Assembly (NCBI RefSeq): GCF_022201045.2 | Contig: NC_068558.1 | Location: forward strand, 1,054,001 to 1,118,000 | Source: Citrus sinensis | Taxonomy: Eukaryota > Streptophyta > Magnoliopsida > Sapindales > Rutaceae | Length of the DNA stretch: 64,000 nt | Direction: 5' to 3' | In this document: piece by piece, positions 1-64,000 of the stretch | How positions within the stretch are numbered: the first letter of the stretch is position 1 | Layout of the letters: each line of letters starts with the position of its first letter | Notes under the pieces: generated by a model | What the model was told of the DNA's origin: nothing | Database searches by the model: none | The model's input: only the letters and a program-made list of their open reading frames with translations | Position numbers and translations under genes: made by a program

Positions 1-1528
1 AAGAAATGAACTCTTTCTGATTTTTCCTATTATTTTATTTTATTTTCTTTTTTTTTTTTGCCTCTTCTAGAATGAATTGAATTTTCAACCGAGTCTTGTT
101 GCATCTTATTAGAATTTTAATTATGTGAGTCTTAAGTATGGTATATGACTATATTCAATTGTTCCACATGCAAATCCAGATGCTTAAAATTTTGTAAAAG
201 TACTTATTGACCAAGTCCACGTTATGTTTTTTTATTCCCCAGAAAAATCTAAAATCCATAACCTACATGTGTGGGTCGGCTTACGCCAGTGGTAATGATT
301 CACTTCTCTAGCAAAATCACAAAACGGAAGCGAACGCGGACTGAGTTTGAAATTTCTTTGGTCCGACTTCTCTCTCTGACTTTCATATTTCATTCTTCAC
401 ATCAAGTTTTACTTTTAGCTTGCTTTCTTGACAGTAGATAATTCACTTGGAGCCCAAAAATTTTTAACTTATTCCACACGATAACAATATCGAAGATAAG
501 TATCAACATAACAGGTCTTTTCATGTCAAAAAACAAAAAAAAAAAAAAATTTATATATCCCATGAAGATATAGTAAAATCAAAGTAATAAATCGTGTGGA
601 TTTGAAATATTGATTTATATATAATTCTAGATAGAACCACTCACATAAACATAAATGATTAAATCTAATGAAGGTCGGACAAAATTATAGCTAAGATAAA
701 TAGTGCGGAATCAAGGGATCAATAGAAACTATGACAAATTATTGAGACAATTGAAATTAACAAAACGTTTCACTCTGATGCCACATGCCCAATATATAAA
801 ACAATCAGTACTATTAAGAAAAAAATATTTATCTTAAGCTCAATTATCAAGTTATAAAAGCACGTACATGAGTCCTTTCCCTTTCTCATACGTGAATAAC
901 GTTCAAATTCCTTTATGTGTATGGTCCCGAAAATTTTATGATGTAATTATCATTAGATTGTTTTACCTAAAAAAACAAAAAACAAAAAGTGCAAATTTCT
1001 TTTAGAAATGTATGTGAAATGAGAATTGGTCAACACTTGGACCTCCACCACACTCACTCTACTGCTCATATGACCAAAGACCGGTCCAAGCTGAAAAACT
1101 CGGTTTCTTAGTCAAAATTCAAAGTTTATACATTCCAATGACTTCTCTTTTAAATACACAAGGCTTCCACTTTTGCTCTTCAAAACTCAACTGCTTCACC
1201 CCTTCTTTACTTCAAACCAGCAAGCATCCCTTCTCCCAGCTCAAACTATCAAATACACAATATATGTACATATCAGACTCCGGCTTATTCCATGATAGTA
1301 GCTCCTCCCTACTGTTCAAAATTCTGCCCTTTTTCACAACCCTTACCCTTTTGGCTTTGCTTCTGATACTGAATGAAGCTTTCATTTGCTTCGCGATGAC
1401 CTATCATGGCATGATAAAATTTGTTCATTAGACACGACGTGATCACACATACAGACGCACACATATATTTCAAAAGTGTTCAAGTTTTTGCTTGGAATTG
1501 TGAACTGAGACAGAGACGATCATTAAAA
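1..1528. other. Spacer and promoter of the WRKY gene
   Basis: AT-rich, with no convincing coding content. A 97-codon open frame at 1138-1431 lacks any recognisable domain and is probably leader or chance. The last 500 bases hold W-box cores described separately. Confidence 0.6.
1028..1115 (-). promoter_or_regulatory. W-box pair upstream of the WRKY gene
   Basis: Two W-box cores on the minus strand, TTGACC at 1028-1033 and TTGACT at 1110-1115, lie 410-500 bases before the WRKY start codon. A third (TTGACC, + strand) is at 207-212. WRKY factors bind TTGAC(C/T), and stress-induced WRKY genes commonly carry such sites and regulate themselves or each other. Binding here is inferred from motif matches only. 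Confidence 0.4.
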
Positions 1529-2772
1529 ATGGAGAACGCATGGAGGATGGAGCAAAAGACATTGATCAGTGAGCTGACTGAAGGGATGGAATTAGCAAAA
1601 CAGTTAAGAGTGAATCTGGGTTCAGCTGAAACAAGTGAAGTACTGTTGCGGAGGATATTGTCTTCATATGAGAAAGCTCTTTTGATTCTGAATTGGAGTG
1701 GCTCAATGGGACAGGCGCAAGCTAGTGGTGTACCGCCAGAGTCCCCAATATCCATCAATGGGAGCCCTCGAAGTGAGGATTTTGATGGGGCTTTGAAGGA
1801 TAATCAAGATAGCTCAAAGAAGAGGTGAATTTTGTAATCTTAAATGAATATTTATTTGCCCTGTATGTTTCTGCAAGTTATTTTTATGCTAACGGTCACT
1901 GCAAAATTGGGCTGCAGGAAGACTTTGCCAAGGAGGACGGATAAAGTGAAGGTCAGTTTTGAGAGTGGCCTTGAAGGACCCTTTGAAGATGGCTATAGCT
2001 GGAGAAAATATGGCCAGAAAGATATCCTCGGAGCCAAATATCCCAGGTGATAAGTAGTTCCTCTTATCACATTTAAATTTAACTGACGTGTTTATTTTAT
2101 CTTATTATATAAATATATACATACATGACTTTCTTGTTGACGAGTCTAATTATGTGTTTTTTCTTTTTCTTTTTTGGGATTTGCAGAAGCTATTACAGAT
2201 GCACCTACAGAAATACACAAAATTGTTGGGCGACAAAGCAAGTGCAAAGATCAGATGAAGACCCCTCCACTTTTGAGGTCACATACAGAGGAACACACAC
2301 TTGTTTCAATGGCAGCCAATCGGTTCCACAACCAGCATCGCCAGAAAAACATGAACACAAACTAAACCACCATAGCGACAATCATCAAAAAGGCTCAGGT
2401 ATCAATAGTGAGTATTTGGACAATAAGGAAATTGCATCTCCTTTCTCTTTTCCGACATCATCACTTGGATGCATGAAGAGCAATGACTATTGCTTTTCAT
2501 CTTTGATGCTTGACGAGAATAATTTCTTGGGTGGTTTCTCCTCATCGTTTATACCTCCTGCAGCAGCGGAATCAAACTTTTATTACATTTCACAAAACCA
2601 GATGAACTTTGGAGATGTTCATAATCTGCAGCAATCAGAATCTGAACTCCCTGAGCTACAATCAGCCAATAATTCAGTCGCCAATTCTCCAATTTTGAAC
2701 TTGGATTTCTCCATTGATGCGGCAGAACTCGATTCAAACTTCCCATTTGACAATGCAGGATTCTCATTCTAA
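1529..2772 (+). CDS. WRKY53: Group III WRKY transcription factor (WRKY41/53 type)
   Basis: Nuclear DNA-binding factor expected to bind W-boxes and act in defence, senescence and stress signalling, as its Arabidopsis relatives WRKY41 and WRKY53 do. Three exons, 1529-1824, 1918-2046 and 2187-2772, give 336 residues. The WRKYGQK motif is at residues 127-133. The zinc finger is C147-X7-C155-X23-H179-X-C181, the C2HC spacing that defines group III. The second intron splits the arginine codon of YPR-SYYR, the conserved WRKY-domain intron site. The N-terminus (EQKTLISEL) and the motif PESPISINGSPRSE match the WRKY41/53/30 branch. The C-terminal half is low-complexity, rich in Asn, Ser and acidic residues, typical of an activation region. 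Start chosen as the first ATG giving the conserved N-terminus. Exact orthology within WRKY30/41/53 is not settled here. Confidence 0.93.
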
Positions 2773-3651
2773 TTCTATTTCATTGCTTTATCCTGGTTTG
2801 TAATATGTAATAGAAGAACAGATAATTTAGAAACATAAGAGCCTTCTTTCTGGTGGCTAAGAGATATAAACTAGTCTCAGTATCACTTGTTAGTTTCCAC
2901 TTTGTCTATGAGAAGCAGTTATAATAAACTTGATTTGCAAATGCTGCATAACTTTTAGAAAAGAATGTAAAAGTGCTCAGAATGTCGGAGATGAGTTCAC
3001 GTAAAGTAGAATCAAGCAAGACAAAGTAGCAATCCATATGGGATGTTTTTAAACAACAGTTGATACAAGCAACTCTGAAATTCATCAACTGAGCAAATTC
3101 AAGAGGAATGCAAAATAATCTCAACTCGAAGAAGATTTCCACCATTACACTAGATGAAAATTAAAACCAAATTGTATCTTGTTCACATGGGTGGAGTTTA
3201 AGTGAGATTCAACAATAATCACCCTCAGAGATTTACTCTCAAGTACATAACACCTGGAACAAAAGTTCACAGAAAAACTGACCGAAGGAAAATGAATTAC
3301 ACATATAATTCTCCACCGAAAACTAACAATCACTTTAAACGGTGAAAAATTTGAGCTAGGTAAGCCAATAATGAGGTGCTCATCGGTAAAGGGGAACAAT
3401 GTGCTTGAACTGTTGAAGATAATAAGCAAAGAGTAACAATTCCTGGAAGCAAAGGAAAAGCAAGAGGACCAGAGCATCAATCTGGCAAATTAAAAGTCCA
3501 TTCAGAGGAGCTCAATCCTGCAGAATAGAAGGCTATGTAGTGCTTGAATTAAATAAATTGAAAAACATTATTAACAACAAGAAGAACACAGAGAGGTATT
3601 TAGACGAAAGGCTTTCTCCTCTATGATTCATAAAACAACATGTGATGTGCT
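2773..3651. other. 3' regions of two convergent genes
   Basis: Space between the stop codons of the WRKY gene and the convergent DUF3593 gene. Open frames here (for example 2906-3480 minus) have no recognisable domain. I read it as untranslated tails and spacer. Confidence 0.5.
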
Positions 3652-4567
3652 TTATTTTGCATCTTTAGCTTTCCGAAGAGCTTGTCTCAACCCCAACACG
3701 ATGAATATATTGGTGAGTGTAAGAAGCGACTCAGCTCCGCCATGTAACCAGTCAACATTGGACAAGGAAGTACCATAATTCACCTTTGCTGTCCAAGCCA
3801 ATAAAAATATATATAATAAATTAAAAAAAACACACACACACACACACACAATCCACAGTTAGATGCCTCTATTCTACAGATAGACTAATAAAAAAGGACG
3901 TAATTATTGCTCAATGTTGACAACTTACCATAAATTCCGGCCGGGACTGCTCCTCGTAGTTGAGAGCACCGGAGACATCAAAACGGAAGAAATTATTAGA
4001 GGTGCAAGTGCAACAAAGCTTGTGAGTGAGAATAGTTGTGTAAATCCAATAGGAATTACATTCGTTTATTAGTAATGAGTGTGGTAGTGACTCGCAAAAT
4101 CATTGGGCACTGAAACTTGTATTGGAACTAATTCTATAATTAAATTAAGTGGAGGAGGGATGAGGAAACTTACTGGTGGCCCCCACAAAGGCAAGCAAGA
4201 AGTAGAAGCCAAAGAGAGTAAGCTTAGGAGCAGAGTTTGATTTAGTGATGAAGTAGAGGAAACCAAGATAGGGAAACAAAGACAAGGCAAAAAGCTGTGA
4301 AGCTATGCCCTGCGAATCAATGCTCATATTGGGTGCCCACGGATCCACTGGGAGTAACCACCCACACGCGACCGTATTCGTTCTTCTTCTCATCTTAATC
4401 TTACCATTACCAATGATTCTTCTTTCTCGGTAGCTCTTGAAATCTTGGTCTATTAGTCTACATGGGCGGTTTGTAATTATTTGAGGATACTGTAAGAGAG
4501 GAAAAGAACCCAGGGGGGTAGCGGTACCGGTGGTTGCAGTTTGCAAACGAGTGATCGCCACCATCAC
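3652..4567 (-). CDS. DUF3593 membrane protein, probably plastid-targeted, with an 18-nt microexon
   Basis: Small membrane protein of the DUF3593 family shared by cyanobacteria and plants; function unknown to me. Exons (minus) are 4174-4567, 3929-3946 and 3652-3788, giving 182 residues. Residues 1-95 are rich in Arg, Thr and Ser and look like a chloroplast transit peptide. Then come two hydrophobic stretches (LFALSLFPYLGFLYFI, LFGFYFLLAFVGA), the loop IPAGIYAKVNYG, the conserved NVDWLHGGAE block and a third hydrophobic stretch. The middle exon is only 18 nt and supplies most of IPAGIYA; without it the conserved loop would be broken. A (CA)10 repeat lies in the intron after it. Start is the first of two adjacent ATGs. 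Family assignment rests on the NVDWLHG core and hydrophobic layout. Confidence 0.8.
3831..3850. repeat. (CA)10 microsatellite in a DUF3593 intron
   Basis: Ten CA repeats, about 80 bases from the 18-nt microexon on the same intron. Confidence 0.9.
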
Positions 4568-5209
4568 TTGTGTTTATCGCTTCGCTTCGTCTACTCTTCT
4601 ACGTGGCTGCGAGGGGCTGAAGTTTGTAACTCAAGAGGACAGGGGAGAGATGAGGCGTGGGTGTAAACGAGTTTTAATTGCAAGGCAGGAAACGTCGTCG
4701 TTTCGCATCTAGGTCCTAGGTACTTTTGCATACACTCGAACTTAGAGAATCATAATGAAATTACACACAAACGAACGTCGCGTCGCGTCTTGCTTATTAT
4801 TGACTTATTGTTATTTAGACAGGAAAGAATCACAAATTGCCAAACTCTTTGAGAAGATTGCTTTACTTACTCATTTCCATCTAAGTATGCCAATATTAAT
4901 CATCAATGCAACCCATATAGACACAGACATAGACAGTGAAAGAAAGAGCTCATGGTAACAGCACCACATGACATGCCAATTTTAGCAATTATATTCTTGC
5001 AATTAGTATATGTCGTGTAGGTCCAACAACAAAGATCGCAAAATTAAGATACAAGCCTTAGATTTAATAAAGGTGACAGGAATGGTCCCAAGCTTCAATT
5101 ATAACGAATGATACAGTCAATTATCCTACTCAGCAGCCAAAATTTGGTAGAAAAAACTATTTTCCTTCCAAAATAATGTGCGACTAAAAGGAAATGATGC
5201 TGGTTGGCA
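4568..5209. other. Spacer between DUF3593 and SEH1
   Basis: Holds the DUF3593 promoter and the 3' tail of SEH1. No coding or repeat signal that I can support. Confidence 0.5.
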
Positions 5210-7529
5210 CTAAGCAGTGGGTTGGAATGCAGCCTGTTCATCCCAAACGCCATTCAAGTTAGATTGCCATAACCTTACCATCCCATCACTTCCTGTTGTT
5301 GCCAAGGTCGTCCCACTCATGTCCCATTCCATCTGCCACACCTGATCACAAATGAACATAACATTGAATAATCAACCACCTCCCATTCTCAAAACTGAAA
5401 TAAAAATCAACAGAATCAATCTGGGCATTCTTCAAGTACTTGCTTCCACGTTCACATCTTAAAACTATTCCATCTAGAGTGGGAATTGTATATGAAATTG
5501 AAAACAAATACCTCGCCTCCATGGCCAGAGAGCAATGCAACCTTCTCTACTGAGAGCCTTCCATCCAACTCGGGGTTTGCTCCAACATGCCAAATGGCAA
5601 TGCCCTTCTGAGTTGCAACAGCTATCACCTCATATGGCCTATAAGAAAATTAAAGCTCATTGTCATTTCATAATACTCATATTTCCTTCAGTTCCTAACA
5701 AAATGATATCAGGCAGGTAAAGGCATGAAGCTATTTGCTATGAACTTCCCCTTAAAAATCCATCGTTCCACATTTGCACGTTAGCCAGCTAGCCATTGGA
5801 TTATGGACTCAAGGCATTTCATTCAAAGGGCATAATAACACCCATCCAAAATGATTGATTGAGTAATATGCATTTTCATTGCATAAAAGACAGGCCCTTA
5901 CCGGCCGATGTTTAGTGCCCATGCTACAGCATAAACCTCATCACTCCTGTCCTCAGGCAAAGCCAACTCTGCCACTGGTAGCCATCTATTATGAGCCTCA
6001 TCAAACTCCCATACCTGAAGAAATCTACCATGATTTAGCTCGTCAAATATATCAAAGCTGTCTAAAAATCGGTTATAGATAAACAGCATATAAAATAAAA
6101 TAAAAAAGTAACAACAAGATACAAACTAAACTTTGCACCATTATTAACAACACAAATACCCTAGACTTTCCAGAAATGAGAACACATGCCTTAATAACAT
6201 AGTAAATAATATCTTTCAGGCTGAATTTTTAGTATTCCACAACCTGACCATTTGCCAAAATGAGAGAATTTAGCAGCAAGACATACAAAATCTAGCACAC
6301 CTTGGAGGAATTGAGTTGTGGTGTGTCTGAATTGAACCCGAGAACAAAACTAGATCCCTGGTTTTCACCCTTCTGTGGATTCCAAGAAATGGATGCCGAT
6401 ATGCATGAAGCCTTCCTAAACATAGTCACAGAATCAATAGCATTCTGAAATTCAGCCTGTAAGAAAAAAAAATGAAAAAGATAAGAATAAGAAGAAATTA
6501 AAGAAGAAATAAATTAAAAAATCCATATGAAATGCTCAAAAAAGCTAACATTTTTCACCTATTCTAAGTCAAAATCTTGATAAGGTGGCTTGCAATCATC
6601 ATAAAAAGACGACAAGGTGTGTTTAGCACGTCATCAAATTACAGTTGACTCAAACTTCAGTGTCACCAGCATCAGAACAAATGCAAAATAACAAAAGAAT
6701 AAGTAAAAAGAGAATAACAGTCACCTGAAGTTGCCAATTTTTCAGTATCAAGGGATCTAGGAGCTCATAAACTTTAACATGGCCATCTGAGTATGCAGCA
6801 ACCTGCACTCAACCAACAAACTGTTAAAGTTGCTTGGAAAGGTTTTGGCAGCAGAATTTTGGAAACAAAAACAATACAATGAAAGCTCACCAATTTCAAA
6901 CTTGTGGAAGAGACTCCAAATTGAACATCTAACACTTGAGTCGAAGTGCTTTCAAAGCTCTTACAGAGCTTCCACTGCAGAGGCTGTGCATCTTAATATT
7001 AACAAAATCCAATTACTATACATCTAGAAAAAAGAGCCAACACTTGTTCGCATTTAATTATCACACGCCCATAACGCACAAGAAGTAGAAAAATATATGT
7101 AATTCAATAAAATACCTTCAACAATCTCTTCCCACAACAACAAACTTCCATCCGAGCAAATACAGGCAACCGCGTCACCGAACTCCGGTGGCACCCAAAC
7201 AACCTTTAAAATGGCACCCGCATGTACCTAACCAAGATTTAATGCCAAAAAAAATGGATTTGGAGTTCCGAAGTAATAATAATAATAAAGTAAATAAATA
7301 AACTTGTAAAAAGCTATAGCGACAGACAGGCAAATGAGGGAAGATAAGAGAAGGACGAAATAGAACTAACCTTAGTTTTGAGGTTGCAGGTGAATGAGGA
7401 AGAAGAGGGGTCAGGTGAGTCAAAGATGGAGAGAGTGCCGTCGGTTGAACCAGTGGCTAATCTCTGGCCACAGTAGTTCCACGAGGAGCTCGTTGTGCCT
7501 TTGTCAAGAGTCGCAACTGCTTTGTCCAT
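5210..7529 (-). CDS. SEH1: Nucleoporin SEH1 (WD40 beta-propeller)
   Basis: Component of the Y-shaped (Nup107-160) scaffold of the nuclear pore and of the SEA/GATOR complex. Eight exons (minus): 7371-7529, 7116-7227, 6891-6991, 6725-6802, 6301-6456, 5902-6014, 5512-5638, 5210-5341. They total 326 codons including stop, that is 325 residues, essentially the length of Arabidopsis SEH1. Diagnostic blocks include the start MDKAVATLDKGTTSSSWNY, LATGSTDGTLSIFD, VAAYSDGHVKVYELLDP, VWEFDEAHNRW and the last blade WDMSGTTLATTGSDGMVRLW. All junctions are GT-AG and all phases close, so it looks intact. No signal peptide or membrane segment is expected or seen. Confidence 0.93.
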
Positions 7530-8015
7530 GTCCGTGAACCGTGAATTTCAACAGCACAGATGAGAGGAGACCGCACGCTCGCAGTGAACTACTGCTTTGT
7601 CAAGAGAGTGGAATTGAAGTCGCCAGTCACTTAAAACCCCATCCCTTTCCCCTCTCTTCCGAGCCCATAATGTGGGCCGGGCTTCGATAGTTGAACCTTG
7701 CTACCTGGGCCTAGCCACCCACAACTCAAAGCCGTTCGTAGGGGGTGGATATTTGGTTCGCTTCAGTTTGGTTTCAATAATAAAAACTCAAGAGACTATG
7801 AAATTAACAAATGATTAGTTTGAGTTCGATTCGGCTCAAAAATCAAATCAAACTAATAAACTGAAAAAAAAAAAATAAACCTAATCCTCACAGTCTCACC
7901 CTCAACCTCAATCACTCACTATTTCCACCGCTGACAGCTATCGGACTTAGCCACACCATTTCTGCCGATCGTCTTGCAGCAGCGATTGTCCCCTTAGCCA
8001 GCTCATAGCCTCGAT
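7530..8015. other. SEH1 promoter and repeat-derived spacer
   Basis: The stretch starting near 7738 (TAGGGGGTGG) resembles the terminal sequence of the hAT-like relic that begins at 8016, so it may be a second fragment of that family. A run of about 16 C bases lies just downstream at 8045-8060. Confidence 0.35.
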
Positions 8016-11000
8016 TAGGGGTGGACAGAATCGAATCATTCCCGCCCCCCCCCCCCCCCCGGGAAAAAAAAAACATTGGTTCGGTTGGCTTTTTATTAGC
8101 TCCGGTTTGGTAGCTTTAATTTGGTTCAGTTATTAGTTCAAATTCCCAGAATCGGAATTGCACCGAAAAAAATCGGGGTTATTTTTATAAATTTTAAATA
8201 ATAACATGTGGCATTACATTATATGGCATTATAGACAAGCTCACAGTCTTATGACACATCCTAACTCAGTACGACAATAATATATATACACATGTTATAA
8301 CCAACTAAAAAAAATCAACATCAATTTCTAAATCCAGACCAAATCACAGACATAACATTCGCACATGACAACTAACTACCCGGCTAGTTTCTTTGGGCTT
8401 GTTTGGTTATTGTATTAAAGCCTCTCATTGTATTAATTTTATACAAACCTATGTTTGGCAAATAAAAAATTACGGATCCACTACAGTCGGGTTTAACTTA
8501 ATGCGGCAACTGCTGCTTATTTTGTTTTTTTTTTTTTTTCTCTCTCCCTTTTTGCTTTTGCAACTGTCGCTGGAGTCTTGCTTTTTGAGTTTTATTTTTT
8601 GACCTTTTGAGTTTTGCTTTTTAACTTATACTTTATAATAATAATAATAATAATTATTATTATTATTAAATATAACTTTTAATTTAATATTATTTTTATA
8701 TTATAATTATTAATATAAATTAATAAACATGTAATTTATTATTCAATATTATTATATTATATTATTTTTTTACATTATAATTTATTATAATTAATAATAA
8801 TAGTTAAATATGAATAATATTAATTTAAAATTAATAATAATATAGAATATTAATACAATTTAAGTGTATTAATATACTATAATATAATATAATATTTAAT
8901 TTAAATTAATTAAAAATTTTATTACAGTACAATGTAGTACCAAACATTGTACAGTATTATTATAATACAGTGCTAATGCAATACAGCATAATACAATACA
9001 CCAACATTAAAATAATACAATACAGCATAATACAATACATGTACCAAACGCACCCTTTGTTTCTAAGCTTGTTAGTTGTGCTGTCGATACCTTCTTCGAC
9101 TTCGGATGGACTTGAAATTGAGGTTGGATAAATATATTTTAAAAGTTATACCACTAAAGTATTCTATAAACACTGGCTGTTACAGTTTGAAAATTGTGTT
9201 GATATAATTTTTCACTTGTATAATAAAAAATCTATTATATCTATAATAATTTTGTTAAAATTATTACTTTAAATTTATATTTACTACATATATATATATT
9301 CTTTTTTTGACATTTTAAACCCTTGGTCTTACAATATGCATCTCAAATTATCTAGGGTTGATTTTATTAATTTATGATTATCTTTGGACTTTAGCAGACA
9401 AATTGGGATAAATTTCAAACTCACATAGGGCATTAAGACTGGCTAACAGTTTTGAAGATTTATAATAATAATCTTATTGTCCAATATGTTAAGTTTGTTA
9501 ATTAAGATATGTAATCAGTGGGGCAGTTTTAAATAAAACTTGTTGGTATATAGTATATACCAGTCCAAAGAAATCTTTCTATTTGTGCAATCCACTATTG
9601 AGCCTCCACCTACTAGCGTCATAAGAGGTGATTGATGGGCTATTTGTTTTTACTTCTATTTCTTATAAAAAATTTTAAAAAAAATTGAATTTGTGTGTTG
9701 TTTGATTACTCTTCGGTGAAATTAGAAATTAAGTTGCACATTCCAACTGTAACTATTAGTCTATAACTCCTAAGTTGAAGATGGATCTTCAATTATTGAA
9801 GGTACTGTGTTTTTTATTTTCTATTTTTTAAAACTTTGTTAATAGCATTCTTTATTTATTTACTTATGTGTATTATGCTTGTTTCAAGACCGCATTTTTG
9901 AGATATTTTATGGTTTTTGGGTGAGATTCCTTTTAGTTTGGAAAATTTCTACAATCATTTATAATTATCTATAGGTAGTAGGCATTTAGTTGTTTTACAC
10001 TATGTTGGTCTAATAACTTAATTCGAAACATTACAGTTTTTAAGTTTTTCAAGTATTTTATTATCATTATATATTTATCAACTCCAAACAAGCCGCTAAT
10101 AAGATATGCATAGTGTGCAAGATGGAAGAAAATAACAATGATGTAAAAGAGATGAGCATGGATGATTTTTCAAGAGGGTGTTCAAAAGGGGGAAAAATGG
10201 CTGGCGTTTGAGATCAAATGTTCAACAATCTTTTTCTAACCTACCTGAAGGACGAGAAAAAGTGAAATGTCACTACTATAAGAATGGTTGTGCATGTCAT
10301 AGTAGTTTTTGAGTTAGCATTTAGCACAAAAGGTGGCATTCTTTACCCATTTAGGAGTTTTTTAACTATTAAAACAGTTGAGTTATTGATTTATATTAAA
10401 AATTAGTTTGATAGACTCTTTCAAAAGGGTACATAATTGAGCCAAACGAAGAAGAAATTGAATTTTATAAAGTTATTGAAGTAGATAATAACATGCTAAC
10501 TTTGGTAATTTATTTGAAGTGTTCATATTATAAATAGTGATTTTCATACCCTTTTTTTTTTAATTTCTTTGTAGGATTTGTGAGGCCAATACTAGCACAA
10601 CAAACACAAGCAACAAAGGACCAAATGACAATAGATTGACATTTCATCATTAATAAAAATTTGATATATAATTTCCACAGTTACATTTATATTTGTTTTA
10701 TTCATTTCAATTTTATTTGTGTAGATTTAAGTTAAGAACGTGGTGTGGATGTTGGAAGTTACCAAAGTTGAAGTTGTTCGAGAAGGGGAGCAAATCAATG
10801 GAACTTGTAATGGATGGCGTTTATTGTTTCATGGTTATTTATTGTTATTTTGTTGATTTGTCATGTAATAATTTCTAACAGATGTTGCTGCTCAGATGTT
10901 GTTAGGATATTTAACTGTTTATTAGATTTTTTGTTGTTTTAGAGTTATGTTATCGTATTAAATTGATTTGGTAGTGATGGTGGCAAATGAGTTGGTTTGG

Positions 11001-11243
11001 TAATAGTATTGATGAAATTATAGATGGTAATTTGTATATTTATATTTTTATAAATCTTGAAATTGATAATTTTTTAAGAAAACAAAATAGTTAAATGTGT
11101 ATAGGTGCTGAAGAATAGAAATTTTAAACCAGTTCCGATTCTATTTTTAATTTATTTTTATTTTTATTGATTTTTAAAAATCTTGTACCAAACCGAATCA
11201 AAATTTTCATTTTGTCTCCGATATCCAATCAATGCCCACCCTA
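8016..11243. mobile_element. Decayed hAT-like DNA transposon relic
   Basis: The left end starts TAGGGGTGGACAGAATC and the right end, read on the minus strand, starts TAGGGTGGGCATTGATTGG: similar inverted ends of a type common in plant hAT elements. The 8 bases outside are GCCTCGAT and ACCTTAAT; the three differences are all transitions, as expected of an aged 8-bp target duplication. Around 10225-10310 the text resembles a BED-type zinc finger (VKCHY...KNGCACHS), but it is interrupted by many stops. No catalytic region is recognisable. A MITE sits inside at 8395-9055. Family call is tentative. Confidence 0.4.
8395..9055. mobile_element. Harbinger/Tourist-like MITE nested in the hAT-like relic
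   Basis: Inverted ends GGGCTTGTTTGG (left) and GGGTGCGTTTGG (right, minus strand), each followed by a TGTATTA-type motif. Flanking TTT on both sides could be a 3-bp target duplication. The 661-bp interior is extremely AT-rich, largely self-complementary, and carries short repeats of AATACAATACAGCATAATAC near the right end. No coding content. Confidence 0.6.
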
Positions 11244-11738
11244 ACCTTAATTCATAACAACCTCATTTAATCGTTGTTGTCGTGCCGGTGACAATGATTT
11301 TTTTTTTAATTTGTTTTCTTATTTATTGTTTCTCAATTTTTTATTTCCTTAAATTTGCTTTGGGGAAATTTTCGAAAACTATGGTTTAATTTTTATGGAA
11401 TTGATATAGGTTAGCAATCATAGCTATAAATAAATAAATTTAATTTTTTTTCTTTTAATTTTAATATGTAGAGCAAAACTTATTGTAATATTGCATGAAA
11501 GCATATAATGGAATAAGAGGCACGGAATCCTGTGGCTGTACTGCTGACAATTGAACTGAAATGAAACTCCATCAGAAATTGTTTTTCTTATTCTCTGTCA
11601 CGAGTCGTTGCTCTGTAAATTAAGAAAATAAACCTTACATCCAGAGATGGGAACCAACCAAAAAATAACCTTTTACAAGCCTAAAATCTTATGCCTTTAT
11701 GGCTTCCATTATTTTTCTTATTTTTGTTTACATGGCTC

Positions 11739-11758
11739 TGTGTGTGTGTGTGTGTGTG

Positions 11759-11805
<47 letters not shown>
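11739..11805. repeat. Compound (TG)n-(AG)n microsatellite
   Basis: About ten TG repeats run directly into about 21 AG repeats. Confidence 0.9.
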
Positions 11806-11808
<3 letters not shown>

Positions 11809-12155
11809 TTGGAAGAGTTTCAATATGCAGTGGTTACTTTCTTCAAAGAATCGGCTAGTATATATAACATATGGCCTTTCACATAATCATCTGAAATCTG
11901 ATAGTCGAATTTTCCAACAAAACTTTTTCAGCTTCTAGAGGCCGAAATCAGTTAAGGCTGCGTTTGCTATTGAGTGTTGCCATTTGTGGAAATGTAGCCC
12001 TCCCATTGTGAAATAAAAATATTTGACGGATGCTGGAATTCAAGCTGCAAACGCAATGCTTGTGAGAAATGCACCATCTCACAAGCACGTGTACAATTCA
12101 AATTCCAAATACTACTAAAAATAAAATTAAAAAAATTACAAACTAAACTTGACAA

Positions 12156-12182
12156 CATACATACATACATACATACATACAT
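12156..12182. repeat. (ATAC)n microsatellite
   Basis: About six and a half copies of the tetranucleotide ATAC. Confidence 0.85.
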
Positions 12183-13533
12183 TTATTTGGACTGACAATC
12201 ACATTTAACTTGAGATGGGCCTCAATTTCAAGTGTTCTATTTCTACGTGGCCCCAATCACATTTAACTTGCATTAAATCGTAGGCAGACTCTGAAGGACT
12301 TTTAGCTTACATTACTGAGAAGTTCGATGGCCCATACACTCTCTCACTCACGCGACACCCACCCACTTTCTCCATCGTAATCAATGCATACGTGTGTTCT
12401 CAAATTGTGTGCAGTGCGACGTTTACGTTACTGAGAAGTTCTGGAATATACCATAGGTCACCTTATATAATGTACGTGTATAAGATGTGTAATTAAATTT
12501 TTATATAATTATTAATTTTTTAAAATAAATATATATATATTATAATATTATTTATTTATTGTATAACTAATATGATATCTCACAGTTATTTTAAAATTTT
12601 TTCTTAAATTATACAAGTCACTTCATTAGTTTAATTTAATTTAATAATGGTAAAGTATATTAAAAAATAATAATAACGATAAAGTAAGTACGTATACATG
12701 ACATGTTGGGCAATTCGCCTTCATTTGAATGGCGGTGTAAATATACAATATGTGTATGTATTTTTCATTTACGCGGCACCGCTGAAATTTAATTTCATTC
12801 CACCGGTACCGTACAATCCATTGATCAATCAAACAAAATCAACGTGCATGCAACAGTCCATAGCAAGTCTCAGTGTGTTAAGAAGTTGTGAAATCTAATT
12901 TCTTTATGGCGTACATGGTCTTCCTTATTTTCCTTGCTTTGCCTACATTCAACTCTTATATCACCCCCACTCAAATCGAAAAACCTTTATTCCACTTCTT
13001 CCATGAATTAGTTGTATAATATTTATTTAAATATGACCAGATTTTTTTAATTGGATAAAGCTTATCCAAAAATTAGTGCAAGATCAAGTAATAACTTTAT
13101 CATTCTCTGAATGAATTAGTTAACTTTTGGAAATTAATGATGAGAAAGATTAAATTATTAATTACAAAATGATATCGAAGGGCTTCTAATCTCACCTACC
13201 AACACACAGGTGGATCCATTCATTAATAAGTTAAAAGCTTAACTGTGTATAGTTCCCTTCTCTTAAGGAAATTTATTTGACAAGGCTTCTTATCGACTAC
13301 AGAAAGCTAGCGCTGGTGAGAAATAAAAATAATAGAAAGCGAAATGAATGCTCCTCTCAACGCATGCTAAAAAGCTAGCTAATTAAACTAACACTTTAAC
13401 ATCAAGGACGGCCTATGAAAGCGCTGTTTAACGACCATAAAAAAAAAAAGGTAACAAGATTGGAAGCGTGATGTGTAAACTGTAAAGTTTGCTCACTGTT
13501 CCTCAATGATATGAGTTTTGCTAAGGTTTATGT

Positions 13534-13552
13534 CACACACACACACACACAC
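13534..13552. repeat. (CA)n microsatellite
   Basis: About nine CA repeats followed by TATA. Confidence 0.85.
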
Positions 13553-14251
13553 ATATACGTATTTAATTATTCATTTATGCAACAATTTAATCTAAAAACT
13601 ACTACAAGTTATATATAAATTAATTAGTGGTATTTACTCAGCATAGGATCCAAATCTTTCATTATAATCTACAGAACATCCAGGGGGTCAAGCGGATATG
13701 TTTCAAGAAGAGATAAATTAAGAAATGATGGCCGCACCATATATAAGCTAACAAGTACGTACTCGGTACAATTGCTAGAAAGTTATATTTCAACTGTCTT
13801 CTTGGACAAAATTAAAGGAGGTTATATGCATCTGTTATGTTGTTGGTGTTTCATAGTCAAGAAAGCTTTATAAAGACGAGGCAAGGCAATATCACGAAGT
13901 CGTCCAGTCAATCTTGCAAGCAGATATTATATATATATACTTGGAATAGAGTTTAATTAACGGAGGATAGGCCTGGTTTTTGCTGATAATTTAAGTGATA
14001 TACGTACCCACGTGCCAAAGAAGCTAAATTTAGGTTAAAACTCAAAGGCCAGGTAGTTTCTTTGGTTTTAAGATACATTATTCTGAGCCGTCATCTAAAT
14101 TTGCATGTGCATCCGGATCCACAGTCACATTTCTGAAAATTATGATACTTTACATTGGGACCAATGTCACAATTAAAGCCGCTAAGGAAGATGGTAACGT
14201 CATTTCTTCATTAGGTTGCAGTACTGCTAAAGATAACAACTTTCAAATCTA

Positions 14252-14650
14252 GTGATTGAAGTCACCTCATCGTCTTCGTCACGACTTTCCCCTTTGTACT
14301 TGTACTGGTATAGGAGTATATTTTCTCCTTGTTTGGCGCAGACCTGTTTTATATTGAAGCAAGTTTTTGAACTAGCCAACATCGATCAGTGCAGGCAGGT
14401 ACCGACGAAATCAAATTCTGATACAACTATCAACAAAAATTTTATACCTCTCGTGGGCCATGGATTGAAGCTTCGGATGCCATTTCCGAAGCCAACGCTG
14501 TTCCTGCGGCATGTGAGGCCGTGTACCGCTGAAATAATGGTGATTTCTTAAGCGAATTTGGGGATTATCATTCTTCTTGTTGTGCTGAAGTTATGGCAGC
14601 TGCACTAGCTGTCAAGCAATCTTTCATTAAGGCCGGAATAACTTGTGGTT
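14252..14650 (+). pseudogene. Unrecognised broken coding remnant
   Basis: The base composition becomes gene-like here. An open frame from 14252 to 14551 is followed, in a shifted frame, by two coherent blocks: WIEASDAISEANAVPAACEAVY (about 14456-14525) and FLSEFGDYHSSCCAEVMAAALAVKQ (about 14545-14620), separated by a stop. I do not recognise the family. The Cys/Ala-rich, codon-regular text suggests the end of a former gene or captured fragment. There is no start context or intron pattern supporting an active gene. Confidence 0.3.
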
Positions 14651-14869
14651 GGTGACTAATTAAATATTGGATTGTATTGTAATGGCTTCATTCGGTGGGA
14701 CTCGAATCCCTTTCAATCCTAATTATAGATTTCATTGATAATTTGTTGTTTTTTACTCGCTAGCTTCTTTTATCTCGATTTTACATGCAACTTTTGCACC
14801 TTTTTTTTAGCGCCATCTCTTTTTACTAAATGGATGATAAGGCTCTTCCCATTTCTCCTCATTTGTAAT

Positions 14870-15505
14870 TAGGAATGACAAAATCTTTCACAGGTTTGAG
14901 GTCCCACAGGGTTTCATCCCAAATGAAGTGAATTTTCAATAATTTTTGAGGAATTAAGTGAGAAATGATAAAAAAAAAAACCTTCAAATTCTTAATAGGA
15001 GGAGGTCTGATTATATACTTCCCATCCAATCCCCATTAGATATAATTTTTGTTTTATCAATTACAATATTGATCAATAAATTTTCTTTTTCTTTTTACCT
15101 AATATAAATAGGTTATAACAAAAAGAAAACCCTATAATATAATTCTTATTCAACCCTAAAATATTGTTACATTTTCTTTTTTCTCTTAAAGTGCTACTCT
15201 CTTCAAACATTTTTTAGTTTTAATATCATTTCAAGATATAATTTCAAACTTTTAGGGATTTTTTAAATAATTTAAATACTTTACAATATGTGATTATTTT
15301 ATTTAACTCTAATTTTTAATTTATTGAAATCATGTATTGAAGTAAATGTGGAATAGGATGAGGATAAAGAAATTATTCCCCATATAGGGATTGTCCATCT
15401 CTACCCCACTAAATTTATTGGGCTTACCCAACTCCATTGTCATTTTTATTTTTAATCCCTCAATTTTTGCTATTCAATAGGATACCCATTCCATTGCCAT
15501 TCCTA
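14870..15505. mobile_element. Small non-autonomous hAT element (MITE)
   Basis: Inverted ends TAGGAATGACAA (left) and TAGGAATGGCAA (right, minus strand). Flanks TTTGTAAT at 14862-14869 and TGTGTAAT at 15506-15513 match at 7 of 8 bases, the hAT target-duplication length. The 636-bp interior is AT-rich and non-coding. Its right end and flank lie in a 57-bp tandem duplication. Confidence 0.6.
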
Positions 15506-15538
15506 TGTGTAATCTCTCAATATTAGCTATTCAATAGG
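15434..15538. repeat. 57-bp-period tandem duplication across the MITE right end
   Basis: Two 48-base copies beginning CCATTG and ending CTATTCAATAGG, at 15434-15481 and 15491-15538. They contain the MITE end, the target duplication and flank, so the duplication followed the insertion. Confidence 0.6.
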
Positions 15539-15571
15539 TTTTCCTCGTTCCACCATATATATATATAGACT

Positions 15572-15740
15572 CAGGGGCAGAATTATTAAGGGACTGGCAT
15601 GGGTCATGGCCCCTGTAAAAAAAACAGTTTAATACTCAATATTTTATATTAAAATAAATATATATTAATAAAATACCTATTTTATAGGCTTGAAAAAATT
15701 CTTGGGCCCCTCCGGCCAAGATTGGCTTGTTCCGTCCTTG
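15572..15740. mobile_element. 169-bp hAT-type MITE (CAGGGGC ends)
   Basis: The left end starts CAGGGGCAGAA; the right end on the minus strand starts CAAGGACGGAAC. GGCCCC motifs lie in both subterminal parts. Flanks TATAGACT (15564-15571) and TATAAACT (15741-15748) agree at 7 of 8 bases. The CAGGGGCGGA-type end is typical of Tip100-like hAT elements. Confidence 0.55.
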
Positions 15741-16421
15741 TATAAACTTATTACTCTTATAAGTATTAAAAAAATGGTCGCTGAAGATTTTTTGAGCTCA
15801 ACTGATCAGTGTAATTTTTCTTTAACTATATACAATCAGACTCTGATCCCTTGTCTTCAAGACGTTGACACACACTAGATCAAACGTACCTAATTCGTTA
15901 TTCAGTTCAATAAAAACGTTAAAAAATAGTGTTTAATTATAAACACAGACAATATAATCTTCCTAAAGTCAACATAATTATTTTTCAATTAAACCTCACT
16001 AAAGTGAAACGAAATATGAGAGAATGAAAATAACAATAAAGGTGCTTCAATTTTTTTCCCCTTTCTTCGGAAAGATCAGCTCCCATGTCACGTTATGTTA
16101 GCTTAGCCTATCATCACCATGCTACCTTGAACGAAGATGCTAAGGAGGAGCAAAGTAAAGATTTTGCATATAAGAAAAAGGAAACTCCAATAATGATAAT
16201 AATAAAATAATAATATATAGATAATAATTTAGACAACGATTGTCAAAGTTCAAAACTCACTGTGCATGTGATCATAAAACCAAACACTGAACAAGGACAT
16301 ATATCTTCTAAAAAAAAAAAAGAACATATATTAATATATATTTAGAAACTAGATACATGATCTAATATTTATTAAGCATGCTCATAATCGATATTACGAA
16401 AAAAATTAAAAATCGATACTA
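15741..16421. other. Spacer and 3' tail of the 16.4-kb gene
   Basis: AT-rich; no gene or clear repeat seen. Confidence 0.45.
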
Positions 16422-16964
16422 CTAAGCACAAGAAATGGCAAGAGTGGGAGCCGTAAATCTCTCCGACGCGGTTCTTCTCAAAGAATTGATTTCCGGGGAC
16501 AGCCCACCAAAGTCTATCTCCGGTCCTTCAGGTATCGTCGTGAGGGCTCCAGTCTTGTCATAGTAAACGCAGTACTCATCATTTGAACGGTCACGCAACT
16601 TTAACCAGGAACTAGAACTTTGCTTTGACTTGAAGACAGATTTGAGCAGCTTCTGCAGAGACCGAGAGATCTTTGAAGATGATTTTCTGGTCAAAGCTGG
16701 GCCTGGGGCCGGTGCTGGGCCTGGGGCCGGTGCTGGATTAGTGGCTCTACGATCGGGCAAGTGAGGCATGGATAGGGTTCTTGAAACGATGGCTGAGTCA
16801 AGTTGACGCTTGAATGACTTGAGCTCAAAAGAGTCATAGAGTGTGCTCCCACAATCCCATACAGGCTCCTGGTTCTTCTTGTCAGTAGCTTCTTGCGAGT
16901 GGCTTTGTGTATGTGTTTGTACGTGAAGCTTCTCCAATTTTGGATGTTTTAGAGTGCTTTCCAT
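16422..16964 (-). CDS. Plant-specific intronless protein, MASS-like (possible MAPK substrate)
   Basis: Single-exon gene, 180 residues. The core motif WDCGSTLYDSFELKSF (residues 36-51) and SRTLSMPHL (61-69) place it in a land-plant family related to the MASS proteins (MAPK substrates in the stomatal lineage). Residues 77-90 are a PAPGPAP repeat, coded by tandem 18-bp units. Residues 92-115 are Ser/Lys-rich (SKISRSLQKLLKSVFKSK), a likely basic amphipathic membrane- or nucleus-directing helix. The C-terminus (LRRTASERF) has an RRTAS phosphosite-like motif. No signal peptide or transmembrane segment is evident. A TATA-like sequence (TTAAATATACC, minus strand) lies about 50-60 bases upstream. The gene is likely real, with an open frame well above chance and coherent composition. 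The MASS link is by the WDCGS-LYDS motif only, so function is tentative. Confidence 0.75.
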   Translation of the reverse strand: MESTLKHPKLEKLHVQTHTQSHSQEATDKKNQEPVWDCGSTLYDSFELKSFKRQLDSAIVSRTLSMPHLPDRRATNPAPAPGPAPAPGPALTRKSSSKISRSLQKLLKSVFKSKQSSSSWLKLRDRSNDEYCVYYDKTGALTTIPEGPEIDFGGLSPEINSLRRTASERFTAPTLAISCA

Positions 16965-18058
16965 TTTCTTCGCGGATTCAAAGTGTGAAATTGAGAAAAT
17001 GGCGAGATGGGTATATTTAAGAGGAAGATTTGTCGTGAGAGAGTCAGAGTGGAAAATTCAACACTACAACGGACCCGCTAAAGTTTATCCTAATATATAA
17101 ATAGTCCCCGAAAGTTTCAAGAATAAACATATAAATCCCCCATCTTAGTTTGTGCCGCTGTGGTCGACTTAGTGCATGTGGCCCCTTTACTCCTCCTTTC
17201 ACAAAATCGATCTTGCCATTATGATAAAATAAAAAATGTAAAGTCCGGCATCTCTAAATAAACCAAATATAATCTCAAAGTAGTATTTATATATCAATTT
17301 TTGAAAGTAACATTTAATTTTAATAATAAAAATTAACCTCCTTAAATCAAGTTTTAATGGGTGCATAAATTAATAATAATAATAATAATAATAATAATCA
17401 TCATCATCATTATCATCCATGTCATCATTATGATAATTCTTAAAAATTAAATTCTAAATGCATACTCGATGTCTCCAAATAAATAAAAATTATTAAGAGA
17501 GAATTTAAGCATTAATTTCTGAAAACATGAAGGTTCTAAATACAAATTAGGGAAAACGCTAGGGGTACTCAGTGTACTTTTTGGTTTGATTTTATAACGG
17601 TTGGTGAATAATCAGACGCGTTGGTTTGCTTGGGACCTATGTGAGTAAAGTTACTCTACGTTCACGGCCAAATCACATGGACCATATAAATTCTCCATTT
17701 CCTTGTGAGCCTGGTTTTCCATAATTTAAGTTTTGTAATTAATAGCTAAAAGATGGTTGGACTTAGACTTGTGTGCTGTGATTTGGACGTTATTTGTTGA
17801 TAATTAATAATTTAAAATCCCAGCTTTGATTAGGTTAATTTACGATTTTAAAAAACCCTTCAATTTTATTGTAGATGGCGACGCTGACGCTATCAAATAC
17901 CTAACAGGGTCCCAAATGATATGCTAATTAAACACGTGGATCCCATGATTAAGCATGTCGCATTATTATGTATCTTCTAATGTAGTTATTACCAAAAAAA
18001 AAAAAAATCATCAAGACTGAAGATACGTGCTTCTGCTTAGCAATTGGCTAGGAAATTA
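16965..18058. other. Spacer left of the MULE
   Basis: Promoter of the 16.4-kb gene, then AT-rich sequence. An (ATA)n-(ATC)n microsatellite is at 17371-17418. No gene seen. Confidence 0.5.
17371..17418. repeat. (AAT)n-(ATC)n microsatellite
   Basis: About nine AAT repeats followed by imperfect ATC repeats. Confidence 0.85.
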
Positions 18059-18067
18059 AAAAATAAA
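18059..18067. repeat. Left 9-bp target-site duplication of the MULE
   Basis: AAAAATAAA, identical to 25190-25198 beyond the right end. Nine bases is the diagnostic Mutator superfamily length; because the sequence is A-rich the match is weaker evidence than a complex one would be, but it abuts both inverted repeats exactly. Confidence 0.75.
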
Positions 18068-18148
18068 GGGAAATTTACAAAAATAACCATTAATATTTTA
18101 TTATTTTCGTAATTAACCCTCTCAATTTTTTTCTATCAACATTAGCCA
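18068..18148. repeat. Left terminal inverted repeat of the MULE
   Basis: 81 bases beginning GGGAAATTTACA and ending TATCAACATTAGCCA. Paired with 25109-25189; the outer 12 and the inner 15 bases match closely, with the middle diverged. Confidence 0.8.
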
Positions 18149-18389
18149 AACACAAGCCTTTCTTCCCAAATTACCATTCTTTACAGAACAAAACCAACAT
18201 TGTTTCTCCCATCTCGCCAAACCAAAAGCAGCTTTTCATTCTTGAATCATCAGCCAACGGCGACCGCAAAAGACAACTGTAAAAATGATATCCGATCATA
18301 ATCTATCCAGATTCAACACAAATCGACATCACTTACTGGTATGAATTATTTTTTGAACTTACTGAACTCAGTCGGGTGAATCTGAATCT

Positions 18390-18444
18390 GGCGACAGGCT
18401 GCCTATCGCAGCAAAACTTGGTGCGACAGGCTGCCTGTCGCACC
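18390..18444. repeat. Left subterminal palindromes of the MULE
   Basis: Two palindromes: an imperfect one at 18390-18412 (GGCGACAGGC arm) and a perfect one at 18420-18444 with 12-bp arms GGTGCGACAGGC around a single T. The same arm sequence recurs in the array near the right end. Confidence 0.85.
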
Positions 18445-18518
18445 CACTCTTGGAGATTTATTAAAATTGTATTATTTTAATTAGGACTGAAATAATTTTT
18501 TTTTTAATTTCAGGCTTA

Positions 18519-21154
18519 ATGGATTCAGTTGTACTTGAATTGTGTTACGATGGTTGGTGGGAGACATTAGAGAATGGCTGTATGGAGTACGTGAATGGTA
18601 AAAATCGAGCTTTTTTGGTTGGAAAAAATTACCTGTTTGATCAGTTATTGGCAAGAGTATACGAGGTGTTAAAAATAAATCCTAATGACTATAGTATCAC
18701 AATGAAGACAACTTTGAGGTCTAGTAACACATTATATCGTATATGTGCAATGCCCATGGATATATGTGATGATGAAATGGTGAGGGTTGTGTTGCATATG
18801 GCATCTGACGTAGCTAATTTTGGATGCATTCCTATATTCGTGACCACATCACCTCGAGTTCCGAGCGAAGGTATTGAGCCACATGTCGATACAGAAACTT
18901 CGTTTAGAGCAAATATGTCTGGCCCCGATAATGATGAAGAGGTGTTGCCAAGGACAATATCGCTGCAGCAATATTACTCTCCAATCCACGACAATTATGA
19001 CAACATTGATGATAATGGCGTTACGTTACAGGATGTTGGAGCAACGGTATTTCCAATAACAACGTCGTTGGAGCAACAATATTCTCCGTATCACAACAAT
19101 GATTTTCGGGACAATGATGATTTTCATAATGAGACAGAGGGGGATAATATTTGTGCAGAACCTTCTAATAATACAAGGCGGGGCACTCGTTTCAATAATG
19201 ATGGTGATGATGGAGGAGCCGGTCCTTCGAATGTTCCGTCGTTTCAGGATGAGGATGAGTGTGAAGACAATACTCCTGTGAATAACAGAGGCAATAGACC
19301 TATTCCTTCTATGGTTCGATCGAGAAGGAGAATTGACCCCCTTACAAGTCTTGCTCCAACTTTACCTTCGAACATGGTTGCTCCAAGCTTTGTTAGCAGT
19401 TGTGACTCAGATGATATCAGCGTGGGTAAGCTATTTGCTGAGAAGAATGAGCTTATATTACAACTACGCAAGGTGGCCTTTAGAGATAAGTTTGATTTCA
19501 AGATTGCACGGTCTACTCGACACGTTTCGAGGCTCACTGTTGTTCAGAATCATGTAAATGGCGTATTCGAGCAACTAGAAGTTCGAACGAGCAACATGTT
19601 CCTTGGGTGGTGAAGAGAATTGATAATGTACACACTTGTCATAATGAGGTATTGGTTGATGGACGTCATCGAGTAAGGAGCCGGGTTGTCGGTCTTATTA
19701 TCGCAGAAAAATATATTCAAGATAAGAGGATTTATACTCCCAATGACATAAGAGCAGATATGCAACAGGAATACGGTGTTCAGTTAACATACCAGCAGGC
19801 ATATAGGGCGAGAGAAGTTGGTCTTGAAATAGTACGCGGCAACCCTGCAGAGTCATACAACTTGCTCCCTAAATACTCTCACGTACTAACTACAGCGAAT
19901 GAGGGTACAGTCACTCACCTCGAGCAGGATGGAGATGGTAATTTCTTGTACTATTTTGTAGCACTCGGATCTTCCATCAAGGGGTTTATGCAGTACATCC
20001 GGCCTGTCATTGCTGTAGATGGTACTCATCTGAAGGGATTATATCGTGGAAGCATGTTCGTGGCAACATGTCTTGATGGTAACAATCAATTGTATCCGTT
20101 AGCCATTGGGATCATGGATTCAGAAAATAATGATGCTTGGGAATGGTTTATGATGAAGTTACATGGAGTGATTGGTGATAGACCTGAGTTGGTAATTATC
20201 TCTGATCGATGCACTGCCATAAGGGGAGCCGTTCTTAAAGTATTTCACAATGCAACTCATGGCGTTTGTTTTTACCACGTCAAAGGTAACATTAAGTCAC
20301 AATTTAGAATGTCCAAAGCTCTTTGGGATGAATTTGAACCTGCCTTTATTAATGCAGCAAAAGCATATGGCCACGAGGAATTTAAGAGACAACTTGAAGG
20401 GTTGTGGATGATCCACTCGGGTGCGGCTGATTACCTAGAAAATAATGTCGGTACGTGTAATTGGGCAAGGTCTCAGTTTCAAGGTAGGAGGTACAGCATT
20501 CTTACCACCAACATCGCGGAGAGTGTTAATGCTTTCATGAGGGAACCTCGAAAATTTCCTGTTACTCATCTTGTTGATCACTTCAGGAAAACATTGCAGC
20601 AATGGTTTTATGATAGAAAAATTGTGGCTGAATCAATGACTACTCGGCTAACAACATGGGCGGATGAAATAGTCACTGAGAGGAGAACTATAGCTGAAAG
20701 AATGATAGTTCGGCCGGTGTCTCCGCATCGCTTTCAAGTTATAGGCGGTGGGCTTAAGGAAAGGTTGGTTGACTTGCAAAAGAGAACTTGCTCCTGCAGA
20801 GTGTTTCAGCTTGATCAGCTTGTGTGTGCTCATGCAATTGCGGCGTGTCTAACACACCGGGTGGATTTTATTAACCTTTGCTCGGACTTTTACACTACAG
20901 AATCGTTGGCGATGGCTTATGCACAACCAGTGGAGCCAATTGGTGATGTGGCTGATTGGGAAGTTTCAGATGAAATTCAGGAGCTGTAGGTATACCCACC
21001 AGTTGAGGCACCGCCACCTGGACGTCGTAAAGAGCGCAGAATACCCTCGGCTGGCGAGGACGTTGACCGGCGAACTGTAAGATGCGGCCGGTGTCATGAA
21101 CTTGGCCATAATCATAAGCGATGTAAGAATCCTATTGCGTCGACTCGAAGTTAG
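18519..21154 (+). pseudogene. MURA-type MULE transposase, broken
   Basis: Cut-and-paste transposase of the Mutator superfamily. The N-terminal part (18519-19613 frame) has a PB1-like start, then a long acidic Asp/Asn-rich linker. The DNA-binding zinc module (CCSESCKWRIRAT...VHTCH) follows near 19530-19640, then the MULE catalytic domain: first Asp in VIAVDGTHLKG (about 20018), second in LVIISDRC, Glu in NIAESVNAF. A SWIM zinc finger (CSCRVF...CAHAIAAC) follows near 20790-20845. A zinc knuckle (CGRCHELGHNHKRC) lies near 21085-21126. Two lesions: a frameshift near 19520 just before CCSESC, and an in-frame TAG at 20987-20989, probably from CAG, which cuts off the knuckle. An acceptor-like TTTCAG at 18508-18513 just before the ATG suggests an intron in the leader. 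All catalytic residues remain. Confidence 0.88.
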
Positions 21155-21344
21155 TTGTATTTTGTGTGTTATTCGTTGGTTAAAACTATTATTATTTTTG
21201 TGTTACGTTGGTTAAAACTGTTATTGTTTTTTGTATTTCGTTGGTTAAAATTGTTATTATTCATAAAACTTTATTTTATTTTAAAGTTCAAAATGTGAGG
21301 CATTAAAATTATATAAATTTCAACATTGAAATTACTACATAGGT
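21155..21344. other. Junction between the two tail-to-tail MULE genes
   Basis: 190 bases, AT-rich, containing three diverged copies of a unit with TTCGTTGGTTAAAACTGTTATTAT (period about 40 bases, 21170-21265). Probably shared 3' regions. Confidence 0.5.
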
Positions 21345-24300
21345 CTACAATATAATATCGTCATTAAATATATCAACCGCAATCTTCTTTCTAAAGTACT
21401 CGACATGACTAGCGTTAAACTCCAACCTAAGCCTGAACATTAAATACATCGTAACCATCAATACAAAAACACCGCAATCGCCAGTGCCTCTTTCTTGTTG
21501 CGGCGCGCTCTTAACTGCGATAACTTTCCACGGGTCTTCACTCCGCAACTCAGGTCGTATATTGTAGAAGCCAACATATTCCAACCATCGAGGGAATATA
21601 ACTTCAAGTGGCTTGAATTTCAACTTGTACCTTTTGTCGTCGCGAAATGTGAGTAATGAGTCATAAATCCAGACTTTATTTTTCCGAAAGTCAACTCGTG
21701 CTAGTACCCAATGTGCGCCGTCCAAGTTAACAGGGATGAGTAACTGCATATAAAAATTAAAAAACATGTTCGTTATATATGAAATTGAAATACAACAAAG
21801 AAAAAACAACTCCTCGAATATTTTCAGTATAGAACATGTGAAATGTAATAAAATACATACCATATCGACATCCGTCATTGATTTTGACATTGTGTGCTGT
21901 CGCCCACAAAGATAACTATTCAAGCGGTCGTCGAATACCATTGAATCGACTGCACAATTCCCGTTATTCCATAACTGATTCAAGAACACCTAGTACATAG
22001 ATAACCAAGAAATGCATAAATTAATAAAACTTAAAGGCAATAATTAAAGAAATTAAATAGTATTTATAAGTTTTGTCGGCACGTTACCCAAAAAAATGTG
22101 TCCGTATGTGTGACACGTTGGAGTAAGGCATTTGGATACTGCCGTTGTTTCTCGCTAATCAAGCGGAGATACTCGTGAATATGCTGTAGAGAAACAGAAA
22201 TATTACGATTTTAAAAAAAAATTATACACAAATCCACAACAGTATACACCACGAGGAAAATATAAATACCTCATCGCCTAGCCATCCCATCGAAGCTGTC
22301 CCCAAAATTATTTGAAAGAATGACCGCGGGTGCTGGACGTTCCGGCGGACTCTGATATCACCAGTGAACCATCGATCAAACTCAGCAAACAAACTAGAGT
22401 CCTCCAATCCTCTCAGTGGATTTACATCCACACTCGTACTCATGTCAATCGCATGCTTCATGATTTGGGGTCGAGGTAACCTCCGGACGTTCTGTCCTCG
22501 CCTGACCGCGGCCAAACTTACTAACGCCCGGAGGCACCTCTGTGAACACCTGCACGCTCTCCCCACTAACATCCCCGTAGAAACTAACCAATGACGTGGG
22601 CGTAGACAAATTTTCATTGCCCACGACAGTATACACTCCATAGTCATCCGGGGCCTGTACAATCGCCAAAAAGAACATATTAAATAATTATCAAATTAAA
22701 AGTTAAACGAACATAATTATTTAATTTAAATTAGCTTACCGCATACGAGCGTGCAGTGGGAGAATCCTTATTTGGACGTTTAGAAAATGTGTCGATAAAG
22801 CCAACAACGGTTTCTTTAAAATCTTTTAATTCTGACTTATTTCATACACGTTACGATCAATCTTATCCAGCCGTCGTCGTACGTAATCATTAAACTGCTT
22901 TGTCCTCGACTAATACAAAAGAAAAAAATAAAACTTTAGAATAACAATAAAAAATAATAACAACCAAAGTGAAAAATATCGTATATTATTTATAACCTCA
23001 GAATCCCGTACGTCATCAGAGTTGTCTGTTTGCTGCGGGTGGTCATCAACAGCCACCTCATCCTCAAAAGTGTCATAACGCTGCTCTGGTATTGGGTTTG
23101 GTATGTCGTCATGATCGTCATGCTCGTCCGATTGTCTTGTAACCGACGGCATCGCGTTGATTGAGGGTTGGTGCTATATAAAGTATCATTTAAAATTACT
23201 AAATGAAAAGTCAAAAATTTCGATAAAAAAAATTTTTGTACTTACAGTATACCGACCTTATGAACCCAGTCTGGAATGCTTGGCAAGTAATCCTTCACAG
23301 AGAGCCAATATTTTCTGCTACTCTCCTTTGAATTTGGCTCAAGAGTTTGTAAAACGTCCGTCTGCCATAAATTTAATTGAAAAATTTAAGTAAGTATACC
23401 CAACTTAAATTTAGTAAAGTTAAAAAAATAAGTAATACATATTACTTACAAGACGAGATTCGTCGTTGAAGAACGAATAAACCTCCGCAAAGTTGATTCT
23501 CGAAGACGCCATAGGCTTCCATTGCAGAATGCGGGGAATCTTACTCTTCGTTTTGACGACCCATGTTGATGGTAACCCTCCGATTGCTTCATAAATCCAA
23601 GCCTACAACAACCAAAGTGAAAAATCAAATAAAACAACTATCAAATATTTAATACTATAAAACTTATTAATAAACAAAAAAAAGCACCTGCACCCCAGAC
23701 GTAAATCCGTAAAGATTGTATTTTTCAATATTATGATCTGGATTTTTCAACCGAGTCTTCTTAAATTTCTCGTCTTTTTCGAACAGTGCATTGTCAAGAC
23801 TCTCGTAAATCATTTCCCACGACAATAGACCCCATGGACGCTTTCGGAAGTACTGAATATCATCAACTTGGTCAAGCCAATCGAAATTAATTTGACAGTG
23901 ATTTTTTCTTGCATTTAGTACTCTGTCCGCAAAATAAAACAGCGCAATCTTTAATGCGTCCATATCGTCTATTTCCTCGAAATTCAACTCCTTAAATACG
24001 GCATCAAATTGCTTCACATTAATCTTACGATGCACACCACCAAAATACGTATTCCGTAGCCTCTGCTCCATTTCATCATTTTTTTCATTGGTATCAACAC
24101 CAAATGAAAGTCCAGTAACCAAGCACCATTCGACAATTGACAAGCGAATCAAATGCTTACCAATTTGAAACCATAACTGATCCTCACGGCTATCTTCTTC
24201 ATGGGCCACTTAACGCAGTAAAAGATTATGCAAAATTACCCCACTAAATGGAAAACTTCGACACTCCAAGAAATGCCCAAATATATCCTTTTTGAACATA

Positions 24301-24446
24301 CTCAACTGCCGCTTTGTTAATTTTTCCTCGATAGCTTTTACGACCGAAGATAACATACACATGCTCGAAATTCGACCAGGAAAGTGATCAGCATAACGAA
24401 AATACATCTTGCCTACTTCAATATCCGGTGATTCTGATTTCGCCAT
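21345..24446 (-). pseudogene. DUF1985 plus ULP1-type (C48) cysteine protease passenger gene, broken
   Basis: Transposon-borne relative of SUMO proteases. Exons as read (minus): 23688-24446, 23450-23602, 23246-23361, 22997-23173, 22740-22908, 22270-22654, 22088-22183, 21861-21989, 21345-21743. The first exon carries a DUF1985 domain (RLSIVEWCLVTGLSFG, RKRPWGLLSWE). The middle is acidic and variable. The last two hold the peptidase core with an apparently full triad: His in GAHWVLARVD, Asp in VWIYDSL, Cys in GTGDCGVFV. Lesions: an in-frame TAA just upstream of 24209 (HNLLLR-stop-VAHEED), and frameshifts in the exons at 22740-22908 and 22270-22654. Whether it ever acted on SUMO is unknown; in such elements the role of the ULP gene is unresolved. 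Confidence 0.8.
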
Positions 24447-24529
24447 GTATCTGTAATATTTATAAAATTATTACATTATATTTACAGAAATGAAAAATTA
24501 ACTCGTTAAAAAAAAAACTCTAATTTTTG

Positions 24530-24712
24530 GGTGCGACAGGCAAGCCTGTCGCTCCAAAAAACTGGTGCGACAGGCCCTCTCGCACCAAAAAATTGGTGCG
24601 CCAGCAAGCCGCTCGCACCAAAAAATTGGTGCGACAGCAAGCCTCTCGCACCAATCTGGTGCGTGAGGCTTGCTGTCGCACCAGATTTGGTGCGACCGCA
24701 GGCCGCGCCTGG
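24530..24712. repeat. Array of GC-rich palindromes near the MULE right end
   Basis: Five to six units of about 25 bases built on the arms GGTGCGACAGGC and GCCTGTCGCACC, separated by spacers such as AAAAAATT, period about 33 bases. Units at about 24530, 24565, 24595, 24628, 24658 and 24688. Two adjacent units (about 24628-24684) face each other and form one larger hairpin. The same palindrome occurs near the left end at 18420-18444. Chance open frames run through it on both strands. Confidence 0.85.
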
Positions 24713-25108
24713 GCGCGCGCTGCTGCCCAGCGATGGGCGCCGGCGCGCGCCCTGCCCCCCTCCCTTCCCACCCCCAAAATTAAGCGCAATCACTCCAAAA
24801 TCAAAAACAGTACTCCCAAACACCACCAACCACCACAAACATCATCACCACCATTATCAATCTCAAGCTATAACTATTATTATTCTAAAATCTCATTTTA
24901 AATTAATGAAAATAAGAAAAATGACTAACCTAGGTTTTGTTGAAGGTTGTGGATCGTAGATCGGATGCCGGTGAGAGATGGAGCCGCCGCCGACGAGGGT
25001 TGATGTCGCCGCCGATGATGGGAGTTGGATCGGTTTGGGAGAGATGAGAGAAAGGGAGTGTTGGGGAAGAGATGAGGGAGGGGTATTTTAGACTCAAATG
25101 TTGTTTAA

Positions 25109-25189
25109 TGGCTAATGTTGATAGAAATATTTTTGGGGGGTTAAGATGAAAAAAAGCAAAGTTTTTTTGGTTATTAGTGTAAATTTCCC
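25109..25189. repeat. Right terminal inverted repeat of the MULE
   Basis: 81 bases; on the minus strand begins GGGAAATTTACACTAATAAC and ends TATCAACATTAGCCA, pairing with 18068-18148. Confidence 0.8.
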
Positions 25190-25198
25190 AAAAATAAA
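25190..25198. repeat. Right 9-bp target-site duplication of the MULE
   Basis: AAAAATAAA, identical to 18059-18067. Confidence 0.75.
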
Positions 25199-26558
25199 AA
25201 GGGGAACTAATAATTTGAGAATGGTTTAAAGGCTTTGAGTGGGTCTGGCTCAATTATTTTAAGGATCCACGAAGAGTATTTGTGCTAATGCATGACTTCA
25301 GATCTCTTTGGCCGATTACACGGATTGAACAGTTGATTTCCTACATCTTTGACAAATCAAACGTTAGTTATATCTGAGGAGACTTTTTCCATGCCTCACA
25401 TCTTTTTAGCTATATATGTCGGACTCCTAAGTTAGTGGAGACCTCTGATTGGTGCTGCACGTAGCTGCCAGATAAATGTTGCCTGACAGCCTGAGCAATT
25501 CTATACATCCATTACATATCACGTTTCTGGTTCGAATGATCCTTTGCTGTTTTTGGAAAACATATCGAAGTCGAAGCCCTTTAAACAAGCAAAGTGTCTT
25601 TGACTGAAAAAATTCCAAAACAGGGCTGGCACAAAGACCAAATTGGCTGGATTCAATTACCACAAATAACTGATATATGGCTGAACGCCAATTTGTGTTA
25701 TCGTGTGTGTATCTAAACAGAATGAAAAGCTCAAGAAGAACAAATAAATAAAAGCTTAGTCCTTGTTAATCACAAGAGATTGAGATTCAAGTCAATGATT
25801 TTGAAGGGATTAAAACTCGATCTACTTTGTCTGTCATAACGTGTACAAGGCTAACTCTGTAGCGTATGTAGTTGACTAAGTCCTATTTTCGAGTGTATGA
25901 TACTCCATGATTCTACATCTTCGTTTTCGTGTAGAAGAACTTGCCAAGACCAAGGGTCATTCTAAAATTAAAATACTAATCATACGCAATGCTTTTAGTC
26001 TCTCATTAATTCGAACCTGTGTCTCTTTCAAGCTTCTGATCAGTTGTGGAGTAATGCGCGTTCTTGTTAGTTCTATGAACTTCACTTTCAAGGAAACCAA
26101 TTAGAAGGAAAATTTTAAATGAATCCATTAATAAATGTAATCAATCTTGCGTGTGAATCATTCAATCTGAGTCGTGTTCAATCAGAGTTTTATTTCTAGT
26201 CAATGATGAGAACCATGGCTTTCGCCTTGGACAGCAATCAACTCTGGTTATTAACCCGAAAATGACAAAGCAGAAACAGTCTTGGTACCGCCACATATTT
26301 AATGTTCTTTGCCTAGTTACCTTTATATCCCGTACCGTTTTTCGATATGCAATACAAGTTTTAAGTCAAGAGAGCTTCCACATATGACCAGACTCTACAC
26401 GACGAACTGCCTCATCCTTCTTGCAGTTTGTGTTAATCGTGACCGCGAAAAATCAAATGAAAACGAGCAATTCACACAGATGTCACACTTATATCCAAGC
26501 CCAGAGGGCTACTTACGCTGTACAATTCAAAGCAGTGTACGTGTATAGCTGAGGGTGA
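25199..26558. other. Spacer between the MULE and GAT1
   Basis: No gene or clear repeat seen; includes the GAT1 3' tail. Confidence 0.5.
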
Positions 26559-29500
26559 TTAATCAACCACATCACTGCTAAAGAGCTTGAACTTGTTCGC
26601 ATCAAGAATCAGCTTTCTTGTGGAGGAGAATGCACCCATAAATCCAGCACCTGTGAACACAGCCATGATAGAAATATTGGTCCAATAGATGATGGACGTT
26701 TTGGGAGGTTTGTGGGTCATGTTGTAGAGAAGCATTGGGAGGATGAAATCAAGAGGGATAAAGCCAATCGCCCCAACCACACCGTTAATGTCTCCAAAGA
26801 ATGGAAGCATTGCTGCCATGAATCCACAGAACATCATGTACAGTGTTCGAAGAATCAGCCTTGGAATAAGGTTTCTTTTCGAAAACAACCCTTGCTTTAC
26901 ATCGGCTGATTTCTTCTCCATGATCTCAAAAGCTACTTGAGAATATACCTATGTTACATTGGAGGAAGGTTACCTCATTTTAGCCAGAAAGTGGAATAGT
27001 TGCAATGAAGAGTGAAACTGTGGGCTTACCAAGCCAATAGCAAAAAGCTGAAGAAGAACAAAAACAACAGCTAGACCAATAACTGATGTTGGAGCCAACG
27101 AAGGTCCATTGTCTGGCATTAGGCTCTTGAGAATGTTTGAATTCGATTCATTTCCAAATGCCCAGTATCCAGAAACTGCAGCTGAGTAGAACGTAACAAA
27201 AATTACACTGTAACACATTAGAAGGCCTTTTACCATTTTCCCGGTAGCTGGTGGAGCCAAAGTTGCCTGTATTAAAGCCATTGAAAAATTGATATCCAGA
27301 AAGCATGTGTGAAGCAAATTATTTACAACCGCATTAGGTGAGCTAAGCTAATCAATGACTCGATTGGACCAAGCAGCAGTTTACTTCTGTGCATCATAAA
27401 TGACAGTTTGCTCCTAAGCTACCTAAGAAAGAAGCTAAATCTTACAATTGATGAAGACGCTGAACATAGAGATGTATAAAAGAGTTGAGGTTACCTGTAT
27501 TTCAGGTAGTATCCCATTTCCAAAAATGGCAGCTATTATGGAGATAGAAGTGAAGGCACTAAAAATCCTTGCTGATTTTGAAGACTCTAAGGAATAGTCC
27601 TTTGGAGGAGCATTTTTAGAGAATCCTGCATGAGAAGTAAATTTTCTTCAAACTCAATTTCTGCTCTACCGAGTACCAAATGAGTACCAAGAGTCATCGT
27701 TCAAGACTATGTCCACAAGTTTATTGGTTCATCAGAGAGTGGCGCCAAGACATTCACATGCTTACTATAATGAATCTCAACCTAGTGAATTTTGCATTAT
27801 ACCTAGGAGAAAGAAACTGAGACGGCAGTCCAGTGCCAATTTAGGATGAGAACACGGATTGGTGCAATCCATGAAAGTATCAAGCTGATTAAATAATCCA
27901 AATTCAGGGCTCATACTTCGAGACAAGTATGTTGACAATGAACTACCCTGTTTCTCTCTAGTTTATCATTGTATATTCTTGATCCAAGCATCAAGAAAAG
28001 TTATAGATGCACTCTTCGAAAAAAAGATAAACTGGTAGTGATTTTTTCGTATTTTAGATGCAAACTACATGGCTTAACAGCAGAAATGCCATGGAGCATA
28101 TGAAGTTGGTTTAGTTTTTGAAGCGAGGTGAATAGTTGTCAATGATATAAACTGTTGCATGCATACATAGAAATATTCATACCAAGGAATAGATGCATGG
28201 TAATATATACAGACTAAAGATAGGAAGAGGATTTGAGTACCTGCATTAATACAAGCACCAACTACAAGGAAACTGTAGCCCAAGCTAAGCAACAGAGAGA
28301 CAAGGTTGATGTGTCTGAGGGAGTGGAAGGTTGGAAGCTGAGAGAGAACTATCATTACCACTGTCACCATTGCTATGAACTCGTACAGTTTCAAAGACCC
28401 GTTGGGATAAAGATCTGAATACATTATCTAATTGCAGCCCAAAAGGGAAAGTCAAGAAAAGAAGAAAAAGTGGAATAAGACCAAAATAAGACATTGTTAT
28501 CCTGATAACAGAATCCTAAATTGGAAGGTCACCCCACCTCAAACAATCTAAACGAAAAGCCAGCTTTTATTTTTAAAGATGTGTAAATATTAGTTGACAG
28601 TCAACAATATGTATACCGTGTAGTGTTAAGTTTCCTTCTGAATTCTTTTAAATTAAGGAATGATGATTGATTATTATTAGGAACTCTCTTGCTCAACATG
28701 GTATACTAGAATACAACGATGGTAAGTTGGTAACCACATAATCCCCGCATCTTCCTTTGGCTCATAGATTGTATCGAATTAGTTGTTATGGCGGCACTAA
28801 TGCTGTTTGATATTGTGGTGCAGTGGCCTTTTAAACCGCAATAGCTGCTAAGTTAACATACCAAAATGCTAATTGCTAAAAACAAAGAGTCCAAATTAAG
28901 TTCCTTGAAAGTATGTACATTCTGGTTCTCAATTATGTTTGCACTGGAGCTTCTGATTTACCGATAATGAACACAACTCTTCAACAGGTAACATCTAATT
29001 CTTTCTGGTCCAATGTGCCTTAACAGTTCCATTAAGCCAAGGTCACCATCATCAAACAAAAAACTAGCACAGACCTCATGAATAGCAAACTATGGAATCC
29101 TATCATTATTAAAAATTAATATAATGGTCCCACATATCCTTAATAAAATACAGAAACGTTAAAATCTGTTTACAGGACAGATCAAACTTATCGTTTGGAT
29201 AAGTTTGAATCAAATTCAACAACACTTCTAGTTGACAATAATAATAATAATACCTGTAGGCATTCTCCCGCAAGTAAAATTGCTCCTATTCCTACTCCAG
29301 TGTTGATCGCCGTTTGAATAAATATTACAAAATAAAACATCCATCCGGACCCTGCAAGAGAACACAAGGCACTGTCGCTTAAATGATTATTGCAGCAATT
29401 TTTTTTTTTTCCTTTTACGGTTGTTTTTGCAAATTACATTTGATTCTATATGACAATTCCATCGTTAAGCCACGGAAATAATTTCAGAATATTTTTTTTT

Positions 29501-30594
29501 TACAATAAAAGCAAAAGCATTTTGTGTTGGCACAAATCAAGTTTCTTAGGATGATGAATTGATGACATAATACATACCTCATATTCTAATGAACAAAATT
29601 AAAATGACTCTTTAAGGTAACATAGGTCATGCCGGCACATCGTCACATCGAAACGAACAACAGGTGGTATAAGTCAAAAAAAAAAAAATCATTATGAATT
29701 GTGTGCGCATGCTTTAGAGTTAGCGTTCACATCAGCAACATAAACTCCACTAGAATTTTTCAAATTTACCTATAATTAAACATAATTCCAAAATCTATCC
29801 GCACTGCTAATAAATCTTTAATAAGAAGAATGAGTTTTAAAAATCTTTATCACCCGAATAAAGTTCAAGGCATTGGTTTGGCGAGAGATGGACCCCATGC
29901 TGCACCCGACCCACCTAAAATGTTTCTATTTTCAGAAACAACTTCTATTTTCAAAACGCTATCGTTAAGTTGGAACGGTTAATCCAAGCGCGAGCTTCTA
30001 TTTACTGCCACGTGTATTTTGAAATTAAGTTCAACTAACATTTAAAATATAAAGTCCAAACTGGAAACAGTTATTCAGAATAATAAAATTCAGGTAAAAC
30101 GTTTCGTTTTCTGTTGAGAAGAAAAGAAAATTAATAAATGAAATTACCAAAAGAACCGGTGAGTTAGTTACAGGAGTCACCTAAAACGTCGGCGGCAAGC
30201 TCGCGGAATCGGATGTGGCGACGACCAGCTTTCTCACAGTGGTCTAGAACCTTAGACATTAGATAATAAGAGTAGAAGGTGACAAATCCCATCACCGTTA
30301 AGCATGTAAATCCCAGGCCCCAGCCTAGCCCCCGAAACACGTACGGCAGCGTCAGTATCGTCGGTCCCACTATCGCCGTCGTTAGATGAAACCCCGCGTG
30401 CCACCACTCCCCTGATATTAGTTATCATTAAAAAAAAAGAAATTAATATGATACTTTTTTTATTTACAAAAGAAGGTTAATAGGATATGGATTCGTGAGT
30501 TCAGATGACCTTTTGACTCCAGAACAAAGGCGGCGCCGGCATCGGAGTCTCGGCAGACCTCCAAGAAGGGGTCCGGTTGAGTAGGCTGAGCCAT
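26559..30594 (-). CDS. GAT1: GABA transporter 1-like amino acid permease (AAAP family)
   Basis: H+-driven importer of 4-aminobutyrate and related compounds at the plasma membrane, by family. Seven exons (minus): 30510-30594, 30181-30411, 29254-29351, 28241-28427, 27495-27625, 27030-27266, 26559-26948. They sum to 453 codons with stop, 452 residues, matching Arabidopsis GAT1 (about 451). The acidic cytosolic N-terminus ([20 protein letters not shown]) is followed by [10 protein letters not shown], the AAAP signature region with [16 protein letters not shown], and further hydrophobic segments to about 11 in total, such as [19 protein letters not shown] and [19 protein letters not shown]. All junctions are GT-AG and phases close. 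It looks intact. Substrate is inferred from the closest known relative, not shown by sequence. Confidence 0.92.
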
Positions 30595-31405
30595 TGAGTG
30601 GGCGGCTGGATAAGTTTGTTTTTTTTCAGTTCATGACAAGAAGAAAAAAGGATTAAAAAAAAAACAATGAGAGGATTAATAATATATAAACCCAGATTCT
30701 CGGGGGCGTCGAAAAGAAGGGAAGGGAATCGCGTATGTAATGATCACATCAGATTCGTTTCTTTGTTTATATATATTTCAGCAAAAAAAGAGACTTAGAA
30801 AAAAAATGCAATTCAAAGATGGGTTCAGATAAAAGAAAGCAAATCGATTTCGAGAGGTGTTTCGTAACAACTTGTTGGTAACATTTTTGTGACTCGGTTT
30901 GCCCTTGGATGTTTTGATTCGACTAAGTATGGTATCTTTTTTACTCAAGATAGGGTAGTAATAAAACTAATCTAAATATCTAATGATTCAGATGAATTTT
31001 CGTTCCATTCAGATAAGTGTCTAATATCAAATTTGCCATCGACAAGTTAATTCTTTCTTTTCCTTTTTCTGTTATTAGTGCGTTGCTTACACGAAATTCT
31101 CAAAATTGCGTGCCGTGTTTAGTTAGACGTCTAAGAAAATCCGAAATCCGGACAAAATCAGATCACTCCAATATTGCGCATCATAGTGGTTGGATTTGCA
31201 CTTGTGTATCTTAATCTGTTCAATACAGATTAAATTGAATCTATTGAATCTAGATTAGCACTCCATTGAATCTATCAAATTGAAATAGCAAAATGGTTGA
31301 TGACAAAAGCTACCCCCAAAGCTAGCCATCAAACTGATGGCGCATCCCCAACTACTACTATTTCAAATACAATAAGATTTGAAAAGCTTTCATCGTGGTG
31401 CTTTT
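30595..31405. other. Spacer: GAT1 promoter and 3' tail of the HMG-box gene
   Basis: No coding or repeat signal that I can support. Confidence 0.5.
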
Positions 31406-33917
31406 TCAGCTGGCAACGGATTTGTTGTACTCTTCCAGTGCCTTCTTGTATGCCTCCATTGCTTCAGCTGCCTTTGCATTCCAATCTTGCTTCTCTTCTT
31501 CTCCAAGTTCCTGTTCATTACTCAAAAACACATAATTAGCCTCTTCACATGGAAATATTAAATACACATAATTAGGGGATACACAAAATTTCACCTTCCA
31601 TTTCACTGAAATCAGTGCATTGATGGTAGAGTTGTTGGTCCCTGGCCGCTCCTCCAACAAGATTTTCCTTGCTTCTTTGCTGCACACCATTTCAACAAAA
31701 GCACAAACTTAGCAACTGTTCACTCCGACATTTTCCACGGAAGCTACTTTTTAGTATGTACTGGGTATTTTACCTGAACAGCAGGAATGAAGATGCAGGC
31801 TTCTTAGGCCTGTTCGGATCAATCTCCTGTTGTTTCTTTTTCTGGCGCTTCTCTTTGTTTTTCTGCTATAATGTAGTATGTCATTTAGGGAAAGTCGGAA
31901 GCCAATAATCAACCCCAGTTGGTAAAATAAATTCACTATGAACCTTGATTATGTTATCAGTCTTCTCTTTCTTCTTGAGAAGTTGTAATGCTTCCTGTTT
32001 TTGAAGTTTCATCAGTTCCTCCTCTTCTTTCTTTAGACTAAGAGCTCCTTCATCCTTCGTTTGTAAGCCTCCATTTCTTCATTATATTTCTCCTTGTTCT
32101 TCTTTGCTATCTATGAGTTTCGAACGGACATAGGAGCAAATTAGGAAAATCTTTCAATTAAAAAGATAAATTCTTATCGGGTGGCTGTAAATTGTAAATG
32201 CAAACCTCCTCGTAAGGTCTTTTCTGTTCTTCTGTCATGTTTTTCCATTCTTCACCAGTGATCTTTGCGACCTGCCAAAGAACAAAACACTTCAAATTGC
32301 CTGAAGAGAAAATCAAATTCTGCAATTAAAGAAAGTCTGAAGATGGATATGCTTTCAGTTACCTCCAAGACATTCTTGTTGTCCGCTAGTAAAGCTGCCC
32401 TTCTCTCGCTTGAGAACAGGAAATATGCAGTCACAGGATGCTTTGGCTTCAATGGATCCTTCTCTTTCCTTTAAAGAAACAATGAGGAAAAATCAATCAG
32501 TAATCCTAATGTCATATACAAAGAGCAAAACAGATAAAGGAGGAGGGAGAGAACTGTACTTGGGCTTCTTGTTCTCTTTATCAGCTTCCTGTTTGAACTG
32601 GAGATATTGTTCAAGCAACTCCATAGCTGTCTTTTGTTTATGCTCCTCCTCTAAGAGTTTCATTGCTTCACTTTCACGCCTCTCCTTGGCCATTACCTGC
32701 AAATAGGCTTCCTTCTCAGCCTGATACTTCTCCTCATAAGGCTTCTTCTCTTCTGCACTAACATTCTTCCACTTGGCACCCAGAATGTTTGTGATCTCTT
32801 TGAATTCTGCTTCTGGGTTCTCTTTCTTGACCTATAAAATATTGTATAGATCATAGAAAACAGATCCCGAAAAGATTATCAAATTGTAGAGAGCATGGAT
32901 TTACAATTGAACAAGGAAACAATTTCTCTGTGCTACCTCATTCCATTGATCTTTGCACCATAGAATGTAAGGTGGAGATGGCCTTTTCCTCTCAGCACAT
33001 CCCTTCTTCTTTCTGTCCTGTTCTTTGTCTTTCAAACATTGAACAATTGGGAGAGTCTGATGAAATAATTATACAAAAGTCACTACTCCAAGAAACCCAT
33101 TCAAAAATCGACAATGCAATATTCCATCACTTTTCCAACAATTTCTCAGCAAACGAACAGAAAATAAGATATATATGAGGAGCAAAATTGAATCATCAAA
33201 AAGCTATTGCCCTTCCGAATACTGACAAGCCCTAGCAACCCAAGAGAATCAAGAATCATCTGAATATTCTACTACCAATTTCTCTGTGCTACCAATCAAG
33301 AATCATCCTTTTCCAATTTTGTCAAACCCTAACAAATCAAATGTAGAGAGAATCAAGGGAAAAAAAGAAAAAACAAAAAGCTGTACAAAACCCCTAACCC
33401 TAAAATTTGAACACAAACAGAAAAAATTCCTTCTTGGAAAAACAAAACGAAAGCCAAGAAAACATACCATGTTGGGCTTAAACTCCTTCATTTTCTGTAA
33501 CTTCTTCAGCTCCATATGAAGCTTCTCCTGCTCTTTTCCTTGCAATTCTAGTTCTTCCTCCTTCATCTTCAACATCTCATCTTTCTCCTTCAACAACTCC
33601 TCAGTCTTCTCCTTCTCTAACTTCATCTTCTCAAGCATTTCTTGCATTTCTTGCAAGTCTTTGTCAAAAGATGTATCTTGCTTTTTCGTTGCCTGCTTTG
33701 CTTTTCCCTTCGCTGCTGCCTTCTTGGGCTGAGAGAGACTCTCGTGGTTCTCTTTAGAAAGGCCTGCATCTGGTGGATTTGGGATTGGAGATTGAGAGGG
33801 GGTTTGTGCCATGACAACAGCTTCATTTGCCAAGGAATTCTTTGGTTTCAAAGCTCTTCTACTTCTTGGTTTCTTTGAAGGTTCCACGGCCATTGAAGCA
33901 ACATCAGAACTAGCCAT
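31406..33917 (-). CDS. HMGB6: 3xHMG-box protein (HMGB6/HMGB13 type), reading frame broken before box 3
   Basis: Chromatin protein with three HMG boxes; the Arabidopsis homologues bind chromosomes mainly in mitosis. Exons (minus): 33468-33917, 32937-33056, 32560-32831, 32363-32468, 32205-32271, 31944-32110, 31774-31862, 31595-31679, 31406-31510. N-terminus: basic region then Glu/Lys coiled coil. Box 1: RPSPPYILWCKDQWNE onward. Box 2: KPKHPVTAYFLFSSERR onward. Box 3: RPKKPASSFLLFSKEARK to EYNKSVAS. The exon 31944-32110 is 167 nt, where the conserved protein predicts 171. Near 32060 one AAAC seems missing, so the frame after EEMEAYK runs into a stop within ten codons. Exon 32205-32271 also reads one base long in an A run, which is less certain. 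As read, the product ends after box 2. Reference error and true lesion both remain possible. Confidence 0.85.
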
Positions 33918-33999
33918 GACTTGAGAGATGGAGGGATAAAGAAAGCAAAAGACTAAAAGATTTCTAAAGATCTAGGATCGTTAACAGGGTGGAAGGGCG

Positions 34000-34120
34000 T
34001 TTATATAGAGGCAAATGGGGCAACGGTCGTTTTTTTCAAATTTCAAATCAATTCTTCAGATTTAAGGAGCGGTTTTGGGGTCCGGGAAGAGGGTAAAGTT
34101 TTAAATTTTAATGACCGTTG
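34000..34120 (-). promoter_or_regulatory. HMGB6 promoter: TATA box and two MSA-like sites
   Basis: On the minus strand a TATA box CTATATAAA (34000-34008) lies about 85 bases before the ATG. Upstream are two copies of CAACGGTC, one on + at 34021-34028 and one on - at 34113-34120 (CAACGGTCAT). They match the core AACGGYY of the mitosis-specific activator (MSA) element bound by three-repeat MYBs. This fits the mitotic role of 3xHMG-box proteins. Motif match only. Confidence 0.5.
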
Positions 34121-34844
34121 TTGGGTTTACGTATTTGTATGAAATTATCCATTTTTTTAAACTTTATTTACCATAAAGTGGGCTACATTACTTACATGAA
34201 GTTTCTTTCCACTATGGTTATTATTATTATTATTTTTTAATTACACCAAGGTTTTGAATTTTTTAAAATTTTAATAGTGTTGGTCAACTTTTGACTAGTA
34301 GGTCATTAACTTCTTTTTTAAAATGAAAAATAGTACGGTTTTATTTGAAAAATCGTTTGGAATGATTAGTTTCCTCTCCTGTCTCTTTTTTTTTTCTAGT
34401 CTCTAATTGTTTCTAAAATTTAGTAAAAAAATAACTTAATTATAATAAAATGACATAAGTTGACTTGATTGTCAACATCAAAATTTAATACTCAGTCTTG
34501 ACTGCTTATTTCACTATAAGAGAATAAGAGATTATAAGAGAAAAAAATTAGTAAAAAATCTGTATTCCTTCTAGAAGAGAGCTTATTATTTTTTTCTACT
34601 TTTCTATTATCATATAAGTAAGTAAATTGGCATTTAAAGAGTATAATTAGATAAAATTTTGAAGATGCTCTAATATTACTAGAAAAGAAAAACAACTAAG
34701 AGAAGGTTCTTGTCCCTTTTGAAAAATAGCTAATTTTTTTTTTTCACTTTTCTATTGTCATACAAGTACGTAAATAAATATTTGAAGAGTAAAATTAAAT
34801 GAACATTTTTTAAAATACTCTAACTTTGTTAGCGAGGTCAATGG

Positions 34845-34889
34845 ATCTCTCTCTCTCTCTCTCTCCCTCTATATATATATATATATATA
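34845..34889. repeat. (CT)n-(TA)n microsatellite
   Basis: About ten CT repeats followed by about nine TA repeats. Confidence 0.85.
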
Positions 34890-35513
34890 GATTACCAATG
34901 GATCTAACCTATGCCCTCATTAACATATGCTAGGACTCTTTTTTTTTTTTTCCAAATTCAAAATTGTATATGTGTAGTTAGCACCCCAAAAATGGTGGAT
35001 AAAATTCCCTCCAATATTTGTAAGCATAAAAATTGAAACAATGTCATAAATAAACTTAATTTATATTGTCCTAATACGTTTTTTTATTGCAAATATCGGG
35101 AGAGTTTTGATTATAAGACATATCTATATCCATGTTATTAAAAAAAAAAAAAATTGATAGCGAGACTCTTCGAGTATCCATCACACGAGTCACCAGGAAG
35201 ACAAATGAATTATTTAGGGAGTATAAACTTCAATAGCTGTGGAGCTTCCACAATATGATACAATCACTTGCAACAATTAAATTTAACAACCAAGTCATTA
35301 AGGACAACAACAGGACTACAAATAAGCTATCTACTCGTAAATCTCTTCATCTCTTAGATTCCACTAGAATATAAGTGTAAATGATCCCAGAACTAATTGG
35401 TATTCACAGGACAGCAATTCATCCATCTACTCTTGACGTGGAGACATCACTAGGGTTTGTACTGTTAAAATTTTAACATGAAGAAGGCAGACTCCGATCC
35501 TTGATAACCTTTT

Positions 35514-38500
35514 TCATCCATTAACCACTGTCTCCATTATCAAATCATTCCAAGTATCAATTGGACCAGGCAAGCACCAATGCAAACAATCATTCTGAAC
35601 TTTAGCATCTTTGTCCTTGGCAAATGGTTGAAACTCACGGTATGCACCTGGGTGCCCATCAGGTCTCAATAACAAAAGATTAGTGAAGTCTAATAGTTTG
35701 AGTTTCACTCCATTTTGAGAAGCTCTTGGCACTGCCTTCTCAAACTCTTCTAATTCGATGTTCCGTAGAATCCTGTTCAAGTCCTTCAACTCAATGTCAC
35801 CTTCTTTAACTGGCATCATTTTCTGACAAGACCCCCCATTATGCCATTCCCCATTTTCGAAGTGATCTGGCGTTGATGTTCTGAAAAAGACGAGACCCTT
35901 GTGTTTGGATGCTGCTATGAAGTCCATAACAGAACTGAGGGTTTTTCTATAAGCAAAATCAAACCCCAACTCTGTCAGGTTCCTTTTAGGACAGTAATGG
36001 CAGCCCACCACTGTATCATTCTCATAGTAGATTGAAGATTTGAGAAACCACTTTCCAGTTGAAATTATCATGTAGTCCAAGTTCAGGTACTGTTCTGTCC
36101 ATTTCTTATCCAGTTTGTCGAGATGCAGCTGAACTTCAGATGTTGAAACACCATTATAATCTTCAAAAATTGCAGCTTTTGCTAGGAAAGGGGACCAAAT
36201 AACTGACACAGAGAAATTATAAGAAGGAAAGTGCCATCTTTTCGATCTATATTCTTCATCATGGTAAACTTCAACAGCTTGTTCTACCTGAAGCCATAAA
36301 TGTTAAACCTAGTCAGTTTTCCTGCAATAGGAAAAATAAGAACAGCATGTGTTTCTACAAAAGCTTAACAGAAGAAAAGAACATTCACAATTAACCTCTG
36401 CTAAAAACAATAAGCTCTCAAGTTGCACAAATTCTTCACAAAATATTTATGCATGCTGGAAGCAATAACTAACAAACTATGGCACGCTGGAAGTAAGAAA
36501 GAGTCATAATGGTAAAGACATTCAATCTCACAATCAAAATTCATTCTATACAGTTTGTGAAGTTTGTAATGAGTCGGAAAAAGAAGTCAGGAAACTGGAA
36601 CCACTTAACAGAAACAAGTCCAGAACACAGATAATGATGGAAATTTCAAGATTACCAACAGTCTCGCAACAAACGAATTGAACAATTAAGTGACAGATAC
36701 ATAAGATATTTGGATAGAAATAAAACAATTGTAATCTAAATGATCCCTCAAACCATGCACCAATAGAAGCGAATAGCATCTTACAGCCAAAAAGGAAACT
36801 GCTTCTGGCAAGCATTACGATTTTTTAAAATAACTGCCTAGCTGACCAAAACTAAAAGGCAACAAAGATTAAAATTCATTTGTTGCTACAGAAGCTGTTA
36901 TCAATGTATAAGATTAACAAAAAATCCAGTGCCATGGGGAAACTCCGTCTTTCCGTGACACAGCAGGACATTTACTCCTGTTTTTCACACAGTGAAATCT
37001 CACAAAACCGTAGTAAAAGTTGTAAATAAATATTGAAACCAAGAAATGGAGACGCATCTTTGGATAACAAAGGATGCATTGACGAACACCAGCAACAAAT
37101 CTCCTTAATAAATACTGAATGGTTTCTCTGTTGTGCACTTTCCTTATATTCATGAACAAGAGCAGTTGGAGCATCTATTGACTAATTACACATCACCAAC
37201 GCATAAGGTGATTTAATGAACAGAAATTGGAAAAATCAAAGAACAAAATAAAGGTGGTTAGATAAAACTTGCTACGTTAGAGGGCAAGGCGAACATTTTG
37301 ATGGAGCAGGGTCTAGTACACATCAATGATTATGACTAAAGGCTTCTCCAGAAGTGTTTCACCAAATAGCGGCACTATCTTACAAAGATAGCAAAAGGTC
37401 CTTAATGAGGATGACATTTACACAAACTAATTAAAAGAGGCCATTTACATCACAATTTTACAGAGGTCTAAAACATTAATTGGCAATTTTAAGTACTCTG
37501 CTAAGATAATGTTAAAGGTTTATGATGATAGCAATTTTAAGTATTCTGTAAAAATATTGCCAAAATTTTTATGATCAAGTACTATGCAAGACGAGAAAAA
37601 GACCAAATTTAAGTTCTTATTCAAACACCTACAGCCCACATATAAATTTGCTGTAAATTTCTTAGCTAGTCTCATACCGTTGAGAGCATGCACAGTAATG
37701 ACTGTACATGGTTACGAGATATTGAATCACCAATCAAAGCCCAAGTTTTATTCCTCATCAAGTAAAGAAAATTTTCAGCATTGAATGGAGGCAACTCGCA
37801 ATTTTCTGGCCTCCACCGCCAATATAAATACCCTGAATCAGGCCGCCCATTTCCCATACAATTCTGGTGAGACTCGATCAAGGGACAGCTTGCATTAGTG
37901 TAAACTGGGCCTTTTAGGTTGGGAACCCAATCCCCAGTAAAAAGATCACATTTTTCTGCTCCAATTTCTGGTTCTGCCAACAATACTTCCGTCAAAATAT
38001 AAAACCAATAATACAGCTAAAGGTTTAAACGAATTAACCATTGGTAAAATGGAAGATTTTAGTAAACAAATAAAATGGTCATTTAATATGAGTAAAGAAC
38101 GCCAGATCAACTATACACGTAAAAACAAAGCAGATCACCCCCAAAATGAGTTAATGTTCTGAGCATTGGTATAGTAAACCAATTATTAATAAAACAAAGT
38201 AAAAACTTAACAAAAATCCAACTAAAATAAACCGAATTTGATTGATTTGGTACCTTTTTGAGGCATCTCATTCTGATCTTCAGCTTCTGAGACAACGGAA
38301 AAGACAAGCTCATTCATTGCCACAATACAGGCTATAAAAGAAGCAAAACCCAATTCAAAGAAGCCACATTTGTTACCTTTCTGAGGCATCTGGTTCTGAT
38401 CTTCATATTCCGAAACATCAATAGTAGCAACAACCGGCGGTGTCGCTTCTGCCACCTCCGTTTTATCAACAACAGGAGTCTGTAAAAACTCTTCAGACTT

Positions 38501-38635
38501 AAAAAAGAAGAGCCTAAAAGCAAAACCCATCAAGAGAATAGCAACCGCTAGCCTTATAAGCAAGTGATGGTGGTTTTTCAGAGACCAACAATTACATAGC
38601 TTCCAGTTCAGCTTCATTTTGTGTTTCTCACACAC
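35514..38635 (-). CDS. TRICHOME BIREFRINGENCE-LIKE (TBL) wall polysaccharide O-acetyltransferase
   Basis: Golgi type II membrane protein of the TBL/DUF231 family, which O-acetylates xylan and other wall polymers. Exons (minus): 38377-38635, 38254-38286, 37678-37973, 35514-36287, giving 453 residues from the first ATG (38635); a second ATG at 38617 fits family starts equally well. Membrane anchor near residues 25-47 (LLIRLAVAILLMGFAFRLFFF). TBL domain starts at EKCDLFTGDWVP. Catalytic GDS Ser in WALIGDSISRNH (about residue 180) and DXXH in DCLHWCLPG (about 429). The 33-nt second exon repeats the last 33 nt of exon 1, so the linker contains EDQNQMPQK then EDQNEMPQK; see findings. Resembles the TBL19-26 branch. 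Acceptor polymer not determinable from sequence. Confidence 0.9.
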
Positions 38636-39539
38636 AGTTTTCTATTTCTTCAATTCACATTTAGACACTTTCTAAATCTAGGTATTCGAGTTAAATCTAG
38701 ATTACTGCCGGGAAATAAAATGTAGAAAATAAGTAATAACGAGATATGAAGTAGATCGAAGGGTGACCGACATTCAAGTATATCATCAATAAATGTTCAT
38801 GGCTGCTTCTTACAAGAATAAGTTCTGTATTTGGTGACCTTTTGCCCCTTTATTTTATTTTTTCAAAATACTCGCTTCTTTGTTTTTTTAAATTATTTTT
38901 TAATATTTGTGGTGAGCAGATGGGTGCTCCGTTAATCATTTTCTTATCATAATGTGAAGCATGCACATGATTGATCCAAGGAAAGTAATTAATGATTCAT
39001 CATTAGTTGTTTGGACAAAACTACGTTACAGAATCTGTAAGCTACAGACTGCAGCATCAGCCGTTGGATGTGGTTGGATGTGGAGTGAGAAACTAAACAA
39101 AAGAAAATCGGATGGTGGGATGACGGGAGATGTTTGTTACCGAATCTGTAACATAGACAGGTCCTAGTTGTTTAAGTATAAAAGTTGCATTTTCTCACGC
39201 ACAATTTAAATTATCTTTTATTTATATATTAAAATTTATTGAAAAGTATAATATAATTATCTTTTTTTTAATATTAAGATTATAATAAAATTTTTAAAAA
39301 GAAGTGTGGACTAATTTAATAAGTTATTTATAAAAAATAATCTCGTGTATGTTTTTAGAAAACAGTTGTCAAAGTAGATAAAATTATGAAATAATCACAT
39401 TTTAAAAAAATTACTAAACACCATTTTTTGTCAAATTTTATAAATAAATTCCTTATAGCATTTCAATTGTATTTTCAAACAGAGGCTAAGAATTTTTTTA
39501 GGGTTAAGACACTACAACTTTTAAATCATATCTGCTGCC
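38636..39539. other. TBL promoter and spacer
   Basis: No gene seen; AT-rich. Confidence 0.5.
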
Positions 39540-40194
39540 TAAAGTTGGCAATGGAACGGGATATGACGAGATTTGCAAATTATAATTTTGTCTTATATAT
39601 GCAAGTGAGATAAAAAAAGTCTCATTTTCATCTCGTTATTTTTTTAGGACAAAAGTTTATTTTCCCGTCCCGTTAAATATCTTGTATCATCCCATAATCT
39701 TAAACAATTTTGAATGTAAACAAATAAGTTTTGACATTTTTTTTCTTTGAAGGATCATTATAATCTAATATAGCAAAAATCTTGAATATATACAAAGTAA
39801 AATAATGAAATAATATTTTTATTTTGATTACATGCACGTTTTGAATACAATTTTATGCTAATATTTTTTAATTGTCTGTTTACTTCCATTGCATATTAAT
39901 ATTAATACGTATGCTTCAAAAGCTATAGATTTAAACATTAACTGACTTCAGTCATGTTAAAATATCAAATAATTCAACAATATAATAATAAGTCAAACCA
40001 ACGGCTAGGATTGATAATGAGATGGGATGAGAGTTGTTAATCCCAAACTTGTCTCGTATAAACAAATGAGATAAAAAAAATAGTTCAATTCCTGTCTCTT
40101 TATTTTTCTTGGGACAAAAATATGTCACGATCTCGTCTCAAATGGAATAGGATCCTGTAAGGTCCAATCCCAACACAAAAAATTACCATCTCTA
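39540..40194. mobile_element. 655-bp non-autonomous hAT element with perfect 8-bp target duplication
   Basis: Left end TAAAGTTGGCAATGG and right end (minus strand) TAGAGATGGTAATT are diverged inverted repeats. CTGCTGCC flanks it on both sides (39532-39539 and 40195-40202). AT-rich, non-coding interior with subterminal ATGAGATAAAAAAA and GGGACAAAA motifs in each half. Confidence 0.7.
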
Positions 40195-40352
40195 CTGCTG
40201 CCAAAAACAAATTTTTTATTTTTCAATTAAAGTCTATCTACTTCTACTATTTTTACAACATTCGCAACGTTTTCTTTCTATTCCTTTTGTTTTTTTCCCC
40301 TAAATGTGAAAAATTAAACAAGTAGACTCCAAATACCTAATACATGTAAGTA

Positions 40353-40373
40353 TATGTGTGTGTGTGTGTGTGT
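40353..40373. repeat. (TG)n microsatellite
   Basis: About ten TG repeats. Confidence 0.85.
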
Positions 40374-41417
40374 ATAACAGCAAGTCTGATCCGTTATGAA
40401 CAACTAGGTCACATACTTCAGGACATGCTGTAATAATTGAAGCTTTTCTTCTTCTTCTTCTTTTTTTTTTTTCGTCCAGTAACTTGTGCCAACCAAAGTG
40501 ACATTGAGATCCAAGACCACTTTCTTTAAATAAAATAAAACAGTAGTGCCTTTCAAAAAGATTAATAATAATAAACATTATTGAATATCAAGCTAGGTAG
40601 GCCATTGTAGAACGGATTTTGCATGGTACAGCTTTGATAGAAACTTGGGTTAACGCTACATGTAGGTGAAAAGCAACTGAATGAGAAAAGTGGTTAAAAC
40701 TACTTTCTAAAAGTAGTAATTGTGTAATTCTTTGGTCTTGTTTGCAACAAAACACAGATATAAATTTGCGCCTGGATTATTAATTCTCGCGTCAACTCTT
40801 ACACACTAAACCCCTCATCAGTCACTTTGAAATGGACCCCTCTCCTCCCCCAAAACAAAACAGGAAACACGTATAGAATTGGGAGTCTTGACCTAGCAAT
40901 ACAAGAAATCATAATATTTTTGAAGGTCTGTGAAAATGAAAGCTTTGTAGCTCATTAGTTGTTTTCTTGACTAGTATTATTATCTTCATTCATGATTACA
41001 ATAATCTCTTACCTTCCTTAATTTTTTGTTTAATGTGGTGGACTTGTTCTTTTTACGTGTTTGTGTTCTTTAAATGATTGATAATGAGCCACCTTCCTTC
41101 TTTGACATTGTCACTTCAACTAGAAGATTTTAAGTCTATATGCAAAGTTTAGGTTACTTCTATAGTGTGCTGCCACCCCAATGACCAGTTAGATGGTTTC
41201 AGCATTATGTTGCATAAAGCACGGAGCAAGAACATGTTAGCACATTATATTGTGTAATGGTTGATGAATGGGAAACGCCAATCACAAAAAGCCAGAAGAA
41301 TTACTTTTTAGATTTTTCCAGTTTCGGAAGAAATTATAAGCATGCATATATAACGAAGAGTTGGAGATTTCATTTTGTGCAAATTGTTGTATATACCAGT
41401 AATATGCAGGGAAGTTG

Positions 41418-41485
41418 TATACATCATTACAGGAAACATTACCATGTAAGATATACATCATTACAGGAAACAGTACCGTGTAAAA
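41418..41485. repeat. 34-bp tandem duplication in the EDR4-like 3' UTR
   Basis: Two near-identical 34-base units, 41418-41451 and 41452-41485, with three or so differences. Confidence 0.7.
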
Positions 41486-41491
41486 TCTTAA

Positions 41492-44400
41492 TCACAAGGC
41501 CACTTTCGGAACTCGCATGCCAAATCCACGCTTTACATTCTCAACTCTGTTCAAAATGTGTCAATGATTAGCAAAATTATTGCGATTTTTAACTTTAGGT
41601 AGGAAACGTGCTTTTGATAGATTGTTTATGATATTAATCGCTTCAACATCCTATTAAAGTTTCAAATGCAGCATATAATCATTAATAAAAGAGTAGCAAC
41701 ACTTACGTTGGGGCAAGTTTGCCAAGGCAATCCAGTTCATCACCAGAGTCCTCATCCAGAACTCTCCCGGAAAACTCAATAATGTATTTATTATTCCTCA
41801 TAACTGGTAATCCTCTACTGGTAAGTAGGTCCAAATCTATCTGATGAAGCTCTCTCCCATTTACAAATACACCCGTATTTCCAGCAGCACAACTTGCCGG
41901 CATGGGCTGACTAAATTCTTCAATATAAGGCTGCAAAAAAAATTCCTAATGAATAAATAAACAAGGAAGTGGGTTACTGAACAAAAAGATATATTAACCA
42001 AGAATGATTTGATCTCACTAAAATTATGCCGAGGCAAGGCTGGCCCATCACACCCCAAAATCCAGCTCGGAAATCATACCTGATAAATGCAAATAGGAAA
42101 TGGTAATAATAATTAAAAAAATAAATCATCAATGCTTCAATCAGAGAACTCTGTAACATGTTGTACACATTCTTTGACAATATTACAGACCCTCTTATAG
42201 AGAACAATGATCAACCCTTGCAGGACACTTTTAACTGTTATCATTCGTGCTGGGAAGAAATCATACTAGTAATTTTTTTTTAAAAAAAAATTGATTAATT
42301 TATCATTTCCTTTTCTTCTTTTCAGTTTTTAACTGCACTATATAATTTGTTCATGTTATTGTGTCATCTACAAGGCTCTTCTAGCAACCTAAACCTGACA
42401 CGAACCAGTGGAAAACCTCACCAGTAATCTCCCGGTTCAATTGGCCCAGCGACCTTTTCAGCTTTTTTAAGTAAGTGGTCTGGTATCTGCTGCCCATTAA
42501 CCAAAACTCTAGGTCTTGCATTCTCCGTGCTTTCAGTAGATTTCGGGAAATCTTTGAAGCTTCTCTTGATAAGACCCACCCAGAAGGTTTTGTGCCCTTT
42601 GCAGATCCTCGGTTGATCTTTTTTGCTTATCTCAACAGAGTGATGAGACAAACTGATATCAGGATAGTCATTGAAAGAAACTTTCACTTCAGTTTCATCT
42701 TTCTCAGCTTTCTGTTGCAAGGCAACCTTTTCTTGATCTACCCATTTACTCTTGCTTCCCATCTCACTACTGCTTATTTCATGGTTACTGAAAGGTACAC
42801 CTCCAACTGTTGGCGGCATGTCATCCTTCGAGGGCGGCTTAGCACAGTTGGAAATATCTCTCACAATTACACCGTCCGGGCTCTGCTCGTCCGCCTTAAA
42901 AATAGAAGATGATGACCTACAGCCTTGCCTCCTCTCATTTCCACTCAAGTAAATTCTGTTTTCAAAAAGTAAATTCTGTTTAGTATCAGCAGAATGGAAG
43001 TTATAACCAGAATCAAGATCATTGGAGTAGGAGTTTGTGCCACCAGCAGTACCATAAGAACTTGCAAGACCTCCGTTCAGTGGGTCATGAGAAACATCAT
43101 TAGTCTCTGCAGATATATGCTCAGTTTCTTTGGGAACAGAGATTATTAGCCTTTTGTTCTTAATTTCAAATGAATAGGAAGTTGAGCAAGTGCCACATTG
43201 TAGTTTCTGCAGATTATTTGCTATTGCCACGATTTTCATAGGTAGTTTTAGTAACTCCAAGCAATTGCAACATATCATAAATGGAGCTCCGCCTGCTATG
43301 GGATGACAGAGCCGTCTATTGCCATGGGCTACCATTACTCTTCTTGGGCGACTTTGATAAAAAGCATCAACATCTGAATCAATGTCAGCTGACCATCCTG
43401 TGTGTACCTGTGGATCTTGAGATTGCAATAAAGGAGGAATGGCTCCTAGAGGAACATGTTTCTTTGGACCAAACTCAACAGTACTGCCACGATGGTAGAA
43501 ATTGGGTCTCATTGGGTCCTCCGCGAACTTTTTATTGCTAAAACTGGCTCTGGAGACTTCGGAAGGAACTTGCCAATGTTTATTGCTGCAGTGCAGGCTT
43601 GAGCATGCAGGCCGATGAAAAAAAGGTTGCCTTGGATGAGATGCAAGGAGATCTTGACTGAAATCCACATACTGCCCTGAAAAGTAATGAGGAGGTGGTT
43701 GGTTTGGGTATTGAGGTGGTGGTTGGTTGTGAGGTCTCCTAAGCATTTGTGACCTAAATGGACCTGCATGGGTGGATCTTGGAATCTGATGTGGAACAGG
43801 AACACACCTTGGATCCAAGTTGCGATCATTCTTAGAAGGAGCAGGTCCAAGGCAGTGATTGAAATTGGGAGGTTTTGCGACATGGTTATCCCCCAGAAAT
43901 GGTCGCCTTGAAACATTATAAGCACGAGGGTGCCTATAAGACTCGGAAGGAGATGTTTTCCTGTCACCAAGAATTCTTTCCCTTGGTTTCTCCTCCAATC
44001 TCCTAATTTGCTCCAACAAATCATTCAACTTCCTCCGGAATTCAGCTCGGTTCTGTTCTAAGCTTTCAACTCCATTAGGCTCATCTGAGTAAACAAATTC
44101 CTTCATTGGTTTACCATGACCATAGAATGAACTCGGCTTATGGTTTGAAGACCCTTCATCAGAATAAGTAAAAGGTGAAAATCTACCATGTTCAGCAACA
44201 GCTCTGGGGCCTTCATCAAATCCCCAAACCCCCTCTCTTTCCGAAACCCACTTGTCCGTGATCACTCTCGATCTCATGACGTTAGCAGAGTTTTTCAATT
44301 TTGCATTAACTTCTCCAATACCGTTCGCCACACTAGAATTAACAGAGCTAGACCTGTTCAAATTCGTGTCCTCGTCATCTTTACAAACCAGAACATCAAT

Positions 44401-44956
44401 TGGGTGTTTCAAAAGTTGCCTCCTGCAACTACCAACAGACCTAATTTCTCTCTCAAAATTCCTTCGACCGAGCCCCAAACCCTCGTACTTTTGCCCCACA
44501 ATCGCATCATCATTACTAAACAAAGACTCGTTTTCTCTTCTTAAAGAAGAAGAAATTCTGACCAGATCAACATTTTCTTCTACACGAACTCTATCTTCAT
44601 TACTACTAAACTCAGTATCATCGTTTTCCCTCTCCGACAATCTACATAAACCACCTTCTATATTATTCTCCTTGCCATAATTCTCCAAAACTACACCATT
44701 TGTAGGCACCTTCTTCTTGGCTGCGTGATTAAGACATCAACATAAGTTCACAAACCATCAATGTCTTTTAAAATTCTAAGCAAGCAACCAAAGAAAAATT
44801 AACATTAAACAAGGAAAATTATGAATAAGAAATTAACCGACCTCTGAGAACAGCACCACAGCCTCCACACTTATACAAAGAGTAGTCAGGGAGCTCTGGC
44901 AACAGATTTCCACACTTTGGGCAACGAACCAACCGAATATTGGATGCTTCAGCCAT
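41492..44956 (-). CDS. ENHANCED DISEASE RESISTANCE 4-like protein (DUF3133 zinc ribbon)
   Basis: Plant-specific protein related to EDR4, which modulates defence and endocytosis-linked relocation of EDR1 in Arabidopsis. Exons (minus): 44842-44956, 42422-44720, 42019-42079, 41707-41930, 41492-41546, giving 917 residues. N-terminal zinc ribbon: VRCPKCGNLLPELPDY...YKCGGCGAVL (residues 11-36). The middle is long, low-complexity and Pro/Ser/Asn-rich. A short coiled segment FRRKLNDLLEQIRRLEEK follows. The DUF3133 zinc ribbon ICCNCLELLKLP...LQCGTCSTSYSF is near residues 520-560. The C-terminal module (NGQQIPDHLLKKAEKVAG, WYDFRAGFWGVMGQPCLGII, GNTGVFVNGRELHQIDLDLL, LDCLGKLAPTVENVKRGFGM) is highly conserved among longer family members. 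Frame and splice phases close, so it looks intact. Longer than Arabidopsis EDR4 itself (about 615). Biochemical role unknown. Confidence 0.85.
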
Positions 44957-46699
44957 AAACAACTTCGATATTCGAATGAATGAATATTCTCACACTGAAG
45001 AAAGAACTCAGAGCAAATGTTGAAAGAAGTATTAAACGAAAGTATCACATGCACCACAAGTGCAAGATTCTTTTATGCAGGACAATCAATGGTTAAAGAG
45101 AAAATTCGTTCATTTATCATGCTTCAGATGATGGGACACGTCATCGTTTCTTTCATATCCCATTCGGGAACTTGGAGCCTCCGATAGGAGGGAGAGTTTG
45201 GAGGGAAACAAAAACAATAAGCCGACACGACCAGGACGGTTACATTGTGCTTCGAATTATAAAAGTTAAGAGGCCTTTCTTCATACCTCAATTACAAAAC
45301 ACCATCATAATCATGACTCATAACTTTTGGTTCTTTTAAAGTCTTTGACATCCATCACATGTTGTATTCTCACATTCACCCACGAAATCCAATGTGGTTT
45401 GTTCGTTCTCAAAACTAAGTGTATGTGGGTGTGGGTGTGGGTGGGGGTGTTGTGTGGTTTGACTTTGTCGTAACTCATACGTAATGTGCGTAATATTGAA
45501 ATTTTACGCGGGGATTGGGGACTGGGACAGCTGAGTCAAATACTATGGGCAAATATGGATTTGAGAAACCACTTTTGTTCATTAAATATCTGCTTTGTTT
45601 ACAAGATGCCTCAGCCCTTGCCTTACGAATGACTATGACCCAAAACAACTTTTCTTTCAATCGATTCCTGATTTAATTATAATTAATTATTCTTTTTTCT
45701 TCTGTAAATTTACGGCGAAGTAAATTAATAATGGATTCTTAGCCCATCAATGACCTCTGGGCTTTTAAGTGATAATGGACTTAAAGACCAACAAGCCCAA
45801 AAAAGACAGTGATGGGCCTGACCTCCAGAAAGAAAAAAAAAAAAAAAGGGGGAAGAAGAAGGACAGGACCGAAGACTGCAGCAGAATCGATTAAGCACTC
45901 TGCTTAGCTTGTTGGCCTTGTCGTTCCTTTCTTCAGCAGCCATCTTTCTCTTCCACATTTTCCTTCCAAAAGAAATTGGAGAAGAATCCAGCCTTGTAAA
46001 GAGCTCCCATCTTTAACTCTAAGCCCCAATAATCATCTGCTCTAAACTTACTGGATTGCATCACGAATCCCTTTGATCCACATGGAGATGGCCGTAGCAT
46101 CATGTTCCTCTCAGCGATATTCCCAAGCGAAGCTATTTCAAATGAATCATATAAAGGACTCCCACAATCCTATTTGATACTTGAATTTGTATCCTCTCTT
46201 TTCTCCCCTATCTTGCTTGTGCCGTGGCCTTACTTTTTGATAACCAACAAAAATTATCATAGCTAAAATTAATTATACTTTAATTCTTGAAGAACATGAG
46301 AACATGACAAAATGGGCAAGCAGCAAGCTCTAAACCTAATACAACGAGTCACAATTATTGACAGGTGAAGCAATCTTATATTGGCCTGCTGAACTGTTGC
46401 AGTTGGGATTGTTTCATTTAAATGTTGATTTGAAACAAAAAAAATTCACTGTCAAATATATTAAAATATAAAATTTATTGTATTAAAATGTAAATAATTT
46501 AAAAGATAAAAAATATACTAACACAATATATTTTATCTTGTAATATATTAGAATTAATTTTTTTAACTTGTCTTTTATCATATTAAAGTAAGAGAATCCT
46601 TATTAAATAATGACTAAATAAATAAATTTAATTATATAAGTGACTACACACGTAACGTGCTCCTATTGATAGAGTCTATAGCTCTCCAATTAAAACTTC
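44957..46699. other. EDR4-like promoter and spacer
   Basis: Contains a G-rich GTGTGGGT repeat near 45422-45460 and an A-run near 45830-45850. Short open frames (45475-45958, minus) have no domain. No gene supported. Confidence 0.45.
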
Positions 46700-47105
46700 G
46701 GGAAATTATCATTCGTATACTATATATTTGCTCTGTTATAAAAAGTACTACAATATTTTGAGGGTGTATCAATTGTCCATCCTAAATTAACAAAAGACCA
46801 CCAAACTGTTAGCTGTCGTTTGAAAGTTAACGGAATTATAGCAAATTGACGATTTTACCCTTGAAACTTAAATTAAGTAAATGAAAATTATCATTTGTAT
46901 ACCCTTAAATTCTTTCATTATCACTTATATCATATGAAAAGACTAAATTATCCCTCTGACATCATCCTATTTAAACGGCAAGTAACGGTTTAATGGACGG
47001 TATATATATTTTATTAACTTAGGATGAACGATTGATATACCTTCAAAGTGTCGTGATATTTTTGATAATAGAATAAATTAAAAATATACATTATGATAAT
47101 TTTCC
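46700..47105. mobile_element. 406-bp MULE-type MITE with perfect 9-bp target duplication
   Basis: Left end GGGAAATTATCATTCGTATA and right end (minus strand) GGAAAATTATCATAATGTAT open long inverted repeats. Similarity continues for roughly 90 bases (both arms contain GTATATCAAT or GTGTATCAAT, then TCATCCTAA or CCATCCTAA). TAAAACTTC flanks both sides (46691-46699 and 47106-47114). No coding content. Its first bases (GGGAAATT) match the ends of the 18-25 kb MULE. Confidence 0.8.
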
Positions 47106-47114
47106 TAAAACTTC

Positions 47115-47598
47115 CCGCTTCTGCAGTTGGGCACCAAATCAAACCTCTCTCTATATAAAAATATGATATAGCTTCTGAAAATTTAATTTAGTAAAGGAGG
47201 CAGGCAATTATACCTAACCAAAAAGGAATTTGTCCCGTTAAAAAGTGGCTGATCTTCTTGGATTTCGTCATTGTGAAAGTATTGGGTAGCCTGTTTTTGG
47301 TGTGTATTCGATTGATAATGGTGTTTTTTTAGTGGGCATGCATTTTGAGAACAGTGTACACGTTTTCTTTCCAACCAAATTAATTAACTCGAGATTATAC
47401 AATTTGTGATTTGTGAATTGAATGCCTCAGCCATCGAGTGATTGTCTTTGTCATATCAGCCCTCTAATAAGCGGCATGGCTCTCGGAATCATTTTATGTA
47501 GGAGCATTTAAAATATTCAAATGAAACAAAAATTAATGGATAGAAACAAAATCATCGTCTAACAGAGGTCTCATTAGGACAAATTCTATTTTTCCTTA
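47115..47598. other. Spacer between MITE and LTR element
   Basis: AT-rich; nothing recognisable. Confidence 0.45.
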
Positions 47599-48258
47599 TG
47601 TTTGAGGGAAATACTTCGACGAGACCAGAAGTGATGAGCAGATAATTGGTGGCAGAGTCCTGCGAGCAGGTGTGTCCTGTAAGAGCCTAGTAGCAGGGGA
47701 ACAGGAGAAGGGCTATTCTGCTCGTCCACGAATATGCCATTCACGAGGACGAACTCCTGTTAAAGGCATAAGGCCATTCCTGCTAGGGGTCGAGGCGAGG
47801 AGACCCAGTCAATGTCAGTTGGCAGGACGTGCGTTCCTATCCGAGAATCAAGGCACGAAGTCCATCTCCATTCGCCCACAATGACGACATTGGGGCATCC
47901 ACATCCGAGGGTGGGCAGAATAATGGGCGTGGACTACAGAAGACCGGGATTCAGAGGAAGCCTATAAAAAGGTAGCCAACGAAGGTAAAAGGGTTAGATT
48001 TTTTGCTATTTGAACTAAGAAAAGAGAGAAAACAACCGAACAGCCATAAGATTTGTGGCAAGCGTTCCCTGAACCTTCATATCTGACTTGAGCGTCGGAG
48101 GGTTTACGCCGGGAAAACAACCGGCGTACTCTGACCTGTCTGTGTACGCAGGAACCTCTGGAGAAGAAGCTTTACGAGGAGAGATCCTGGTCGTGGTGAA
48201 GTTGATCGAGCAGAGACCCTGGTCGTAGAACGAGAAGAACCAGAATCTCGCATCAACA
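47599..48258 (+). repeat. Left LTR
   Basis: 660 bp, starts TGTTTGAGGGAAATACTT and ends CGCATCAACA. A TATAAAAAGG motif near 47963-47972 is the likely promoter. Confidence 0.9.
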
Positions 48259-49021
48259 TTTTGGCGCCATCTGTGGGGAGCTGAGCAAAAAGCTTCTGTT
48301 GATAGCAAGAAGTGAGGGGAAATAACTGAAAAGTAATGGAGGCAGGAGGAAGTAGTGCACAAAGGGGTGATATGAGGCTTAACGATTCCGTGACACTGAG
48401 GGAGATAGCCAGTGAGGCACGGGAAAAAGTCACGTTCGACCGGATGGAACGGATGGAAAAGCAAATAAAGTCCTTGACAACCATTCTGCATGAGCTGCGG
48501 AGCGAACGAAGGGTAACCCAGGAAGAAAGGGTGAGAGGAGGTGGAGTGGCACCAGATCCCGGTAGCACGAGGAGAAGTCAAACCACCAGGAGACTAGGTG
48601 GTGAGAGAGGTAACATACCCCTGCGGGGAGAATTCCATAGAGAGGAAGAGCAGTCCCCGGCAAGGCAGATTTTTGACGAGGACGACGGGGTGGCGAATGC
48701 AGAGGAAACAGTGCTGTCCAACCATTATCTGGCTCTAAAGTATCGGGTGAATGGGGTAGTTGGAGTGGTACGAGGAGACCAGAGGATCGCAAGAAGCTGC
48801 TACTCCTCGGCAGCAAGGGAAGCAATGCAGATAACATCCCTCGATACCCGAGTAGAAAACTAGAAGGGCCATATAGAGTCAAGCAGATGGTGGGATCCGG
48901 AGCTTACAAGCTGGTTCGCACGGACGGCCACGAGGTGAAACGCCCATGGAACGCAGCACACCTCTGAAAATACTTCCAAATGTCGAGGAAATTCAGTCAC
49001 TGGGAACCGAAAAAATTACCT

Positions 49022-50117
49022 AAGGCATGCAAAGGCTCGCCAAGTCTCAAAGCCTGTTTATGGCGAGACAGAAGCCAAGCATGCCAGGATCTGCTCGGCC
49101 ACGTGAAGGCGAGCAGAATCCCCAAGCATCGAAGAAGTCACTAAGGCATGCAAAGGCTCGCCAAGTCTCAAAGCCTGTTTATGGCGAGACAGAAGCCAAG
49201 CATGCCAGGATCTGCTCGGCCACGTGAAGGCGAGCAGAATCCCCAAGCATCGAAGAAGTCACTAAGGCATGCAAAGGCTCGCCAAGTCTCAAAGCCTGTT
49301 TATGGCGAGACAGAAGCCAAGCATGCCAGGATCTGCTCGGCCACGAGAAGGCTAGCAGAATCCCAAGCTTTGAAGAAATCATCTAAGGCATGCAAAGGCT
49401 CGTCAAGTCTCAAAGCCTGTTTATGGCGAGACAGAAGCCAAGCATCCCAGGATCTGCTCGGCCGCGTGAAGGCGAGCAGAATCCCCAAGCATCGAAGAAG
49501 TCACTAAGGCATGCAAAGGCTCGACAAAGTCTCAAAGCCTGTTTTATGGCGAGACAGAAGCCAAGCATGCCAGGATCTGCTCGACCACGTAAAGGCGAGC
49601 AGAATCCCCGAGCATCGAAGAAGCCACTAAGGCATGCAAAGGCTCGACAAAGTCTGAAAGCCTGTTTTATGGCGAGACAGAAGCCAAGCATGCCAGGATC
49701 TGCTCGGCCGCGAGAAGGCTAGCAGAATCCCAAGCTTTGAAGAAATCATCAAAGGCATGCAAAGGCTCGTCAAGTCTCAAAGCCTGTTTATGGCGAGACA
49801 GAAGCCAAGCGTGCCAGGATCTGCTCGGCCACAAGAAAGCTAGCAGAATCCCCATGCTTTGAAGAAATTACCTAAGGCATGCAAAGGCTCGACAAAGTCT
49901 CAAAGCCTGTTTATGGCGAGACAGAAGCCAAGCATGCCAGGATCTGCTCGGCCACGAGAAGGCTAGCAGAATCCCAAGCTTTGAAGAAATCATCTAAGGC
50001 ATGCAAAGGCTCATCAAGTCTCAAAGCCTGTCTTATGGCGAGACCCGAAGCCAAGCATGCCAGGATCTGCTCGACCACGCGAAAGCGAGCAGAATCCCAA
50101 GCATTGAAGAATTTTCA
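49022..50117. repeat. 121-bp tandem array inside the LTR element
   Basis: Nine units of 121-123 bases, each starting AAGGCATGCAAAGGCTCG, at about 49022, 49143, 49264, 49385, 49506, 49629, 49752, 49874 and 49995. Units fall into two alternating variants, for example CCCAAGCATCGAAGAAGTCA and CCCAAGCTTTGAAGAAATCA ends. Tandem arrays next to the 3' LTR are known in Tat-lineage Gypsy elements. The open frames through the array on both strands are by-products of the repeat. Confidence 0.9.
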
Positions 50118-50480
50118 AAGGCATATGGCAAAACCATATACCAAGCTAGAGCCAGCTCGACCAGACGAAGACGAGCAGACTCTCGTAAGTACAAGACAAG
50201 AAATACATCAAGAAGATGGTGGATCAGTAAGCCGAGCAGCGTCGGCGGGCTGGGCCTCCTCAGGTGCAGGGGGGTATCACCTGTTGCGTCCGGGGGGGTG
50301 CTCGCCTCGCCAACATCAGCAGGGATTGCATGAGGAGGAGAGCTTTCCTCCTCAATCACGATTGGCTCCACCCCTTGGGCATTTTCCTTGGCAGCTTTTT
50401 CCAGTCCCACGCGACCAAGAACCATTGAGTTTCTACTGCTGGTCTATTACATTACCCAACACCAGAAACTGGGGGACCGG

Positions 50481-51140
50481 TGTTTGAGGGAAATACTTTG
50501 GCGAGACCAGAAGTGATGAGCAGATAGTTGGTGGCAGAGTCCTGCGAGCAGGTGTGTCCTGTAAGAGCCTGGTAGCAAGGGAACAGGAGCAGGGCTATTC
50601 TGCTCGTCCACGAATATGCCATTCACGAGAACGAACTCCTGTTAAAGGCATAAGGCCATTCCTGCTAGGGGTCGAGGCGAGGAGACCCAGTCAACGTCAG
50701 TTGGCAGGACGTGCGTTCCTATCCGAGAATCAAGGCACGAAGTCCATCTCCATTCACCCACAATGACGACATTGGGGCATCCACATCCGAGGGTGGGCAG
50801 AATAATGGGCGTGGACTACGGAAGACCGGGATTCAGAGGAAGCCTATAAAAAGGTAGCCAACGAAGGTAAAAGGGTTAGATTTTTTGCTATTTGAACTAA
50901 GAAAAGAGAGAAAACAACCGAACAGCCATAAGATTTGTGGCAAACGTTCCCCGAACCTTCATATCTGACTTGAGCGTCGGAGGGTTTGCGCCGGGAAAAT
51001 AACCGGCGTACTCTGACCTGTCTGTGTGCGCAGGAACCTCTGGAGAAGAAGCTTTACGAGGAGAGATCCTGATCGTGGTGAAGTTGATCGAGCAGAGACC
51101 CTGGTCGTAGAACGAGGAGAACCAGAATCTCGCATCAACA
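50481..51140 (+). repeat. Right LTR
   Basis: 660 bp, same ends as the left LTR, followed directly by the CCTTA target duplication. Confidence 0.9.
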
Positions 51141-52142
51141 CCTTACACTTGGGAAAGTTAAAGCGTCAACTTTGTAGTGAGAGAAAAGAAAAGACTAGAG
51201 AGGTTCTATTATTCCTTTCCCCTTCTAAAACAGAGACGACAAGTCATCACAAATGAAGAACAATTCTTCACAAATGAAGAACAATTCTTTGCGTGGGTGG
51301 AAAGAGGCCATCTATATCTTTTCCGGACAATAAATGAAACGATAAATTGAATTTCTCACCCAAAACTTCATCGTTTTGACTGTGAGGAAAGACTAAAAGA
51401 GAGCATGATCTTCTTGGTAGGTAAATTTTATCAAGAGAAGTAGAAAAAAAAAAGTTTTATTGATGATTTATATGACCTAAATATTTTGCGCCTCAATTAA
51501 ATGTAAATACATGCATGCTATCATTCTTACCCAATATCACCATACCATTAATGATTTTGTGAGGAAAAAAAAACCGTAAGTTTCAAGTGATTTTTGTGCT
51601 TTGTGGACAGAAATTATCAGTTTGCACATCCACTAATAATTCAACATCAAGAAAAGGAGAAAAGGAAAAAAAAATTCCTGACAAGATTTGGGCGGCCCCG
51701 TGTATCCATTGAGGTTTGGGCCAGATGTCAATAACAGTGTAATACGTGTACCTGACCTGAGGCTAAGAGCTAACAACCTAAGGCATCAAATTTGCCCACA
51801 AATTTGACAGCCAATTAAATCGTGACATTATGGATAAGCCCTTGAAGTGTGCAAATGCTCACCTCTTTCAACATCATTGTATGTGCGTATAGGCCCGCAG
51901 TCTCAATTCTTTATATTGTCTATGTATGTAGAGATCATCATCATCATTGAGTAACAACTTACGCGGTGACGCACAGTTGTATATGGATACAACCACCCAT
52001 CAATTAAATTTCATCCATTTTTATACGGCTAGATGAAGATCATCTTAGCAAAGGTCATTGGAATTGACATCGGATTTTATTTTTAATTTTGCTTTGAGAG
52101 CCTCCAATCAAAATAAGGGTCCAATGGAACATAAGAATTTAT
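51141..52142. other. Spacer right of the LTR element
   Basis: No gene or clear repeat seen. Confidence 0.45.
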
Positions 52143-52657
52143 GGCTATGTTTGGATGTTGGATATAAGTGTGATTAAACTGATTTAAAGGATTAAAAAAA
52201 ATTAATTCAATACAGAGTTATGTTTCATTGTGAGGATAAATAAATTATTATAAATTTTAGCCCAACATTCATGAGATTATTAATCCTCATTTGCATATAA
52301 TTTAGATAGGACTAACTATTTTAATCTAAATTTGCTACTAATATCAAATTTTTATTCAATAATTTTATTTTTAACTTGTTATAAATTTAAGATTAAATTA
52401 TAATTCAATAATTTATTTTAACTAATATGTAATATTAAACATAAAAAAATTGTTAAATTATTTATTTACAATAATATTGAATATTAAATATTAAATTTAA
52501 CAATTTTTTTAAAATAATATATTGTTTATTAGACGAAATTTACATAATTCTATCTGATGCTATACAAAACAAAAGACAAGATTATATAATATAATATAAT
52601 TCAATAAAATCTAATCCAAGAGTTTATTCAGTCCAATTCCATCATCCAAACGTAACC
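52143..52657. mobile_element. 515-bp Harbinger-like MITE
   Basis: Inverted ends GGCTATGTTTGGATGTTGGA (left) and GGTTACGTTTGGATGATGGA (right, minus strand), 17 of 20 identical. TAT on both sides could be the 3-bp target duplication. AT-rich, non-coding interior. Related in end sequence (GTTTGG) to the MITE at 8395-9055 but not the same family. Confidence 0.65.
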
Positions 52658-53572
52658 TATCAATTATCACAAGATATGTGGTTCATTTTAAGCTTACTCT
52701 ACCAGTTACAAGTCAAACTTCCAATCAACCCTTGACTCCTAAGTACTACAACGCTAATTCTTATCGCTCCATTGAATCCTAAGGTGGATTTTTATTTTTT
52801 TTTTTATATTTTAAAATCCTAACATGAAAAAGGATTCTCTGCTTTCTAACTTCTCTTTTTCTTGTGTAAAATATTAGAAGAAAAATATATTCTATTCACA
52901 TCAATAAGGGGATAACTACTCTTATCTAATTTTAAATTTGAAGAGAATAGAATCCCAGCAAATACTGAAACTTTTTTAGGACATGAGTTTCCTTAACCCG
53001 TGATTCTTTATTTATTTTTAGGACTTGAAAAAAAAAAGTAATGGGTTCCAAATTAACAAAAAAACATAATATGAAAAGCAAAATACCTTTTAACCTGCCA
53101 CAACGATCCCCAATAATTGTGAAAAAAAAAATTATTTAGGATTCGTATTATTATTGAATTAAAATAAAATATAAAAGCAGTACTCTTAAAAAATTAAAAT
53201 CGCATGGATCGCACAACAAAATTCGGTTAATTCCAGTTGTCATTTTTGTTTTTATAAAACAAACAAATGTAAAAGTGCAATTTTAGTTTCGTGATTAACA
53301 AACAACACACCGGGCTTTCTATATAAATAAATAAACCTTATGCAAACCGTTTGCTCTCTCTTCACATTTTCGCCTCCGTTGTCCCCCCGCTCTCTCTCGA
53401 AGCACCTCAGAGAAGCTGAGCTCACTCTCTTCATATATTAATAAATATAGCAATTTTATCAAATTAATCCCAAAAAAAAAAAAGAAAAAAAGAAAGGGAC
53501 GATCAGGGGCAGCCGGTCAACTCCTTGAGTTTGACCGTTAACTTAGGGTTTCCCACTTTGTTGGAATATTAA
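52658..53572. other. ADNT1 promoter and leader
   Basis: AT-rich upstream part, then a CT-rich leader (CTCTCTCTCGAAG near 53391) typical of plant 5' UTRs. No other gene seen. Confidence 0.5.
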
Positions 53573-56439
53573 ATGGCGTCAACGGAGGACGTGAAGAGCG
53601 AGTCTGCCGTCACGACGATCGTGAACCTGGCTGAAGAGGCGAAGCTCGCGAGGGAAGGAGTGAAGGCGCCGAGCCACGCGCTTCTTAGTGTCACAAAGTC
53701 TCTTGTCGCTGGCGGCGTCGCTGGTGGAGTGTAAGAGTTTTCTTTTATCAGTTATTTATTTATTTGTTATTGTTATGATAAAATTTATTCATTTGAGTTT
53801 AGTAGAATTTATTTTATTTCTCAAGTTTGTTAATTTCAGTGTTTTAGTTTTTCCCGATATATTTGATTTATTAACGAAAATAGCGCCTCAAGAGTGTTAC
53901 TGTTACAATATAGTATTTTCCTATTTGTTTAAATAGTTAATTTTTGCCCAAAAATTATTTTTTTGAGAATTGAATAGATCTAAAGATTATTTATTGATTC
54001 TAATAACCAAGTTTCACTGTTACAAATTTTAAATTTTGAGTTAGGTTTATCTTAGAGTTTTTTTTTTTTTTTTTTTTAATTTCAATTTATCTTGTGTATT
54101 CTGTTGCAGGTCACGCACGGCTGTTGCCCCCTTAGAAAGACTCAAAATATTATTACAGGTAGTTGATTATTATTAATTGGCTATTTAAGGTTTTTTTTTT
54201 CTGGATTGGCTTGTATTTTTGCTATTTTCTCAGCTCACTTTTGCATCGTTGTTTTCATATTGTGTGGAACTGAAATAATTTCATTGTACTTATGGCATTA
54301 TTAACCATGCTGATAATATGATCTTTGTTGATTCTGGGAAAAGATGTTTGATCTTCTCTGCATTTATGATGTACAATTGTTTCTTTCAGTTAAAGAGTAA
54401 TAGATTTTGGTTTTGAAATAATGCAGGTTCAAAATCCTCATAGTATAAAATACAATGGAACAATTCAGGGATTGAAATACATATGGAAATCTGAGGGTTT
54501 TAGAGGATTGTTTAAGGGGAATGGCACTAATTGCGCTCGCATTATCCCAAACTCAGCAGTCAAGTTCTTTAGTTATGAGGAAGCATCTAAGTATGTTCCA
54601 GTGCTTCCTTTTTCTTCAGTCTCAGTATTATATTCACTTTTGTCACCATTCTCTGTATGATTTCCAGGTTTAGAAATCTATTTACGTCCGATTAGAAAAT
54701 ATTATGTAGGATTTTTCATGTCAGTGCCTATCTTTTTCATATCTCATTAGTTATCATTCTTCCCCATTCTTTGCAAACAGGGGTATTTTATGGCTTTACC
54801 GTCGGCAAACTAGAAATGGTATGCCCGGCTTTGTTTCTATCTCTTTAATTTTTTTTTTATTATTCTACTGATGCACATGCAGGCTTTCCTAATATTTATA
54901 ACTGAATTTTTATTCTTTCAGTTTCCTTGTAGTTTTATATGCAATACAAGTTGAATTATGCTCTTGGTTCTACATTGGGTGCTTGTGCCCTTATACAGTG
55001 TGGATGGCTTTGTTGTTAATGAGATTTGAATGTCATTGGTGGATTCCTATGTTTGTGCACATTTGATCGGGAAATATCTCATGTCACAAGATAATAAATT
55101 TAGGGAGGGCATGAAGTCTTGATGTAATGCTTTATTTATTACCATGTATTAGACTGTTGCATGTTTTGCCATGTGATCTTTTCTTCTTTTCTTTCTTTCT
55201 TGGTTGAGTGTCTTAAAATCCAACAATGATGCACGCGATTGTCTCTCTATAGACAGAGAAAGATTTTTTCGGCTTTTCATATTTGAAGAACTGCTCAATG
55301 ATTCAAGATGCTGCCATGGTTTAACATTCTTATGTGCCTGTGTTTGTTGTGAAATAGTAAGATATAGGGGGAGGGGGTTGTAATGATGAGATTTATTGTT
55401 ATTTTTTATTTTCTCTTGCAGAAGAGGCTGAGCTCACTCCTGTTCTACGTCTTGGAGCTGGTGCATGTGCTGGTATCATTGCCATGTCAGCCACTTACCC
55501 GATGGACATGGTACGAGGTCGGCTAACTGTCCAGGTAACTTTTACATTTTGTTTTGGTAAATTCAAATTGTGCTTTCTTATGCTGGATACACTCTTGGTG
55601 GAACAGTTTTATTTCCTCTATATAATCATCTGATGGCCTATCTTTATACCATATGTCCATTGGCAGACTGAGAAGTCTCCTCGTCAGTATAGAGGAATCT
55701 TCCATGCTCTTACAACAGTCCTTAGAGAAGAAGGTCCACGGTCTTTGTACAAAGGATGGCTACCTTCTGTCATAGGAGTTGTTAGTATAATTTTTTTTTC
55801 TGTTTCTTTCTTTGTTGAGGCATTATAATGCTATGGTAACTGAAAATTTCTGTGATATATACAGATACCATATGTGGGTCTCAACTTTGCTGTATATGAA
55901 TCTCTGAAAGACTGGCTGATCAAAAGTAAAGCATTGGGACTGGTTGATGATAACAATGAGTTGGGTGTGGCAACTAGGCTTGCATGTGGAGCTGCTGCTG
56001 GAACTGTTGGCCAGACAGTTGCTTACCCTCTTGATGTTATCCGGAGAAGAATGCAGATGGCGGGTTGGAAAGATGCTGCTTCAGTTGTCACTGGGGATGG
56101 AAAGACCAAGGCAACCCTCGAGTATAATGGTATGGTTGATGCCTTTAGGAAAACAGTTCGGCATGAGGGATTTGGAGCATTGTACAAGGGTCTGGTCCCC
56201 AATTCAGTAAAGGTTAGTGTTATTATTTAAAATTCTGAGAGCTGGTTTGTTTCTTATATATAATCTTGCATGTCATTAGTTTGAGACAGTCCTGCATCAC
56301 ATATGACATGGATTATAGATGAGGTAATCTGGAATGTTTTTGCCATTTCCTATAGGTGGTTCCTTCTATAGCAATTGCATTTGTCACGTATGAAATGGTG
56401 AAGGACATACTCGGAGTTGAGATGAGGATATCTGACTGA
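53573..56439 (+). CDS. ADNT1: Mitochondrial adenine nucleotide transporter ADNT1
   Basis: Inner-membrane carrier exchanging cytosolic AMP for matrix ADP/ATP, by homology to Arabidopsis ADNT1. Eight exons: 53573-53730, 54110-54158, 54427-54590, 54781-54818, 55422-55534, 55667-55780, 55865-56212, 56356-56439, giving 355 residues (Arabidopsis about 352). N-terminal extension MASTEDVKSESAVTTIVNLAEEAK as in ADNT1. Three carrier repeats with signature PX[DE]XX[RK] motifs: PLERLK, PMDMVR, PLDVIRRRMQM. Exon 4 is only 38 nt. C-terminus VKDILGVEMRISD matches the family. All phases close; intact. Start chosen because the conserved N-terminus begins there. Confidence 0.95.
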
Positions 56440-57355
56440 AGCAAAGAGGAACTCCAAGAATTTTGTAGAACTTTCATTGTGTAATTTGCAATCCAAAGTA
56501 ATATTAGAAATATTTATTTGCAGGTAGGGGAAGATTTGGAAACAAGTAAATCACTTTTGGCTAGTGTTGATATCCCTTTCCATGCATACCCATGTCTCGA
56601 TTGGAATCCGCCTTAGTTGTAGTATATATTAATACATGCTATGGCAATAAGTATTTCCAAGGAAATGATGCACTAGATGCATCCTATTCTAGTAGTTCCT
56701 AGTAATGCTTATAAGTAAATTATTCCCCTGTTAAATTTTTTGGTGGTTTTTAAAATATAATCTACGACTTTTTGACGTATTTGGTGCCGTAATTTTGGTT
56801 TACCCTGCATATTTTTGCGCATTTTTGTAGACGGCCTTATGAGTTCCTTGACTTTTCATCCATGAGTATTATTTTTGAATAAGGGGAATGGAGAACAAGG
56901 CAGGAGCCAGCCCCAGCCCCATTCCTGGAGATTTGAGGAAGGCTCACCTGGTTAACAGAATCTATGATTTCAACTCGACTGAAACGTTTGATTCGCATCA
57001 AACTGCTCAATTCCAACAGAAAAAGGTGCAGAACTTATCTTTTATAGATAAAGAAATGAGCTTTAATGCACAATCCATAACCGGAATTGATGAGAAAAGA
57101 AAGCAGATGATACTGTGATTCTCACTTCTATACATGAACATGCTTAGCTAACAAAATGGGGAAAACAAAAATTTGCGAACAAACATAATGAAAGAAAACC
57201 ACTGAGCTAATGATGCTCAACCTTGCCTATGTTCTAATGCACAGACTGCCTTTTCAATAAAAAAATAAAAATAAAAATAAAAATAAACTAATAAAAAATC
57301 ACCCACAATGCAAAAACCACAACGAACATGCCCGAATGGAAAATATTAGTAACTT
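56440..57355. other. Convergent 3' regions of ADNT1 and CIP1
   Basis: A 76-codon open frame at 56888-57118 has no recognisable domain and no splice support; I treat it as chance. Confidence 0.5.
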
Positions 57356-60300
57356 CTAGGTTCCTCTTCTGCCTGTAACAGTCATCTTTGAGAGCACTTC
57401 CTTTAGATAATCATAGCGGTTACGGTGATATTCAATCCACACACATAGTTGCCTAATGGCCTCCCTCTTCCCCTCTTCAAGACCCAAGATACCCTCATCC
57501 TTCTCCTTCATCATTGTCTCCAAAACTTCCACCTTCTTCTCCAGTTGATGCATAGCTTTGCTCAGCTTCTGTTTCTCAGCTTCTTCCTTGCTTGCCTTCA
57601 CTTCTAGCTCCTCGACTCTCTCTCTCAGTGTCGATTCCTGTTCTTTCTTGTTCTGCAGTTGCTCACTGAGTTTGCTCACTTCTACCTTCAGTTGTTCCCT
57701 TTCATTATTCTTCTCCACAACCCAATTCTTTGCAATTTGAAGCTCTTTCGATGTTGACAATATAGCGTGCTCACAATTTTCATAGGCATCCTCAAACCTC
57801 TGTATCACAATTTCTAACCCAGAAAAGGTATTGTTTACTTTCTCTGTGATATCTGTGATCATTTTATGATAAGCATCCTTGTTTGCAACAATAATTCCAG
57901 ACAATGTAGCAATTCTTTGTTCCAGCATTCTCTGTTCTTCGAAGAACTTTGCTTCTGCTTTTCTGAAGGCCTCCTCCTTCTCAGCTAACAATTGCTCTGT
58001 GACCCGGAGCTTCTGGTTTGACAGGCGGAGCTTCACTTCAATTTGGCGGATGTTATCAAGCAGGGTACTAAGCTCATCTCCTTTTACTTCTAGGTCTCTT
58101 TTCAGGTCTTCAATAATTTCTTCCAACTCAGCCACTCTCTGATCTTTAGATTCGATATTCTTACTAAGCTCTGTTGTCATTACTTCGATTTTCCTTTCTG
58201 CAACTTCAAGGTTCACCTTGCATTCCAGGAAAAGACCTTCAATTTGTTTGTACTCCTCGCTCAGTTTGGTGTGTGCATCTTCCTGCTCTTTGAGCATTTT
58301 CTGCTGCTCAGCAGTCTTGCTCAAGAACTCATTTCTCTGATTTTCCAATTGGATGAGACCTTCTGAAGATTCCTCTCTCTCTTTTTCAAGCTGTGATTCC
58401 AGTTGTTTTTTCTCAGCCCGCAGGCCATCCAACTCCTGCTGTAGATTGTCAACCTGTGCTGCCATGGCTGTTATTTGAGCGGAAGCTTTATTCTCTACAT
58501 TTATATGTTTCTCTTGTAGAGAAGATAATTCAGACCCTCTCTCGGTTAATGTTTTTTCCAGTTCAAATATTCCGTCCAGTAGCCCCAACTTTTCCTCTGT
58601 CAAATGAAAACCTTCTTCAATTTTGAGTCTCATCTGCTCTTCCAAGTCACTTTTCTGGTTGCCTAGAGAGGCCACCTCCAATTCCAGGCTTTTAATACGT
58701 GCTGTCAAACTTTCTATCTCTTCCAGAATCTTTTGTTGAACTTCAGTCTTATTCACTATCTCCTCTTTCAGGATTTGGACCTCAATTATGTATTCCGAAA
58801 TTTCTCGAGTTTTTTCCTCAAGTTGTACTTCCAATACAGCTTTCTGTCCGCGCAGAGATTCCAATTCCTGCTGCAATGTATCGACCTGGTTCATTAAGCC
58901 CTTGACTTGAGTTGATGCTTCATCGTCTTTGAATACCATATGTTCCTCCAACTTGGACTTCTCATTGTGTAAAGAATCCAAGTCAGCTAACAGATCATTT
59001 ATCTGTGCTGTCAAATTCTCTATTCTAGACAAGGACTCACTCTCATTAGCCTCAAGTTTCATTATGGTAGTAGTGAGTTCATCTCCTCTCTCTTTTGTTA
59101 ACATTTCAAGATCTGAAATTCGGGCTTGCAGTTGTAAATTTTCCTCTTCCAATTGCTTCGCTGCAGCTGCTTTGCTGTCAATCTGCACCACCATATCTCT
59201 ATTATGGGCTTGCAGGGATTCCAGCTCCAGCTCCAAGCCTGTCACTTGAGCCTGTAATTCTTTAATTTGAGCCAATGTTTCATTCCCACGCACCTCATGC
59301 ATCTCTACAAGACTTGAAACTTCCCTTTCTTTTTCAACCATTTTCTCCTTCAATTGACTTGACTCAGCCATAAGAACTTGTATTAAATTCTGTGCCTGCT
59401 GAAACTCATTTGACATCTCTGAGATTTTCAGTGTCAAAGACTTATTTTCTTCCTCAGTAGCAGTCAGATTTTGACTCAAATCTGAAACTTCCTGTTTTGA
59501 AGATTCCAGTTGCTGTTCCATATTAGAAATTTTCCCTCTCAGAGTTTCTAGTTCTTTCCCAAGAACAAGTTTTTCCTCATTCAGCTGATCAGCACTATTT
59601 CTTAAGTCTTCAGCAATCTTCTCTCCCTCCTCTACCCTTCTCAGAACAGTCTCTTTCTCCATAATCAAGTTATCTTTGTCTCTACTAATATCTTCCAATC
59701 TGTGATTCAGCTCAGCTTCTAGTTCACCAGCAATGCTAAGCTTCTGCTTCAATTCAGCATTCACAGCTAAACCTTCCAGCATATCATTGTTTAAGCTTTC
59801 AGCCTCAAGCTTTAAATTTCTGATGATTTCCTCTGCTTCTTGTATCTTGGACAAAGCTGTTTGATATTCCAAATTTAAAGCTTCCTTTTCTTCACTTCTA
59901 GCAGTCAACTGCCTCTTCATGTCAGAGACTTCTCGATTTAGCTCAGCTTCTATCTTACCAGCGGCATCCAGTTTCTGGTTCAATTCTGCATTCTCAACTG
60001 TAAGTTTCAATTTTTCAGTGTTCAAGCTTTCAGCTTCAAGCTTCAAATTTCTGATCAATTCTCCTGCTTCTTGTATCCTGCTCAAAGCTGATTGATATTC
60101 CAAATTCAAAGCTTCCTTTTCTTCACTGGTTGCAGTCATCCTCCTCTTCAGCTCAGAAACTTCTAGGGTAGCCGCATCAAGTTCTTGCTTCATCCCATCT
60201 GTTGTTTTCTGGTACTCGCTTTCAAGTTCTCCATTTTTATTGCTTTTGTTCTTGGAAGAGTGATCAGAGCCTGAGTCTGAGTCTGAACTCGATGAAGAAT

Positions 60301-60743
60301 AGGTCTCGTTTTCTTTTTTGCCATGAATTTTCTTCTTTAACTCTCCTCTAAGATTATCATATTGTGCATAAAGTGATTGGTATTGGCTATGAAAACCCTC
60401 AATTAACTCAACAAGTGGTTCTTTAATCCCATCTTTTTCCTGAAGATCTTTGTCTTGAACAAGTTTTAAGATCTTTTTGAATTTGTCCTCAATTTCTGCA
60501 GTGAATAAGAAACTTTTGAATTTGAGCCTTTGACAAAGATTATTGCTACAAACAGAAGAGTGATAGCTTAAGATGCAAAAGCAAATCATGAAAATTAATT
60601 TGGAAGTTCATCTAAATCACTGGAAAGTGCATCCTATCAATTGTATTACCTATTTTATTTCCTTTCAGCTGTTCATCTTTTTCTGGATCAATGTAACTTC
60701 CAAAGAAAGACTTTATTGACTCCCTAAACCTACGCTTCGTCAT
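57356..60743 (-). CDS. CIP1: COP1-interactive protein 1 (long coiled-coil, cytoskeleton-associated)
   Basis: Very long coiled-coil protein related to Arabidopsis CIP1, which binds the light-signalling ligase COP1 and associates with the cytoskeleton. Two coding exons (minus): 60650-60743 and 57356-60495, giving 1077 residues; Arabidopsis CIP1 is about 1586, with more internal repeats. Residues 1-95 (MTKRRFRESIKSFFGSYIDP...GFHSQYQSLYAQYDNLRGEL) resemble the KIP1/NAB-like N-terminal region. A Ser/Asp run (SSSSSDSDSGSD) follows near 100-115, then almost unbroken heptads. Residues about 150-330 contain two long tandem repeats (EEKEALNLEYQ-ALS+IQEA, IRNLKLEAESLN). The conserved C-terminus is GLEEGKREAIRQLCVWIEYHRNRYDYLKEVLSK. 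The ATG matches the family start. The 5' leader probably continues upstream through one or more introns. Confidence 0.92.
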
Positions 60744-63703
60744 ATCCCCTTCAGATCATCAGCTGGGTTTCCTTGAAAACTGTTACTCAACAAAAGTCAG
60801 TCTCCATGTACAGCTGAATACCTGAAAATCAGAACTGGAAAGTATGTTGACAAATTTTAAACTCTCAAACAAGCAAGTTGCACTATGGAAATTTGAACAT
60901 GACAAAAATGAAACTGACAGCCAGCAATTCCATATGCATAACATACTGTCTAATATCCATCTGGATGATTTGCTCCTACCACATCCACAAGCCTCCTTGA
61001 TGGGATTTATTTCTTTGATTATATATCCTGGATGAGGATGATTCTATACTTAACATTTCAAGCTGCGTGGTATTTAAAGTTCAATAAATGCCTTGGTTTA
61101 TGAACCTGCAGATGGAAACTACAGCCATCAGGCTACAAGTAATGGCCCCAACTTCAATTTCTCATTTTCATTAAAGAATTTACTGCATTGCATGATATTT
61201 TTAACTTTTACTTTTCTTCAGTAATGTGATTATTATTTATAACCAAGCATTTAAAGAAGCTATCAACCATAATACCCATTTTACATCCATTTAAACTCCA
61301 TCTTTAATGGAAGCCAGAAATCGGATTGAAGCTGGTTATTGCAAATTTTAAATGGACGAGGATCCATTCTCCATCTTAGCTCTTCTAAGCTTTCAAGGAT
61401 TTGTTGCTAAGTTTACACTGTTGCCCGTATATAGTTGAGATTTATTCTTTTATTATTATATCTTTTATTCATTACAAATCACAATAATGTATTTGACAAA
61501 ATAAACCGTTCACCTAACCTTTAGAAGCATGTATTGTTAATTTCGTTTTTATGTGTACTGACTAAAGTTTAAAGATTAATCATGAAATAAATAAAACCCG
61601 GTCAAAATGCCAGGGAATGAAAATAAGTAATTAGATCTTTTTGCTTTAGTGAAAAATAATATGATACAAAAACACACCAACAACAACTTGTGCCTTAGTC
61701 TCTCTTTTTTATTCAACGTTATGTCTGGCGCCACGTCATCACTCATCCGCGTTGGGGGATCCCCCCAGAAGCAGACTTAAAACGATTAAAAAAAAAAGAC
61801 AGCTATTATATCTGCTAAACATGAGCTGTTTCTTTTTTTTTTTTTCCCGATAAAAACGCAACGTAATGAATTAACTACACAATTTATTTAACATAACGGG
61901 CCATGGAATAAGAAGAACTCATATGTTTTTCCTAAATTAAATAAATAAAAAAACAGTAGCAATTTAACAATATTCACCTGAAATTAAATGGCTTCACTTT
62001 CCTCTCTATCTTCCTGGTGAAGCCTCCTAAATTTGAAACAGTCTGGAAGGAAGGAGTCAAAAATTTTAATCCAATATGAGAGAAGAAGAAATGATCATAG
62101 ACTCGACCAGAACCAACAATCATGATCGTAACGAAGCTTTTATAAATAAATGATATCGGGTTAGATTTTTGACTCCTTCCTCAATCAAAATCATTTGGAA
62201 TTCGCATCAGAAAAAAGAATCGAACGATCGAAGCTACAAAACAAGAGCTAGATTATGATGGATTTAGACTAAAATTACGTAAACAGTGTTGAAAAAACAG
62301 TCAAAGCTTCAATTCAACTTCAAGAAATTATAAAACAAAGTAATTACTTAGATTAAAGGGTTGAATTAAAAGATCAAAGCTTACCAGCAAGTTAAGTGAG
62401 AGCTGAAACTGAAACCGAAATTTGAAAGCTCCAAAGAAACAAAGCGAAAGTGGGGGGAGAGAGAGAGAGAGATTTGGGGAAATGAGAATTATTAGCGAAT
62501 GAAAAAGTTTTTGAGTGCAAAAAGTGGTTTTGTTTTGATTAGGAGCAATCACTTCAGGGTGACTTGTACAGCATTTGTAGCTTCAATTTTCCAGAGGAGT
62601 GCGAATCTTGGCAGCTTCTTTGAAGAATGCCCTCTGAGTTTTCTGTTTTTACGTTTTCGCCATCTTATGTTCCATTTTCTCGTCGTCTGTTCAAAGTTTC
62701 GCGATACCTTTGTTGGAAAAAGCGGGAGATGTATTGCTGGCTGAAAATGATTGGACACTAATGGGACCATGATCTACGGCCACGATGAATGGTTCCCGCC
62801 TTGTTATTTATCTTGTCTGCATATTGCGGTTTGAATTTGATGCGGTTACTGTAGGAACTGTACCTGACGCTCCTTCTTTTAATATTATTTTATATACAGT
62901 GTAATTTAGATATATTAGCCTATACAAACATGCAATAAGGTTTTTCAAAAAAATATATACAATTGATGCTCAATATAGAAAAATGAGAGAAAATAAACTC
63001 TAACATGCATGGTCTTTGAAAGTTGTAACATTCAAATTTGTAATAACTTTTATTTTCTTTTTTAATTATACGGCCACCAATTTTAACTTTTACAAATTTA
63101 AAAATTCTTTCTTATACAGAAATAAAAATTTTAAATGTTTGCCTGGTCAAATGATCTTGATTTGAATTCACCAACTGAAGACTGAAAAGGCTAAATAATA
63201 TAAATTATTTATCTCTAAAATTATCAAACTTGTGGCAATATTTTTCTAACAACTGATCGTGAGATTACTAATAATTATCATAACTTAGATTAGATGGACA
63301 TTTTATTTCAAATTATGTGGTACATAATATGTTATTCAAATATGTTATTCAATGTAATTAATAAATTGTTATCCACCCTGTAAGTGTTACATTATTTGAA
63401 ATATAATTGAAAAAAAAAATCGAATGTCTAGAACTACTCATGATTATTTAAAAAATATCAAAATGTACTTTCATACGAGTATAGTGAATTGTACAATTGG
63501 TAAGACCTCTCAAAGTGATACAAATTACAAAATTTAATTCAAATCATACCAAGAACTTACAACGCTAAAAAATAATTACAATTGAAGAAGAGCTAATTTG
63601 CAATCAGAGTCTTCTCTGTACTAATATTACCCATTGCCAAAAAAAAAAAAAAAAAGGGTCAAAAACTGCCAACACAGTTTTATAGGACTAACCGAAAAGT
63701 CTT
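60744..63703. other. CIP1 leader, promoter and spacer
   Basis: A likely minus-strand 5' UTR exon with donor-like sequence ends near 62383 (CTTGCTGGTAAGC), and a (GA)n tract at 62457-62472 (CT on the sense strand) marks the leader. No protein gene seen on either strand. An A run at 63638-63656 lies near the 3' tail of the next CIP1-like gene. Confidence 0.45.
62457..62472. repeat. (GA)n tract in the CIP1 leader
   Basis: About eight GA repeats; CT-rich on the CIP1 sense strand. Confidence 0.7.
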
Positions 63704-64000
63704 TTAAGTATTTGTCTTGCTTGTGCGTGCACACTTGGCAATCTCTGCCTTGAGATAATCACAGTCAGTGCGTTGATGATCGATAAAGACACACAGCTGC
63801 CTTATAGCTTCTCTCTTTTCCTCTCCAAGACTCAACAGTTCAGCATCTTGTTGTTTGATTTTGTTCTCTAATTCTCCAAGAGTCAATAATTCTGCATCTT
63901 GCTCTTTGATTCTCTTCTCTAATTCTCCCACTTTCTTCTCAAGTTCACTCATTGTTTTAATAATATTCAACTTGTCGCCCCCTTGCTTGCCTAGCTTTGC
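63704..64000 (-). CDS. Second CIP1-like gene, 3' end only
   Basis: Open to the right edge of the window without a stop; this is the C-terminal 98 codons of a gene continuing beyond 64000. Coiled-coil heptads with an internal repeat (KEQDAELLTLGELENKIKQQDAELLSLGE), then LGEEKREAIRQLCVFIDHQRTDCDYLKAEIAK, the same C-terminal block as CIP1 at 57356. It lies in the same orientation, about 3 kb upstream of the CIP1 ATG, so the two form a tandem pair. The N-terminus, exon structure and integrity cannot be judged here. Confidence 0.8.
   Translation of the reverse strand, partial: AKLGKQGGDKLNIIKTMSELEKKVGELEKRIKEQDAELLTLGELENKIKQQDAELLSLGEEKREAIRQLCVFIDHQRTDCDYLKAEIAKCARTSKTNT

Follow-up and report, generated by a model that had tools for sequence, protein, structure and literature searches.

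Dyad arrays in the predicted leader introns of a Citrus sinensis MULE, candidate target sites of a VANC-type DUF1985 protein

The element and its two arrays

The window (the whole stretch analyzed, 64,000 nucleotides of Citrus sinensis DNA; NC_068558.1, positions 1,054,001 to 1,118,000) contains a MULE of 7,122 bp, at positions 18068-25189, bounded by 9-bp duplications and carrying terminal repeats identical at 64 of 82 bp. A scan of the ends of the element turned up AAAAATAAA as the sole 9-bp target site duplication. The features of the locus are as follows:

18059..18067, unstranded: left target site duplication, AAAAATAAA
18068..25189, unstranded: MULE with ULP1 and DUF1985 ORFs (KIU/VANDAL-like), from terminal repeats, 9-bp duplication, and Pfam matches to MULE, SWIM, Peptidase_C48, and DUF1985
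18339..18513, plus strand: predicted 5'-leader intron of the transposase gene, holding the left array (splice consensus only)
18381..18444, plus strand: left array, a degenerate unit (18381-18412) and a perfect dyad (18420-18444)
18519..20989, plus strand: MULE transposase ORFs (18519-19613 and 19607-20989; Pfam)
21345..21989, minus strand: ULP1 (C48) protease-domain ORF (Pfam C48, E=6.5e-22; PDB matches to SENP1/ULP1)
23667..24209, minus strand: DUF1985 ORF, VANC21 homologue (Pfam, E=1.6e-19; PDB 9lnj)
24451..24929, minus strand: predicted 5'-leader intron of the DUF1985 gene, holding the right array (splice consensus only)
24530..24709, unstranded: right array, six dyad units of 21-26 bp each at a spacing of 30-34 bp
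25190..25198, unstranded: right target site duplication, AAAAATAAA

The ULP1 and DUF1985 ORFs share the minus strand, and the MULE/SWIM transposase is on the plus strand; the Pfam search returned no match for the first transposase ORF (18519-19613). The 9-bp duplication and SWIM transposase are those of VANDAL MULEs, a group with absent or degenerate terminal inverted repeats; the repeats of the window element are imperfect yet recognizable. The ULP1-domain ORF, and perhaps these recognizable repeats, set it apart from VANDAL21/Hiun. A ULP1-like (C48) ORF that runs antisense to the transposase, as in the window, is found in the KIU/Kaonashi MULEs of Arabidopsis and in similar elements of melon, rice, and grapevine. 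CitMule (PMC4334395) is also a Citrus MULE with 9-bp duplications, but its description gives it a FAR1-type transposase, a five-exon transcript, and short degenerate terminal inverted repeats, and the term 'ULP' is absent from the main text of that paper. In the window copy (23667-24446) the DUF1985 ORF is only 180 aa long, and sibling open frames are often 266-288 aa; because the ORF is shorter than many sibling frames, the DUF1985 gene of this copy may be interrupted, with longer copies among its siblings.

A reading of the sequence alone (hereafter, the sequence-only reading) had claimed five to six palindromic units in the right array, and six dyad units are indeed present, starting at 24530, 24564, 24595, 24628, 24658, and 24689 (successive spacings of 34, 31, 33, 30, and 31 bp). 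The same reading had claimed a perfect palindrome near both ends of the element, which holds on the left (18420-18444; 12-bp arms, 1-bp center) and fails on the right, where the units are imperfect dyads, the best of them (24530-24555) with one mismatch. The right array, which that reading placed next to the MULE right end and called subterminal, is subterminal and lies 480-659 bp inside that end; the left dyad lies 352 bp inside the left end. Across the window, GGTGCGACAGGC at up to two mismatches has 13 matches, compared with 1.02 expected (sd 1.05; maximum of 100 shuffles, 4). The surroundings, described in the sequence-only reading as AT-rich, include an 86% GC stretch with GCGCGCGC runs that adjoins the right array (at about 24690-24760), and comparable GC-rich stretches lie beside the right ends of L017, L022, L025, and L046.

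Both arrays are predicted to sit in leader introns, the introns being called by consensus. The acceptor of the left intron sits just before the transposase ATG. Its donor, ACTG^GTATGA, is present at one mismatch or fewer in 20 of 21 copies, window included (not found in L061), and its acceptor, TTTCAG^GCTTAATGG, is present at two mismatches or fewer in 20 of 21 copies, window included (the sequence of L051 stops short). The right intron, before the DUF1985 gene, has the donor CCTAG^GTTAG and the acceptor ATTACAG^ATACATGG, the acceptor having been read directly from the sequence.

Occurrence and conservation of the dyad

Sibling copies were picked by end sequence alone: 20 copies taken from the best 40 of 689 left-end candidates, and therefore the closest relatives of the window element. 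The left array is present in 20/20 of these siblings, with 1-14 units. The first exact core lies at position 323-324 in 19 of the 20 and at position 351 in L064, and the 315 bp preceding the array are 92.7-99.0% identical to the window. Absence from sibling copies, which the sequence-only reading had named as grounds for giving up its proposal, is accordingly not observed for the left array. At the right end, presence is not universal: L046, with an 83% identical DUF1985, has no recognizable right array, and L042 has a single right-array unit that passed the dyad scan. Perfect 9-bp duplications flank four deletion derivatives. Both ends and the array are retained in L013 (1088 bp), L022 (2277 bp), and L028 (1180 bp); L009 (855 bp) retains the ends and only two partial units. 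Amplified units can be imperfect dyads, as L051 shows. In L017 (8563-9456), MULE left-end sequence forms a tandem repeat (period, about 446 bp), and no motif cluster is listed there.

In the genome searched (300 Mb, 11 contigs) the exact 12-mer has 871 matches (429+442), compared with 15 (7+8) for the reversed pattern. The number of places where both perfect 12-bp arms flank a center of 0-12 bp is 56, compared with 0 for the reversed pattern, and among the palindrome places listed every center is 0-4 bp. Twenty stretches of 10 kb from contig C1, which account for 49 of the 53 motif matches listed for that contig, were compared with the window MULE, and 20/20 matched it, also after masking of the window arrays. 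The coordinates of 39 dyad places were set against those of the 144 DUF1985 matches and 40 left ends that were listed. Nine sit 322-498 bp upstream of a listed DUF1985 domain, four, window included, sit 364-400 bp inside a listed left end, and three further places are no more than 9 kb from a listed feature. A random genome place was near a listed feature in 0.96% of trials. The masked MULE was matched by 10/10 places sampled from the 23 that remained. In the reverse check, on the DUF1985 matches of C1 and of the portion of C2 covered by the listing, the exact motif lies 306-416 bp upstream in 10 of 16, lies only 5.8-8.6 kb off and on the opposite side in 4 of 16, and is not found nearby in 2 of 16. 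We conclude that the dyad motif marks the MULE group of the window, in agreement with the tie to MULE ends proposed in the sequence-only reading. A dispersed satellite or promoter motif was considered and rejected: motif sites carry MULE sequence, and siblings carry the left array.

The form of the unit is taken from 176 units of the window, L009-L028, and L049-L068. In 166 of the 176, a 2- or 3-bp center separates 11-bp arms, and the conserved core is GCGACAGG-N2/3-CCTGTCGC. Core positions are on average 94.8% conserved (lowest, 89%), whereas the outer three positions of each arm (six in all) are 53-90% conserved. Two tests of covariation between the arms disagree. For arms of 12 nt, complementarity over 171 units comes to 0.792, compared with 0.788 in shuffles; 81 of 500 shuffles reach the observed value. 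With 11-nt arms it is 0.830 compared with 0.814 (reached by 0/1000), for distinct arm pairs 0.776 compared with 0.756 (reached by 3/1000), and there are 14 double changes compared with 7-8 in shuffles (11 and 32 of 1000). Both tests show a slight excess of G-T pairs. Because duplication has made the units kin of one another, a kinship that can raise apparent covariation, the case for hairpin covariation is weak, and it is mixed as well. The predicted RNA fold of the right array, minus strand, is strong (-130.9 kcal/mol, z -14.2), as is that of the left array (z -5.1), and Rfam contained nothing at gathering score for the array; the check by leader-RNA folding proposed in the sequence-only reading thus yields strong predicted folds together with covariation tests that conflict. 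Preservation of CpG was considered as a sign of hypomethylation and set aside: CpG o/e is 0.67-1.25 in the arrays, where it is uninformative because the motif fixes it, and 0.69-1.35 in the rest of the element, at or above the 0.64 of the window, a weak sign.

The DUF1985 protein and divergent relatives

As a lone query the window DUF1985 ORF matches one PDB sequence, VANC21 (9lnj, 9lnk), at E=0.003; a profile of nine window-like DUF1985 members has VANC21 as its sole PDB match at E=1.9e-8, and a wider profile of 14 members matches it at E=5.6e-13. These profile matches indicate that the window DUF1985 domain is homologous to VANC21. Alignment-free structure prediction of the ORF gave a mean pLDDT of 38.8, which is useless. 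At C4:19391872-19401900, seven equal-scoring DUF1985 matches recur at an exact spacing of 1,607 bp, which makes this a tandemly repeated DUF1985-bearing unit.

VANC21 is described as the anti-silencing factor of Arabidopsis VANDAL21, DUF1985 being present in VANC proteins, and as binding a short motif whose arrays occupy introns and sequence upstream of the transposase gene, with unit numbers that differ between copies; VANC6 motifs differ from those of VANC21, so that families differ in motif (Hosaka 2017, PMC5735166). RdDM is reported to target the same regions as the VANC motif arrays (Sasaki 2023, PMC10398659). ULP1-carrying VANCs (KIU) recognize motifs of their own group according to a 2026 review (PMC13317346) that cites Sasaki 2022.

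We scanned for dyads upstream of 20 DUF1985 domains picked for divergence, with 40 shuffles each. In the window, L029, L039, and L044, the dyads are both more numerous and longer than in any of the 40 shuffles, and length alone lies beyond every shuffle in L038, L045, and, marginally, L030; at 14 other divergent loci the upstream dyads do not exceed shuffles. L044, upstream of a DUF1985 gene, and L080, in a transposase leader 7 kb away, carry GTGCGACGGG/GTGCGACAGG-type arrays with the half-site TTGTGCGACGGG or TTGTGCGACAGG; the two are presumably one element, its right end not located. L079, a left end, carries a GTGAGACAGG-type array (half-site GTGAGACAGGC), and L027, the right end of the same element, carries, with its family, GCGAGATGCGC and GCGCGACATGC. 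L045 has a GCGCGACGAG-type array (half-site CGCGCGACGAG), and L029 a GTCGTGTAAAG-type array. A MULE end and transposase are found at L079 and L080; L029 and L045 are known as DUF1985 loci only. By eye, the leaders of L079, L080, and L029 show arrays in the same setting as the window.

Counted across families, the half-sites, all chosen after the arrays had been inspected, are largely separate. Those of families F2, F3, and F4 (the last being the family of L079/L027) have 0 occurrences in 32 window-family stretches, and the F5 9-mer has 2. The window half-site has 0 occurrences in F2, F3, F5, and seven array-less loci, 4 in five F4 right ends, 2 in L020 plus L027, and 3 in L021. The motif is thus family-enriched and different in relatives, with half-sites defined post hoc and some window-type half-sites shared by F4 and L021. 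The F4 element L079/L027 has one dyad motif at its left end and others at its right, an arrangement not readily accounted for by a single binding protein per family. A further DUF1985 family (L030, L032-L036, L047) is about 89-98% alike upstream, with few or no dyads there, and has 24-27% identity to the window DUF1985 domain where aligned; it may be another TE or a host family.

Candidate target sites and alternative readings

According to the reading that we consider probable, from the analysis as a whole, the arrays are target sites, in dyad form, of the element's own VANC/KIU-type anti-silencing factor. The factor would be a VANC-type DUF1985 protein, perhaps with a fused ULP1 protease domain (KIU type), that would bind the tandem units in the predicted leader introns of the transposase and DUF1985 genes; the dyad form of a unit, with its paired half-sites (11-bp arms, 2-3 bp apart), makes a dimer the likely binding form. 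Bound factor would remove or block DNA methylation at the arrays and across the element; transposase and VANC would then be expressed, and both autonomous copies and deletion derivatives would become mobile. Tandem duplication would expand and contract the units, and co-evolution would shift the half-site as the DUF1985 protein of each MULE family diverges.

The likeness to the VANC21 arrays of VANDAL21/Hiun, as described in PMC5735166, extends to short motifs placed in tandem within introns and in the region upstream of the transposase gene (for the window, in non-coding parts that are introns by consensus prediction), to specificity for a MULE family, to rapid gain and loss of units, and to a VANC-family (DUF1985) protein encoded by the element, here the VANC21 homologue. 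The difference lies in the unit. VANC21 recognizes a 9-bp motif, YAGTATTAY, repeated in the same orientation, whereas the window arrays consist of dyads of two half-sites of unrelated sequence; because the units are dyads, the half-site occurs on both strands, and the word 'palindrome' is absent from the main text of PMC5735166. Because the motifs are not in one orientation, and because binding is inferred, we class the arrays as a variant and not as a plain VANC target array. The best reading, on this comparison, is a known kind of feature, VANC target arrays, in a dyad form that differs from the motif arrays of VANC21. The sequence-only reading, which knew of no description of the exact motif, stands in this respect: none was found in the literature searched, and papers containing the 12-mer, as judged from titles and the starts of abstracts, do not concern plant transposons, although the kind of feature is already known (PMC5735166).

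The sequence-only reading had proposed a role as binding sites for transposase or a host factor, as a nick or cruciform signal, or as a leader hairpin. A bound cis site is retained as the best reading, and transposase, a nick or cruciform signal, and an RNA hairpin are less likely than a VANC-like DUF1985 protein. Subterminal protein-binding sites are known from CACTA and Ac elements. It is unlikely that the arrays are such sites, bound by transposase or a second transposition protein and helping to assemble the transposition complex. The subterminal position at both ends, the presence of the left array in all siblings examined, and its at least partial retention in the four deletion derivatives fit that function, as do the TnpA protein of Spm and MURA, element proteins linked to methylation loss in PMC10398659. 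However, instead of occupying the terminal repeats, the arrays fall in predicted leader introns at a distance of about 350-660 bp from the ends; they range from 1 to 14 units; where a DUF1985 domain is listed, sites fall 306-498 bp upstream of it; and the right array can be absent altogether (L046).

It is very unlikely that the arrays are a neutral minisatellite, born in the leader of an ancestral MULE and hitch-hiking with the element. Array length does turn over fast among near-identical copies, as such a repeat would, but the left array is lost in 0/20 of the siblings drawn from the best 40 of 689 candidates, the core is better conserved than most outer bases, and divergent loci have dyads of other sequence in the same setting, four loci (window, L029, L039, L044) exceeding their 40 shuffles. 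Hairpins in RNA or cruciform form, through which folded leader transcripts would act on splicing, translation, or small-RNA production, we regard as the most improbable of the alternatives. The strong predicted folds favor them, as do the excess complementarity and double changes of the 11-nt arms and, slightly, the G-T excess; against them stand the lack of any excess with 12-nt arms, the kinship of duplicated units, the concentration of variation in the outer arm bases, the imperfect amplified units of L051, the lack of an Rfam match at gathering score, and the predicted removal of the arrays from the transcript by splicing.

The target-site reading can be extended, more tentatively, beyond the window family. 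It is conceivable, although we would not favor it on balance, that ULP1-bearing VANCs bind dyad arrays as dimers, and that at least three MULE families of this one genome (those of the window, L044/L080, and L027/L079), together with the DUF1985 loci L029 and L045, rewrote the half-site while keeping its dyad symmetry and its place. In that case the families would supply a natural code by which DUF1985 proteins recognize DNA, along with matched protein-target pairs for sequence-specific demethylation.

Anti-silencing by VANC proteins has been worked out in Arabidopsis. If the arrays are VANC targets, the system uses dimer-type sites in another plant genome, and several protein-target pairs of graded divergence would be on offer. 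How a DUF1985 protein chooses its motif, and how a transposon escapes silencing without global damage, would then become directly testable.
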